Source: Desulfarculus sp. | Lineage (GTDB): Bacteria; Desulfobacterota; Desulfarculia; Desulfarculales; Desulfarculaceae | NCBI GenBank assembly: GCA_016218705.1 | Contig: JACRDC010000043.1 | Location: 1 to 45,804, forward strand | DNA length: 45,804 bases | Direction: 5' to 3' | Shown here: positions 1 to 45,804 of the stretch, one piece after another | How the letters are laid out: every line of letters starts with the position of its first letter | How positions within the stretch are numbered: position 1 is the stretch's first letter | Program-made: the position numbers and the translations under genes | The notes under the pieces: generated by a model | Seen by the model: the letters and a program-made list of their open reading frames with translations, nothing else | What the model was told of the DNA's origin: nothing | Database searches by the model: none

Positions 1-1
1 G

Positions 2-2806
2 CCGGCCACGGTGATCCAGGCCGTGGCCCAGGGCAAGGAGGCGGCCCAGTCGGCCATGCGCCTGCTCAAGGGCCAGGACCTGGCGGCGGGCCGCGCCAAG
101 GACTGGCAGGCCGTGGAGCCGCCCAAGGTGGCGGTGCCGGTGCAGGCGCGGAACAAGCCACCCCACGCCGACCCCGTGGCGCGGGCGCAGGGTTTCGGCG
201 AGGTGGTGGGCGCGTTGAGCGAGGAGGCCGCGCGGGCCGAGGCGTCTCGTTGCCTGGCCTGCGGCATCTGCTCGGAGTGCTACCGGTGCGTCTCGGCCTG
301 CCAGGCCGGGGCCATCCAGCACCAGCAGCGGCCCCAGGAGATCAAGCTCCAGGTGGGCGCCGTGGTCATGGCTCCGGGCTTCAAACCCTTCGAGGCCGCG
401 TCCAAGGCCGAGTACGGTTACGGACGCTACGCTAATGTACTCACCAGTCTGGAGTTCGAGCGGGTGCTCTCGGCCAGCGGCCCCTATGGAGGCCACGTCA
501 AGCGCCCCAGCGACGGCGTGGAGCCCAAGCGCGTGGCCTGGATACAGTGCGTGGGCTCCCGCGACGCCTCAGTCGGCCGCGACTACTGCTCCTACGTCTG
601 CTGCATGTACGCCAGCAAGCAGGCCATCATTGCCGGCGAGCACGTGGCCGGGCTTGAGAAGACCATTTTCTACATGGATATCCGCGCCCAGGGCAAGGGC
701 TTTGACCGTTACTACGAGCGGGCCAAGGGCGAGCACGGCGTGCGCTATGTGCGCTCCATGATCTCGCGGGTGGTGGAGGACCCCTCCTGCCACGACCTGA
801 TCGTGCAGTACTTCGATGAGACCGATACCCTGCGGGAGGAGTACTTTGACCTCCTGGTGCTTTCGGTGGGGCTCACTCCCAACCCCTCCGGGGTGGCCCT
901 GGCCCAGCGCCTGGGGGTGGAGGTGGACCGCTTCGGCTTCGCGGCCAGCCAGGGATTCAACCCCCTGGCCACCAACCGGCCGGGGGTCTTCGCGTGCGGC
1001 GCCTTCCAGGCCCCCCGCGACATCCCCGACACGGTGATGCAGGCTAGCGCCGCCGCCGCCGAGGCCGGGGCGCTGTTGGCCTCGGCCCGGGGCAGCGAGA
1101 TAGAGCCCATGGACTTCCCGCCCGAGCGCGCCTTGCCCCCGGAGGAGAAGCCGCGCCTGGGCGTCTTCGTCTGCCACTGCGGAATCAACATCGGGGGAGT
1201 GGTGGACGTGCCGGCGGTGGTGGAGTATCTGCGTGGCCTGCCCGGGGTGGTCTGCGCCCAGGACTATCTCTTCACCTGCTCCACCGACTCCCAGGAGAAG
1301 ATCACCGCCCTCATCAAGGAGCAAGGCTTGAACCGGGTGGTGGTGGCCTCATGCAGCCCGCGCACCCACGAGGGGCTCTTCCGCCAGGGTCTGCAACGGG
1401 CCGGACTCAACCCCTACCTATTCGAGATGGCCAACATCCGCGACCAGTGCTCCTGGGTGCACGCCGGCGACCACGCCGCCGCCACGGTCAAGGCCATGGA
1501 CCTGGCGCGCATGTCCTGCGCCCGCGCCCTGATGCTAAGGCCCCTGCGCCAGTTCCCGGCCCCGGTGGAGCAGACGGCCCTGGTGCTGGGCGGTGGCGTG
1601 GCCGGCATGACCGCGGCCCTCAGCCTGGCCGAGCAGGGCTTCCCCACCCATCTGGTGGAAAGGGACGCGGCTCTGGGTGGCCTGGCCCGGCGCTTTGACC
1701 GCACCCTGGAGGGACTGGCGGTGCGGCCCTTCCTGGAAGACCTGGCGGACCGCGTCAGCCATCATCCCCTGATCCGGGTGCGCTTGAACAGCCAGCTCAA
1801 GTCCGTGGAAGGGCGGGTGGGCCAGTTCCAGGCGGCCATCGCCAGCGCTGACAAGAGCGAGCAGGTGGCCGTGGGCGCCCTGATCGTGGCCACCGGGGCC
1901 AGCGAGTACCGGCCCAGCCAGTACCTGCACGGGCAGGACCAGCGAGTGCTCAGCCAGTTGGCCTTCCACGAGGCAATTGCCGGTGGTGCGGGCGCCCTGG
2001 ATGGCGTGGACAGCGTGGTGATGATCCAGTGCGTGGGCTCCCGCGAGCCCGAGCATCCCTATTGCTCGCGCGTCTGCTGCGGCCAGGCCGTGGCCAACGC
2101 CCTCAGGATCAAGGAGCTTAAGCCCCTGGCCGAGGTCACGGTGCTCTATCGCGACATGCGCACCTTCTCGCTCAAGGAGCTGTACTACCAAAAGGCCCGC
2201 AAGTTGGGGGTGCGCTTCGTGCGCTTCGGCCCGGAGGAGCCGCCTCGGGTGCGCGCCGGCCAGGCGGGCCTTGAGGTGGCTGTGCGCGACCAGATCCTGG
2301 GGCAGTGGCTGGTGCTGAACGCCCAGCGCCTGGTACTGGGGGCGGCGGTGCGCCCCCAGTCCGACGCCCCGGAGTTGGCCAGCGCGCTGAAGCTGCCCCT
2401 GGACGCCGACGGCTTCTTCATGGAGGCCCACCTCAAGCTCCGGCCCGTGGACTTCGTGGGGGCCGGGTTCTTCCTGGCCGGGGCGGCCCACGGCCCCAAG
2501 TATCTGGAGGAGGTCGTAGCCCAGGCCAAGGCCGCGGCGGCGCGGGCGGCGGCGGTGCTGGCCCAGAGCCAGATGCTGGTGGGCGGCGAGGTGGCGGTGG
2601 TGGACGCCGAGCGCTGCGTGGCCTGTCTTACCTGTGTGCGCACCTGCCCCTACGGGGTGCCCCAGCTTAACGAGGAAGGCGTGGCCTTCATTGATCCGGC
2701 GGCCTGCCACGGTTGCGGCTCTTGCGCCTCGGCCTGCCCGCGCAAGCTCATCGAGGTGCAGCACCACACCGACGCCCAGATACTGGCCAAGGCTAGGGCC
2801 CTGTAA
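2..2806 (+). CDS. hdrA: HdrA-type flavin/FeS oxidoreductase, large fused form, 5'-truncated by the window
   Basis: Partial: the reading frame is open to the left edge and begins inside the typical end of a GltD-like FAD domain (PATVIQAVAQGKEAA), so the N-terminus is outside the window. Visible parts in order are a Cys-rich cluster (CLACGICSECYRC), an HdrA FAD region with CVGSRD and YCSYVCC, an HdrA N-terminal-type domain (VFVCHCGINIGG), a second intact FAD motif (GGGVAGM near residue 530) with another CVGSRE/YCSRVCC pair, and a C-terminal 2x[4Fe-4S] ferredoxin (CVACLTCVRTCP, CHGCGSCASACP). HdrA proteins carry the flavin and FeS relay of cytoplasmic heterodisulfide-reductase-like complexes. 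It is 15 bp upstream of mvhD and heads the metVF-hdr operon. The duplicated HdrA organisation is unusually large. The family call is sure; the electron partners are inferred. Confidence 0.93.
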   Translation, partial: PATVIQAVAQGKEAAQSAMRLLKGQDLAAGRAKDWQAVEPPKVAVPVQARNKPPHADPVARAQGFGEVVGALSEEAARAEASRCLACGICSECYRCVSACQAGAIQHQQRPQEIKLQVGAVVMAPGFKPFEAASKAEYGYGRYANVLTSLEFERVLSASGPYGGHVKRPSDGVEPKRVAWIQCVGSRDASVGRDYCSYVCCMYASKQAIIAGEHVAGLEKTIFYMDIRAQGKGFDRYYERAKGEHGVRYVRSMISRVVEDPSCHDLIVQYFDETDTLREEYFDLLVLSVGLTPNPSGVALAQRLGVEVDRFGFAASQGFNPLATNRPGVFACGAFQAPRDIPDTVMQASAAAAEAGALLASARGSEIEPMDFPPERALPPEEKPRLGVFVCHCGINIGGVVDVPAVVEYLRGLPGVVCAQDYLFTCSTDSQEKITALIKEQGLNRVVVASCSPRTHEGLFRQGLQRAGLNPYLFEMANIRDQCSWVHAGDHAAATVKAMDLARMSCARALMLRPLRQFPAPVEQTALVLGGGVAGMTAALSLAEQGFPTHLVERDAALGGLARRFDRTLEGLAVRPFLEDLADRVSHHPLIRVRLNSQLKSVEGRVGQFQAAIASADKSEQVAVGALIVATGASEYRPSQYLHGQDQRVLSQLAFHEAIAGGAGALDGVDSVVMIQCVGSREPEHPYCSRVCCGQAVANALRIKELKPLAEVTVLYRDMRTFSLKELYYQKARKLGVRFVRFGPEEPPRVRAGQAGLEVAVRDQILGQWLVLNAQRLVLGAAVRPQSDAPELASALKLPLDADGFFMEAHLKLRPVDFVGAGFFLAGAAHGPKYLEEVVAQAKAAAARAAAVLAQSQMLVGGEVAVVDAERCVACLTCVRTCPYGVPQLNEEGVAFIDPAACHGCGSCASACPRKLIEVQHHTDAQILAKARAL

Positions 2807-2821
2807 GGCAAGGGGGAAGCG

Positions 2822-3271
2822 ATGGCTGAACGCTACGATCCCAAGGTGCTGGCCCTGATCTGCACCTACTGCACCTACACCGCCGCCGACATGGCCGGCT
2901 CCATGCGCCTGCAATACCCGCCGGGGGTGCGGGTGGTCAAGCTGTTGTGCACCGGCAAGGTGGACGTGCTCTATCTCTTGGAGGCCTTCCGGGCTGGGGC
3001 CGACGCGGTGATGGTCAGCGGCTGCGAGATCGGCGACTGCCACTTTTTGGAAGGCAACCTGCGCGCCAAGGAGCGGGTGGCCCACGCCAAGGAGCTGATC
3101 GCCGAGGCGGGACTGGACCCCGGGCGGGTGGAGATGTTTCACATAGGCGCCTCCGACGCTCCCAAGTGGGCCGAGGCTGTCAGGCAGATGACTAGAAGGG
3201 CCCAGGAACTGGGGCCCAATCCCCTGGGACGCCAGAAGGCGCAATCCCTAGCGGCGGAGGCAAGGCCATGA
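2822..3271 (+). CDS. mvhD: Hydrogenase/Hdr iron-sulfur subunit MvhD (FlpD family)
   Basis: A 149-residue protein of the MvhD/FlpD family, which carries a [2Fe-2S] cluster and passes electrons between a donor and HdrA. Conserved cysteines are visible in CTYCTYTAADM, in LLCTGKVD, and in GCEIGDCHFLEGN. The length matches the family norm (about 140). ATG 2822 follows a purine-rich site (AAGGGGGAAG), and the stop overlaps the metV start (ATGA). No hydrogenase genes are in the window, so here the protein more likely links HdrA to the MetV/MetF reductase, as in acetogen metVF-hdr clusters. That last point is inference from context. Confidence 0.93.
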   Translation: MAERYDPKVLALICTYCTYTAADMAGSMRLQYPPGVRVVKLLCTGKVDVLYLLEAFRAGADAVMVSGCEIGDCHFLEGNLRAKERVAHAKELIAEAGLDPGRVEMFHIGASDAPKWAEAVRQMTRRAQELGPNPLGRQKAQSLAAEARP

Positions 3272-3948
3272 TCGTTGCCCAGCGCAAGGACTTCGAGCAG
3301 ATAAAGGCGGCGGCGGCGGATTTCCGCAAGGTGCTGGTGGTGGGCTGCGGCACCTGCGTGGCCGTGTGTCTCACCGGCGGCGAGAAGGAGGCCGGCATCC
3401 TGGCCGCCCAGTTGGACCTGGCCAGCCAGATCCAGGGCGAGGACAAGAGCTTCGCCGTGGCCTGCGTGGAACGCCAATGCGACCTGGAGTTTCTGGACGA
3501 GCTGGCCGAGACGGTGCTGGACTATGACGCGCTGTTGTCCTTGGCCTGCGGGGCGGGCATCCAGCTCTTGGCCGAGCGCTACCCGCGGGTACCGGTGCTG
3601 GCCGGGGTGGACACCACCTTCATCGGCATAAACCGCGACGTGGGCCTGTGGGAGGAGCGTTGCCGGGCCTGCCGGGCCTGCGTGCTCACCACCACCGGCG
3701 GCATTTGCCCGGTGAGCCTGTGCCCCAAGGGCATGCTCAACGGCCCCTGCGGCGGCACCCGGCAGGGTAAGTGCGAAACCGACCCGGAGCGCGACTGCGC
3801 CTGGAGCTTGATCTATGAGCGCCTGGCCGGCCTGGACCGCCTGGAAAACTTGAGCGCCATCGTGGCACCCCGCGACCACGGCGCCCGCAGCCAGCCCGGC
3901 CGCCAGGTCCATCCCGCCTATCTAAGGAGGTACAGCGCCCATGAGTAA
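3268..3948 (+). CDS. metV: MetV-type methylenetetrahydrofolate reductase zinc/FeS subunit
   Basis: A 226-residue protein matching MetV, the small partner of MetF in Wood-Ljungdahl bacteria. The C-terminal half carries the diagnostic cysteine motifs (CRACRACVLTTTGGICP, SLCPKGMLNGPCGG), which bind FeS in characterised relatives. The N-terminal half has VVGCGTCVAVCLTGG and CGAGIQ. MetV is thought to conduct electrons to MetF. The start overlaps mvhD by four bases, and the end overlaps metF (ATGAGTAA), which implies translational coupling and a fixed complex. Confidence 0.92.
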   Translation: MIVAQRKDFEQIKAAAADFRKVLVVGCGTCVAVCLTGGEKEAGILAAQLDLASQIQGEDKSFAVACVERQCDLEFLDELAETVLDYDALLSLACGAGIQLLAERYPRVPVLAGVDTTFIGINRDVGLWEERCRACRACVLTTTGGICPVSLCPKGMLNGPCGGTRQGKCETDPERDCAWSLIYERLAGLDRLENLSAIVAPRDHGARSQPGRQVHPAYLRRYSAHE

Positions 3949-4720
3949 GTTCGAGCAGGCCTTGGCCCACAAGGACTTCGTGCTGACCGTGGAACTGGAC
4001 CCGCCCCGGGGGGTGGCCCTGGCGCCGCTTTTGGAGTTGGCCAGCCGCCTGGCCCCGCGCGTGGACGCCCTGGTGGTCAGCGACAACCGGGGGGCCATGC
4101 CCCGCCTCAGCGGCCTGGCCGCCGGCGCGCGCCTGGCCGCCCAGGGGGCCGAGGTGATCCTGACGCTCACCTGCCGGGACATGAATCGCCTGGCGCTGAC
4201 CAGCCAGATGCTGGCCGCCGGCGCGGAGGGCATCGGGAACCTTCTCTTGGTCAGCGGCGACTACGTCAGCCTGGGCGACCACCCCGGGGCCAAGCCGGTC
4301 TACGACCTGGACTCGGTGCAGGCCCTAGGCCTGGCCGTCACCCTGGCCTCGGGCCGCGACCTGGCCGGCCAGGAGCTCGACGGCGCGCCCAGATTCTGCC
4401 TGGGCGCGGTGGTGGCCGCCCAGTCCGATCCCCTGCCGCCCCAGCTCATCAAGCTCAAGAAGAAGGCCCAGGCCGGGGCGCGCTTTATCGTCACCCAGCC
4501 CCTGACCGGATTGGAGGAGCTTCAGGGCTTCTGCCGGCAGACGGCCACTCTGGGGATCAAGCTCCTGGCCGGCCTGGAGGTGGCCGACCCCGGCCAACGC
4601 CAGGGGGTGGTGGGCCTGTTTAAGGAGATACGGGGCTCCGGCCTGGTGGCCGGGGCGCACCTGTCCATGCCCGCCGCCCAGGACGACCTGCCGGCGCTCC
4701 TGGACGCCTGCGGTCTTTAA
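3941..4720 (+). CDS. metF: 5,10-methylenetetrahydrofolate reductase
   Basis: A 259-residue TIM-barrel MTHFR that interconverts methylene-THF and methyl-THF in the methyl branch of the Wood-Ljungdahl pathway. Family signatures are the N-terminal FVLTVELDPPRG, the central RDMNR segment, NLLLVSGDY and the later RFIVTQPL. It is shorter than E. coli MetF (about 296) and similar to acetogen-type MetF, which depends on MetV. The start overlaps metV by eight bases, with AAGGAGG a few bases upstream. Its place between metV and two hdrA genes suggests that electrons reach its flavin through Hdr/MvhD subunits and not from NAD(P)H directly (inference). Confidence 0.93.
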   Translation: MSKFEQALAHKDFVLTVELDPPRGVALAPLLELASRLAPRVDALVVSDNRGAMPRLSGLAAGARLAAQGAEVILTLTCRDMNRLALTSQMLAAGAEGIGNLLLVSGDYVSLGDHPGAKPVYDLDSVQALGLAVTLASGRDLAGQELDGAPRFCLGAVVAAQSDPLPPQLIKLKKKAQAGARFIVTQPLTGLEELQGFCRQTATLGIKLLAGLEVADPGQRQGVVGLFKEIRGSGLVAGAHLSMPAAQDDLPALLDACGL

Positions 4721-4735
4721 GCCGGAGGGGTGGCC

Positions 4736-5962
4736 ATGGACCTGCAAGACAAGAGCGTGCTGGTGATCGGCGGCGGCCTGGCCGGCATCACCGCGTCCCT
4801 GGAGCTGGCCGGCCAGGGGGTGCGGGTGGCCCTGGTTGAGAAGGATGACTTTTTGGGCGGTCAGGCCGCGCGCCTGGCCTGCAAGGCCCTGGACACCTGC
4901 CAGAAGTGCAACGGCTGCCTGGCCGAGCCCCGTCTGGCGGCGGTGCTAAGCCATCCCGGCATCGAGCTATGGCGGCGCAGCCGGGTGGAGCAAGTCGTTC
5001 GCAACGGCCGGGGCTTCACGGTGAGGCTCAGGCAGGAGCCGGCCTACGTGGACCCCGAGCGCTGCAACGGCTGCGGCCAGTGCCTGGAGGTCTGCCCAGC
5101 GGCCGGCGAGGGCGCCCTGCGCGCCCCGCTCATCCCCGGCGACCGGCCCCGTCTGGCCATCTCTCCCACCTCCTGCCTGTACTTCAAGGACCAGCGCTCC
5201 ACCCTGTGCCAGGACATCTGCCCCGAGGAGGCCATAGACTTCGGCCAGACCCCCCGGCAGGTGGAGATAAAGGCCGACGCCCTGGTGCTGGCCACCGGCT
5301 TTCAGCCTTATCCAGCCGCCACCAAAGAGCGCCTGGGCCATGGCCGGGTGGCCGACGTGGTCACCGCCCTGGAGCTGGAGCAGGGCCTGCGCGACCACGG
5401 GGGCCCGGTGCGTCCTTCCGACGGCCGGCCGCCGGCCAGCGTGGCCTTCATCCAGTGCGTGGGCTCCCGCGAGCGCCTGGGGCACAACTACTGCTCCCGG
5501 GTCTGCTGCGGCTACGCCTTGCGCCTGGGACGCCATCTGCGCTCCCGCCATGGCGCCCAGGTGAGCATCTTCTATATGGACCTGCAAAGCTTTGGCCACG
5601 CCCTGGACGACTTCATGGCCGCCGCCCGCCAGGAACTCAACCTGATCCGCTCCATGCCCTACGACGTGTACCAGGGCCACGGCGGCCAGGTAGTGCTGGA
5701 GTACCAGGCCGTCAGCGGCCAGCCCCCGGTGAAGGGGCGTTTTGACCTGGTGGTGCTCTCGGTGGGCATGGCGCCCAACCCCGACAACCCCCAACTGGCC
5801 CAGGCCTGCGGGGCCGGCCTGGACCATCACGGCTTCCTTTCGTCCCGGCCGGGGGTCTTCGTGGCCGGTGCCGCCACCCGGCCCCTGGACATGGCCGAGG
5901 TGGTGGCCCAGGCTGCCGGTGCCGCCCAGGAGGCCTTGCGCTATCTGGAGGAATGCCCATGA
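4736..5962 (+). CDS. hdrA: HdrA, canonical short form
   Basis: About 408 residues. It has an intact Rossmann FAD motif at the N-terminus (VIGGGLAGITASLELA, then EKDDFLGG), the HdrA Cys segment (DTCQKCNGCLAEP), an inserted ferredoxin motif (CNGCGQCLEVCPA), CVGSRERLG, YCSRVCCGYA, and a closing FAD segment (GVFVAGAATRPLDMAEVV). It lacks a C-terminal diferredoxin. HdrA is the flavin hub of Hdr complexes and can bifurcate electrons. ATG 4736 is preferred over GTG 4730 because GGAGG lies 7 bases before it. The stop overlaps the next gene's ATG. Confidence 0.92.
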   Translation: MDLQDKSVLVIGGGLAGITASLELAGQGVRVALVEKDDFLGGQAARLACKALDTCQKCNGCLAEPRLAAVLSHPGIELWRRSRVEQVVRNGRGFTVRLRQEPAYVDPERCNGCGQCLEVCPAAGEGALRAPLIPGDRPRLAISPTSCLYFKDQRSTLCQDICPEEAIDFGQTPRQVEIKADALVLATGFQPYPAATKERLGHGRVADVVTALELEQGLRDHGGPVRPSDGRPPASVAFIQCVGSRERLGHNYCSRVCCGYALRLGRHLRSRHGAQVSIFYMDLQSFGHALDDFMAAARQELNLIRSMPYDVYQGHGGQVVLEYQAVSGQPPVKGRFDLVVLSVGMAPNPDNPQLAQACGAGLDHHGFLSSRPGVFVAGAATRPLDMAEVVAQAAGAAQEALRYLEECP

Positions 5963-8097
5963 AGAGCCCAAACCGCTATGGGGTCTTTCTCTGTCAGGGA
6001 GGGCACGGTGGTCAGGAGTCGCTGGACTTTAAGCGCCTGCGCTGGACGGCCGAGGCCCAGGGCGTGCCCGTCTTCGAGGTGACCCAGGCCTGCGCCCAGG
6101 AGGGGGCCGCCGCCGTGGCCCGCCTGACCGGCGAGGGCGGGTTTGACTCCTTCATTCTGGGGGCCTGCCCCCTGGCCGGCCCAGGCGGACCCTTGGCCGG
6201 CGAGCTGTGGCGGGCGGGGCTCAAGCCGGAGATGGTCCAGCACCTGGACTTGTGCCAGAAGCCCCTGGGTCAGACCGGCCAGTGCCTGGTGATGGACGGG
6301 GGGGCCTTGGCCTTGGACCAGGCCTTGGTGGCCCAGGCGGCCCGCTTCCAGCCCGAGTCGCGGGAGATGGAGGTCTCGCGGCGGGTGCTGGTGCTGGGCA
6401 GCGGGCTGTTGGCGCTCAAGGCGGCGCGGGGGCTTTTGCTGGGCGGCTATAAGGTGCTGCTCATCACCCCGGGCCGGCGCCTGGCCCCGCCGGAGCCGCT
6501 TCTGGGGCTTGAGGCCAAGTTGGAGGCCACGGCCCTGGCCCGGGAGCTTGAGGCCGCGGAACGCCTGGAGGTGGTGTCTCGGGGCGAGCTGCTCAGACTG
6601 GCAGGATCGTCCGGAGGGTTCACCGCCACGGTGCTGGACCGCCAGCGCCGCCGCTGGACCCGGCGAGCAGGGGCGGTGCTGGTGACCCAGGGTCCGCCCA
6701 CGCGGCTCAACAGCGGGGACACCGGCCTGGAGGCCGGACCGCGGGTGGTTTCCCTTTCCGATCTGTTGATCTGGCTGTCGTCGCCGGAGCACTTTCGCAA
6801 GAAGGTGCCCAGGCAGGGTCAGCCAAGGGTGGGCCTGGCCGTGGGCCTAGGCCAGGAGGCAAGCCCCATGAGCCTGCGCGCCGCCTGCCTGGCCGCCCGG
6901 GGTCTGGTGAGCGAATTGGGGGCCGAGGTGACCCTGTTCACCAGCCAGGCCAAGATGGCCGCCCCCGACCTGGAGGAACTGACCCAGGAGGTGCGCGGCC
7001 TGGGCGTGGTCTTCGTCAAGTTCGACAGCCACCGGCCCCAGGCCAGCCCGCGGCCCGATGGGGTGGGCGTGAGCTACTTCGAGGAGATACTGGGGCGCGA
7101 ACTGAGCCAGGACCTGGACTTGGTGGCCGTGGACGAGGTGCCCGGCCCCGGCCAAGCCTGGCGTGGGCTGGCCCGGGTGCTGGGCCTGGCCGCGTCCGGC
7201 GACGGCTCCCTGCAGCCGGATCAGGTCAACGCCCTGCCCACGGCCAGCGCCCGGGCGGGGGTGTTTCTGCTGGGACCGGCCAGCGGGGCCTGGGACCTGC
7301 CCGCCGCCCTGGACCAGGTGGGCCAGGCCCTGGCCGGCGTGCGCGCCCTGCTGGGCCAGGGCAAGGCGCGGGTGGAGGAGGGCCGGGTGCGGGTGGACCG
7401 CCGGCGCTGCGCCATCTGTCTGACCTGCGTGCGGGTCTGCCCCCGGCAGGCCATGGGCCGCCAAGACCGCCGTCCGGAGGCCAATCCCCTGGCCTGCACC
7501 GCCTGCGGCACCTGCGCCTCGGAGTGCCCCATGGAGGCCATCCAGATCGCCGGCCAGGACGACCAGCGCTTCGCGCGCGAGATCGGCGCCGCCGTGAGCA
7601 AGAGCCCCTCGGGCCTGCTGACCGCCCCGGAGCGGGAGATGCTGGTCTTCGCCTGCGCCAACTCGGCTGGCCCGGCCCTGGCCGCCGCCCGTCTGGCGGG
7701 GCGTCCATGGCCCAGCGGCGTGCGCCTGGTGCAGGTGCCCTGCGCCGGCAAGGTGGACCCGGCCTACGTGCTGTGGGCCTTTCAGCAGGGCCTGGACGGG
7801 GTGCTGGTCCTGGGCTGTTATGAGGACGCCTGCCACTCGCTCACCGGCAGCACCTGGGCCGCCTATCGCGCCGGGCATTTACGCCGCCTGCTCACCGAGG
7901 CCGGCTGCGATCCCCGGCGGCTAATCAGCGCCGGCGTGGCGCCGGGCATGCACGCCCAGGTCATGGATATGATGGAGCAGGCCCGGCAACGGGTGGAGGG
8001 CCTGGGGGCCAACCCGTTGAAGACCCAGGCCAGGGTGCGCGAATTCTTGAGCCGCTTTACGGTGCGCATTGACGAAACCTATGCCATCGCCGGCTAA
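5959..8097 (+). CDS. HdrA-like / MvhD fusion with degenerate flavin motif
   Basis: 712 residues in three parts: an HdrA-like N-terminus and Rossmann-like region, a 2x[4Fe-4S] ferredoxin (CAICLTCVRVCP, CTACGTCASECP), and a C-terminal MvhD domain (CANSAG, VQVPCAGKVDPAYV, GCYEDACHS). The dinucleotide motif reads VLGSGLLALKAA, in place of GxGxxG/A, and lacks the acidic residue and GG that bind FAD in its neighbours. The HdrA N-terminal cysteines are also thinned out. The protein may therefore be a structural FeS conduit and not a flavoenzyme (inference). ATG 5959 is preferred over 5953 because GGAGGA is 6 bases before it. It overlaps hdrA by ATGA. Confidence 0.88.
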   Translation: MKSPNRYGVFLCQGGHGGQESLDFKRLRWTAEAQGVPVFEVTQACAQEGAAAVARLTGEGGFDSFILGACPLAGPGGPLAGELWRAGLKPEMVQHLDLCQKPLGQTGQCLVMDGGALALDQALVAQAARFQPESREMEVSRRVLVLGSGLLALKAARGLLLGGYKVLLITPGRRLAPPEPLLGLEAKLEATALARELEAAERLEVVSRGELLRLAGSSGGFTATVLDRQRRRWTRRAGAVLVTQGPPTRLNSGDTGLEAGPRVVSLSDLLIWLSSPEHFRKKVPRQGQPRVGLAVGLGQEASPMSLRAACLAARGLVSELGAEVTLFTSQAKMAAPDLEELTQEVRGLGVVFVKFDSHRPQASPRPDGVGVSYFEEILGRELSQDLDLVAVDEVPGPGQAWRGLARVLGLAASGDGSLQPDQVNALPTASARAGVFLLGPASGAWDLPAALDQVGQALAGVRALLGQGKARVEEGRVRVDRRRCAICLTCVRVCPRQAMGRQDRRPEANPLACTACGTCASECPMEAIQIAGQDDQRFAREIGAAVSKSPSGLLTAPEREMLVFACANSAGPALAAARLAGRPWPSGVRLVQVPCAGKVDPAYVLWAFQQGLDGVLVLGCYEDACHSLTGSTWAAYRAGHLRRLLTEAGCDPRRLISAGVAPGMHAQVMDMMEQARQRVEGLGANPLKTQARVREFLSRFTVRIDETYAIAG

Positions 8098-9064
8098 AGG
8101 GCGGCCAGCCCCGTCCGGGCCTGAGGGGGCAGGCGGCTTCGTGACCCGCGACAGGCGCCTGCGATCCATGCTGGAGGTGCTGCCGGCCCTGGCCCAAAGC
8201 GGCTGCACCCTGCTCATCACCGGCGAGACCGGTACCGGCAAGGAGCACCTGGCCCGGCTGGTGCACGCCCTGAGCCCCCGTCAGGGCGGCCCTTTCATAA
8301 AGGTGGGCTGCGCGGGCCTGCCCCAGGAACTCTTGGCCGGGGAATTGTTCGGCTACGCCGCCGGGGGGATCAACCCCGGCGAGCCGGCCAGGCCGGGGGC
8401 CTTGCGCCGGGCTAGCCAGGGCAGCCTGCTATTGGATGAGGTGGGGGAATTGCCCGCCGGCTTGCAGGAGGAGCTATGGCTTTTGCTGGAGCGGCAGGCC
8501 TACCTGCCCCGGGGCGGCGTGCGTGGCCTGCCCCTGCAAGCCCGCTTGCTGGCGGCCAGCAAATGCCCCCTGGAGGAAGTGGTGCACGGCCAGGGTTTCC
8601 GGGAGGACCTCTGCTATCATCTCAACTTGATGTGCTTCCATCTGCCGCCCCTGCGCGAGCGCCGGGGTGATCTGCCTCTTTTGATCGAGCACTTCCTCAC
8701 CCGTCTGTCCCTGGCGCGAAAAGGCCGGGCCATCGGCCTGAGCGACGAGGCCCAGGAGGTGCTCCTGGCCTATCACTATCCCGGCAACCTACGCGAGCTG
8801 CACAACATCCTGGAGCAGGCCGCCATGGTCTGCCGGGAGCGGGTCATCGGGCTGGACCATCTGCCGTCGTTCCTGGGGGGGCAAACCAGGCCGCTGACGG
8901 CGTCCCCCGCGGCCCCGGGCGCCGGCCAGGAAGAGCGCCAGGCCATTCTGGCGGCCCTGGAGCGGCACGGCTGGCGGCGCCGGGAGGCGGCCCAGGCCCT
9001 GGGCATGGACCGTACCACCCTGTGGCGCAAGATGCGCCGCCATGGCCTGCCCTCAAGCCCCTGA
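8081..9064 (+). CDS. AAA+ NtrC-family regulator lacking the GAFTGA loop
   Basis: About 327 residues: an AAA+ domain with Walker A (GETGTGKE) and Walker B (SLLLDEVGEL), arginine-rich PPLRERRGDLPLL, and a Fis-type HTH at the C-terminus (RREAAQALGMDRTTLWRKM). No receiver or PAS domain is present. Where sigma54 activators have GAFTGA after ELFG, this protein reads ELFGYAAGGINPGEPA, so the sigma54-contact loop is lost. TyrR-like proteins with this loss act on sigma70 promoters; that role here is inference. The start is uncertain: ATG 8081 overlaps the previous gene, TTG 8069 and GTG 8141 (with a purine-rich site upstream) are alternatives. It probably regulates the adjacent hdr/met genes. The 3' end overlaps convergent hdrB by 12 bp. 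Confidence 0.82.
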   Translation: MPSPAKGRPAPSGPEGAGGFVTRDRRLRSMLEVLPALAQSGCTLLITGETGTGKEHLARLVHALSPRQGGPFIKVGCAGLPQELLAGELFGYAAGGINPGEPARPGALRRASQGSLLLDEVGELPAGLQEELWLLLERQAYLPRGGVRGLPLQARLLAASKCPLEEVVHGQGFREDLCYHLNLMCFHLPPLRERRGDLPLLIEHFLTRLSLARKGRAIGLSDEAQEVLLAYHYPGNLRELHNILEQAAMVCRERVIGLDHLPSFLGGQTRPLTASPAAPGAGQEERQAILAALERHGWRRREAAQALGMDRTTLWRKMRRHGLPSSP

Positions 9065-9925
9065 AAGAAAACTGAGCAGATAGCCGGCGTCGGGCGTGTT
9101 CAGGCTCAGGGTCAGGTCTTCGGACGTCAGGCCCATGGCCAGGCCTAGGAGCTGGGGATAGAGCACGGCGCCGGTGACCAGCTCGCGGTCCGCCGCCGGC
9201 CGGGGCACGGCATAGGCACGTTCGGCCTGCATCTGCGAGTAGGGGCAAGCGATGGCCAGCACGTCGGCCCCGCCCTCGCGGCATTCGCTCAGGCGGCGGT
9301 TGATGATGGCCAGGGAAAGCTCGGGGTTGTGCTCCAACAGGGGCGCCCCGCAGCAGGAGAGCTTGCCGGCCCAGGCGATGCTCTGGGCGCCGGTGACCTC
9401 CACCAACTGGTCAATGATGGTGGGGGCGTAGGGATGGTCGAAGCCGGTGACCCGGCTGGGGCGCAAGGCGTGGCAGCCGTAGAGCACCGCCACCTTGAGG
9501 TGCTGGTAGGGGCGAGTGACGCGCTGGCGCAGGGCGGGCAGGCCCAGGTCGTGATAGAGCACGCTCAAGAGATGCTTGACCTGGCTTTTCACGGGAAAGG
9601 CCAGGCCCTCCTTGGCCAGTTCCTCGGCCACCTGGCGGCGGCGTTCCGGCTCCTGGCTCAAGGCATGCATGGAGCGCTTGAAGGAGCCGAAGCAGCATTT
9701 GCAGGGGGTGAGGACGTCCAGGCCTTGGGCCTCGGCCATGGCCAGGGCGCGGGCGGCGGCCAGCAGGGAGGACTGATAGTAGAGGTGGCTCATGGGATAG
9801 CCGCAGCAGTTGAACTCCAGGTCCACCAACTCGATGCCCAGTTCCTGGAGCACGCGGCGGCTGGAGGCGCCGTAGTGGGGAACGTAGTAGGGTATCTTGC
9901 AGCCAGGGAAAAAGGCGTAGCGCAT
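9053..9925 (-). CDS. hdrB: HdrB-type CCG-domain subunit
   Basis: 290 residues with the two CCG domains of HdrB: FFPGC, FNCCGYPM, CKCCF in the first, and LYGCHALRPS, SCCGAPL, IACPYSQM in the second. In HdrB these bind non-cubane [4Fe-4S] clusters where disulfide substrates are reduced. The start at ATG 9925 (MRYAFFPGCK) is chosen because the frame upstream has no family similarity and lies in the preceding gene. It starts 2 bp after the stop of the membrane HdrC-like gene, so the two are one operon. The pair probably links the membrane quinone pool to a cytosolic Hdr-like site, with HdrA supplied by the oppositely oriented cluster. Confidence 0.9.
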   Translation of the reverse strand: MRYAFFPGCKIPYYVPHYGASSRRVLQELGIELVDLEFNCCGYPMSHLYYQSSLLAAARALAMAEAQGLDVLTPCKCCFGSFKRSMHALSQEPERRRQVAEELAKEGLAFPVKSQVKHLLSVLYHDLGLPALRQRVTRPYQHLKVAVLYGCHALRPSRVTGFDHPYAPTIIDQLVEVTGAQSIAWAGKLSCCGAPLLEHNPELSLAIINRRLSECREGGADVLAIACPYSQMQAERAYAVPRPAADRELVTGAVLYPQLLGLAMGLTSEDLTLSLNTPDAGYLLSFLSGA

Positions 9926-9927
9926 GT

Positions 9928-11610
9928 CTAAACCTCCAGGTCCGCCGCCTGGGGCGAGGCCAGGTGCCGTAGCTCGTAGAGGATGTCGGCCACCAGCACG
10001 CCCTGGGGGCAGGCCTCCTGGCAGTGGTAGCAAGTCAGGCAGTTCCAGGTCATGCGGGCGCCCATGGCCTCCTCCTTGAGGCCCAGGCCCAGGCAGTGCA
10101 TGATCTGGTGGGGCAGCAGGTCCAGCTCCTCCAGGGGCCGGGGGTACATGTGCACCACCGGACAGGCGTTGCTACAGGTGATGCACTTGTAGCAACTACT
10201 GAAGTTGCCGGCCAGGGCCGAGGCCTTCAGCTCTTTGTGGATGGCCGGCTGGCCGTTGCCCAGCCTGACCACCGGCGTCAGCCGGCTGGGCTGGGCGGCC
10301 CGACCCAGGGCCTGGCGCACGTCGTGGTAGGTGGAACCCAGGCCCTGGCGGGCCAGGTCGGCCTTCATGGCCAGCCACAGGTCTTGCAGGTTGATGCCCG
10401 CCGTGCAGAGGTTGGTGCAGCGCAGACAACTGGTGCAAATATAGGCCCCCTGGCGGATGAGCCTGAGCTCGCGGGGGCTGGGCGCCCCGGGGCGGGCGCC
10501 GCAAAGGCGCATCAGGGCGGCCAGCTTCTCGCCGGGCAGGATGTTTTGGTTGCCCACCTCCGGGTAGGCCACGCCCACCGAGCAGTGCACCGAGCAGACC
10601 GAGCAGTGCATGCAGGCGTCCAGCTCGTAGGCCCGCAGGGTGGCCAGGTTGGCGGGGCTTAGCTGCTTGCGGTCAATGCCGGCGCGCACCGCCAACAAGA
10701 GCGGCGTGGTGAACAGGTGCAGGAACTTGGTGAAGGGCAAGATGGCCAGGCCCAAGAGGCTGGCCAGCACGTGCAGGTACCACAGGGCCTCCTCGCCGGT
10801 GCCGGACAGGCTCACCCCAGCCGGACCCAGGGCCTTGCCCAAGCCATAGGCGAGGAAGGCCCACTGGGCCGGGGCGTGGCAGTCGGCGCAGGTCTCCTCG
10901 TGCAGCTTGCGGCCCATCTCCAGGGCCTGGGCGCCGCCCTGGCCGCGCCCGTCCGGGAAGGCCACACCGAACTCCCTGGCCCAATAGGCCTCCAGGGCGG
11001 CGACCTCGGCGGGCTCGCCGCCGGCCGGGGGGTACTCCTTGACCATGCGCTCGAAGCTCTGGTGGGAGACGATCTTGAGGCCCTCCAGGGCGAAGCCCGA
11101 GAGGATTATCACCGCCAGGAGCACCAGGGCCAGGCGGTCCAGGCCCCGGGTGGTTAGTTTGAGCCCCGGCAGGGTGGCGCGGCGGTAGATGGCCAGGCCC
11201 ACCCCCGCCAGCACCAGGGCGCCGCAGAGGTTGCGCAGGAACAGGTAGGGGTTGACCGTGGGCTGATAGCCGGAGAAGACGTGCTTGGCGAGCACGTCGC
11301 CCAAGGCGTGCAGCAACAATAGACCCAGGAAGCCCACGAAGATGCAGATGTGGGTCAGCCAGGCCAGGCGGCTGTGGTTCCAGACCCGGCGTTGCAGCAG
11401 GCCGTCCAGGGCAAGGGCCTTGAGCATGGCCCCCAATCGGGGGCTCAGGATGGCCCGCCCCAGCCCCTTGAGGGCGGCGGCGGCCCGCTGGCCGGCCGAG
11501 ATGCCTTGCGCCTCGGGTCCGATGGCCACGGTAAGCCAGAGCCGGATCTTGTAGGCCAGGCCCAGGGCGCAGGCCGCCAATGCCACGATCACGCCGACTT
11601 TCAGAAACAT
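9928..11610 (-). CDS. Membrane cytochrome b/c plus HdrC-type FeS fusion protein
   Basis: 560 residues. The N-terminal half has about five to six membrane segments of the NarI/DsrM/HdrE type, interrupted by a single c-type heme motif (CADCH) on a soluble loop. The C-terminal half has four Cys-rich groups: CMHCSVCSVHC, CTSCLRCTNLC, CYKCITCSNACP and CLTCYHCQEACPQG. These correspond to ferredoxin/HdrC-like clusters. The likely role is quinol oxidation or menaquinone reduction coupled to HdrB in the cytoplasm, comparable to QmoC. The single heme c within the membrane half is unusual. ATG 11610 (MFLKVGVIV) has a purine-rich site upstream; the open frame continues further 5' but without family features. 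Confidence 0.85.
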   Translation of the reverse strand: MFLKVGVIVALAACALGLAYKIRLWLTVAIGPEAQGISAGQRAAAALKGLGRAILSPRLGAMLKALALDGLLQRRVWNHSRLAWLTHICIFVGFLGLLLLHALGDVLAKHVFSGYQPTVNPYLFLRNLCGALVLAGVGLAIYRRATLPGLKLTTRGLDRLALVLLAVIILSGFALEGLKIVSHQSFERMVKEYPPAGGEPAEVAALEAYWAREFGVAFPDGRGQGGAQALEMGRKLHEETCADCHAPAQWAFLAYGLGKALGPAGVSLSGTGEEALWYLHVLASLLGLAILPFTKFLHLFTTPLLLAVRAGIDRKQLSPANLATLRAYELDACMHCSVCSVHCSVGVAYPEVGNQNILPGEKLAALMRLCGARPGAPSPRELRLIRQGAYICTSCLRCTNLCTAGINLQDLWLAMKADLARQGLGSTYHDVRQALGRAAQPSRLTPVVRLGNGQPAIHKELKASALAGNFSSCYKCITCSNACPVVHMYPRPLEELDLLPHQIMHCLGLGLKEEAMGARMTWNCLTCYHCQEACPQGVLVADILYELRHLASPQAADLEV

Positions 11611-11777
11611 ATGGCCTCTCCGCGGTTGGCAAATGGCCGAGAGTGTGGGCAAGCGGTAAACTGGTACCAAAATACCATATAGAATTTCCATCGGCAATAT
11701 ATACTATCGCACCACTTCCGCTTCCCGGACAAGCCCTGACGGCGGTCAGGCCGGCGGGCCTCCGGGCGGCGAAGGGG

Positions 11778-12035
11778 CTACCTAGTATGTCCGGGCAGTG
11801 TTATGGTGCTACAGGAGCCTGCGTTCTGGCAGGAGCGGTTTTGCACACAGGGGCTGGCTGACTGGGCGGGCGCGGGGGCGCTATCGCCCATCACGCTGGA
11901 GCAGGTGCTCAAGACCCGGCTGAGTTCCTCGCCCCCGCAGGCGGGGCAGCGTATCTCCACGGCCTCTTGGCTGCTCAGGGCCAGGTGCTCGAAGACCTGC
12001 TGGCAGGCCTCGCAGCGGAATTCGTAGATGGGCAT
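11778..12035 (-). CDS. FmdB-family zinc-ribbon protein
   Basis: 85 residues beginning MPIYEFRCEACQQVFEHL, the standard FmdB/CxxC_CxxC_SSSS start, with the second zinc knuckle CPACGG. The Cys-rich tail (CVQNRSCQNAGSC) is also common in the family. FmdB proteins are proposed regulators or zinc-binding accessory proteins of one-carbon metabolism, with no firm function. AAGGAG lies 9 bases before the ATG. It is divergent from the exonuclease III gene. Confidence 0.88.
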   Translation of the reverse strand: MPIYEFRCEACQQVFEHLALSSQEAVEIRCPACGGEELSRVLSTCSSVMGDSAPAPAQSASPCVQNRSCQNAGSCSTITLPGHTR

Positions 12036-12189
12036 GGATCGCTTCTCCTTGCAAACCCTCGGATGCCGGTCTGGGCATTTGTGCAATTCTAACGCGAGGG
12101 CGCCTTCCTGGCAAGGCCCATCAAGGCTGATTGCACAACGAGCCGCCCCCAAAAAACCAGATTAACACTACTTATAACAGGATTAAGCC

Positions 12190-12975
12190 ATGACCTGGAC
12201 CCTGGCCACCTTCAACATCAACGGCGTGCGCGCCCGCCTGGAGCCGTTGCTCTCCTGGCTGGCCCAGGCCGCGCCGGACGTGCTGTGCCTGCAGGAGATC
12301 AAGTGCCAGGACGATCAGTTCCCCCAGGCGGCCTTGGCCGAGGCCGGCTACCAGGCGGCGGTGTGGGGGCAAAAAGCCTACCACGGCGTGGCCATCCTCA
12401 GCCGGCGGCCACCCCAGAAAGTGCTCAAGGGCTTTGACGACGGCCAGCCCCTGGCCGAGTCCCGCCTCATCAGCGCCCAGGTGGACGGTGTGTGGGTGAT
12501 AAACACCTACGTGCCCCAGGGGCGCGACCCAGGCCATCCGGCCTTCCAGGAGAAGCTGGCCTTCCTCGAGCGCCTGGGCCGCTTTTTACGGGCGCGCTTC
12601 CAGCCCGGCGACCGCCTGGTCTGGCTGGGCGACATCAACGTGGCGCCCCAGCCCCTGGACGTCTTCGACCCAGAGCGCCTGCAAGGCCAGGTGGGCTTTC
12701 ACCCCGCCGAGCAGGCCGCCCTGGCCCAGGTCACGGCCTGGGGGCTCAGCGATCTCTTTCGCCTGCACCATCCCGGCGAGAAGCAGTTCACCTTCTGGGA
12801 CTACCGCCTGCCCAAGTCCTTTGCGCGCAATCTGGGCTGGCGCATAGATCACCTGCTGGCCACGGCCCCCCTGGCCCAGGCCTGCCGGGCGGCCTGGGTG
12901 GACACCGGCCCCCGGGGCCAGGAAAAGCCCTCGGACCACGCGCCGGTGCTGGCCCAATTCGAGTTGGGGGATTAG
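12190..12975 (+). CDS. xth: Exodeoxyribonuclease III
   Basis: 261 residues of the ExoIII/AP endonuclease family for base-excision repair. Active-site signatures are FNINGVRAR, CLQEIKCQ (metal-binding Glu), the WLGDINVAP segment, the WDYR motif and the C-terminal SDHAPV (catalytic Asp-His). Length is normal for the family. AGGA precedes ATG 12190. It stands alone and converges on the diguanylate cyclase gene with a 16-bp gap. Confidence 0.95.
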   Translation: MTWTLATFNINGVRARLEPLLSWLAQAAPDVLCLQEIKCQDDQFPQAALAEAGYQAAVWGQKAYHGVAILSRRPPQKVLKGFDDGQPLAESRLISAQVDGVWVINTYVPQGRDPGHPAFQEKLAFLERLGRFLRARFQPGDRLVWLGDINVAPQPLDVFDPERLQGQVGFHPAEQAALAQVTAWGLSDLFRLHHPGEKQFTFWDYRLPKSFARNLGWRIDHLLATAPLAQACRAAWVDTGPRGQEKPSDHAPVLAQFELGD

Positions 12976-12991
12976 AAGGGGGCGGGGCGGG

Positions 12992-14122
12992 TCAGGCCGT
13001 CTCCACGCGGTTGCGGCCCTTGGCCTTGGCCCGGTACAGGGCCTGGTCGGCGGCGGCGATCAGTTCCTGCTCGCTCATGCCCGGGGCCAGTTGGGCCACG
13101 CCCATGCTGACCGTGAAGCCGCCCAGGGCGTCGAAGGGCTGGCGCCGCGAACGCTGGGCGATGGTCTGGCGCAGCTTGTCGGCTACCTGGCGGCCGGCGT
13201 GCAGGTGGCAATCCACCAACACCAGCATGAACTCCTCGCCGCCATAGCGCCCCACCAGGTCCACCTCGCGCACGCCGTCCTTGAGCCAGCCGGCGGCCAG
13301 CCGCAAGGCCTCGTCGCCCACCGGATGCCCCAGGCGGTCGTTGACGTTCTTGAAGTGGTCCAAATCGGCCATCACCAGACAGATGGGGTGGCCCAGGCGG
13401 CGGGAGCGGGCCATCTCACGGGTCAGGCGCTCGTGCAGGTGGCGGTGGTTGTACACGCCGGTGAGCCCGTCGGTGATGGACAGCTCGGCCAACTGGCGGT
13501 TGGCCTGGTCCAGCTCCTGGTTGCGTGTCTCCAGGTTGGATTTGAGCCGCGTAAGCTGGTCCAGGTTGTCCATCAGCTCCGAGACCAGACCCGATTGCTC
13601 GATGGCCAGGCCCAGCAGGTGGCCCACGCTCTCCAAAAAGGCCGGCCGGTCGGGGTCGGGGGGCAGGGGGCCGGTGTAGAACACGCTGACCGTGCCCACG
13701 GTCAGGTCCATGCCCTTGACCGGGGCCGTGGCCAGGCCCCCCAGGCCTGGCGGGGCCTGCTCAGGCCCCAGCTCCAGGCTTTGGCCGCTCTTTTGGCAGC
13801 GGGCCGGCGCCGAGTCCTCCCGCAGGGACAGGCTGCCCCAGGCCCTGGCCATGGCCGGGGGCAGGTTCCAGTTGGCCACCAGGCGGGTGAGCCCGTGCTG
13901 CTCGTCGGCCAGGTGCAGGCAGGCCATGCTGGCCTGTAGGGCCTGGCCGGCCTGGCTCAGCGCGGTATCAAAGACCGGCTGCACCTGCAACTCAACCTGC
14001 CGGCTCATCTCCAGGGTGAGATTGGCCAGGGCCCGCTGCTTGGCCAGCAGGGACTTGACCCGGGGATGATGATCGTCTATAGCCAAGGCCTGTTCCTTGC
14101 CCTTGCCAGGCGGCGGGCGCAC
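12992..14122 (-). CDS. GAF-GGDEF diguanylate cyclase
   Basis: Up to 376 residues: an N-terminal GAF-like sensor (about 20-175), a coiled-coil linker (about 180-215), then a GGDEF domain with an active-site GRYGGEEF. A full inhibitory I-site (REVD) lies five residues before it, so product feedback by c-di-GMP is expected. It makes c-di-GMP from GTP. The start is unsure: GTG 14122 gives the longest frame, but a TTG about 45 bases downstream has AAGGA upstream of it. It fits with the PilZ and HD-GYP proteins later in the window. Confidence 0.9.
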   Translation of the reverse strand: MRPPPGKGKEQALAIDDHHPRVKSLLAKQRALANLTLEMSRQVELQVQPVFDTALSQAGQALQASMACLHLADEQHGLTRLVANWNLPPAMARAWGSLSLREDSAPARCQKSGQSLELGPEQAPPGLGGLATAPVKGMDLTVGTVSVFYTGPLPPDPDRPAFLESVGHLLGLAIEQSGLVSELMDNLDQLTRLKSNLETRNQELDQANRQLAELSITDGLTGVYNHRHLHERLTREMARSRRLGHPICLVMADLDHFKNVNDRLGHPVGDEALRLAAGWLKDGVREVDLVGRYGGEEFMLVLVDCHLHAGRQVADKLRQTIAQRSRRQPFDALGGFTVSMGVAQLAPGMSEQELIAAADQALYRAKAKGRNRVETA

Positions 14123-14203
14123 CGCGAGGTTTTATGCAATATACTTGGTTTACACCCTCCCCGCCAACCCCGTAGAAGGGCTGGCGGCACGCGAAAGGCG
14201 GTC

Positions 14204-14635
14204 ATGAAGCTTAGGGCGCACGTGGTGGCGGCCCTGCCCCTGGGCGGGGCCTATTACTGGAGCGAGGGCTCGGCGGCGCTGGCCGGCCTGGCCGCGGCGG
14301 CCAGCGTGCTGGTGGACGTGGACCATCTGCCCGACTACTTGTGGTGGCGGGGCGGCTGGCGGGGCCTGGGGGATTTCTTTGAGTCCTTTTATGAGCAGCG
14401 GGTGCCCCGCATCCTCATCGTCAGCCACTCCTGGGAGCTCATGGCCTTGGCCTGGGGCCTGATCCTGGCCCTGGGCGCGCCGCCCTGGGTCAAGGCCCTG
14501 GCCGTGGGCTGGCTCTATCACCTCGCCTGGGACCAGTTGTGCAACGCGGTGGGCGTGGGGTTCTATTTCCTGCTGTACCGGGCGCGCCTGGGCTTCGAGC
14601 GCCGCCTGCTCAAGCCCGGTCGCCAGGTCCGGTGA
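14204..14635 (+). CDS. Small hydrophobic protein, YdjM/DUF457-like
   Basis: 143 residues with several hydrophobic segments and conserved-looking His/Asp sites (VDVDHLPDYL, VSHSWEL, YHLAWDQ). This pattern resembles membrane-associated metal-dependent hydrolase-like proteins (YdjM/DUF457 group), but I cannot assign a function. ATG 14204 (MKLRAHVV) is taken, with GAAAGGCG upstream; the open frame extends further 5' into the leader of the cyclase gene without any protein-like features. It ends about 140 bp before the first binding-protein gene. Confidence 0.7.
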   Translation: MKLRAHVVAALPLGGAYYWSEGSAALAGLAAAASVLVDVDHLPDYLWWRGGWRGLGDFFESFYEQRVPRILIVSHSWELMALAWGLILALGAPPWVKALAVGWLYHLAWDQLCNAVGVGFYFLLYRARLGFERRLLKPGRQVR

Positions 14636-14667
14636 CCAGGGCCGCATCCCGCCTGTGCACAGCGGCC

Positions 14668-14697
14668 TTGACAGGCGCGGGCAATAGCCACTAACCT
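14668..14697 (+). promoter_or_regulatory. Putative sigma70 promoter of the liv operon
   Basis: A perfect -35 hexamer TTGACA (14668-14673), then 18 bases, then a weak -10 (TAACCT, 14692-14697), about 80 bp before the first livK start. Only the -35 is convincing. Confidence 0.4.
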
Positions 14698-14776
14698 GCA
14701 TCACATGCGGCGCCCAGGCCCACAAGCCCCCTGGCGCCGGCCAGTTATCCACCCCAGCCTAACCGGAGACGAGGCC

Positions 14777-15931
14777 ATGACCCAGCTTGTCCGCAAGGCT
14801 GTCCGCTGGTTGGCCCTAGCCTGCCTTGCCCTGGCTGGGGTTGTTCCGGCCCTGGCGGCCGGGCCGGAGCCCATCCTGGTGGGCGCCAACATGTCCATGA
14901 CCGGCCAGGTCGCGGCCTTCAGCCAGATGACCTGGGACGGCATCAGGATAGCCCAGCGGATGCGCCCCACGGCCCTGGGCCGGCCCATCCAATTGGTCCT
15001 GGTGGACAACAAGAGCGACAACGTGGAGGCGGCCAACGCCACCAACCGCCTGGTAACCAAGGACAAGGTGGCGGCCATGCTGGGTCCGGTGACCAGCTCG
15101 GCCACCCTGGCGGCGGCCCCCATCGCCGAGGAGGCCCGGGTGCCCCTGGTCTCGCCCAGCGCCACCAGCCCCATCGTCACCCAGGGGCGCAAATACGTAT
15201 TTCGCGTCTGCTTCATGGACCCCTTCCAGGGCCAGGTGGCGGCGCGCCACGCTTACAACAACCTGGGCGCCCGCCGGGCGGCCATCCTAATTGACATAGG
15301 CCAGGACTACGCCGTGGGCCTGGCCGCCTTTTTCAAGCGCGAGTTTCAGCGCCTGGGCGGCCAGGTGGTGGCCGAGGCCAAGTGCGGCACTGGCGACCAG
15401 GACTTCAGCGCCCAACTTGGGGCCATCAAGGCCAGCAACCCCGACCTGCTCTACCTGCCCAACTACTACACCGAGGACGCCCTGGTGGCCCGCCAGGCCC
15501 GGGAGCTGGGCCTGAAGGCGCCCCTGCTCAGCGGCGACGGCGCCGACGCCCCAGAGCTCTTGAAGATCGGCGGCGCGGCCGTGGAAGGTCTTAGCTTCAC
15601 CACCCACTTCCACAAGCAAGGAGCGGCCACGCCCCTGGCCAGGGAGTTCCTGGCCGGCTACGCCACAGAGCAGGCCACCGGCAACATCAAGGAGGACCTC
15701 ACCAGCTTCCATGTGCTGGGGGCCGAGGCCTACCTGGTGCTGGCCGACGCCATCGAGCGGGCCGACGCCGCCGACGGCCCCAAACTGCGCCAGGCCCTGG
15801 CCAGCACCAAGGACTTCCTGGGTGTCAGCGGCCGGCTTACCATCGGCGAGGACGGCAACGCGGTCAAGAGCGCCGCCATCCTCCAGGTCAAGGACGGCAA
15901 GTTCGAGTACGTGACCACCATAGAACCCTAG
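14777..15931 (+). CDS. livK: Branched-chain amino-acid-type ABC substrate-binding protein 1
   Basis: 384 residues with a Sec signal peptide (MTQLVRKAVRWLALACLALA, cleavage near ALAA). The rest is a Peripheral-binding protein type 1 fold of the LivK family: ILVGANMSMTGQVA, VDNKSDNVEAANA, CFMDPFQGQVAA, and the C-terminal VKSAAILQVKDGKFEYV. It captures solute in the periplasm for the LivHMGF importer downstream. ATG 14777 is the start that places the signal peptide correctly. It is clearly related to the next two genes (same motif order) and is the most diverged of the three. Confidence 0.93.
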   Translation: MTQLVRKAVRWLALACLALAGVVPALAAGPEPILVGANMSMTGQVAAFSQMTWDGIRIAQRMRPTALGRPIQLVLVDNKSDNVEAANATNRLVTKDKVAAMLGPVTSSATLAAAPIAEEARVPLVSPSATSPIVTQGRKYVFRVCFMDPFQGQVAARHAYNNLGARRAAILIDIGQDYAVGLAAFFKREFQRLGGQVVAEAKCGTGDQDFSAQLGAIKASNPDLLYLPNYYTEDALVARQARELGLKAPLLSGDGADAPELLKIGGAAVEGLSFTTHFHKQGAATPLAREFLAGYATEQATGNIKEDLTSFHVLGAEAYLVLADAIERADAADGPKLRQALASTKDFLGVSGRLTIGEDGNAVKSAAILQVKDGKFEYVTTIEP

Positions 15932-15978
15932 GGAAGAAGCCCCGCCACCCAACCCGCAACCATGAGAGGTATACGGAG

Positions 15979-17100
15979 ATGAAACGCCTAGCCCTGGTCC
16001 TGTGCCTGTCCCTGCTGGCCGCCCTGGTGGCGGCCCCCCAGGCCGGCGCGGCCGAGCCCATCAAGGTGGGCGTGCTGATGGAGGTCACCGGCCCCTCGGC
16101 CATGTACGGCCAGAACGGCCTCAAGGGCCTGGAATTGGCCCAGGCCAACCGGCCCACGGTGCTGGGCCGGCCGGTGAGCGTGGTGGTGGCCGACAACAAG
16201 TCAGACAAGGTGGAGGCCAGCAACGCCGCCAACCGGCTTATTCAGCACGAGAAGGTGGCGGCCATCCTGGGCCCCCTGACCAGCGGCAACTCCCTGGCCG
16301 CCGCGCCGGTCTGCGAGGCCGCCAGCGTGCCCATGATAAGCCCCTGGGCCACCAACCCCATGCTCACCCAGGGCAAGCAGTACGCCTTCCGGGTCTGCTT
16401 CATTGATCCCTTCCAGGGCCAGGTGGGCGCCAACTTCGCGGTCAAGAACCTGAAGGCCAAGACCGCCGCCATCATGGTGGACATCGCCCAGGACTACTGC
16501 GTGGGCATCACCAACTTCTTCGAGAAGGCCTTCAAGGACCTGGGCGGCCAGGTGGTCATCAAGACCCCCTACAGCAGCGGCGACCAGGAGTTCGGCCCCC
16601 AGCTCATGGCCATCAAGGCCAAGAACCCCGACATCATCTACGTGCCGGCCTATGTCAACGAGGGCGCCCTCATCGCCCGCCAGGCCCGCGAGCTGGGGCT
16701 CAAGCAGCCCATGCTGGGGGGAGACGCCTCCCAGGCCGACGAACTCATCAAGATCGGCGGCCAGGCCGTGGAGGGGCTTAGCTTCACCACCCACTTCGAC
16801 GAAAACGGCGTGACCACCCAGAGCGGCCAGGCCTTTGTCAAGGCCTACCGCGCCAAGTACAACGAGGCGCCCGACTCCTGCTCGGCCCTCACCTACGACG
16901 CCTACAACGTGCTCCTGGATGCCATGGAAAAGGCCAAGTCCGCCGAGGCCAAGGCCTTTGTGCCCTATTTGGCCAATACCAAGGACTTCCCCGGCGTCAC
17001 CGGCGTGCTGACCCTGGTGGCCCACGACGCGGTCAAGCCGGCGGTGATCCTGCAAGTCAAGGACGGCAAGTTCGCCTTCGTGGCCACGGTCAACCCCTAG
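15979..17100 (+). CDS. livK: Branched-chain amino-acid-type ABC substrate-binding protein 2
   Basis: 373 residues. Signal peptide MKRLALVLCLSLLAALVAAP is followed by the LivK-type mature protein (EPIKVGVLMEVTGPSAMYGQ, DNKSDKVEASNAANRLI, CFIDPFQGQVG, GGQAVEGLSFTTHFDENG). 48 bp separate it from copy 1 and 37 bp from copy 3. The strong similarity along the whole length to both neighbours indicates tandem duplication. The ligand is not known; branched-chain amino acids, amides or short acids are possible. Confidence 0.93.
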   Translation: MKRLALVLCLSLLAALVAAPQAGAAEPIKVGVLMEVTGPSAMYGQNGLKGLELAQANRPTVLGRPVSVVVADNKSDKVEASNAANRLIQHEKVAAILGPLTSGNSLAAAPVCEAASVPMISPWATNPMLTQGKQYAFRVCFIDPFQGQVGANFAVKNLKAKTAAIMVDIAQDYCVGITNFFEKAFKDLGGQVVIKTPYSSGDQEFGPQLMAIKAKNPDIIYVPAYVNEGALIARQARELGLKQPMLGGDASQADELIKIGGQAVEGLSFTTHFDENGVTTQSGQAFVKAYRAKYNEAPDSCSALTYDAYNVLLDAMEKAKSAEAKAFVPYLANTKDFPGVTGVLTLVAHDAVKPAVILQVKDGKFAFVATVNP

Positions 17101-17137
17101 CCCGGCCGCGCCGGCCGCCGGTGGCAAGGAGGCGAGC

Positions 17138-18259
17138 ATGACCGTACCGCGCCGGCTGGCGGCCCTTTGGGCCGCCGCCTGGTTGGTCTTGGCCGGCCAG
17201 GCCCTGGCCGCCGAGCCCATCAAGATCGGCCTGGTGCTGCCCTTGACCGGCGGATCGGCGGCCTATGGCGAGATGGCCCTCATGGGCATCAGGCTGGCCC
17301 AGGCCCAGGGCGGCCAGGCCTTGGGCCGGCCGGTGGAACTGGTGCTGGTGGACAACAAGTCCGACAAGGTGGAGTCCAGCAACGCCGTCAACCGGCTGAT
17401 CCAACGCGATCATGTGGTGGCCATCCTGGGCCCCTTGTCCAGCTCCGAGGCCCTGGCCGCCGCCCCGGTGGCCGAGGCGGCGGGGGTGCCTCTGGTCACG
17501 GCCTGGGCCACCAATCCCCTGGTCACCCAGGGCCGGGTCTACATCTTCCGCACCTGCTTCATAGACCCCTTCCAGGGCGGGGTGGCGGCCAGCTTCGCCG
17601 TCAACCACCTGAAGGTCAAGACCGCCGCCGTGCTTTTCGACGTGGGGCGTGACTACTCGGTGGGCCTGGCCAACTTCTTCAAGAAGTCCTTCGCCAGCCT
17701 GGGGGGCCAGGTGGTGGCCACGGTCCAATACAGCGAGGGCGACCAGGACTTCAGCCCCCAGCTCATGGCCATCAAGGCCAAGGACCCCGAGATCATCTAT
17801 CTACCGGGCTATCTGCCCGAGGAGCCCCTGGTGGTGCGCCAGGCCCGCGAGCTGGGCATCAAGGCCCCCTTCCTCTCCGGTGACGCCGCCCAGTCCGACG
17901 AGCTGATTAAGATAGGCGGCCAGGCCGTGGAGGGGCTGTACTTCACCACCCATTTCGACGAGGGCGGCGTCACCACGCCCCAGGGCCGGCAATATGCCCA
18001 GGCCTACCGCCAGAAGTACGGCAAGGCCCCCGACGCCCTGGGCGCCCTGGGCTTCGACGCCTACCTGCTCCTGCTGGACGCCATCGGCCGGGCCGGCTCC
18101 ACCCAGGCCCAGGCCGTGGTCAAGGCCCTGGAGACCACCAAGGGCTTCGCCGGGGTCTGCGGGCTCACCGACATCGTGGCCCACGACGCGGTCAAGCCGG
18201 CGGTGATCCTGCAGGTCAAGGAGGGCGAGTTCGTATACGTGGCCACGGTGAAGCCCTAG
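17138..18259 (+). CDS. livK: Branched-chain amino-acid-type ABC substrate-binding protein 3
   Basis: 373 residues with signal peptide (MTVPRRLAALWAAAWLVLAG) and the same LivK architecture (IKIGLVLPLTGGSAAYG, DNKSDKVESSNAVNRLIQ, CFIDPFQGGVAASF, GLYFTTHFDEGGVTTP). It is nearest to copy 2. AAGGAGG lies 7 bases before ATG 17138. Different specificities of the three receptors for one shared permease is the simplest explanation (inference). Confidence 0.93.
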   Translation: MTVPRRLAALWAAAWLVLAGQALAAEPIKIGLVLPLTGGSAAYGEMALMGIRLAQAQGGQALGRPVELVLVDNKSDKVESSNAVNRLIQRDHVVAILGPLSSSEALAAAPVAEAAGVPLVTAWATNPLVTQGRVYIFRTCFIDPFQGGVAASFAVNHLKVKTAAVLFDVGRDYSVGLANFFKKSFASLGGQVVATVQYSEGDQDFSPQLMAIKAKDPEIIYLPGYLPEEPLVVRQARELGIKAPFLSGDAAQSDELIKIGGQAVEGLYFTTHFDEGGVTTPQGRQYAQAYRQKYGKAPDALGALGFDAYLLLLDAIGRAGSTQAQAVVKALETTKGFAGVCGLTDIVAHDAVKPAVILQVKEGEFVYVATVKP

Positions 18260-18296
18260 GCCGGCCCGGGACCGACCATTGCGGAAAGATTAAAGT

Positions 18297-19184
18297 ATGG
18301 ACGGCGCCCAGCTTCTGCAACAGATCATCAACGGCCTGACGCTGGGCAGCCTCTACGCGCTCATCGCCATCGGCTACACCATGGTCTATGGCATATTGCG
18401 GCTCATCAACTTCGCCCATGGCGACGTGCTGATGGTGGGCTGCTACCTGGCCTGGTTCGGGGCGGTGCAGTTCGGCCTGCCCTGGTGGGCGGCGCTGATG
18501 GGCTCCATGGCGCTCACCGCCCTGTTGGGGGTGCTGATTGACCAGGGGGCCTACCGCCCCCTGCGCTCCGCCCCGCGCATCAGCGCCCTGATCACCGCCA
18601 TCGGGGTCAGCTTCTTTTTGGAGAACCTGGGCCTGGTGGTCTTCGGCGGCCGGCCCAAGGCCTTCGAGCGGCCCGAGATCTTCAACCAGCTCTACCAGAT
18701 CGGCGATTTGCGCGTGCTCTCCCACAGCGTCTGGGTGCCCATCATCACCGCCCTGGTGCTGGCCGGGCTATTGTGGATGATCTACCGCACCCGCCTGGGC
18801 ATGGCCATGCGGGCGCTTTCGCGGGACCTGGTCACCGTGCAGCTCATGGGCATAGACACCAACCGCGTGGTGGCCGTCACCTTCGCCCTGGGCTCGGCCC
18901 TGGCTGCCGCCGGCGGCATCTTCTGGGCCATGAAGTACCCCCAGATCAACCCCCTCATGGGCGTGCTGCCCGGGCTCAAGGCCTTCGTGGCCGCGGTGCT
19001 GGGGGGCATCGGCAACGTGGTGGGCGCGGTGCTGGGCGGATTGATGCTGGGCTTCGGCGAGATCATGCTGGTGGCGCTGTGGCCCGAGCTGGCCGGCTAC
19101 CGCGACGCCCTGGCCTTCGTGCTCCTGATCGGCTTCTTGCTCTTTAGACCCTCGGGCATCCTGGGCCAGGAGCTGCCCTCGTGA
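18297..19184 (+). CDS. livH: ABC permease LivH
   Basis: 295 residues and about eight membrane segments. Starts QLLQQIINGLTLGSLYALIA, the standard LivH N-terminus, with GYTMVYGILRLINFAHGD and the late VLGGIGNVVGAVLGG. It forms the inner-membrane channel with LivM. 37 bp after the third binding protein; the stop overlaps livM by four bases. Confidence 0.95.
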   Translation: MDGAQLLQQIINGLTLGSLYALIAIGYTMVYGILRLINFAHGDVLMVGCYLAWFGAVQFGLPWWAALMGSMALTALLGVLIDQGAYRPLRSAPRISALITAIGVSFFLENLGLVVFGGRPKAFERPEIFNQLYQIGDLRVLSHSVWVPIITALVLAGLLWMIYRTRLGMAMRALSRDLVTVQLMGIDTNRVVAVTFALGSALAAAGGIFWAMKYPQINPLMGVLPGLKAFVAAVLGGIGNVVGAVLGGLMLGFGEIMLVALWPELAGYRDALAFVLLIGFLLFRPSGILGQELPS

Positions 19185-20271
19185 GCCTGCGCGGAATTTT
19201 CAGCCCCGGGCCGCTGCCGCCGGCCCACCTGACCCGGCGGCGCGACTTTTGGCTCAGCATCATGGGGATCATGCTGCTGGCCGGGGTGCTCATGGGCGTG
19301 GAGCGGCTGGCCGGCGGCTACTGGGTGCACATGACCTGCCTGGCGGCCATCTACCTGGTGCTGGCGGCCAGCTACAACCTGGTCAACGGCGTCACCGGCC
19401 AGTTCAGCCTGGCGCCCAACGCCTTCGTGGCCTGCGGGGCCTACGTCACCTCGCTACTGACCCTCACCCCGGCCGAGAAGGCCCTGAGCTTCATCCTGGA
19501 GCCCCTGGTCTGGCCTTTGTCGGTGATCCACCTGCCCCTGGGCCTGGCGCTCATTATCGCCGGTCTGGTCACGGCGGTGATGGCCTTCGGCATGGGCTTC
19601 ACGGTCTTCAGGGTGCGCGGCGACTACCTGGCCATCGTCACCCTGGGCCTGGGCGAGGTGATCCGGGTGGTGGCCAACAACGCCCAGAGCGTCACCAACG
19701 GCCCCCTGGGGCTCAAGGGCATCACCTACCTGACCCACAACCTCTGGTGGACCTGGGGCCTGGCCGTGGCGGCCTTGTTCGTGCTCACCCGCCTGGCCAA
19801 GTCCTCCTACGGCCTGGCCTTGAAGGCCATCCGCGAGGACGAGGGCGCCGCCGAGTCCATGGGCATCAACGTTTTCTGGCACAAGATGCTGGCCTTTACC
19901 ACCGACGCCTTTTTGGAGGGCATGGCCGGAGGGCTCCTGGCCCATCTCATCACCACCATCAGCCCCAGCCTCTTCACCTTCTTTCTCACCTTCAACCTGC
20001 TCATCATCATCGTGGTGGGCGGCCTGGGCTCCATGACCGGCGCGGCGTGCGCGGCGCTGCTCATCACCTTCGGCGGCGAGTGGCTTCGGGTGGTGGAGGA
20101 GCCCATGAACATCCTGGGCCTATCCATCCCCGGCATCCCCGGCATGCGCATGGTCATCTTCAGCCTGCTTTTGATGGCCTGCATGCTTTTCATGCGCCGG
20201 GGGCTCATGGGCAAGAGCGAGTTCTCCTGGCGCTGGCTTCTGGCGTGCTTAAGCCGGCGGAGGGGGCGGCC

Positions 20272-20275
<4 letters not shown>
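19181..20275 (+). CDS. livM: ABC permease LivM
   Basis: 364 residues, multi-spanning. Family motifs include AASYNLVNGVTGQFSLA, the FRVRGDYLAIVTLGLGE segment, GPLGLKG, and the C-terminal IIIVVGGLGSMTGAA. Second subunit of the importer channel. GTG start in a GTGA overlap with livH; its stop overlaps livG in the same way. Confidence 0.95.
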
Positions 20276-21064
<789 letters not shown>

Positions 21065-21072
<8 letters not shown>

Positions 21073-21772
21073 GGTGCGGGGACTTAGCGTACGTTACGGG
21101 GGCATCCAGGCCCTGCAAGGGGTGGACCTCACGGTGGCCCAGGGCGAGATCGTCTGCCTGATCGGGGCCAACGGGGCCGGCAAGTCCACCCTCTTGGGGG
21201 CGGTGAGCGGGCTCATCAAGCCCACGGCCGGTGCCATCGCCTACGAGGGCCGGCCCATCGCCGGGCACAAGGCCAGCCGCCTGTCGCGCCAGGGCCTGAT
21301 CCTGGTGCCCGAGGGCCGCCGGGTCTTCGCCAACCTGAGCGTGGAGGAGAACCTCATCCTGGGCGGCTACTTCCGCCCTCGGGGCCGCGAGCAGCAGGCC
21401 GATATGGCCGAGGTCTTCGACACCTTCCCGCGTCTGGCCGAGCGCCGCCGCCAGGCCGCCGGCACCCTCTCCGGCGGCGAGCAGCAGATGCTGGCCCTGG
21501 GGCGGGCGCTCATGGGCCGGCCCCGCCTGCTCATGATGGACGAGCCCAGCCTGGGCCTGGCCCCCCTGATGGTGGCCGAGGTCTTCGGCGTCATCCGGCG
21601 CATCCATCAACGGGGGGTGACGGTGCTCCTGATCGAGCAGAACGCCGCCGCGGCCCTGGCCATCGCCCACCGGGGCTACGTGCTGGAGGTGGGCCGGGTG
21701 GTGCTCTCGGGCAGCGGTCGTGAACTGGCCAGCGACGGCCGGGTGCAGCGGGCCTACCTGGGCATGGATTGA
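21065..21772 (+). CDS. livF: ABC ATP-binding protein LivF
   Basis: 235 residues. Walker A GANGAGKSTLL, signature LSGGEQQMLALGRALM, Walker B LLMMDEPSLGLAP, H-loop replaced by LLIEQNAAAAL as is usual in LivF. Last gene of the operon; its start overlaps the livG stop by eight bases. No clear terminator hairpin follows in the 118 bp before the AraC-type gene. Confidence 0.95.
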
Positions 21773-21890
21773 TCCCTTAGCGCCTTCCCGCCGGCCATCC
21801 CCAAAAGCGCAAGTAATGTCAAGCAGACCGCCCTGCCCTGGGCTATGCTCCTGGACAGCGGCGGGCCATTGTGGCCCGGGAGGACCCCGT

Positions 21891-22754
21891 ATGAAGGACC
21901 AGACCCAGAGCGATTACCAGGCCAGGATCATGCGGGTGTTGCTGTATATGCAGGCTCACCTGGACCAGCCCCTGATCCTGGAGCACTTGGCCAGCCTGGC
22001 CTGCTTCTCGCCCTACCACTTCCACCGCGTTTTTCGGGGCATGGTGGGCGAGAGCCTGGGCCAGTACCTGCGGCGGCTACGCCTGGAGCGGGCCGCCAAG
22101 CAACTACGTCATGGCCGGCTGCCAGTCACCCAGATCGCCTTGCAGGCCGGCTATGAGGCCCACGAGTCCTTCACGCGGGCCTTTCGGGAGCGCTTCGGCC
22201 TGGCCCCCTCGGCCTTTCGCCGCCAGGGGAGCCCGGCAAACTGGCCCGGGGGGCCGCCACCCTGGCCAACCTACCATGGAAGGGAAGACGGCATGGAAGT
22301 GAGCATCAAGCAACTGGCGCCCCAGCCGGTGGCCTTTGTGCGCCACCAGGGGCCTTACCAAGACTGCGGGCAGGCCTGGCAGATACTCTGCGCCTGGGCC
22401 GGCCCCCAGGGCCTCTTGGGGCCAGGGGCCAAGTTCATCGGCGTCTGCCATGACGACCCGGAGATAACCCCGCCCCAGAGCATCCGCTACGACGCCTGCC
22501 TGGCCCTGCCGCCGGGACTGCGGCCCTCGGGCGAGGTGGCTTGGCAGGAGTTGGCCGGCGGCGATTACGCCCTGGTGCTGCACCGGGGACCCTACGAGAA
22601 CCTGAGTCAGACCTATGCCTGGCTGTGCGGACAGTGGGCCCCGGCCAGCGGCCGGCAGATCCGCCACCTGCCCAGCCTGGAGGTTTATCTCAACGACCCC
22701 GAGACCACGGCGCCCGCCGACCTGCTGGTGGAGATATACCTGCCCCTGGAGTAG
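21891..22754 (+). CDS. AraC-family regulator with GyrI-like effector domain
   Basis: 287 residues: two AraC HTH motifs at the N-terminus (LEHLASLACFSPYHFHRVF, VTQIALQAGYEAHESFTRAF), then a linker and a GyrI-like/SOUL-type small-molecule-binding domain (about 135-287: VSIKQLAPQPVAFVRHQGPY, LPSLEVYLNDPETTAPADL, DLLVEIYLPL). The Rob/SbmC-type domain commonly binds hydrophobic compounds, so regulation of efflux or stress genes is likely. GGGAGGA lies 6 bases before ATG 21891. The target is not evident. Confidence 0.9.
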   Translation: MKDQTQSDYQARIMRVLLYMQAHLDQPLILEHLASLACFSPYHFHRVFRGMVGESLGQYLRRLRLERAAKQLRHGRLPVTQIALQAGYEAHESFTRAFRERFGLAPSAFRRQGSPANWPGGPPPWPTYHGREDGMEVSIKQLAPQPVAFVRHQGPYQDCGQAWQILCAWAGPQGLLGPGAKFIGVCHDDPEITPPQSIRYDACLALPPGLRPSGEVAWQELAGGDYALVLHRGPYENLSQTYAWLCGQWAPASGRQIRHLPSLEVYLNDPETTAPADLLVEIYLPLE

Positions 22755-22761
22755 GGCGGCT

Positions 22762-23025
22762 TTAAGGTATTTCTATTTGCGATAGGGCCAAACTGCCCGC
22801 CGGGGCTGGGCAACTACAGCCCTGGCGGGCATAGTCGCCCTCGGGCAGTTCTCCCCGGTTGACCGCCTCGAACAAGGCGATCTGCTGGGCCATGGACAGG
22901 CCGGCGAAGCGCCTCTCGGCCTCCTCGGCCCCCTGGCCCCGGCACAGGTGGCAGCGGGCCGGCGAGCAGTTCTGGCACTCGCGGCAGTCCGGGCAGGCAT
23001 GTTTTTTCTGGCTGGTGGTGGTCAC
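22762..23025 (-). CDS. Cys-rich small protein, unknown function
   Basis: 87 residues from GTG 23025, with GGAGGAGGGG just upstream. The N-terminal half packs cysteines as CPDCRECQNCSPARCHLCRG, suggesting a zinc or FeS site; then an alpha-helical part (AERRFAGLSMAQQIALFEAV) and a final CSCP. No family recognised. It is convergent with the AraC gene and divergent from dedA. Read from the RBS and frame only, so the start is good but function is open. Confidence 0.65.
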   Translation of the reverse strand: MTTTSQKKHACPDCRECQNCSPARCHLCRGQGAEEAERRFAGLSMAQQIALFEAVNRGELPEGDYARQGCSCPAPAGSLALSQIEIP

Positions 23026-23149
23026 GCCCCTCCTCCATTTGCTATAAGCATAAGTCCGTACCCGGAGGGTTGCCAGGGGCGGGGCGGCTGGCCCAAGGTG
23101 GGGGGGTGAAATCCTGGCCAGACCTGCCCCCGCCGGAAACAGGGCGAGC

Positions 23150-23722
23150 ATGGATAGCGCCGACATTCAGCGGGCCATCGCCACCTATGGCTATCTGGCC
23201 CTGTTCGTGGGGACGTTCCTGGAGGGAGAGGTCTTCTTCATCCTGGGCGGGGTGGCGGCGCGCCAGGGGCTGCTGGACCCCTTCCTGATGGCCCTGGCGG
23301 CCCTGGCCGGGGCCTTTGCCGGCGACAACCTGTTTTTTTTCCTGGGGCGCTTTCAGGGCGCCCGCCTGCTGGCCCGGCCCTGGCGCCTGGGGCGCAAGGT
23401 GGTGGCCGCCCGCTGCCTGGTGCGGCGCCACGCCGTGCCCCTGATGCTCCTGTCGCGGTTTCTCTATGGGCTGCGCATGCTGGTGCCCCTGGCCTGCGGG
23501 ACCGCCGGCGTGCCGCCCTGGCGCTTCGCGCTGCTCAACCTGGCCTCGGCCCTAGGCTGGACCCTGTGCTTCAGTTGCCTGGGCTACTTTGGCGGCGGCT
23601 GGATAGTGGCCCGGCTCGGGGCGGTAAAGGGCCTGCAAATGCTGGCGATAGCCCTGCCGGCCCTGGTGGGGCTGGGCATTCTGGCCACCCGGCTGGCGCA
23701 GCGCCGCTTCCGGGATCACTAG
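23150..23722 (+). CDS. DedA-family inner-membrane protein
   Basis: 190 residues, about five hydrophobic segments. DedA landmarks: LFVGTFLEGEVFFILGG near the start, AGAFAGDNLFFFLGRFQG, and LLSRFLYGLRMLVPLACG (the F/YxR...P...G motif). The family acts in lipid flipping and membrane homeostasis. ATG 23150 has GGGCGAGC upstream. Its stop overlaps the convergent DsbD-like gene by four bases. Confidence 0.9.
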   Translation: MDSADIQRAIATYGYLALFVGTFLEGEVFFILGGVAARQGLLDPFLMALAALAGAFAGDNLFFFLGRFQGARLLARPWRLGRKVVAARCLVRRHAVPLMLLSRFLYGLRMLVPLACGTAGVPPWRFALLNLASALGWTLCFSCLGYFGGGWIVARLGAVKGLQMLAIALPALVGLGILATRLAQRRFRDH

Positions 23723-24297
23723 CGCTGGCCAGAGGCCTTCTTGCCCCCCGGCTGGCCGGACGGACCGAAGACCTCGCGGTTCAGGGGCTTGCCGGGCTTG
23801 CCCTTGGCGGCCACGGTGATGGTCACCGGGACCTCAAGGGTCTCGGGCATCAGGCAGGACTGGTCGTCGCAGGCCTGATACTCCAGCTTGGCCTTGACCA
23901 CCTGGGGGCCGGGGGCCGCCGTGGCCGCCACCGTGAAACTCTGGCGCACCTCCAGCACGCCGTCGTGGACCTCCATGGGCTTGTCGCTGAAGCTGGGCTT
24001 GTAGGAGCGGGGACTGGGGAAGATGGCCGGGGCAAAGGTCAGGCTGGGGTTCTGCTCCCAGGTCAGCTTGGTGGGGTAGACGTCGGGCTCCGAGGGTTTG
24101 TGGGTGTTGATGTGGAAGCCCGGGCGTATGTGGAAGCGCAGCACCAGGGGATGGCTGGCGCCGGGGGCGTAGGCGGTCTGGCTGTGCACCACCTGGGCCG
24201 TGACCGTGGGCGGGTCCTCGGCGGCCAGGGCCGGCAGGGTCAGGCAGACCAGGGTCAGGCTGAGCAAGAGCGGCAGGGCTAGACGTTTGTGAGCCAA
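23719..24297 (-). CDS. Stand-alone DsbD alpha-domain-like periplasmic protein
   Basis: 192 residues with a signal peptide (LALPLLLSLTLVCLTLPALA). The mature part matches the N-terminal (alpha) domain of DsbD: FHINTHKP, KLEYQACDDQSCLMP with the two redox cysteines, and a beta-sandwich pattern. The DsbD transmembrane and thioredoxin domains are absent and there is no such gene nearby. A partner (CcdA-type or other DsbD) must be elsewhere, or the protein has another redox/chaperone role. The C-terminal tail is basic and Gly/Lys-rich. Confidence 0.8.
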   Translation of the reverse strand: MAHKRLALPLLLSLTLVCLTLPALAAEDPPTVTAQVVHSQTAYAPGASHPLVLRFHIRPGFHINTHKPSEPDVYPTKLTWEQNPSLTFAPAIFPSPRSYKPSFSDKPMEVHDGVLEVRQSFTVAATAAPGPQVVKAKLEYQACDDQSCLMPETLEVPVTITVAAKGKPGKPLNREVFGPSGQPGGKKASGQR

Positions 24298-24357
24298 GGT
24301 TCACCTCCGGTTCGTGGGGCCGCGCCTCGAGCCAACGGGTTGGTATAATCTCTAAAA

Positions 24358-25362
24358 TTAAGAATCAAGCGAGCGCAGGATTTCCTCCACCCGCAGGCAC
24401 TTGCCGCCCGCGCCGTGGGCCTCGGCCCAGCCGTGGGGGGCCTTCTCGCCCTGGGGCAGCACCTTGAGCCGCTGGCAGGCCCGGCACAGGCGGCTGAACA
24501 GGCGGGCCGGGGCCTGGGCGGGGTCCTGGGTGGCGTCCAGGAGCACCAGGGGCTCCAGCAAGAGCCCCTCCTCGCGGCACAGCTCGATGAAGGCCCACAG
24601 GCGCTTGCCCTTGAGCCTGGGCAGGGTCAGGGGGCCTTCCCAGGCTATCTCCTCGTCCAGGCCGCACTTTTGGCGGAAATGCTCCAAGCCCACCGCCAAG
24701 GCCCGGCCCCACTGCTCCAGGCGCTGCCAGTAGCCTTCCTGGGCCGCGGCATCCAAGGTGGCGGCGGCGGCGGCCAGGGCCTGGCCGCTGGGGGGCGTTG
24801 GCGGCTCCGGCGGGGCCTGGCCCAGGCCCACCAGGGCCGCGAAATCCTGGCCACCGGCCAGGGGCGGGCCGTAGAGGGCCAGGTCCGGGGTCAGGCCGTA
24901 GAACTGGGCCGCCCCGCCCCTGGCCAGGCGCAGGCCGGTGCAGGACTCGTCCAGCACCAGCATCAGGCCCTTGGCCCGGGACACGTGCTGGGCCTGGGCC
25001 ACGCTCTGGGCGTCAGGCGCCCAGTCGCAGCGCAGCATCACCAGGCCGGGGTCGCCCTGGGGCGGCTCGAAGGGCGCGCCGGTGCCCGGGGCGGCCCACA
25101 GCACTCCCCCGGCTAGGCCCCGGGCGCGGGCCAGCTTGCTGGCCGCCACCACGGCCAGGGAGGGCTTGGGGTACAGCCGCGCCCACTGGGGCCAGCCCAG
25201 CAGGTCCAGCAGGGCCTGCCCCACCTGGGCCGCCGTGGCCGGGCGCTGGCCCAGGCCCATGCCCGGGCGGGTCAGGTCCAGGGGCGGGGCCTGGCTGGGG
25301 GCCTGGTCGCGCCAAACCTCCTGCAACTGCTGCATTTCCTGGTCGGTGGGGCTTAGGTCCAT
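24358..25362 (-). CDS. Class III aminotransferase homologue lacking the PLP lysine (pseudoenzyme)
   Basis: 334 residues with the fold markers of glutamate-1-semialdehyde aminomutase/class III aminotransferases: LVLDESCTGLRLARGG (PLP-nitrogen Asp retained) and FYGLTPDLALYGPPLAGG. In active enzymes the latter reads TPDL...GKxIGGG, with Lys forming the PLP aldimine; here that Lys is Pro. The protein is also shorter than the usual 420-450 residues. A catalytic aminotransferase role is therefore unlikely; a binding or structural role is possible. ATG 25362 (MDLSPTDQ) follows AAGGAAAGG. Frame is intact, so not a recent pseudogene. Confidence 0.7.
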   Translation of the reverse strand: MDLSPTDQEMQQLQEVWRDQAPSQAPPLDLTRPGMGLGQRPATAAQVGQALLDLLGWPQWARLYPKPSLAVVAASKLARARGLAGGVLWAAPGTGAPFEPPQGDPGLVMLRCDWAPDAQSVAQAQHVSRAKGLMLVLDESCTGLRLARGGAAQFYGLTPDLALYGPPLAGGQDFAALVGLGQAPPEPPTPPSGQALAAAAATLDAAAQEGYWQRLEQWGRALAVGLEHFRQKCGLDEEIAWEGPLTLPRLKGKRLWAFIELCREEGLLLEPLVLLDATQDPAQAPARLFSRLCRACQRLKVLPQGEKAPHGWAEAHGAGGKCLRVEEILRSLDS

Positions 25363-25690
25363 GGGCCTTTCCTTCCGTGGCCGAGGTGCGGTCAAACTAC
25401 GGGCTCGATCGTAATTTGGCCTGCATTATAGCCCCCGGCGGGCCGCCCGGCCAGCGTGGGGGGCCGCCGGGGTCAGGGCGCGAGCGGGCGGCGGCCCGCT
25501 GGGGCATAATTATTCACAGGCCGGCTGGATTTGCTTCAAGTTTGCGCTGCTGGCCGCCGATAAATTGGTTGAGGCGGCGAAAAGTATGTCAAACTCCGGC
25601 GACGAAGTCTTGTGTGCCTGCCCCCCATAGCCAGGGAACTCGGAGACCGGAGCCCGCCTCAGTGGTCCATGCCGGACCAGGGAGGCCAAC
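25363..25690. other. Intergenic region, divergent promoters
   Basis: 328 bp between the divergent aminotransferase-like gene and flaG, with no credible ORF. On the minus strand a perfect TATAAT (25425-25430) lies 63 bp before the aminotransferase-like start, without a good -35. On the plus strand a FliA-type promoter lies at 25536-25563. Confidence 0.5.
25536..25563 (+). promoter_or_regulatory. FliA (sigma28) promoter of flaG
   Basis: The element TCAAGTTT (25536-25543), 12 bases, then GCCGATAA (25556-25563), nearly the sigma28 consensus TAAAGTTT-N11-GCCGATAA; the -10 is perfect. About 128 bp before flaG, a late flagellar gene, which is the expected regulon. Confidence 0.75.
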
Positions 25691-26035
25691 ATGGATGTGT
25701 CAAAGATCAGCATGCCTCTTGCCGTGGAGCCCGTGGTCTCCAGTAGGCCGCGGCCCAGCGCACCCCAGCCCGCGCCGGACGGCCCCCAAGCGGCCGGGCA
25801 GGCCCCGCCGGCGGTAAGCCCCCAGGAACTGGAGGAAACCCTGTCGGCCCTGGCCGTGCATTACAACCTTAGGTTCGAGCTGAGCCACGACGAGAAGACC
25901 GGCAGCGACGTGGTGCGCATCTTCAGCCAGGACGGTGAGCGTCTGCTGCGCCAGATGCCCCCCGAGGCGGTGCTGAAGATCGCCGAGGACCTGGACCAGG
26001 GCGGCAACGGCGGCCTGCTGGCCTCCTTGGTATAG
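25691..26035 (+). CDS. flaG: FlaG family flagellar protein
   Basis: 114 residues: a disordered Pro/Ala-rich N-terminus (about 1-45) and a FlaG core (LEETLSALAVHYNLRFEL, DVVRIFSQDGERLLRQMPPE). FlaG influences flagellar filament length. GGGAGG lies 6 bases before the ATG. It is isolated from other flagellar genes here. Confidence 0.85.
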   Translation: MDVSKISMPLAVEPVVSSRPRPSAPQPAPDGPQAAGQAPPAVSPQELEETLSALAVHYNLRFELSHDEKTGSDVVRIFSQDGERLLRQMPPEAVLKIAEDLDQGGNGGLLASLV

Positions 26036-26345
26036 CAGCCAGGCCGCAACGGGCCGGGCAAGCCCGTCTCTCTGACCATGCCCAAGGCTCTCGTGGGGGC
26101 CTGTTGGGTCATCCTGGGGCTCGGCCGGCTGCCCAGGCGGCCACCCGGGCCTGTCTTTCGGTTTCCCGCAGACATAGACTGGGACAACCCTTGGCCCTGG
26201 CCGGGGGGATATGTTAGTATTCAAACTTCCATGTACTCTGGCGGCCTCGGGGCCGGGGGGTGTGGGGGAACGGGCGTGCCTCGCGGGGCGCCCGTGGGGG
26301 TATGGTGGACCTCGTCTGGGCCTAGATATAGCTAGGGACTAAGCC
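26036..26345. other. Intergenic region before the HD-GYP gene
   Basis: 310 bp with no credible gene. It is G-rich on the plus strand near 26240-26320, and has a short AT-rich stretch (about 26208-26232) that could hold a promoter. I looked for the conserved core of a c-di-GMP (GEMM) riboswitch, given the HD-GYP gene, and did not find it. Confidence 0.35.
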
Positions 26346-27917
26346 TTGCAGCCCTTGCCGGAACCCAAAGCCGACACGTTCAGCCGGCCGGAGCGCCTGC
26401 GCATCCTGCTGGTGGATGATGAGCAGTTCATCCGCGAGGCCTTGAGCGAGTACCTGGTGGCCATCAACAACCATCAGGTGGTCACGGCGGCCAGCGGCGA
26501 GCAGGCCCTGGCCCAGTTCGCCCGCGACGCCTTTGACTGCGCCTTCCTGGACCTCAAGATGCCCGGCATGAGCGGCGTGGAACTCCTTGGCCGCCTCAAG
26601 GAGCTGGACCCCCACCTGCCGGTGGTCATCATGACCGGCTTCCCCTCCCTGGACGCGGCCATAGACACCATGCGCCAGGGGGCCAGCGACTTCCTCATCA
26701 AGCCCTTCAACCTGAGCCAGGTCAAGATGACCCTGGAGCGGGTGGTGCGCGAGCACCGCCTGCTGCGCGAGAACCTGCGCCTGGGCGAGAGGATCAAGCA
26801 CCAGGAGAAGATCGAGAAGCTCAACCTGGAGCTGGGCCGCCGGGTGCGCGAGCAGAACATCCTGCACCAGATCTCCGAGTCCATGGACCGCCTGCAGACC
26901 TCCGAGGACATCTACCAGGGCATGGCCGAGCTGGCGGTCAAGTTCCTGGAGGTGGACAAGGCGGCGGTGCTGCTCTTGGACCGCACCACCTCCCAGTTGC
27001 TCATCATCGCCGAGCGCGGCTTTGGGTCCTCGGCCGTGGGCCGCCTGGCCGGCCGCCTGGGCCAGGGCACCTGCGGTAAGGTGGCCGCCGAGGGCCAGCC
27101 CATGCTGGGCCGGCCGGGCATGGACGAGGCCCTGTCGGCGGTGCTGCCCTGCCGGGGCGACTACCTGTGCCTACCCATCAAGATCCGCGAGGAGGTCTTC
27201 GGGGTCATGCTGGTGGGCGACAAGCACGGCGGGCTGACCTTCAAGGGCGAGGACATTTTCCTCACCCGCTTTCTGCTGGACAAGGCGGCCCTATCCATCG
27301 AGAACATCGCCCTGTACGAGGCCATGGTCAACAACCTGCACTCCACCCTGGGGGCGCTGGTCAACGCCATGGAGGCCAAGGACCCCTACACCCGCCAGCA
27401 CAGCCGCCGGGTCACCAACTTCAGCGTGCTGACCGCCCAGACCATGGGTCTGGGCATAGACCAGATCGAGTCCCTGCGCTTCGCCGCCTATCTGCACGAC
27501 ATAGGCAAGATCGGGGTCAAGGACAACATCCTGCTCAAGGAGGCCACCCTCACCTTCGAGGAATACGAGCAGATCAAGCAGCACCCGGTGATCGGCGAGA
27601 GCATCATCCAGGCCATGGACCTTTCCAAGAGCGAGCGGGCCATCATCCGCCACCATCACGAGCGCTGGGACGGCGGGGGCTATCCCGACGGCCTGGGCGG
27701 CGAGGCCATCCCCCTGCTGGCCCGCGTGGTGGCCGTGGCCGACGCCTTCGACGCCATGACCACCGACCGGCCCTACCGCCTGGCCAAGACCCAGACCGAG
27801 GCGGTGGACGAGCTGGCGCGGACCTCGGGCCAGCAGTTCGACCGCGAGGTGGTGCGGGCCTTCGTGGAGATGCTGGCCCGCTATCATCCCGGCGCCCTGG
27901 GCAAGGGCGGTCTATAA
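26346..27917 (+). CDS. Response regulator with GAF and HD-GYP domains (c-di-GMP phosphodiesterase)
   Basis: 523 residues: receiver domain (phospho-acceptor Asp69 in FLDLKMPG), coiled coil (about 140-185), GAF domain (about 190-325) and HD-GYP (from about 335). The latter shows HDIGKIG, HH in RHHHERWDGGGYPDGL, and late GQQFD. HD-GYP enzymes hydrolyse c-di-GMP. The start is TTG 26346, as no ATG/GTG occurs before the receiver. It begins a same-strand signalling block and is 10 bp before the PilZ gene. Confidence 0.9.
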   Translation: MQPLPEPKADTFSRPERLRILLVDDEQFIREALSEYLVAINNHQVVTAASGEQALAQFARDAFDCAFLDLKMPGMSGVELLGRLKELDPHLPVVIMTGFPSLDAAIDTMRQGASDFLIKPFNLSQVKMTLERVVREHRLLRENLRLGERIKHQEKIEKLNLELGRRVREQNILHQISESMDRLQTSEDIYQGMAELAVKFLEVDKAAVLLLDRTTSQLLIIAERGFGSSAVGRLAGRLGQGTCGKVAAEGQPMLGRPGMDEALSAVLPCRGDYLCLPIKIREEVFGVMLVGDKHGGLTFKGEDIFLTRFLLDKAALSIENIALYEAMVNNLHSTLGALVNAMEAKDPYTRQHSRRVTNFSVLTAQTMGLGIDQIESLRFAAYLHDIGKIGVKDNILLKEATLTFEEYEQIKQHPVIGESIIQAMDLSKSERAIIRHHHERWDGGGYPDGLGGEAIPLLARVVAVADAFDAMTTDRPYRLAKTQTEAVDELARTSGQQFDREVVRAFVEMLARYHPGALGKGGL

Positions 27918-27927
27918 GGAGACGCTC

Positions 27928-28503
27928 ATGACCGACAACCACCGCGAGGAACGCGAATTCTTCCGCACCGCCGCCAGCCTCATGGTCTTCTGGGGGCCGG
28001 ACACCCTGGCCGGCCGCCAGGCCCTGGCCCTGGACTCCAAGCTGTGGGAGGGCCATGGCGAGATGGAGGCGGCGGCCCGCAAGGCCCTGGAGGACGAAAA
28101 GGCCCCCGAGGCCCTGCGCCCCGTCTTGTCGGTCATGCGCTGGCTGGACTTCAAGCTGGACCTGATCCTGCACCAGATGCGGCTGCGCGAGCAGGCCGCC
28201 CACTTCCCCGGCCGGGCCACCACCACCGATCTCTCGGGCTCGGGCTTTGGGGTGGCCGAGCCTTTGGGGGTGGAGGTGGGCAGCCGCGTCCTGGTCTCGC
28301 TGGCCTTGCCCGACGAGCCCTCGCGCCCGGTCACGGCCCTGGGCGAGGTGGTGCGCGCCGGCGAGGCCGACCTGGCCCACGGCGCGGCCTCGGCGGTGCG
28401 CTTTCTGGACATCGCCGAGATAGACCGCGAGCGCCTGATCCGCTTCACCTTCAACCAGCAGCGCCGGCTCTTGGCCCAGCGCAACCAGGGTGAACAGGAG
28501 TAG
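27928..28503 (+). CDS. PilZ-domain protein
   Basis: 191 residues with an N-terminal alpha-helical part and a C-terminal PilZ-like beta-barrel (about 85-175). The DxSxxG-like motif is TTDLSGSGFGV; the arginines of the RxxxR site may be AHFPGR or upstream, so c-di-GMP binding is probable but not certain. Follows the HD-GYP gene by 10 bp (GGAG before ATG) and precedes the kinase gene by 2 bp, suggesting a functional set. Confidence 0.75.
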   Translation: MTDNHREEREFFRTAASLMVFWGPDTLAGRQALALDSKLWEGHGEMEAAARKALEDEKAPEALRPVLSVMRWLDFKLDLILHQMRLREQAAHFPGRATTTDLSGSGFGVAEPLGVEVGSRVLVSLALPDEPSRPVTALGEVVRAGEADLAHGAASAVRFLDIAEIDRERLIRFTFNQQRRLLAQRNQGEQE

Positions 28504-28505
28504 CC

Positions 28506-29234
28506 ATGGCCCCCGAGCTTTCTCCCCAGGTGGTGCAGGCCCTCTTGCGGCGCGAGCGGCTGGCCCTGGTGGGGCGCCTGCTCAAGGGCGTGGTGCACAA
28601 CCTTTCGGGCGGCCTGCAGATGCTCCGGCTGCCCATGGATCTCCTGGAGCTCAAGCTGGCCCAGGGCCAGACCCAGGACCTGTCCTCCAAGCTCAAGGCC
28701 ATGCACCAGGGCTTCGAGCGCACCGGCGGCGAGGTGGACCTGCTGGCGGCCAAGGCCGGCCAGTTCCAGGCCGACGAGCCCCAGCCCCTGGACCTATGCC
28801 AACTGGCCCGGGAGCAACTGGCCTTCTGGCGGGCCGACATGTACTTCAAGCACGAGACCAAGCTGGAGGCCGACTTGCCGGCGTCCTGCCCCAAGGTGGT
28901 GGCCGCCTACCAGGACGTGGCGCTGGCCTTCAACGCCCTGGTGGCCAACGCCCTGGAGGTCCTGGCCCCGGCCGGCGCCCGCCAGCTGCAGGTGTGCTGG
29001 CGCCAGGAGGACGGGCGCTCGCTCTTGCTGGTGGGTGACAACGGCCCCGGCCCCAGGCCCGAGATGGCCGCGGCCATGTTCGAGCCCTTTACCGGCGACA
29101 AGGGCGGTGAGCACGACGGCCTGGGGCTTTTCCTGGCCCGGGCCGCCCTGGCCCCCTGGGGCGGCGGGCTGCGCTGGCAGGCCGGTCCGCCCCTGACGGT
29201 ATTTGTCCTGGACCTGCCGCTAAGTCAGACCTGA
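28506..29234 (+). CDS. Soluble histidine kinase
   Basis: 242 residues without membrane segments or sensor domain. H-box at His31 (LLKGVVHNLSGGLQ), then N-box NALVANALE, G1 VGDNGPGP, and G2 GLGLFLARAAL. It may phosphorylate the HD-GYP receiver or the CheY-like proteins downstream. Only 4 bp separate it from the HEAT-repeat gene; a signal would have to come through a partner, perhaps the PilZ or HEAT protein (inference). Confidence 0.85.
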   Translation: MAPELSPQVVQALLRRERLALVGRLLKGVVHNLSGGLQMLRLPMDLLELKLAQGQTQDLSSKLKAMHQGFERTGGEVDLLAAKAGQFQADEPQPLDLCQLAREQLAFWRADMYFKHETKLEADLPASCPKVVAAYQDVALAFNALVANALEVLAPAGARQLQVCWRQEDGRSLLLVGDNGPGPRPEMAAAMFEPFTGDKGGEHDGLGLFLARAALAPWGGGLRWQAGPPLTVFVLDLPLSQT

Positions 29235-29238
29235 CCCC

Positions 29239-31140
29239 ATGAGCGATGAGTTCCTCAAGGGCCTGTTGGCCCAGTTGGCCAGCCACCACCCCCTGCTGCG
29301 CCTGGAGGCCGTGGCCCAACTGGGCCGCCTGGGCGACCCCCGGGCGGTGCCGGCCCTGGTGGACCACCTGGCCGACGCCGACGGCGAGGTGCGTGCAAGC
29401 GTGATGCAGGCCCTGACCGGCATCCGCGGCCGGGAGGTGGCCGCCCGCCTGGTGCCCCTGCTCAGCGTGGAGCAGGTGGGGCTGCGCAACATGGCCATGG
29501 ACCTGCTCAGGCGCATTGGCCAGGACGCCCCGGACCTGATCCTGACCCTATTGGAGGAGGACGACCGCGACCTGCGCATCTTCGCCGCCGACATCGTGGG
29601 CAACGTGGATTCGCCGGGGGTGGGCCGGGCCTTGATGCGCGCCCTGGGAGACCCCGACCCCAACGTGCGGGTGGCCGCGGCCATCAGCCTGGGCCGCCGC
29701 CGGGATGGCCAGGCCGTGCCGGCCCTGGTCAAGGCCCTGGCCGACGAGCCCTGGGTGCGCTTCGCGGCCATCGAGGCCCTGGCCGCCATCGGCGACCCGG
29801 CGGCCCTGGAGCCCTTGCTGGCGGTGATGCGCCAGGAGGACGAGTTGGCCCAGGCCTCCATCGCCGCCGCCCTGGGCAGCTTCGTGGACCCCCGGGCCGC
29901 CGAGTGTCTGCTCACGGCCCTGCGCACCGCCCAGGGACCCATGGTGCCGCTGTTGGTCAACGCTTTACTCAAGACCGCCCCGCCGGAGCTGATCGCGGGC
30001 ATGGACCACGCCTTGCGCGAGCGGGCCATGCTGGGCCTGGTGGACAGCTTGGAAGACCCCTCCGACCAGGTACGCGCCGACGCCCTCCATGGCCTGGCCC
30101 GCCTGGGCGACGCCGGCTCGGTCTACGCCATCCTCAACCTGGCTCGCAACAACCAGGACCCCCGCCTGGCCGATCTTATCCAAAAGGCCCTGGTGGCCAT
30201 CGGCGCCAGCGGACCCCTGATGGGCGCCACCCACGACCCGGACCCGCGGGTGGCCGAGGCGGCCGTGGCCGCCCTGGGCCACCTGGGCGGCCCGGACGCC
30301 GACCAGGCCCTGGTCAAGGCCCTGGAGCACCCCGCCTCCAAGGTGCGGCGCCAGGCCGCCCAGCAACTGGGCCTGGGGCGCTTCGGCCGGGCCGTGGGGT
30401 CTTTGGAGACGGCCCTGGGCGATCACGACCCCCGGGTGCAGCGCGAGGCCGCCCGCGCCCTGGGGCTTTTGGGCCAGGTCCGCTCGGTGGCGGCCCTGGG
30501 CAGCCTGCTGGACCACCCCCGCCTGGAGCTGCGCCTGGAGGCGCTCAAGGCCCTGCTGGCCATCGGAGGCGGAGAGGTGCGCGTCCTGTTATTGCGCGGC
30601 CTGGCCAGCCATGAGCCCCGGCGCCGCGAGCTGTGCGCCCTGGGCCTGGGCTCCCTGGGGGTGGGCAGCGAGGCCCGGCGCCTGGCCGGCCTCTTGGCCG
30701 ACCCCGAGCCCCGGGTGCGGCGGGCCGCCGTGCAGTCGTTGGTGGAAAGCGGCGCTCCCGGCGTGTGGCCAGACCTGGGCCGGGTGCTCATGGACCAGGA
30801 CCGGGGGGTGCGGATGGCCCTGGTGCAGGCCCTGCAGGCCCGCAACCTGCCCGAGGTGCGCGAGCTGTTGGTGCGCGCCCTGGCCGACCCCGACCTGCAA
30901 CTGCGCCACCAGGCCGTGGAGAGCCTGGGCCGGTTGCGGGCCAGGGAGGCCGTGGTGCCCCTGGTGGGCATGCTCTGGGTGGGTGACCGCTCCTTGCGCA
31001 TCGCCGCCGCCCGCTCCCTGGGAGACATCGGGGCCGAGGAGGCCAACGCCGACCTCATCGGCCTCTTGGCCGACCCCGACCCCGAGGTGCGGGCCACGGC
31101 CACCCGCTCCCTGCAGCAGATATCAGGGGGTTGGGGCTAG
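29239..31140 (+). CDS. HEAT-repeat protein
   Basis: 633 residues made almost entirely of PBS-lyase-type HEAT repeats (about 30 residues each, e.g. LGRLGDPRAVPALVDHL, LGDIGAEEANADLIGLL). No catalytic motif or signal peptide. Such solenoids are protein-binding scaffolds; found in the middle of a kinase/receiver cluster, it may organise these or an unseen apparatus. AT codon use and GC are like the neighbours. Confidence 0.85.
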   Translation: MSDEFLKGLLAQLASHHPLLRLEAVAQLGRLGDPRAVPALVDHLADADGEVRASVMQALTGIRGREVAARLVPLLSVEQVGLRNMAMDLLRRIGQDAPDLILTLLEEDDRDLRIFAADIVGNVDSPGVGRALMRALGDPDPNVRVAAAISLGRRRDGQAVPALVKALADEPWVRFAAIEALAAIGDPAALEPLLAVMRQEDELAQASIAAALGSFVDPRAAECLLTALRTAQGPMVPLLVNALLKTAPPELIAGMDHALRERAMLGLVDSLEDPSDQVRADALHGLARLGDAGSVYAILNLARNNQDPRLADLIQKALVAIGASGPLMGATHDPDPRVAEAAVAALGHLGGPDADQALVKALEHPASKVRRQAAQQLGLGRFGRAVGSLETALGDHDPRVQREAARALGLLGQVRSVAALGSLLDHPRLELRLEALKALLAIGGGEVRVLLLRGLASHEPRRRELCALGLGSLGVGSEARRLAGLLADPEPRVRRAAVQSLVESGAPGVWPDLGRVLMDQDRGVRMALVQALQARNLPEVRELLVRALADPDLQLRHQAVESLGRLRAREAVVPLVGMLWVGDRSLRIAAARSLGDIGAEEANADLIGLLADPDPEVRATATRSLQQISGGWG

Positions 31141-31272
31141 GCCGCCGGGGGACTGGCGGCATGGGCTTGCGTGGCGATATACTTGGCCGCAATACTAAAA
31201 ATGATCGGCCACGGCGCCCACCTCCACCTGGGGATGGCCGCGGGCAAGGGCCGCCACATGGACGGGAGTTAA

Positions 31273-31638
31273 ATGGCAGTGCGCGTGCTGGTGGTGGACG
31301 ACTCGCCCACCATAGTCAATATGCTCAGCCTGGTGCTCAGGCAGCACGGCCTGGAGGCGCTGGGGGCCGCCGACGGCCAGGAGGCCTTGGGCCAACTGCA
31401 GCGGCAGGCGGTGGACCTGGTCATCACCGATGTGAACATGCCCAACATGGACGGCTTCGCCCTCATCACGGCCATAAGGGCCAATCCCGCCTGGCGCGGC
31501 CTGCCCATCATCGTGCTGACCACCGAGTCGGCGCCCCAGGACCATGAGGCCGGCCTGCGCCGAGGGGCCGACCTGTACGTGACCAAGCCGGTGAAGCCGG
31601 CCGACCTGATGGTCATGGTGCGTTCACTGTTGACCTAG
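31273..31638 (+). CDS. CheY-like single-domain response regulator
   Basis: 121 residues, a lone receiver domain. Acidic pair VVDD, phospho-acceptor Asp53 (ITDVNMPNMDG), Thr in VLTTES, Lys in YVTKPVKP. No output domain, so it acts by protein binding. GGGAG lies 5-9 bases before ATG 31273. 132 bp after the HEAT gene, so it may have its own promoter. Confidence 0.92.
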   Translation: MAVRVLVVDDSPTIVNMLSLVLRQHGLEALGAADGQEALGQLQRQAVDLVITDVNMPNMDGFALITAIRANPAWRGLPIIVLTTESAPQDHEAGLRRGADLYVTKPVKPADLMVMVRSLLT

Positions 31639-31667
31639 CCAACCCAAGGCCGAGGGGAGGTGGCGGC

Positions 31668-32828
31668 GTGACCCTAGAGGACGGAAAAAGCCTGCTCTTC
31701 TTGGTGGTGGACGACCAGTTCAACGTCCGGCGCATGGTCCAGAATTTCCTGCGCACCTTCGGCTATACCAAAATTATTGACGCCCCCGACGGCGAAAAGG
31801 CCTGGGAAAAGGCCAAGGGCGAGGACGTGGGCTTCGTAATCTGCGACTGGAACATGCCCAACCTCAACGGCCTGGGCTTCCTGCGCCGGGTGCGCGCCGA
31901 CCAGCGCCTCAAGGACGTGCCCTTCCTCATGGTCACCGCCGAGGTGGCCGAGGAGATCGTGGCGGAGGCCATCGAGGAAGGGGTGGACGGCTACATCGTC
32001 AAGCCCTTCCAGGCCAAGACCTTGGTGGACAAGGTGGAGGCCATCCTGGAAAAGCGCCGCACCCCCCAGCCGCTGGACATCCACCTTAGCCAGGGGGCGG
32101 AGCTTCTGAAAAAGGGCCTGGCCCAGGAGGCCCTGGGCGAGTATGAGAGCGCCCTGGAACTGGCCCCCCAGAGCCCCCGGGCCCTGGTGGCCGCGGGCGA
32201 GGCCCTGGAGGCCCTGGGCCGCGATCAGGAGGCCCTGGACCGCTATCAGGGGGCGGTGAAGCTGGCCAAGCGCTACGTGCGCGGCCACGACCGCCTGGGC
32301 GCCCTCTACCGCCGCCTGGGCCAGACCGAGCAGGCCAGCAAGCACTTGCAGGTGGCCGCGGCCATCAGCCCGCGCAACGTCCGCCGCCAGGTGGAGGTGG
32401 GGCGCATGCTCATCGAGCAGGGCGACACGGGCAAGGGGCTGGCGGCCCTCAAGGCGGCCAGCGACAACGCCGGCGACAACGCCGCCCTGGCCGAGGAGAT
32501 GGGCGAGATACTCTTGTCGGCCGGGCTCAACGACGACGCGGCCCGGGCCTTCAGCAAGGCGGTGCGCCTGGACCCGGCCAAGGTGCACATCTACAACCGT
32601 CTGGGCATCGCCTACCGGCGCCAGAAGCGCTACGCCGAGGCCATCCGCGAGTATCAGCGCGCCCTGTTGGTCAAGCCCGACGACGAGAACCTCCACTACA
32701 ACCTGGCCGTGGCCCAGGCCGAGGCCGGCCAGTTCGGGCCGGCCAAGGAGACCCTGGCCCAGGCACTTAAGTTGCGCTCCGACTTCGTGGAGGCCCGCGA
32801 GCTGCTCGCGCGCCTGGAGAAGGCATGA
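31668..32828 (+). CDS. Receiver-TPR response regulator
   Basis: 386 residues: receiver domain (Asp60 in FVICDWNMPN, Lys in YIVKPFQ) followed by about six TPR repeats (from about 140: ELLKKGLAQEALGEYESALE, RLGIAYRRQKRYAEAIREYQ). REC-TPR proteins are scaffolds in bacterial chemosensory and biofilm signalling. GTG 31668; stop overlaps the next gene (ATGA). Confidence 0.9.
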   Translation: MTLEDGKSLLFLVVDDQFNVRRMVQNFLRTFGYTKIIDAPDGEKAWEKAKGEDVGFVICDWNMPNLNGLGFLRRVRADQRLKDVPFLMVTAEVAEEIVAEAIEEGVDGYIVKPFQAKTLVDKVEAILEKRRTPQPLDIHLSQGAELLKKGLAQEALGEYESALELAPQSPRALVAAGEALEALGRDQEALDRYQGAVKLAKRYVRGHDRLGALYRRLGQTEQASKHLQVAAAISPRNVRRQVEVGRMLIEQGDTGKGLAALKAASDNAGDNAALAEEMGEILLSAGLNDDAARAFSKAVRLDPAKVHIYNRLGIAYRRQKRYAEAIREYQRALLVKPDDENLHYNLAVAQAEAGQFGPAKETLAQALKLRSDFVEARELLARLEKA

Positions 32829-34084
32829 CCAGCGACCCCGTAAGCGACCCCGCCAGCGACTGCGGCCAGCTCTGGGAGATCATCCAGGCCAGCCGCAACA
32901 AGCTCAAGGCCGCCTTCGATGCCATCGCCGACCCGGTCTGCTCGGTCACGCCCGACCTCAGGGTGGAGTCGCTGAACCTGGCCCTGGCGCAGTTGGCCGG
33001 CCGCCATCCCCGCGAACTGGTGGGGCTGGGCATCGGCCAGGTGCTGGAACAGGCCCATTTCGTGCCCACGGCCCGCCAGCAGTTCCTGGAGGCCATGGCC
33101 GAGGTGCGGGCCTCGGGCCGCGCCCAGGCCCGCCTGGTGGAGACCTCCCTCCAGGAGGGGCACCTGTTCTACGAGCTGACGGCCAGCCCGGTGCTGGACA
33201 AGCAGGGGCTGGTGAACCTGGTCATCCTCCAGGTGCAGGACGTCACCGAGTTCAAGCGCATGGAACAGACCGTGCGCGAGTACAGCCAGTCCCTGGAGGA
33301 AAAGGTCGCCGAGCGCACCCGCGACCTCACCCTGGCCCAGGACCAGTTGCGCGAGGAAAAGGAACGCCTGGCCCAGGCCAACCTGGAGCTCAGGCGCCTG
33401 GACATCCTGCGCCACGACCTGACCAACATGGTGGTCCACGACATGAAGGGACCCCTGGCCGAGGTGATGGGCAACCTGGATCTGATCTCCTATGAACCGC
33501 TGAGCGACATGCAGCGCGAGGCCCTGGAGCTGGCCAGCCTGGGGGCCGAGGACCTCCTGCGCATGATCATGAACCTCCTGGACATTGACCGCCTGGAGGA
33601 GGGGCGCCTGTTGGTGCGGCCCGAACCGGTGCTTTTCGCGGACCTGGCCGGCGGCCTCCTGCGCAAGTTCCAGACCCTGATCCGCCTCAAGGGCATCGAG
33701 GCCCAGGCCCAGGATGAAACCGCCGGGGCCTTCGAGGCCGACCCCGCCTTGTTGGGCCGGGTGCTGCAAAACCTTTTAACCAACGCCCTGGGCCATACCC
33801 CCGAGGGCGGCCGGGTGGAGCTCAGGGCCGCCATCGGCGACGGCGAGGGCGTGCTCTTGAGCGTGCGGGACACCGGCGCGGGCATACCCGAGCGCTTCCG
33901 GGAGCGCGTCTTCCAGAAGTTCACCCAGGCCAGCGACGGCAGCGGCCCGCGCACCAGCACCGGCCTGGGGCTGACCTTCTGCAAGATGGCCGTGGAGGCC
34001 CACGGCGGCCGTATCTGGTTCGACAGCCAGGAGGGCGTGGGTTCCACCTTCCACGTGTGGCTGCCCCGCCAAATACCAGAATAA
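32825..34084 (+). CDS. PAS-domain histidine kinase
   Basis: 419 residues: PAS domain (about 28-145), coiled coil (150-195), HisKA with His205 (VVHDMKGPLAEV), and HATPase with NLLTNALGHTPEG, DTGAGIP, GLGLTFC. Cytoplasmic. Overlaps the REC-TPR gene by four bases, so it is the likely cognate kinase. Last gene of the block. Confidence 0.92.
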   Translation: MTSDPVSDPASDCGQLWEIIQASRNKLKAAFDAIADPVCSVTPDLRVESLNLALAQLAGRHPRELVGLGIGQVLEQAHFVPTARQQFLEAMAEVRASGRAQARLVETSLQEGHLFYELTASPVLDKQGLVNLVILQVQDVTEFKRMEQTVREYSQSLEEKVAERTRDLTLAQDQLREEKERLAQANLELRRLDILRHDLTNMVVHDMKGPLAEVMGNLDLISYEPLSDMQREALELASLGAEDLLRMIMNLLDIDRLEEGRLLVRPEPVLFADLAGGLLRKFQTLIRLKGIEAQAQDETAGAFEADPALLGRVLQNLLTNALGHTPEGGRVELRAAIGDGEGVLLSVRDTGAGIPERFRERVFQKFTQASDGSGPRTSTGLGLTFCKMAVEAHGGRIWFDSQEGVGSTFHVWLPRQIPE

Positions 34085-34123
34085 CCCCCGCCGGCGCCGT
34101 CACCGCCTCTGCCCCCAAAATAA

Positions 34124-34153
34124 CCAGCCCCCCGCCCGAGGGCGGAGGGCTGG
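34124..34153 (-). terminator. Rho-independent terminator of the porin gene
   Basis: On the minus strand a 14-bp GC-rich stem (arms 34140-34153 and 34124-34137; one G-U pair; two-base gap in the palindrome) is followed by TTATTTT. It starts 22 bp after the porin stop. It may also stop reading from the kinase gene on the other strand, though there is no T-tract there. Confidence 0.7.
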
Positions 34154-34174
34154 CGGCTTCTGGTGGGAAGGAGG

Positions 34175-34966
34175 CTAGAAGGAATAGGCGAGGGTCAGGC
34201 CCCAGAAGCCCTTGTCGCCGTAGCCGAAGGCGTCCTTGATCTCGCTGTCCATGAGCCACATGTGGTAGTAGGCGGGGGTGATCTTGAGCGCGTCCATGAC
34301 CTTGACCGAGAAGCCCAGCATGATGGCGGTGTCCAGGAAGGCGTCCTTGTCCACGCCCGCGTTGTACTCGTACTTGTGGTAGTCCTTGGAGGCCCACTCC
34401 ACGCCCAGGCCGGCCAGCAGCGAGACGGCCACCTCCTTGTGGGGCTTGTACACCTCCTTGTCCACGCTGAAGGTCAGGCTGACCAACTGGCCGTGCACGT
34501 CGCCCACGTCCTGGTAGACCTTCAGGGCGGGGGTGACCAGCCACTTGTAGGAGACGCCGGCGTAGAGCTCGGTGGTGGTGGGCTGGGTCATGTTGGGGTA
34601 GAGGTAGTGGATGACGCCCACCGGGAAGCTGAAATCGCCGAACTCGAAGGCGTACTCGGCGGTGAGGTCCACCTCGGTGAACTTGCCCTTGCGCTCGATC
34701 TTGTCGGTGAGGTTGTAGTTGCCCCACACGTTGAAGCTAAAGCCATGGGCGGCCACGGTCAGGCCCGGTTGCAGCACCGGGTCGTCCACGGTCAGGGCAC
34801 CCCGCGAGAGGTACTTGCTGTAGTAGGGCAGGATCAGGTCCACGCTCCAGGCCTTGTCCTCGCCGTCTTTTTCCTTGGCGGTTGCCTCCTCGGCGGCCAG
34901 GGCCGCCGCCGGCAAGGCCAGCATCAGCAACAATAGTCCCAACATCAGGTTTTTTCGGGCCAGCAT
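34175..34966 (-). CDS. TorF-type putative outer-membrane protein
   Basis: 263 residues with signal peptide (MLARKNLMLGLLLLMLALPA...). The mature protein has alternating aromatic/polar strands, ending in an aromatic Phe (LTLAYSF), as outer-membrane beta-barrels do. YSKYLSRGALTVDDPVLQPG and the FNVWGNYNLTD segment match TorF-type porin-like proteins (S..RG...D.P..Q). Function unknown; small-solute permeability is possible. GGAAGG 8 bases before ATG 34966. Confidence 0.75.
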   Translation of the reverse strand: MLARKNLMLGLLLLMLALPAAALAAEEATAKEKDGEDKAWSVDLILPYYSKYLSRGALTVDDPVLQPGLTVAAHGFSFNVWGNYNLTDKIERKGKFTEVDLTAEYAFEFGDFSFPVGVIHYLYPNMTQPTTTELYAGVSYKWLVTPALKVYQDVGDVHGQLVSLTFSVDKEVYKPHKEVAVSLLAGLGVEWASKDYHKYEYNAGVDKDAFLDTAIMLGFSVKVMDALKITPAYYHMWLMDSEIKDAFGYGDKGFWGLTLAYSF

Positions 34967-35099
34967 CTCAATTACCTTCCCTTGCCTGCGCCATAATCTG
35001 GCGCCGGTGTTCAGGCGCACCCCAGGCCCCCGCCCAGGGCGGCGCGTGTTTGGCGCAAAAGCTTCAGCCTTCGCGGATATTTTAATTGAATTGATTCCC

Positions 35100-35139
35100 G
35101 GCGGCGTTGCCAGAGGGCTTCAGCACCTCGTTTGCCGCC
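35100..35139 (-). other. Structured element in the porin 5' leader
   Basis: In the minus-strand transcript, GGCGGC pairs with GCCGCC (35134-35139 with 35100-35105), enclosing asymmetric loops (AAAC / UGGCAAC) and an inner GAGG/CCUC stem. A stem with purine-rich internal loops in a 200-nt leader is compatible with a cis-regulatory RNA, but I do not recognise a known riboswitch class. Confidence 0.3.
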
Positions 35140-35170
35140 CCCAACCAGCCCCTGACGGTCGTCCCTATTA

Positions 35171-35199
35171 GTATTATTTTGTCTTACCGGGATTGTCAA
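35171..35199 (-). promoter_or_regulatory. Sigma70 promoter for the porin gene
   Basis: Minus strand: TTGACA (35194-35199), 17-base spacer, TAATAC (35171-35176). The -35 is perfect, the spacing ideal and the region AT-rich. It lies 205 bp before the porin ATG. Confidence 0.65.
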
Positions 35200-35353
35200 G
35201 CGTCCTTTCCGCCGCCCGGGGGCAGCCGGGGCATTGGCCTTGGCAACGGCAGGGTCCGTCCTGGTGGCCGTGGGGGTGGTGATGTTCCTGGTGCGGGGCC
35301 TCTGTGTCTGGGTGCATGGGTTCTGACTCCCTTGCTGGCAGATGGGTTAAGTT

Positions 35354-35485
35354 TTAGCGCGCCTGGCCTGCCTGGCGGCCTGGGAGCAAGCCTTCCGAAG
35401 CCGGGCGCAGGAACACCCAGCGTCTTTGCCGGTGCGGCCGGCATGGCGCGGCAATACCGGTTTCCAGGGTGATGGCCTTGCTCAT
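35354..35485 (-). CDS. Possible small ORF at the end of the feo operon
   Basis: 43 residues (MSKAITLETGIAAP...), basic, no family recognised. ATG 35485 has GGGAGGACAGG immediately before it and follows the Cys-rich gene by 28 bp, so translation is plausible. Sequence content looks low in complexity (Arg/Gly/Pro), and it could equally be a degraded remnant. Confidence 0.25.
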   Translation of the reverse strand: MSKAITLETGIAAPCRPHRQRRWVFLRPASEGLLPGRQAGQAR

Positions 35486-35513
35486 GGTCCTGTCCTCCCG
35501 GTGACGGGGTTGT

Positions 35514-35732
35514 CTACTTGCCGGCGCCGCAGGCTGGGCAGCCGGTCTGGGGCGGGGTCCCGGCCGGGGCCGAGGGGCAGCCGCCGCAGGCGCGGCCCCC
35601 CGCGGCCTGGCCCCCATCGCCCCCTTCGCAGCCGCAGGCCGGGGCCTGGCCGCTCACGGTGCGCCACACTCGCCGGGCCAGCCACAGGGCGGCGGCCCCC
35701 ACGATCACCACTACGCTCAGCGTCTCCCACAT
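35514..35732 (-). CDS. FeoB-associated Cys-rich membrane protein
   Basis: 72 residues: one N-terminal membrane helix (TLSVVVIVGAAALWLARRVW) and a Gly/Cys-rich tail (CGCEGG, CGGCP, CPACG). This is the FeoC-like small partner common beside feoB in anaerobes; it may bind Fe(II) or FeS near the transporter. 15 bp downstream of feoB with GAAAGGAG before ATG. Confidence 0.88.
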   Translation of the reverse strand: MWETLSVVVIVGAAALWLARRVWRTVSGQAPACGCEGGDGGQAAGGRACGGCPSAPAGTPPQTGCPACGAGK

Positions 35733-35747
35733 GGTGGCCTCTCCTTT

Positions 35748-37931
35748 CTAGCCCAGGCCCAGGGCCCGGCCGCCCTGGTAGACCAAAAGGGCCATCAAGT
35801 AGGCAATAAGGGTATTGTGGACCATCGAAAACAGGGGCCAGCGCCAGGTGCCGGTTTCGCGACGGATGGTGACCAGGGTGGCGATGCAGGGCGAGTAGAT
35901 CATCACGAAGACCAGCAGGGCAAAGGCGCTCAAGGGGGTCCAACCCGGGCTGTCCTGGAGGCGCTTGGCCAAGGGCTCGGCGTCCACGCCCTTCTTGGCG
36001 GCTTGCCCCAGGCTGTAGGCGGTGCCCATGGTGGAGACAATCACCTCCTTGGCCGCCAGGCCGCCCACCAGGGCCACGTTGGTGCGCCAGTCGAAGCCCA
36101 GGGGATCGGTGACCACGGTCAAGGCCCGGCCCAGGCGGCCGGCCACGGTGCCCCCCAGTTCGGCGCTGGCCTTCTGGTTGGCGATCTCCTTCTGACTCTC
36201 CTCGCCCTGGGCCTGGGCGGCCAGGCTGGCGAAGCGGGCCTCGTCCTGCTCGGACAGGCCGGGGAAGCTCATCAAGGCCCAGACCACCAGGCTAACGGCC
36301 AAAAGGATGGTGCCGGCCCGCTTTACGTACTCCCAGGTGCGCTCCCAGGTGTGTATCAAAAGGCCCTTGAGGGTGGGGGTGCGGTAGGGCGGCAGCTCCA
36401 TGACAAAGGGGGACTGGCGGCCCTTGAGCAGGCTGGAGCGCAAGAGCCGGGCGGCCAAGAGGGCCAACGTCCAGGAGATGATGGTCAGGGCGAACATGAC
36501 ATCGGCCTGGCGGTGGGCGAAGAAGGCGCTGATCAAGAGGCTGTACACCGGCAGCTTGGCCCCGCAGTTCATGAAGGGCACCACCAGGATGGTGGCCAGG
36601 CGGGCCTGGGGGTCCTTGAGGGTGCGGGTGGCCATGACCGCCGGCACCGCGCAGCCGCCGCTGATGCCGCCACCCACGATGAGGCTAATCACCGAGTTGC
36701 CGTGCAGGCCGAAGACGCGCAGCACCCGGTCCATGAGGTAGGCCATGCGGGCCATGTAGCCCGAGTCCTCCATAACCGCGATGGCCAGGAACATGAACAT
36801 GATGAGCGGCACGAAGCCCAGCACCCCGCCCACGCCGTCTATCACGCCGCTGACCAGGAGCGAGCGCAAGAGGCCCTCGGGCAGGGCGGCCTCCACGGCG
36901 CCCCCCAGCCAGCCGAAAAAGGTCTCGAACCAGGCCACCGGGGCCCTGCTGGCCCAGAAGACGAACTGGTAGACCCCGTAGAGCACGCCCAGGAGGAACA
37001 GCGGCCCGATGAGCCGGTTGGTGAGCACCCGGTCCACCTTGTCGCTGAAGTCCATGCGCACCTCGCGCTCCAGGACCAGGGCCTGCCGGGTGATGGCGCT
37101 GATGAAGCCGTAGCGGTAATCGGCGATGACGCTCTCGGGGTCGTCGTCTAGGGTGCTCTTCAGGTGCTCGCCCACCCGCTGGCGCACCGGCTCCAGGCGG
37201 CTGGTCAGGTTTTGGTCCTGGCGCATGCTTTCCAGCACCTCATGATCGCCCTCCAGGCACTTGAGCGCCAGCCAGCGGGCGGCGATGAGCCCGTGGCGGG
37301 GGGTGGAGCCCTCCAGGATGCCGGCCAGTTCGGCGATGGCCTGGTCCAGGTCGGCGCCGTAGGAGATGTCCAGGGGGCGCCAGTCGGGCTTTTGCCGGGC
37401 CAGTTCCACGGCCACGCGCAGAAGCTCCTGCACGCCCTGGCCCGTGCGCGCCACCGTGGGCACCACCGGCACCCCCAACAGCTCCGAAAGCTTGGCGGTG
37501 TCTATCTTCATGCCCCGCTGCTCGGCCACGTCCACCATGTTAAGGCCGATGACCAGGGGCACGCCCAGCTCCATGAGCTGCACGGCCAGGTAGAGGTTGC
37601 GCTCCAGGTTGGAGGCGTCCACCACGTCCACCACCACGTCGGGGCGTTGGCCGATGACGAAGTTGCGGGCCACCACCTCCTCCAGGGAGTAGGCCGTGAG
37701 GCTGTAGGTGCCGGGCAGATCAACCACGTTTATCGGCTGGCCGTCCAGGCGGGCCTCGCCTTCCTTCTTGTCCACGGTCACGCCGGGGTAGTTGCCCACG
37801 TGCTGGCGGGCGCCGGTGAGCGCGTTGAACAGGCTGGTCTTGCCGGCGTTGGGGTTGCCGGCCAGGGCCACCGTGACCTGGCCGTGGCTGGGGTTGCTGG
37901 CCTGGGCTACCGCGATATGGCTGCGGCTCAT
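35748..37931 (-). CDS. feoB: Ferrous iron transporter FeoB
   Basis: 727 residues. N-terminal G domain: P-loop GNPNAGKTSLFN, switch DLPGTYSL, NMVD. Then a helical spacer and membrane domain with gate motifs (GGGISGGCAVPAVMATRT, VPFMNCGAKLPVY) and the later PLGFDWR/GGLAAKEVIVSTMGT. It imports Fe(II) driven by nucleotide hydrolysis. It overlaps feoA by ATGA. Full length. Confidence 0.96.
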   Translation of the reverse strand: MSRSHIAVAQASNPSHGQVTVALAGNPNAGKTSLFNALTGARQHVGNYPGVTVDKKEGEARLDGQPINVVDLPGTYSLTAYSLEEVVARNFVIGQRPDVVVDVVDASNLERNLYLAVQLMELGVPLVIGLNMVDVAEQRGMKIDTAKLSELLGVPVVPTVARTGQGVQELLRVAVELARQKPDWRPLDISYGADLDQAIAELAGILEGSTPRHGLIAARWLALKCLEGDHEVLESMRQDQNLTSRLEPVRQRVGEHLKSTLDDDPESVIADYRYGFISAITRQALVLEREVRMDFSDKVDRVLTNRLIGPLFLLGVLYGVYQFVFWASRAPVAWFETFFGWLGGAVEAALPEGLLRSLLVSGVIDGVGGVLGFVPLIMFMFLAIAVMEDSGYMARMAYLMDRVLRVFGLHGNSVISLIVGGGISGGCAVPAVMATRTLKDPQARLATILVVPFMNCGAKLPVYSLLISAFFAHRQADVMFALTIISWTLALLAARLLRSSLLKGRQSPFVMELPPYRTPTLKGLLIHTWERTWEYVKRAGTILLAVSLVVWALMSFPGLSEQDEARFASLAAQAQGEESQKEIANQKASAELGGTVAGRLGRALTVVTDPLGFDWRTNVALVGGLAAKEVIVSTMGTAYSLGQAAKKGVDAEPLAKRLQDSPGWTPLSAFALLVFVMIYSPCIATLVTIRRETGTWRWPLFSMVHNTLIAYLMALLVYQGGRALGLG

Positions 37932-38170
37932 GACGCTTGCTCCACTTCCACCATGATGTGGTCGGCTTCGTTGTTGCGCAGGGTGAGGTTGTAGCCCCGA
38001 AGCTTGATCTCCACGGGATCCTTGAGCGGCGCCCGGCCGATGACCTTGAGCGGTGTGCCGGGCACCAGGCCCATGTCGCGCAGGCGCCGGCCCAGCTCGC
38101 CGCCGGTGGTGACCTTGACCACCACGGCGGTTTGCCCGGGCTTGAGTTCCCTAAGAGTTACGACGCTCAT
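37928..38170 (-). CDS. feoA: FeoA
   Basis: 80 residues, an SH3-like FeoA protein (LRELKPGQTAVVVKVTTGGE, RRLRDMGLVPGTPLKVI, and the closing RNNEADHIMVE). It modulates FeoB. AGGAG lies upstream of ATG 38170, and the operator at 38195-38213 sits just before it. Confidence 0.95.
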   Translation of the reverse strand: MSVVTLRELKPGQTAVVVKVTTGGELGRRLRDMGLVPGTPLKVIGRAPLKDPVEIKLRGYNLTLRNNEADHIMVEVEQAS

Positions 38171-38194
38171 GGTTTCTCCTGTGCATTAAATGTA

Positions 38195-38213
38195 ATTGCA
38201 ACTCAATTGCAAT
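38195..38213 (-). promoter_or_regulatory. Fur-type operator upstream of feoA
   Basis: Perfect 7-5-7 dyad ATTGCAACTCAATTGCAAT (read on plus strand), 25 bp before feoA. Nearly the same 19-mer occurs before the Fur-type gene (39000-39018), two bases different. It differs from the enterobacterial Fur box, but its position and sharing argue for the Fur-FeoA fusion as the binder. Confidence 0.7.
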
Positions 38214-38251
38214 ATATGGACGTAAAAAAAGGCCCGCCGCTGGACTCAATT

Positions 38252-38953
38252 TTAGCCCCGCGGCTGGCCGTTGCCGTTGTTTACGTGACTTACCAGCACC
38301 TTCTGGGCCGCGCCCCGGCCCAGGGCCACCCGGCAGCCCTTGACCGCGATAACCATGGCCCCGCCGCCGGCGCTTATCACTTCCAGCTCGCAGCCCAGGC
38401 CGATGCCCAGGTCTTGCATCTGGCCACTCAGGTTCTGGCCTCCGGCCAGGCGCTCCACCCTCAGGCGTTCGCCCGGGGCCGCCAGGGCCAGGGGCAGGGT
38501 GGGTTGGCGCTTGCCCAGGCAGTTCTGGCACAGGCCGTAGATGTGCAGCATGTGGCGCAGCGGGTGAAAGCCCTGGGCCTTGGTCACCTTTTGTTGCAAG
38601 GCCTCCAGCTCGGGGTCGAAGAACTCGCAGATGGCGCCGCAGCCGGTGCAGATGAGGTGGTCGTGGTGCTCGCCCAGGTGGTGATGCTCGTAGCGCGGCG
38701 GCCCGCCCTCGAAGTCGCGCCGCACGGCCAGGCCGAAGCGGGTGAGCAGCTCCAGGGTCTGGGCCACGAAATCGGGCTCAAGCTCCATCCCGGCCTGGGC
38801 CAACAGCCGCTGCCAGTCCTCGGCGCTGACGTGCTCCTCAGAAGCCAGGAAGGCCTCCAGCACCTTGAGGCGCTCCGCCACGCGGTCCACGCGCTGCTGG
38901 TGCAGCAGGCGCTCGAACTGGCGGCGTTCTTCTTGGTGCAGGACTTGGCTCAC
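38252..38953 (-). CDS. Fur-family regulator fused to a FeoA domain
   Basis: 233 residues. Residues 1 to about 148 are Fur-like: winged helix, the metal-site HHHLGEHHDHLICTGCG, and CQNCLG. Residues about 155-230 are a FeoA domain (LAGGQNLSGQMQDLGIGLG). The fusion suggests an iron sensor in which the FeoA domain aids dimerisation or metal sensing (inference, by analogy with DtxR-FeoA/SH3 fusions). GTG 38953, with GGAG 8 bases before it. It is directly upstream of and in line with feoA, separated by 81 bp. Confidence 0.88.
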   Translation of the reverse strand: MSQVLHQEERRQFERLLHQQRVDRVAERLKVLEAFLASEEHVSAEDWQRLLAQAGMELEPDFVAQTLELLTRFGLAVRRDFEGGPPRYEHHHLGEHHDHLICTGCGAICEFFDPELEALQQKVTKAQGFHPLRHMLHIYGLCQNCLGKRQPTLPLALAAPGERLRVERLAGGQNLSGQMQDLGIGLGCELEVISAGGGAMVIAVKGCRVALGRGAAQKVLVSHVNNGNGQPRG

Positions 38954-38999
38954 GGTCTTATCTCCAGGCTTGGGGCAAGCCTACCAGAGGAATTATGCA

Positions 39000-39018
39000 A
39001 TTGCAACTCAGTTTCAAT
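39000..39018 (-). promoter_or_regulatory. Fur-type operator upstream of the Fur-FeoA gene
   Basis: ATTGCAACTCAGTTTCAAT, 46 bp before the GTG start; imperfect dyad and 17/19 identical to the feoA operator. Implies autoregulation. Confidence 0.65.
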
Positions 39019-39128
39019 AAAAACCTGGCCGTGCTCGCCCATGGCTTGAAGATAAGGCCGGGAAGGTGGGAGGCAAGGGGGGCGGGGTCGGCCTGACCTG
39101 TCCGCAGCCTAACCGCTTGTCGCTACGC

Positions 39129-39154
39129 GGCCTGGGCAACGAGTTGTCCAGGCC
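39129..39154. repeat. Hairpin between fur and merR-type genes
   Basis: A 12-bp inverted repeat (39129-39140 and 39143-39154; one G-T pair) 60 bp past the merR-type stop. No T-run follows, so its terminator role is doubtful. Confidence 0.4.
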
Positions 39155-39214
39155 ACCCAAGACAACCAACCTCCCCGCCGTCACTTCCCTGATACCTTCC
39201 CCTACTCCACTGGC

Positions 39215-39772
39215 TCAACCTACTGGGCCGGGGGCTTTCGCCTGGGCCATTTGGCGGATCAGCGCGATCTCCTCGGCGGGGATGCACAAAAACTCCATGA
39301 ACTGCTCGTGTTTGTCCGGGGCCAGCCGCTCGAACTCCAGGTGCCAGCGCCGCATGTCCTCCTGGCTGAAGCCGGAAGCGTTGAGCAGCTCCACCCAGGT
39401 TTGGCGGTTCATCACTCCCACGCGCTCGGCCAAGCCGGGGTTCTTCAATATGCCCAGGATGAAGCGCTGCTGCTCGCGCAGGCGGGCGATGTCATGGTTA
39501 AGCTCCTCCAGGCGGTGCTCCAGGGTGGCGGCCAGGCGGCTGTCAGGGGCCTCCAGCAGCTTGGCGATATCGGCCAAATTCAGGCCGGTCTGGCGATAGA
39601 GGCATATCTGCTCCAGGCGGCGGGCGTCTTCCGGGCCGTAGCGGCGGTAGTCGCCCTTGCTGCGCAGGCAGGGCTTGAGCAGGCCGATGGAGTCGTAGTA
39701 CAGCAGAGTGCTGCGCGACAGCCCGAAGCGCTTGGCCAGTCTGCCCACGGTGTAGGTGAAGTTGTGCGCCAT
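39215..39772 (-). CDS. MerR-family transcriptional regulator
   Basis: 185 residues. N-terminal MerR winged helix (YTVGRLAKRFGLSRSTLLYYDSIGLL... RRYGPEDARRLEQI), dimerisation helix (about 80-115), and a C-terminal domain (TWVELLNASGFSQEDMRRWH) seen in several MerR-like regulators. It lacks the C-terminal metal-binding Cys of MerR itself, so mercury sensing is not supported by sequence. GGAGGTG lies 7 bases before ATG 39772. It is downstream of the merB-like gene on the same strand, with a palindrome cluster between. Confidence 0.85.
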   Translation of the reverse strand: MAHNFTYTVGRLAKRFGLSRSTLLYYDSIGLLKPCLRSKGDYRRYGPEDARRLEQICLYRQTGLNLADIAKLLEAPDSRLAATLEHRLEELNHDIARLREQQRFILGILKNPGLAERVGVMNRQTWVELLNASGFSQEDMRRWHLEFERLAPDKHEQFMEFLCIPAEEIALIRQMAQAKAPGPVG

Positions 39773-39822
39773 GCTCAGCACCTCCAGGAGGCCCCGGCCC
39801 AGGGCGGACCGGGCGGTGCCCC

Positions 39823-39992
39823 TATGAGTGTGTCGGAGAAAGCCATCCATGGCTTTCTCCTCTTGGCGCTTGCCAAAAGTAAATTTTGGCAAGCTTCCGA
39901 AACCACGCCAAATAGGAATTAGGCGTGATTTCGGCGGGCCGTCCATGGCCCGCCCTAGGAGCCTGTCGTAGTGTTACTCCGACAGGCTCCTA
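39823..39992. repeat. Cluster of five inverted repeats, MITE-like
   Basis: Five consecutive hairpins fill 170 bp: 39835-39860 (12-bp arms), 39868-39894 (11-bp arms), 39898-39933 (12-bp arms, one mismatch), 39933-39954 (8-bp arms), and 39956-39992 (13-bp arms). The outer ends are imperfect inverted copies of each other (TATGAGTGTGTCGGAG at 39823 and, on the other strand, TAGGAGCCTGTCGGAG from 39992), so a small non-autonomous element or REP-type cluster is likely. The right end overlaps the merB-like stop codon and may serve as its terminator. Confidence 0.75.
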
Positions 39993-40742
39993 TTCTAGCC
40001 CGGGACGGGGAAAGAGCGCCCCCTGAATCAAGGGAGTAACCCAGGCACCCTGGGCCAGGGTCAGGTAGGTTCCGGGTACCACGCCCGCTTGACGGCGGTG
40101 CTGACGGGCCTGTTCTTCTGACCAGAAGAACACCGATTTGCGTCAGAACCCCTCGATGATGCTGGGCGCCCCGGGCTGGACCACCTTGAGGGGCGCGAAG
40201 ATCAGGGGACGGGCCCCTGGCTCGGCCACCCTGAAGTTCAGGGCGCTGTCCATGGCTATGTGCATCGCCCGTTGGCTGTGGGCGCATTGGGTGGTGATGA
40301 GTCCCTTTGCCGGTTGGCCGCTCAGTCGCCCTTGCACGAAGGGCACCGCGAGAGCGTCCACCGCTCAGGCGGCGAAGACCTGCTGGCCGCTGTCCAAATC
40401 CACCAGGTGCGGGGTCTTGTCGGCGGTCACCGGATAGGCCCAGGACACCGCCCCCTGGGCGTCCCGGAACAGAAAGGTCATGCGCCTTTCCAGGTCCTTC
40501 AGGATGGCGACTGTCCGCGCCCCAGACAGGCCCAAGCGCTGGGCAATGGCCTGGGCGGGCAAGGGTCGGCCGGTGGCCATGATCTCCCCGACCGCCAGGT
40601 TACGCACCCGGTGGTGTTCGGCGGACATGAAGCCCAGGCTGGCACCCAGGCGCCGCGCGTCCCGGGCCACCCCCCGCTGCCAGAGGGCGGCGGGGAGGGG
40701 CAGCATGCAGCGGCCCAGGCCCAGCAACAGATTGTTTTTCAT
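39990..40742 (-). CDS. merB: MerB-type organomercurial/organometal lyase with two selenocysteines
   Basis: 250 codons when UGA at codons 126 (40365-40367) and 200 (40143-40145) are read as Sec. Residues about 30-105 are a MerB-like winged-helix domain (LPAQAIAQRLGLSGARTVAI). Then U-A-V-D matches the MerB catalytic C-A-L-D (Cys96...Asp99): position 126 is Sec and Asp129 is kept. G-F-U-R-K-S-V-F-F matches the MerB segment with Cys159. Cys153 aligns near MerB Cys117. MerB cleaves carbon-mercury bonds and holds the metal between these two residues; Sec would raise nucleophilicity. Each UGA has a SECIS-like hairpin behind it. ATG 40742 has GGAGG 7 bases upstream; ATG 40748 is too close. The frame has no other stop. 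A double nonsense pseudogene is the alternative, but its stops would have to hit exactly the catalytic codons. I recall a MerB-like selenoprotein family named SaoL; membership is unverified. Confidence 0.85.
40111..40132 (-). promoter_or_regulatory. SECIS-like hairpin for UGA codon 200
   Basis: Perfect 9-bp stem with loop GGUC, starting 10 nt after the UGA. GGUC also occurs in the apical loop of the E. coli fdhF SECIS, where SelB binds. Position and loop fit the bacterial SECIS rule (loop guanine about 16-37 nt after UGA; here about 20). Confidence 0.8.
40328..40344 (-). promoter_or_regulatory. SECIS-like hairpin for UGA codon 126
   Basis: A 6-bp stem (GCCCUU/AAGGGC) with loop CGUGC, starting 20 nt after the UGA; the loop guanine is at about +28. 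Shorter than the second one but within bacterial limits. Confidence 0.65.
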
Positions 40743-40860
40743 GGTCATGCCTCCTTGATGCTTGGCTGCGGAAAGATCAGTCAAGGTCAAGGCTGCACTA
40801 TCAAGCGGTAGACAGGTCAAGATGCCCGCCCAAAAAATCCGGCCCAGGTGCCAAGGCGGG

Positions 40861-41109
40861 TCAAGGGGCGGGCGGTCCGCCCCGGGCCAGCAGCAGGCTA
40901 AACCCTTCCCCCGTCTCCCGGCAGCCCAGGCAGCGGTCGCCGGCCCGGCGCACGATCACCGGCAGGTCACGAGCCCAGCGGGGGCTGGTCAGCAAAACCT
41001 CCAGGTGCTGGCCGGGGGCCAGGCCACTCAGGGCCTGGCGCACCAACAGGGCCAGCACCGGCGAGTCGCCGCCGCGCAGGTCCAACAGGGGAGGGGAAGA
41101 GCTTTCCAT
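40861..41109 (-). CDS. TusA-like small protein without the TusA cysteine
   Basis: 82 residues in the TusA/SirA fold pattern: LLDLRGGDSPVLALLVRQAL, GQHLEVLLTSPRWARDLPV, and a beta end FSLLLARG. TusA carries sulfur on Cys in RGLxCPxP; here that site reads RGGDSP, with Ser. Two other cysteines occur in RCLGCRE. Sulfur relay by the normal route is thus excluded; it may be a partner or metal/selenium carrier for the lyase downstream (inference). GAGGA lies 8 bases before ATG 41109. It precedes the merB-like gene by 118 bp and is divergent from the NtrC-type gene. Confidence 0.75.
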   Translation of the reverse strand: MESSSPPLLDLRGGDSPVLALLVRQALSGLAPGQHLEVLLTSPRWARDLPVIVRRAGDRCLGCRETGEGFSLLLARGGPPAP

Positions 41110-41134
41110 GGCCAAATCCTCTGCCCTGGGGTAA

Positions 41135-41150
41135 GGCAAGAAGCGTACCC
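41135..41150 (-). promoter_or_regulatory. Sigma54 promoter of the TusA-like/merB-like operon
   Basis: Minus strand GGGTACG-CTTC-TTGC: -24 GG and -12 GC separated by exactly 10 bases; one change from GGCAC. Predicted transcript start near 41124, 15 bp before the ATG. Confidence 0.6.
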
Positions 41151-41222
41151 CCGGCGGGCTGATAAAAAATATGCCGTGATGCTGGATGGTTGTCCGTTGG
41201 GTTGTGCCATGGCCCCCGGCGT

Positions 41223-41239
41223 GTTAACGTTTAATTAAC
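41223..41239. promoter_or_regulatory. Enhancer (UAS) dyad between the TusA-like and NtrC-type genes
   Basis: GTTAACGTTTAATTAAC, flanked by GTTAA/TTAAC. It is about 107 bp upstream of the predicted sigma54 start at 41124, the usual UAS distance, and 26 bp before the activator's start, so autoregulation is likely. It matches the site at 42668-42684 in 14 of 17 positions. Confidence 0.65.
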
Positions 41240-41264
41240 GTGGGCCATTAGCAAGGAGCATGCG

Positions 41265-42650
41265 GTGAGCCAGGACATAACCAGCGAGCAGTGTCACCTC
41301 TACTGGCAGTCGGTGGTGGACACCATGGCCGAGGGCCTGTTCATCGTGGATACCAGCGGGGTGGTGGTCTTTATCAACCAGGCCGCCGAGCGCATCACCG
41401 GCTACCGCCGCCAGGAGGTGCTGGGCCGGCCCTGCTCCATCTTCGAGTCCGAGACCTGCCTGGTCTGCACCAACCCCGATGGCCGCTTGGCCTGCCGCCT
41501 GTTCGAGGACGGCCGGGTGACCAACCGGCGCTGCACGGTCAAGCGCAAGGACGGCCAGGCCGTGCACCTGCTGAAAAACGCCACCGTGCTGCACGACGCC
41601 CACGGCCGGGTCATCGGCGGGGTGGAGACGCTCACCGACATCAGCGAGGTGGTGGACAAGGACCGCCAGATCAACGGCCTGCGGCGGGAACTCAACCGCT
41701 CTTACGGCTTCGAGGGCCTCCTGGGCGAGTCCAAGGCCATGGCCGAGGTCTTCGACCTGCTGGAGGCGGCGGCCCAGAGCCAGGCCCCGGTGGTGATTTT
41801 GGGCCAGAGCGGCACCGGCAAGGAGCTGGCCGCGGCGGCCATCCACCGCCGCTCGCCGCGCCAGGGGGGCCCCTTCATCAAGGTCAACTGCGCGGCCCTG
41901 AACCCGGCGCTCCTGGAGAGCGAGCTTTTCGGCCACGAGAAGGGGGCCTTCACCGGCGCCGAGCGCACCCGCAAGGGCCGCTTCGAAGCCGCCCACGGCG
42001 GCAGCCTGTTCCTGGACGAGATCGGCGACCTGCCGCCAGCCGTGCAGGTCAAGCTATTGCGCGTCTTGCAGGAGGGCGAGATCGAGCGCGTGGGCTCCCA
42101 GGAGCCCATCAAGGTGGACGTGCGCATCATATCGGCCACCAACCAGGACCTGGCGGCGCTGATGGCCCAAGGCAAGTTCCGCCAGGACCTCTACTACCGC
42201 ATAAACGTCATACCCATCCGCCTGCCGTCCCTGAGCGAGCGCCCCGAGGACATACCCCTGCTGGCGCAGGCCTTTATCGAGCGCCTGTCCCTGCGCTCTG
42301 GCCAGGCCATCAGCGGGGTCAGCGCGTCCGCCCTGGACCGCCTGATGCAGTACGCCTGGCCGGGCAACGTGCGCGAGCTTATCAACGCCATGGAGTACGC
42401 CTTTGTCACCTGCCGCTCCGGCGAGATACAGCCCCAGCACCTGCCGGCCACGGTGCTGGGTCCGGCTGGCGCCCCGGCCCGGCCCAGCGCCCCCCCGGGC
42501 CGGCCCCAGGCCAGCGATGAGGAGATGCGCCAGGAGATACTGGAAGCCCTGCGGGCCAGCGGGGGGCACAAGGCCAAGGCCGCCGAGCTCATGGGGGTCA
42601 GCCGGGTGACCTTCTGGAAGCGGCTCAAGCGTTTGGGAATGGAGGACTAG
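41265..42650 (+). CDS. NtrC-family sigma54 activator with Cys-rich PAS domain
   Basis: 461 residues. PAS domain (about 10-125) with five cysteines around its ligand loop: Cys57, 65, 68 (CLVC), 77 and 90. AAA+ domain from about 148: Walker A GQSGTGKE, intact GAFTGA, Walker B SLFLDEIGDL. The C-terminal Fis HTH is GGHKAKAAELMGVSRVTFWKRL. It opens sigma54 promoters. The thiol-rich PAS suggests sensing of redox state, metals or organometals (inference). GTG 41265 with AAGGAG upstream; the nearer ATG is out of frame. Matching UAS dyads occur on both sides, before the merB-like operon and the FeS/cytochrome operon. Confidence 0.93.
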   Translation: MSQDITSEQCHLYWQSVVDTMAEGLFIVDTSGVVVFINQAAERITGYRRQEVLGRPCSIFESETCLVCTNPDGRLACRLFEDGRVTNRRCTVKRKDGQAVHLLKNATVLHDAHGRVIGGVETLTDISEVVDKDRQINGLRRELNRSYGFEGLLGESKAMAEVFDLLEAAAQSQAPVVILGQSGTGKELAAAAIHRRSPRQGGPFIKVNCAALNPALLESELFGHEKGAFTGAERTRKGRFEAAHGGSLFLDEIGDLPPAVQVKLLRVLQEGEIERVGSQEPIKVDVRIISATNQDLAALMAQGKFRQDLYYRINVIPIRLPSLSERPEDIPLLAQAFIERLSLRSGQAISGVSASALDRLMQYAWPGNVRELINAMEYAFVTCRSGEIQPQHLPATVLGPAGAPARPSAPPGRPQASDEEMRQEILEALRASGGHKAKAAELMGVSRVTFWKRLKRLGMED

Positions 42651-42684
42651 ATTAACGCGATTAGCATGTTAATCGTTAATTAAC
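42651..42684 (+). promoter_or_regulatory. Paired UAS dyads before the FeS/cytochrome operon
   Basis: ATTAAC-N11-GTTAAT (42651-42673) overlaps GTTAATCGTTAATTAAC (42668-42684). The second is nearly identical to the 41223 site. They lie about 100-115 bp before the predicted sigma54 start. Confidence 0.65.
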
Positions 42685-42750
42685 CGCCGCCACCCAGGTT
42701 ATCGTAGGCTATCTAATGCGTAATTCAGGATATTTTGCAGTAGTGCCCCT

Positions 42751-42766
42751 GGGCACGCCCCTTGCT
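42751..42766 (+). promoter_or_regulatory. Sigma54 promoter of the FeS/cytochrome operon
   Basis: GGGCACG-CCCC-TTGCT: -24/-12 elements with the exact 10-base GG-GC spacing and only one change from consensus TGGCACG-N4-TTGC. 56 bp before the ATG. Confidence 0.8.
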
Positions 42767-42821
42767 TATCCTGAGAGCAGGTGATGAAGCCCACAGCCGT
42801 TCGTTCGCGGGAGCATTGACC

Positions 42822-43937
42822 ATGGCCCAGAATATTTCTCGACGCGCCTTCCTCAAGACCGGCCTGACCGCCGCCGCCGGCCTGGCCGCCACTGGCCTGG
42901 CCCTGCCCCAGGCCGTGCAGGCCAGCCAGGGCGGCGAGTTGTGCACGCTGCTGGACCTTAGCAAGTGCATCGGCTGCGAGGCCTGCGTGGAGGCCTGCCG
43001 CGAGCAGTGGCAGGCCGGCCTGCCCGACCCGGCGGGGCCTATCCCCCGTTCCCTACCGCCCCGGGTGCCCATCGAGGACTGGTCAAGGCGCAAGGACGTG
43101 CAGGATAGGCTGACGCCCTACAACTTCCTGTACCTGGAGCACCTGGAGGTGCCCCACCAGGGCCGCCAGGTGGAGCTGCACCTGCCCCGGCGCTGCATGC
43201 ACTGCTCCAACCCGCCCTGCTCCAACCTGTGTCCTTTCGGCGCCTGCCAGACCGAGAGCAACGGGGCGGTGCACATCGAGCAGGACGTCTGCCTGGGAGG
43301 GGCCAAGTGCAAGAACGTCTGCCCCTGGCACATCCCCCAGCGCCAATCCGGCGTGGGCCTGTACCTGAGCCTCATGCCCCAGTACATGGGCAACGGCGTG
43401 ATGCGCAAGTGCCACCGCTGCCTGCCGCTGTTGGCCCAGGGCCAGGCTCCCCGCTGCATCGAGGCCTGCCCCCAACAGGTGCAGTCCATCGGCCCCCGAC
43501 GGGAGCAGGAGGGCAAGGCCGAGGCCCTGGCCCGCGACATGGCCCACAAGGACGGCGCCAGCCCCGAGAAGTGGCGCGACTACGTCTACGGCCTCATGGA
43601 GAACGGCGGCACCAACACCATTTACGTGGCACCGCTGCCCTTCAAGGAAATAAACGCGGCCCTGCTCCAGGACCACCAGGAGCGGGCAGAAAAGGACCGC
43701 GCCGCCGAGCAAAAGGCCGGGCGCAGGCCCGAGGCCGGCAACCTGGGGCGGCCGCACCTGGGGCCGGTAAAGGACAGCATGGCCGACGCCAAGAACCTCA
43801 CCCTGGCCCTGGCCGTGGCCCCCCTGGCCGGCCTGGCCGCCGGGCTGGGACGCTTCCTCGGCAAGACCCGCAAGTTGGCCGCCAGCGCGGCGCCCCCGGC
43901 CTCGCCGGCTGAAGCCCAGAAGGGAGGCCTTTCATGA
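42822..43937 (+). CDS. Tat-exported 4x[4Fe-4S] electron-transfer subunit, membrane-anchored
   Basis: 371 residues. Tat signal with SRRAFLK followed by a hydrophobic stretch. Four Cys groups: CIGCEACVEAC, CMHCSNPPCSNLCP, CLGGAKCKNVCP, and CHRCLPLL...CIEACP. Near the C-terminus one hydrophobic helix (about 320-342) and an Ala/Lys tail. This is the HybA/FdnH/DmsB-type FeS layout, linking a periplasmic catalytic subunit to a membrane cytochrome b. No catalytic subunit is encoded here. Start 42822 chosen for the twin-arginine motif and GGGAG. Overlaps the cytochrome gene by four bases. Confidence 0.9.
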   Translation: MAQNISRRAFLKTGLTAAAGLAATGLALPQAVQASQGGELCTLLDLSKCIGCEACVEACREQWQAGLPDPAGPIPRSLPPRVPIEDWSRRKDVQDRLTPYNFLYLEHLEVPHQGRQVELHLPRRCMHCSNPPCSNLCPFGACQTESNGAVHIEQDVCLGGAKCKNVCPWHIPQRQSGVGLYLSLMPQYMGNGVMRKCHRCLPLLAQGQAPRCIEACPQQVQSIGPRREQEGKAEALARDMAHKDGASPEKWRDYVYGLMENGGTNTIYVAPLPFKEINAALLQDHQERAEKDRAAEQKAGRRPEAGNLGRPHLGPVKDSMADAKNLTLALAVAPLAGLAAGLGRFLGKTRKLAASAAPPASPAEAQKGGLS

Positions 43938-44410
43938 GCATCCATGACCTCACCCCCGGAGGACGCCCGGCGCGCTGGCTCTACGGCCTGGCCACGGGGC
44001 TCTTGGTTTTCAGCGGCATGGCCCAGTTGCCCATGATGAAGCGCTATTACCTGGCCGACCTGCCGGGCATGGCCTGGAGCGAGGACTTTTTCATCACCAG
44101 CAACCTGCACTACCTGGCCGGGGCCCTGCTCTTGGCACTGATGGCCTGGCGCCTGGGCCTCAAGGCCCGCCAGGCCGGCGGCTGGTGGTCCTGGGGGCCG
44201 CGGGGGGCCTGGGGCTGGACGCTCTTGGCGGTGCTGATGGTCACCGGCGCGGGCAAGGTGGCGCGCAACGCCGGGGTGTACCTGCCGCCGGACCTGTTCA
44301 TGGCCCTGGGGCTCATCCACCTGGGCGCGGCCATGGCCTTCATTTTCACTGGGCTGGGCTCGCTGATAAAGGGAAGGAAGGCGGAGGTTCAGGGGCGACA
44401 AACGGCCTAG
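43934..44410 (+). CDS. Cytochrome b-type membrane subunit
   Basis: 158 residues, four predicted membrane helices (near 16-34, 54-72, 92-110, 118-140) with histidines in helices 2 (NLHYLAG) and 4 (GLIHLGA) that could bind heme b. Size and topology resemble the FdnI/cytochrome b561-like subunits that exchange electrons with quinones. Coupled by ATGA overlap to the FeS subunit. Its stop is 2 bp from the convergent Fic gene stop. Confidence 0.8.
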   Translation: MSIHDLTPGGRPARWLYGLATGLLVFSGMAQLPMMKRYYLADLPGMAWSEDFFITSNLHYLAGALLLALMAWRLGLKARQAGGWWSWGPRGAWGWTLLAVLMVTGAGKVARNAGVYLPPDLFMALGLIHLGAAMAFIFTGLGSLIKGRKAEVQGRQTA

Positions 44411-44412
44411 AG

Positions 44413-45552
44413 TTAACCCAGGGCCTTGTCGTCGAGGCGATAGCGGGCGGGGCCTTGCTCCTTGAGCAGCCGCAGCCTGAGCAGGCGCTCCAGGTCGCGC
44501 CGGGCGGTGCGCTCGGAGACGTCACGGTAGATGATGGCCAGCTTGGGGTCGCGAAAGAGGTCGGGCAAGGAAAAGTCCTGGCCCGAATCCAGCAACAGCG
44601 TCAGCAGCGACAACTGCCTCTGGGTCAATTCCTTGGCTTGGCGCAACCTGGCCACGTGCTCCCGTAGGGCGAATTGACGTATGGCGCTGGTCATGCGGTC
44701 CTTGATGTCGTACAGGGCGGCGATGAAGGCTCGCAGCACGAACTGGATAAATGGCGTGACGTCGTGTTCTGGATTGCGCTCCGAGCGGGAAAAGGCCCAG
44801 TAGTAGTCATCGGGATGGCGGTAGTAGTAGTTGGAGAGCATGGCCGGCACATGCCCCAGGCCATGGGCTTGCAGGCACAGGGCCTCCACCAGGCGGGCGG
44901 TGCGGCCGTTGCCGTCGCTGAAGGGGTGAATCTTGGCCAGATGAAAGTGGGCCAGGGCCGCGCGCACGACGGGTTCCTCGGCCAATAACTCCTCGCCGTT
45001 GATCCAGGCGATGAATTCCTTCATGAGGGTTTCGATGTCAGCCCTGATCTTGGGCGGGGTGTAGACGCCGCCGTGCTCCTTGTCGCCGACCTTGACTAAA
45101 TGGTCGCGGTAGCTGCCGGGCCTGTTGTGGGGGTGTTCAATATTTATTGTAATAAACTTGTGAAAATCACTTATTAAATCCTCGTCCAGCAAACGGTAGG
45201 GTCCCTTGATCAGCAGAGACTTGCACACGTGGTAGGCTAATTTAAGATTATGAATCTCCACTTCAGACTGGCTGGCGGTCTTTTGTTGATCGTCCTCAGA
45301 GAGCACATCGCCCACCTGTTCCTCGCTGAGCGGGTTGCCCTCCAGGGCGGCGGTGCTGTGGATGGAGCGGCGTATGGCCTCCTCTTCCAGCTTGGAGGCC
45401 AGCCAGGGCAGCACCGGCAGGTCGGCCACGGTCTCCTTGAGTACCCGGGCCTCCAGGAAAAGCCTGTCCAGGGTCTGGCGGTCGTAGAGGCGGCTGAAGA
45501 CGAACTGCCCCGACTTGAAGGTCATGACTTTTTTGACTAAGATGTTGTCCAC
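44413..45552 (-). CDS. Fic-domain protein with winged-helix C-terminus
   Basis: 379 residues. Fic motif HPFSDGNGRTAR at 209-220 (catalytic His209) and inhibitory helix STAALEGN at 66-73, N-terminal to the Fic fold (class II). C-terminal winged helix (about 300-379: LTQRQLSLLTLLLDSG, SERTARRDLERL). Fic enzymes AMPylate proteins; HTH-bearing ones often self-regulate. Its start is GTG 45552 or ATG 45525; neither has a clear RBS. Internal AT-rich stretch (45133-45180) and an AT-rich upstream region unlike the rest point to horizontal acquisition. Confidence 0.9.
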   Translation of the reverse strand: MDNILVKKVMTFKSGQFVFSRLYDRQTLDRLFLEARVLKETVADLPVLPWLASKLEEEAIRRSIHSTAALEGNPLSEEQVGDVLSEDDQQKTASQSEVEIHNLKLAYHVCKSLLIKGPYRLLDEDLISDFHKFITINIEHPHNRPGSYRDHLVKVGDKEHGGVYTPPKIRADIETLMKEFIAWINGEELLAEEPVVRAALAHFHLAKIHPFSDGNGRTARLVEALCLQAHGLGHVPAMLSNYYYRHPDDYYWAFSRSERNPEHDVTPFIQFVLRAFIAALYDIKDRMTSAIRQFALREHVARLRQAKELTQRQLSLLTLLLDSGQDFSLPDLFRDPKLAIIYRDVSERTARRDLERLLRLRLLKEQGPARYRLDDKALG

Positions 45553-45804
45553 AATTTTGTCACTAATATATGTAGTGAGAAGTTATACATATACTAATCT
45601 ACATTAAAAAGTTGTCAAGGATTATGTCAGAGATTCTGACCCAACCTCCGCCGCCCTTCCTACGCTGTTGTCAACAAATAGAACTGTCCGGTGTAGTAGC
45701 ACATAAACTGTCCGGTTTTTTGCGCGAGGGGGAATCCCCGGAGGGCGTAGCCCGGAGGGGATTTCCCCTCGCGAGCCGCCGTGCGCCCCCCCTATGCGGC
45801 GGCC
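45553..45804. other. AT-rich tail with repeats, possible mobile-element edge
   Basis: No gene seen. 45553-45650 is AT-rich and contains a dyad TCACTA-N7-TAGTGA (45560-45578), a possible Fic operator. AACTGTCCGG occurs twice in direct orientation (45682-45691 and 45706-45715). Then comes a 17-bp inverted repeat with one mismatch (arms 45723-45739 and 45757-45773). Short repeats like this are common at insertion sequence ends; the element, if any, would continue past the window. Confidence 0.4.

Follow-up and report, generated by a model that had tools for sequence, protein, structure and literature searches.

Organization of the locus

The window analysed here comprises positions 1–45,804 of contig JACRDC010000043.1 in a Desulfarculus sp. 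assembly (GCA_016218705.1), a genome that is 99% complete with 0.5% contamination. At positions 39990–40742 on the minus strand lies a gene of 250 codons encoding a MerB-type protein, which starts with an ATG at 40742, ends with a TAG at 39992–39990, and has a Shine-Dalgarno-like AAGGAGG 7 bases 5′ of the start codon. Upstream, also on the minus strand, is a gene for a small TusA-like protein (40861–41139; PF01206, E 4.9e-8), which reads DLRGGDSP at the expected position of the CP motif and whose reading frame is kept upstream of the lyase gene in two sister species (L024 and L025). Just downstream is a minus-strand gene for a MerR-family protein (39215–39946; PF13411, E 8.7e-16), a possible regulator; a related MerR-type gene adjoins the lyase gene in L024 and L064. 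In the window, the lyase gene and the MerR-family gene are separated by a long inverted repeat, AGGAGCCTGTCG...CGACAGGCTCCT (39957–39991), which was seen by eye and is a possible terminator, and further along the same strand a gene (38252–38953) encodes a Fur-type regulator with a fused FeoA domain. The neighbours vary among the loci compared and no conserved operon partner was found among them; an upstream MarR-type regulator (five loci) and MerR-type genes (three loci) occur most often. No relative of the lyase gene was found in viral contigs, and plasmids contain two distant matches only.

A MerB-type gene with two in-frame UGA codons

Minus-strand translation of the interval 40742–39990 gives MKNN...FAA*AVDAL...IEGF*RKSVFFWSEE...GLE*, and translation of the plus strand over the same interval gives nothing coherent. 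Exactly two in-frame stops, both UGA, precede the terminal TAG, as the original prediction had stated without naming the strand, and gene callers that read UGA as a stop split the frame, again as anticipated. The first UGA is codon 126 (40365–40367), in the motif UAVD, and the second is codon 200 (40143–40145), in the motif FURKSVFF. In alignments with the MerB chains in the PDB, in which the MerB numbering was counted along the alignment and position 160 is the serine of the C160S mutant, residues 126, 129 and 200 correspond to Cys96, Asp99 and Cys159, such that the UGA codons fall on the two catalytic cysteines, the predicted placement, and the catalytic aspartate is kept as Asp129 (40356–40358). 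The chance that two random positions among 250 would land on both catalytic sites is about 3 in 100,000, counted for a single gene.

The Pfam MerB family PF03243 matches residues 106–232 (E 4.9e-14, 52.8 bits, above the cut-off of 27), and in a whole-genome search with this family the gene is the sole match, with both TGA codons inside the matched region. An N-terminal winged helix is indicated by weak MarR and IclR matches at residues 53–87 and is also seen in the fold comparison, in agreement with the earlier proposal that winged helix and MerB fold are colinear with those of MerB. An AlphaFold model built from nine sequences has a pLDDT of 88.5 and its top structural matches are all MerB proteins, including mercury-bound MerB2 (5c17; Z 21.8 over 205 residues) and mercury-bound MerB (3f2f; Z 19.6); Foldseek likewise matches it to MerB (E 3.8e-11). 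The alignment and the model support a MerB fold in which two selenols would occupy the Cys96 and Cys159 sites beside Asp129.

The protein shares the fold, the domain order, the metal-ligand positions and the equivalents of Asp99 and Cys117 with MerB, the latter two residues being invariant in the clade described below, whereas both ligand cysteines are replaced by selenocysteine and the scores against the NCBIfam MerB equivalogs are far below their cut-offs (NF033555, 40.3 against 200 bits; NF009710, 46.3 against 193 bits). Cys96, Asp99 and Cys159 of MerB are treated as strictly conserved (PMC8261052); here the aspartate is retained and both cysteines are encoded as UGA in all members. Because identity to the solved MerB proteins is only about 16–20%, the substrate cannot be read from similarity.

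Selenocysteine insertion

Each UGA is followed by a candidate SECIS hairpin within the coding sequence. The first (40328–40344, minus strand) has the sequence GCCCTT-CGTGC-AAGGGC and spans nucleotides 24–40 from UGA 1. The second occupies 40108–40135 on the same strand, after UGA 2, with a core of TTCTTCT-GGTC-AGAAGAA (40130–40113; nucleotides 16–33 from UGA 2) and an apical GGUC loop. In the SECIS of Escherichia coli fdhF the GGUC loop is at nucleotides 22–25; the loop of the second hairpin is shared with it and is located at nucleotides 23–26, whereas the first hairpin differs in having the loop CGTGC at nucleotides 30–34 from UGA 1. An Rfam scan of the region returned sub-threshold chance matches only.

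Several patterns in the alignment support the two hairpins. First, the pairs of the first hairpin are formed in 100% of cases in 24 sequences, as compared with 19–67% when the partner is slid, and for the second hairpin, with its lower stem included, 88% of cells are paired against 44–61% when slid. Secondly, 18 sequences close the loop of the second hairpin with a U-A pair and six with C-G, a compensatory switch that changes Trp to Arg on one side and is silent in the next Ser codon. Thirdly, codon identity among pairs of sequences with the same residue is 45% overall, and every column in which it exceeds 85% falls in the arms and loops of the two hairpins; after UGA 1 these columns encode T/V/A, P, F, V and G, and after UGA 2 they encode F, F and E. 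Since folding energies of single sequences are weak evidence by themselves (mean z of −0.5 and −1.0 at the hairpins, against −0.2 and −0.3 in controls), the pairing counts and codon conservation are needed for the assignment, and on this basis we conclude that both hairpins are SECIS elements, one downstream of each UGA.

The machinery for selenocysteine incorporation is complete. All four genes expected under the original prediction are present in the genome: selA, selB, selD, and selC, the tRNA-Sec having been identified with ARAGORN. The selD gene (L038) itself has one in-frame TGA, and SelD is thus probably a selenoprotein too. Among the 24 carrier genomes, selB is over its cut-off in 23, the exception being a genome that is 76% complete. 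It is strongly supported that SelB and the selenocysteine tRNA would read both UGA codons as selenocysteine, each through its own downstream SECIS. That a changed code or simple readthrough instead makes UGA specify Cys, Trp or some other standard amino acid is scarcely credible: we found nothing in its favour, a frame that is open under a changed code being no evidence alone, and it is opposed by the selenocysteine machinery, the presence of selB in 23 of the 24 carriers, the SECIS-like hairpins and the lack of internal UGA codons in this genome's own SelA and SelB genes.

Conservation of the two UGA codons

Six of 98 relatives (the window genome included) gave a match, all with two TGA codons. 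A scan of species genomes identified relatives in records labelled Desulfarculus, Deltaproteobacteria, Zymogenus, Chloroflexi, Anaerolineae and Zixiibacteriota. Among 395 genomes of the phylum there are 14 strong full-length matches, and a set of 400 genomes from the phylum to which one Chloroflexota record belongs contains four, again with two TGA codons in every case. In a script check, each of the 24 full-length sequences examined had TGA at the two sites, and a 25th (L079), which the script's pattern missed, has TGA at both sites by translation. Leaving out L032, L033 and L034, which are frameshifted or partial, the UGA pair is present in all 25 intact homologues, which come from Desulfobacterota, Chloroflexota, Zixibacteria and others with identities down to about 42%, and cysteine was seen at neither site in any of them. 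More distant relatives do exchange UGA with cysteine, and both Cys/Sec and Cys/Cys versions were seen. The original prediction had named the absence of selB or selC, sense codons other than Cys or Sec at these sites in close relatives and further frame-breaking mutations in sister strains as findings that would count against it, and none of these was found.

The dN/dS ratio is 0.19 overall for the closest pair, and it is low before, between and after the UGA codons, the highest value in any computable segment of the compared pairs being 0.46; purifying selection therefore continues past both UGA codons. A pseudogene or a sequencing error with two chance stops, to which the splitting of the frame by gene callers might point, is refuted by this dN/dS pattern, the shared UGA pair and the conserved hairpins, and can be given almost no weight. 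It is nearly certain that the protein contains selenocysteine at both MerB catalytic positions.

A tree of 47 MerB-type proteins unites the 24 clade members, all Sec/Sec, in one group with support of 100/100, on a long stem branch of 2.34 changes per column.

Mercury context and proposed function

MerA is over its cut-off in one of 26 hosts, and the absence of MerA above the cut-off in the other 25 further distinguishes the clade from MerB. HgcA is over its cut-off in 13 of the 26 carriers. In the 395-genome set it is found in eight of 14 carriers and in 105 of 381 non-carriers (Fisher p 0.02), a modest association in a test that ignores shared ancestry, and the clade thus shows some enrichment in HgcA-bearing genomes. 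By profile cut-offs, the window genome has neither HgcA nor MerA.

We favour the interpretation that this is a double selenoprotein of the MerB fold that probably acts, through selenol ligands, as a lyase of organomercurials or organometals, a reading of activity and substrate that draws on the invariant acid and Cys117 equivalent, the MerR-type or MarR-type regulators that adjoin the gene at several loci, the scarcity of MerA, the overlap with HgcA and published work on MerB. By analogy with MerB, the two selenolates would hold an organometal cation, for which methylmercury or another R-Hg+ is the most probable candidate, the aspartate would hand a proton to the carbon, and R-H would be released with the metal kept on selenium. 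The selenols might also make the very strong nucleophile, and perhaps form the diselenide, that the original prediction envisaged. The metal might then be removed by cellular thiols, sulfide or another partner; because the hosts mostly have no MerA over the cut-off, the product is presumably not passed to MerA by the standard route. In calculations, thiols take Hg(II) out of the MerB site (PMC4525700), and MerB without MerA has been noted as an open puzzle (PMC8261052).

A less likely alternative, although one with some claim to attention, is that this MerB-fold double selenoprotein is a lyase for another organometal or organometalloid, such as an organotin, organolead or organoantimony compound or a natural compound not yet recognized. 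The low identity to MerB and the long stem branch are consistent with this, as are the missing HgcA and MerA of the Desulfarculus genome, and SaoL, a MerB-like selenoprotein discussed below, is itself named merely 'organometallic lyase'. However, every acid and metal-binding position of MerB is kept as an acid, Cys or Sec; selenium binds mercury especially well; and the partial association with HgcA also favours mercury.

Less probable again is that the MerB fold and winged helix have been reused for a metal trap, chaperone or sensor without catalytic activity, or for a diselenide redox protein. Selenols could hold Hg(II) too tightly for rapid turnover, as would be more in keeping with a scavenger or sensor than with an enzyme, and the winged-helix domain and the scarcity of a MerA partner could be read in the same direction. 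Ordinary MerB has a winged helix too, however, and the proton-donating aspartate is invariant, although a simple trap or redox protein would have no use for it.

Within the preferred reading of an organomercurial or organometal lyase, a more specific proposal, which we advance tentatively and with somewhat less than even confidence, is that a double-Sec-only methylmercury lyase replaces the MerA–MerB pair in anaerobes, including mercury methylators. If this is so, it would explain some of the demethylation that goes on in anoxic habitats unseen by merB surveys. When merB is counted in anoxic sediments and groundwater, this clade would in any case be expected to be missed, because annotation splits the gene at UGA and the cysteines that define MerB are missing. 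The spread over several phyla, together with the scarcity of MerA and partial overlap with HgcA, raises a testable link to mercury cycling. Moreover, selenium provides both metal ligands of a detoxification-type enzyme and no cysteine version was found in the clade, which is unusual among selenoproteins, and the clade offers a direct test of the contribution of selenium to organometal chemistry.

Relationship to SaoL and other selenocysteine-containing MerB relatives

The double-Sec MerB clade appears to be new, with the reservation that Haft and Gwadz 2023 or Haft and Tolstoy 2025 may mention it. We found no double-Sec MerB in a 2026 review of prokaryotic selenoproteins, in which SaoL is described with one Sec, in the motif CU (PMC13188914); the main text of the deep-Sep paper does not mention MerB; and NCBIfam of June 2026 has no model or equivalog covering the protein. 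SaoL belongs to the SAO system, attributed to Haft and Gwadz 2023 (listed in PMC13188914).

A tentative link to SaoL in the original prediction did not hold, the protein scoring 41.7 bits against the NF040728 cut-off of 140. Two other proteins, L056 and L059, pass this cut-off (175 and 149 bits) and have Cys at the first site and Sec at the second, so that the selenocysteine of SaoL corresponds to Cys159. The window protein resembles SaoL in being MerB-like with Sec at this position, but differs in having Sec at both sites and a Phe before the second. Their settings differ also: the part of the neighbourhood that was scanned with Pfam contains regulators and unrelated genes, and no SAO-like set.

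A single origin of all Sec-bearing MerB relatives is rejected (p 2.6e-9). A second, distant group of MerB-like sequences with two UGA codons was also observed, consisting of L061 (1501–2022) and L062 (1501–2022), with the motif QUAFE or QUGFE and later YAUSTM...FRSEE. Like the window clade, it has UGA codons for both catalytic residues, the second of them followed by a GGTC-loop hairpin, but it has Glu at the Asp99 position (UAFE or UGFE) and different surroundings at site 1. In the tree it lies with Cys/Sec proteins, although one clade for both double-Sec groups is not rejected (p 0.18). The source of L062 is from the same family as the window genome, and the L061 and L062 genomes both have HgcA over the cut-off.

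In six further MerB-like sequences (L058, L060, L087, L089, L090 and L093), site 1 is Cys and site 2 is encoded by UGA. Of these, L058, L060, L087 and L089 were scanned and fall below the SaoL cut-off, and several of the six have the hairpin CTTCCGGTCGG in common.
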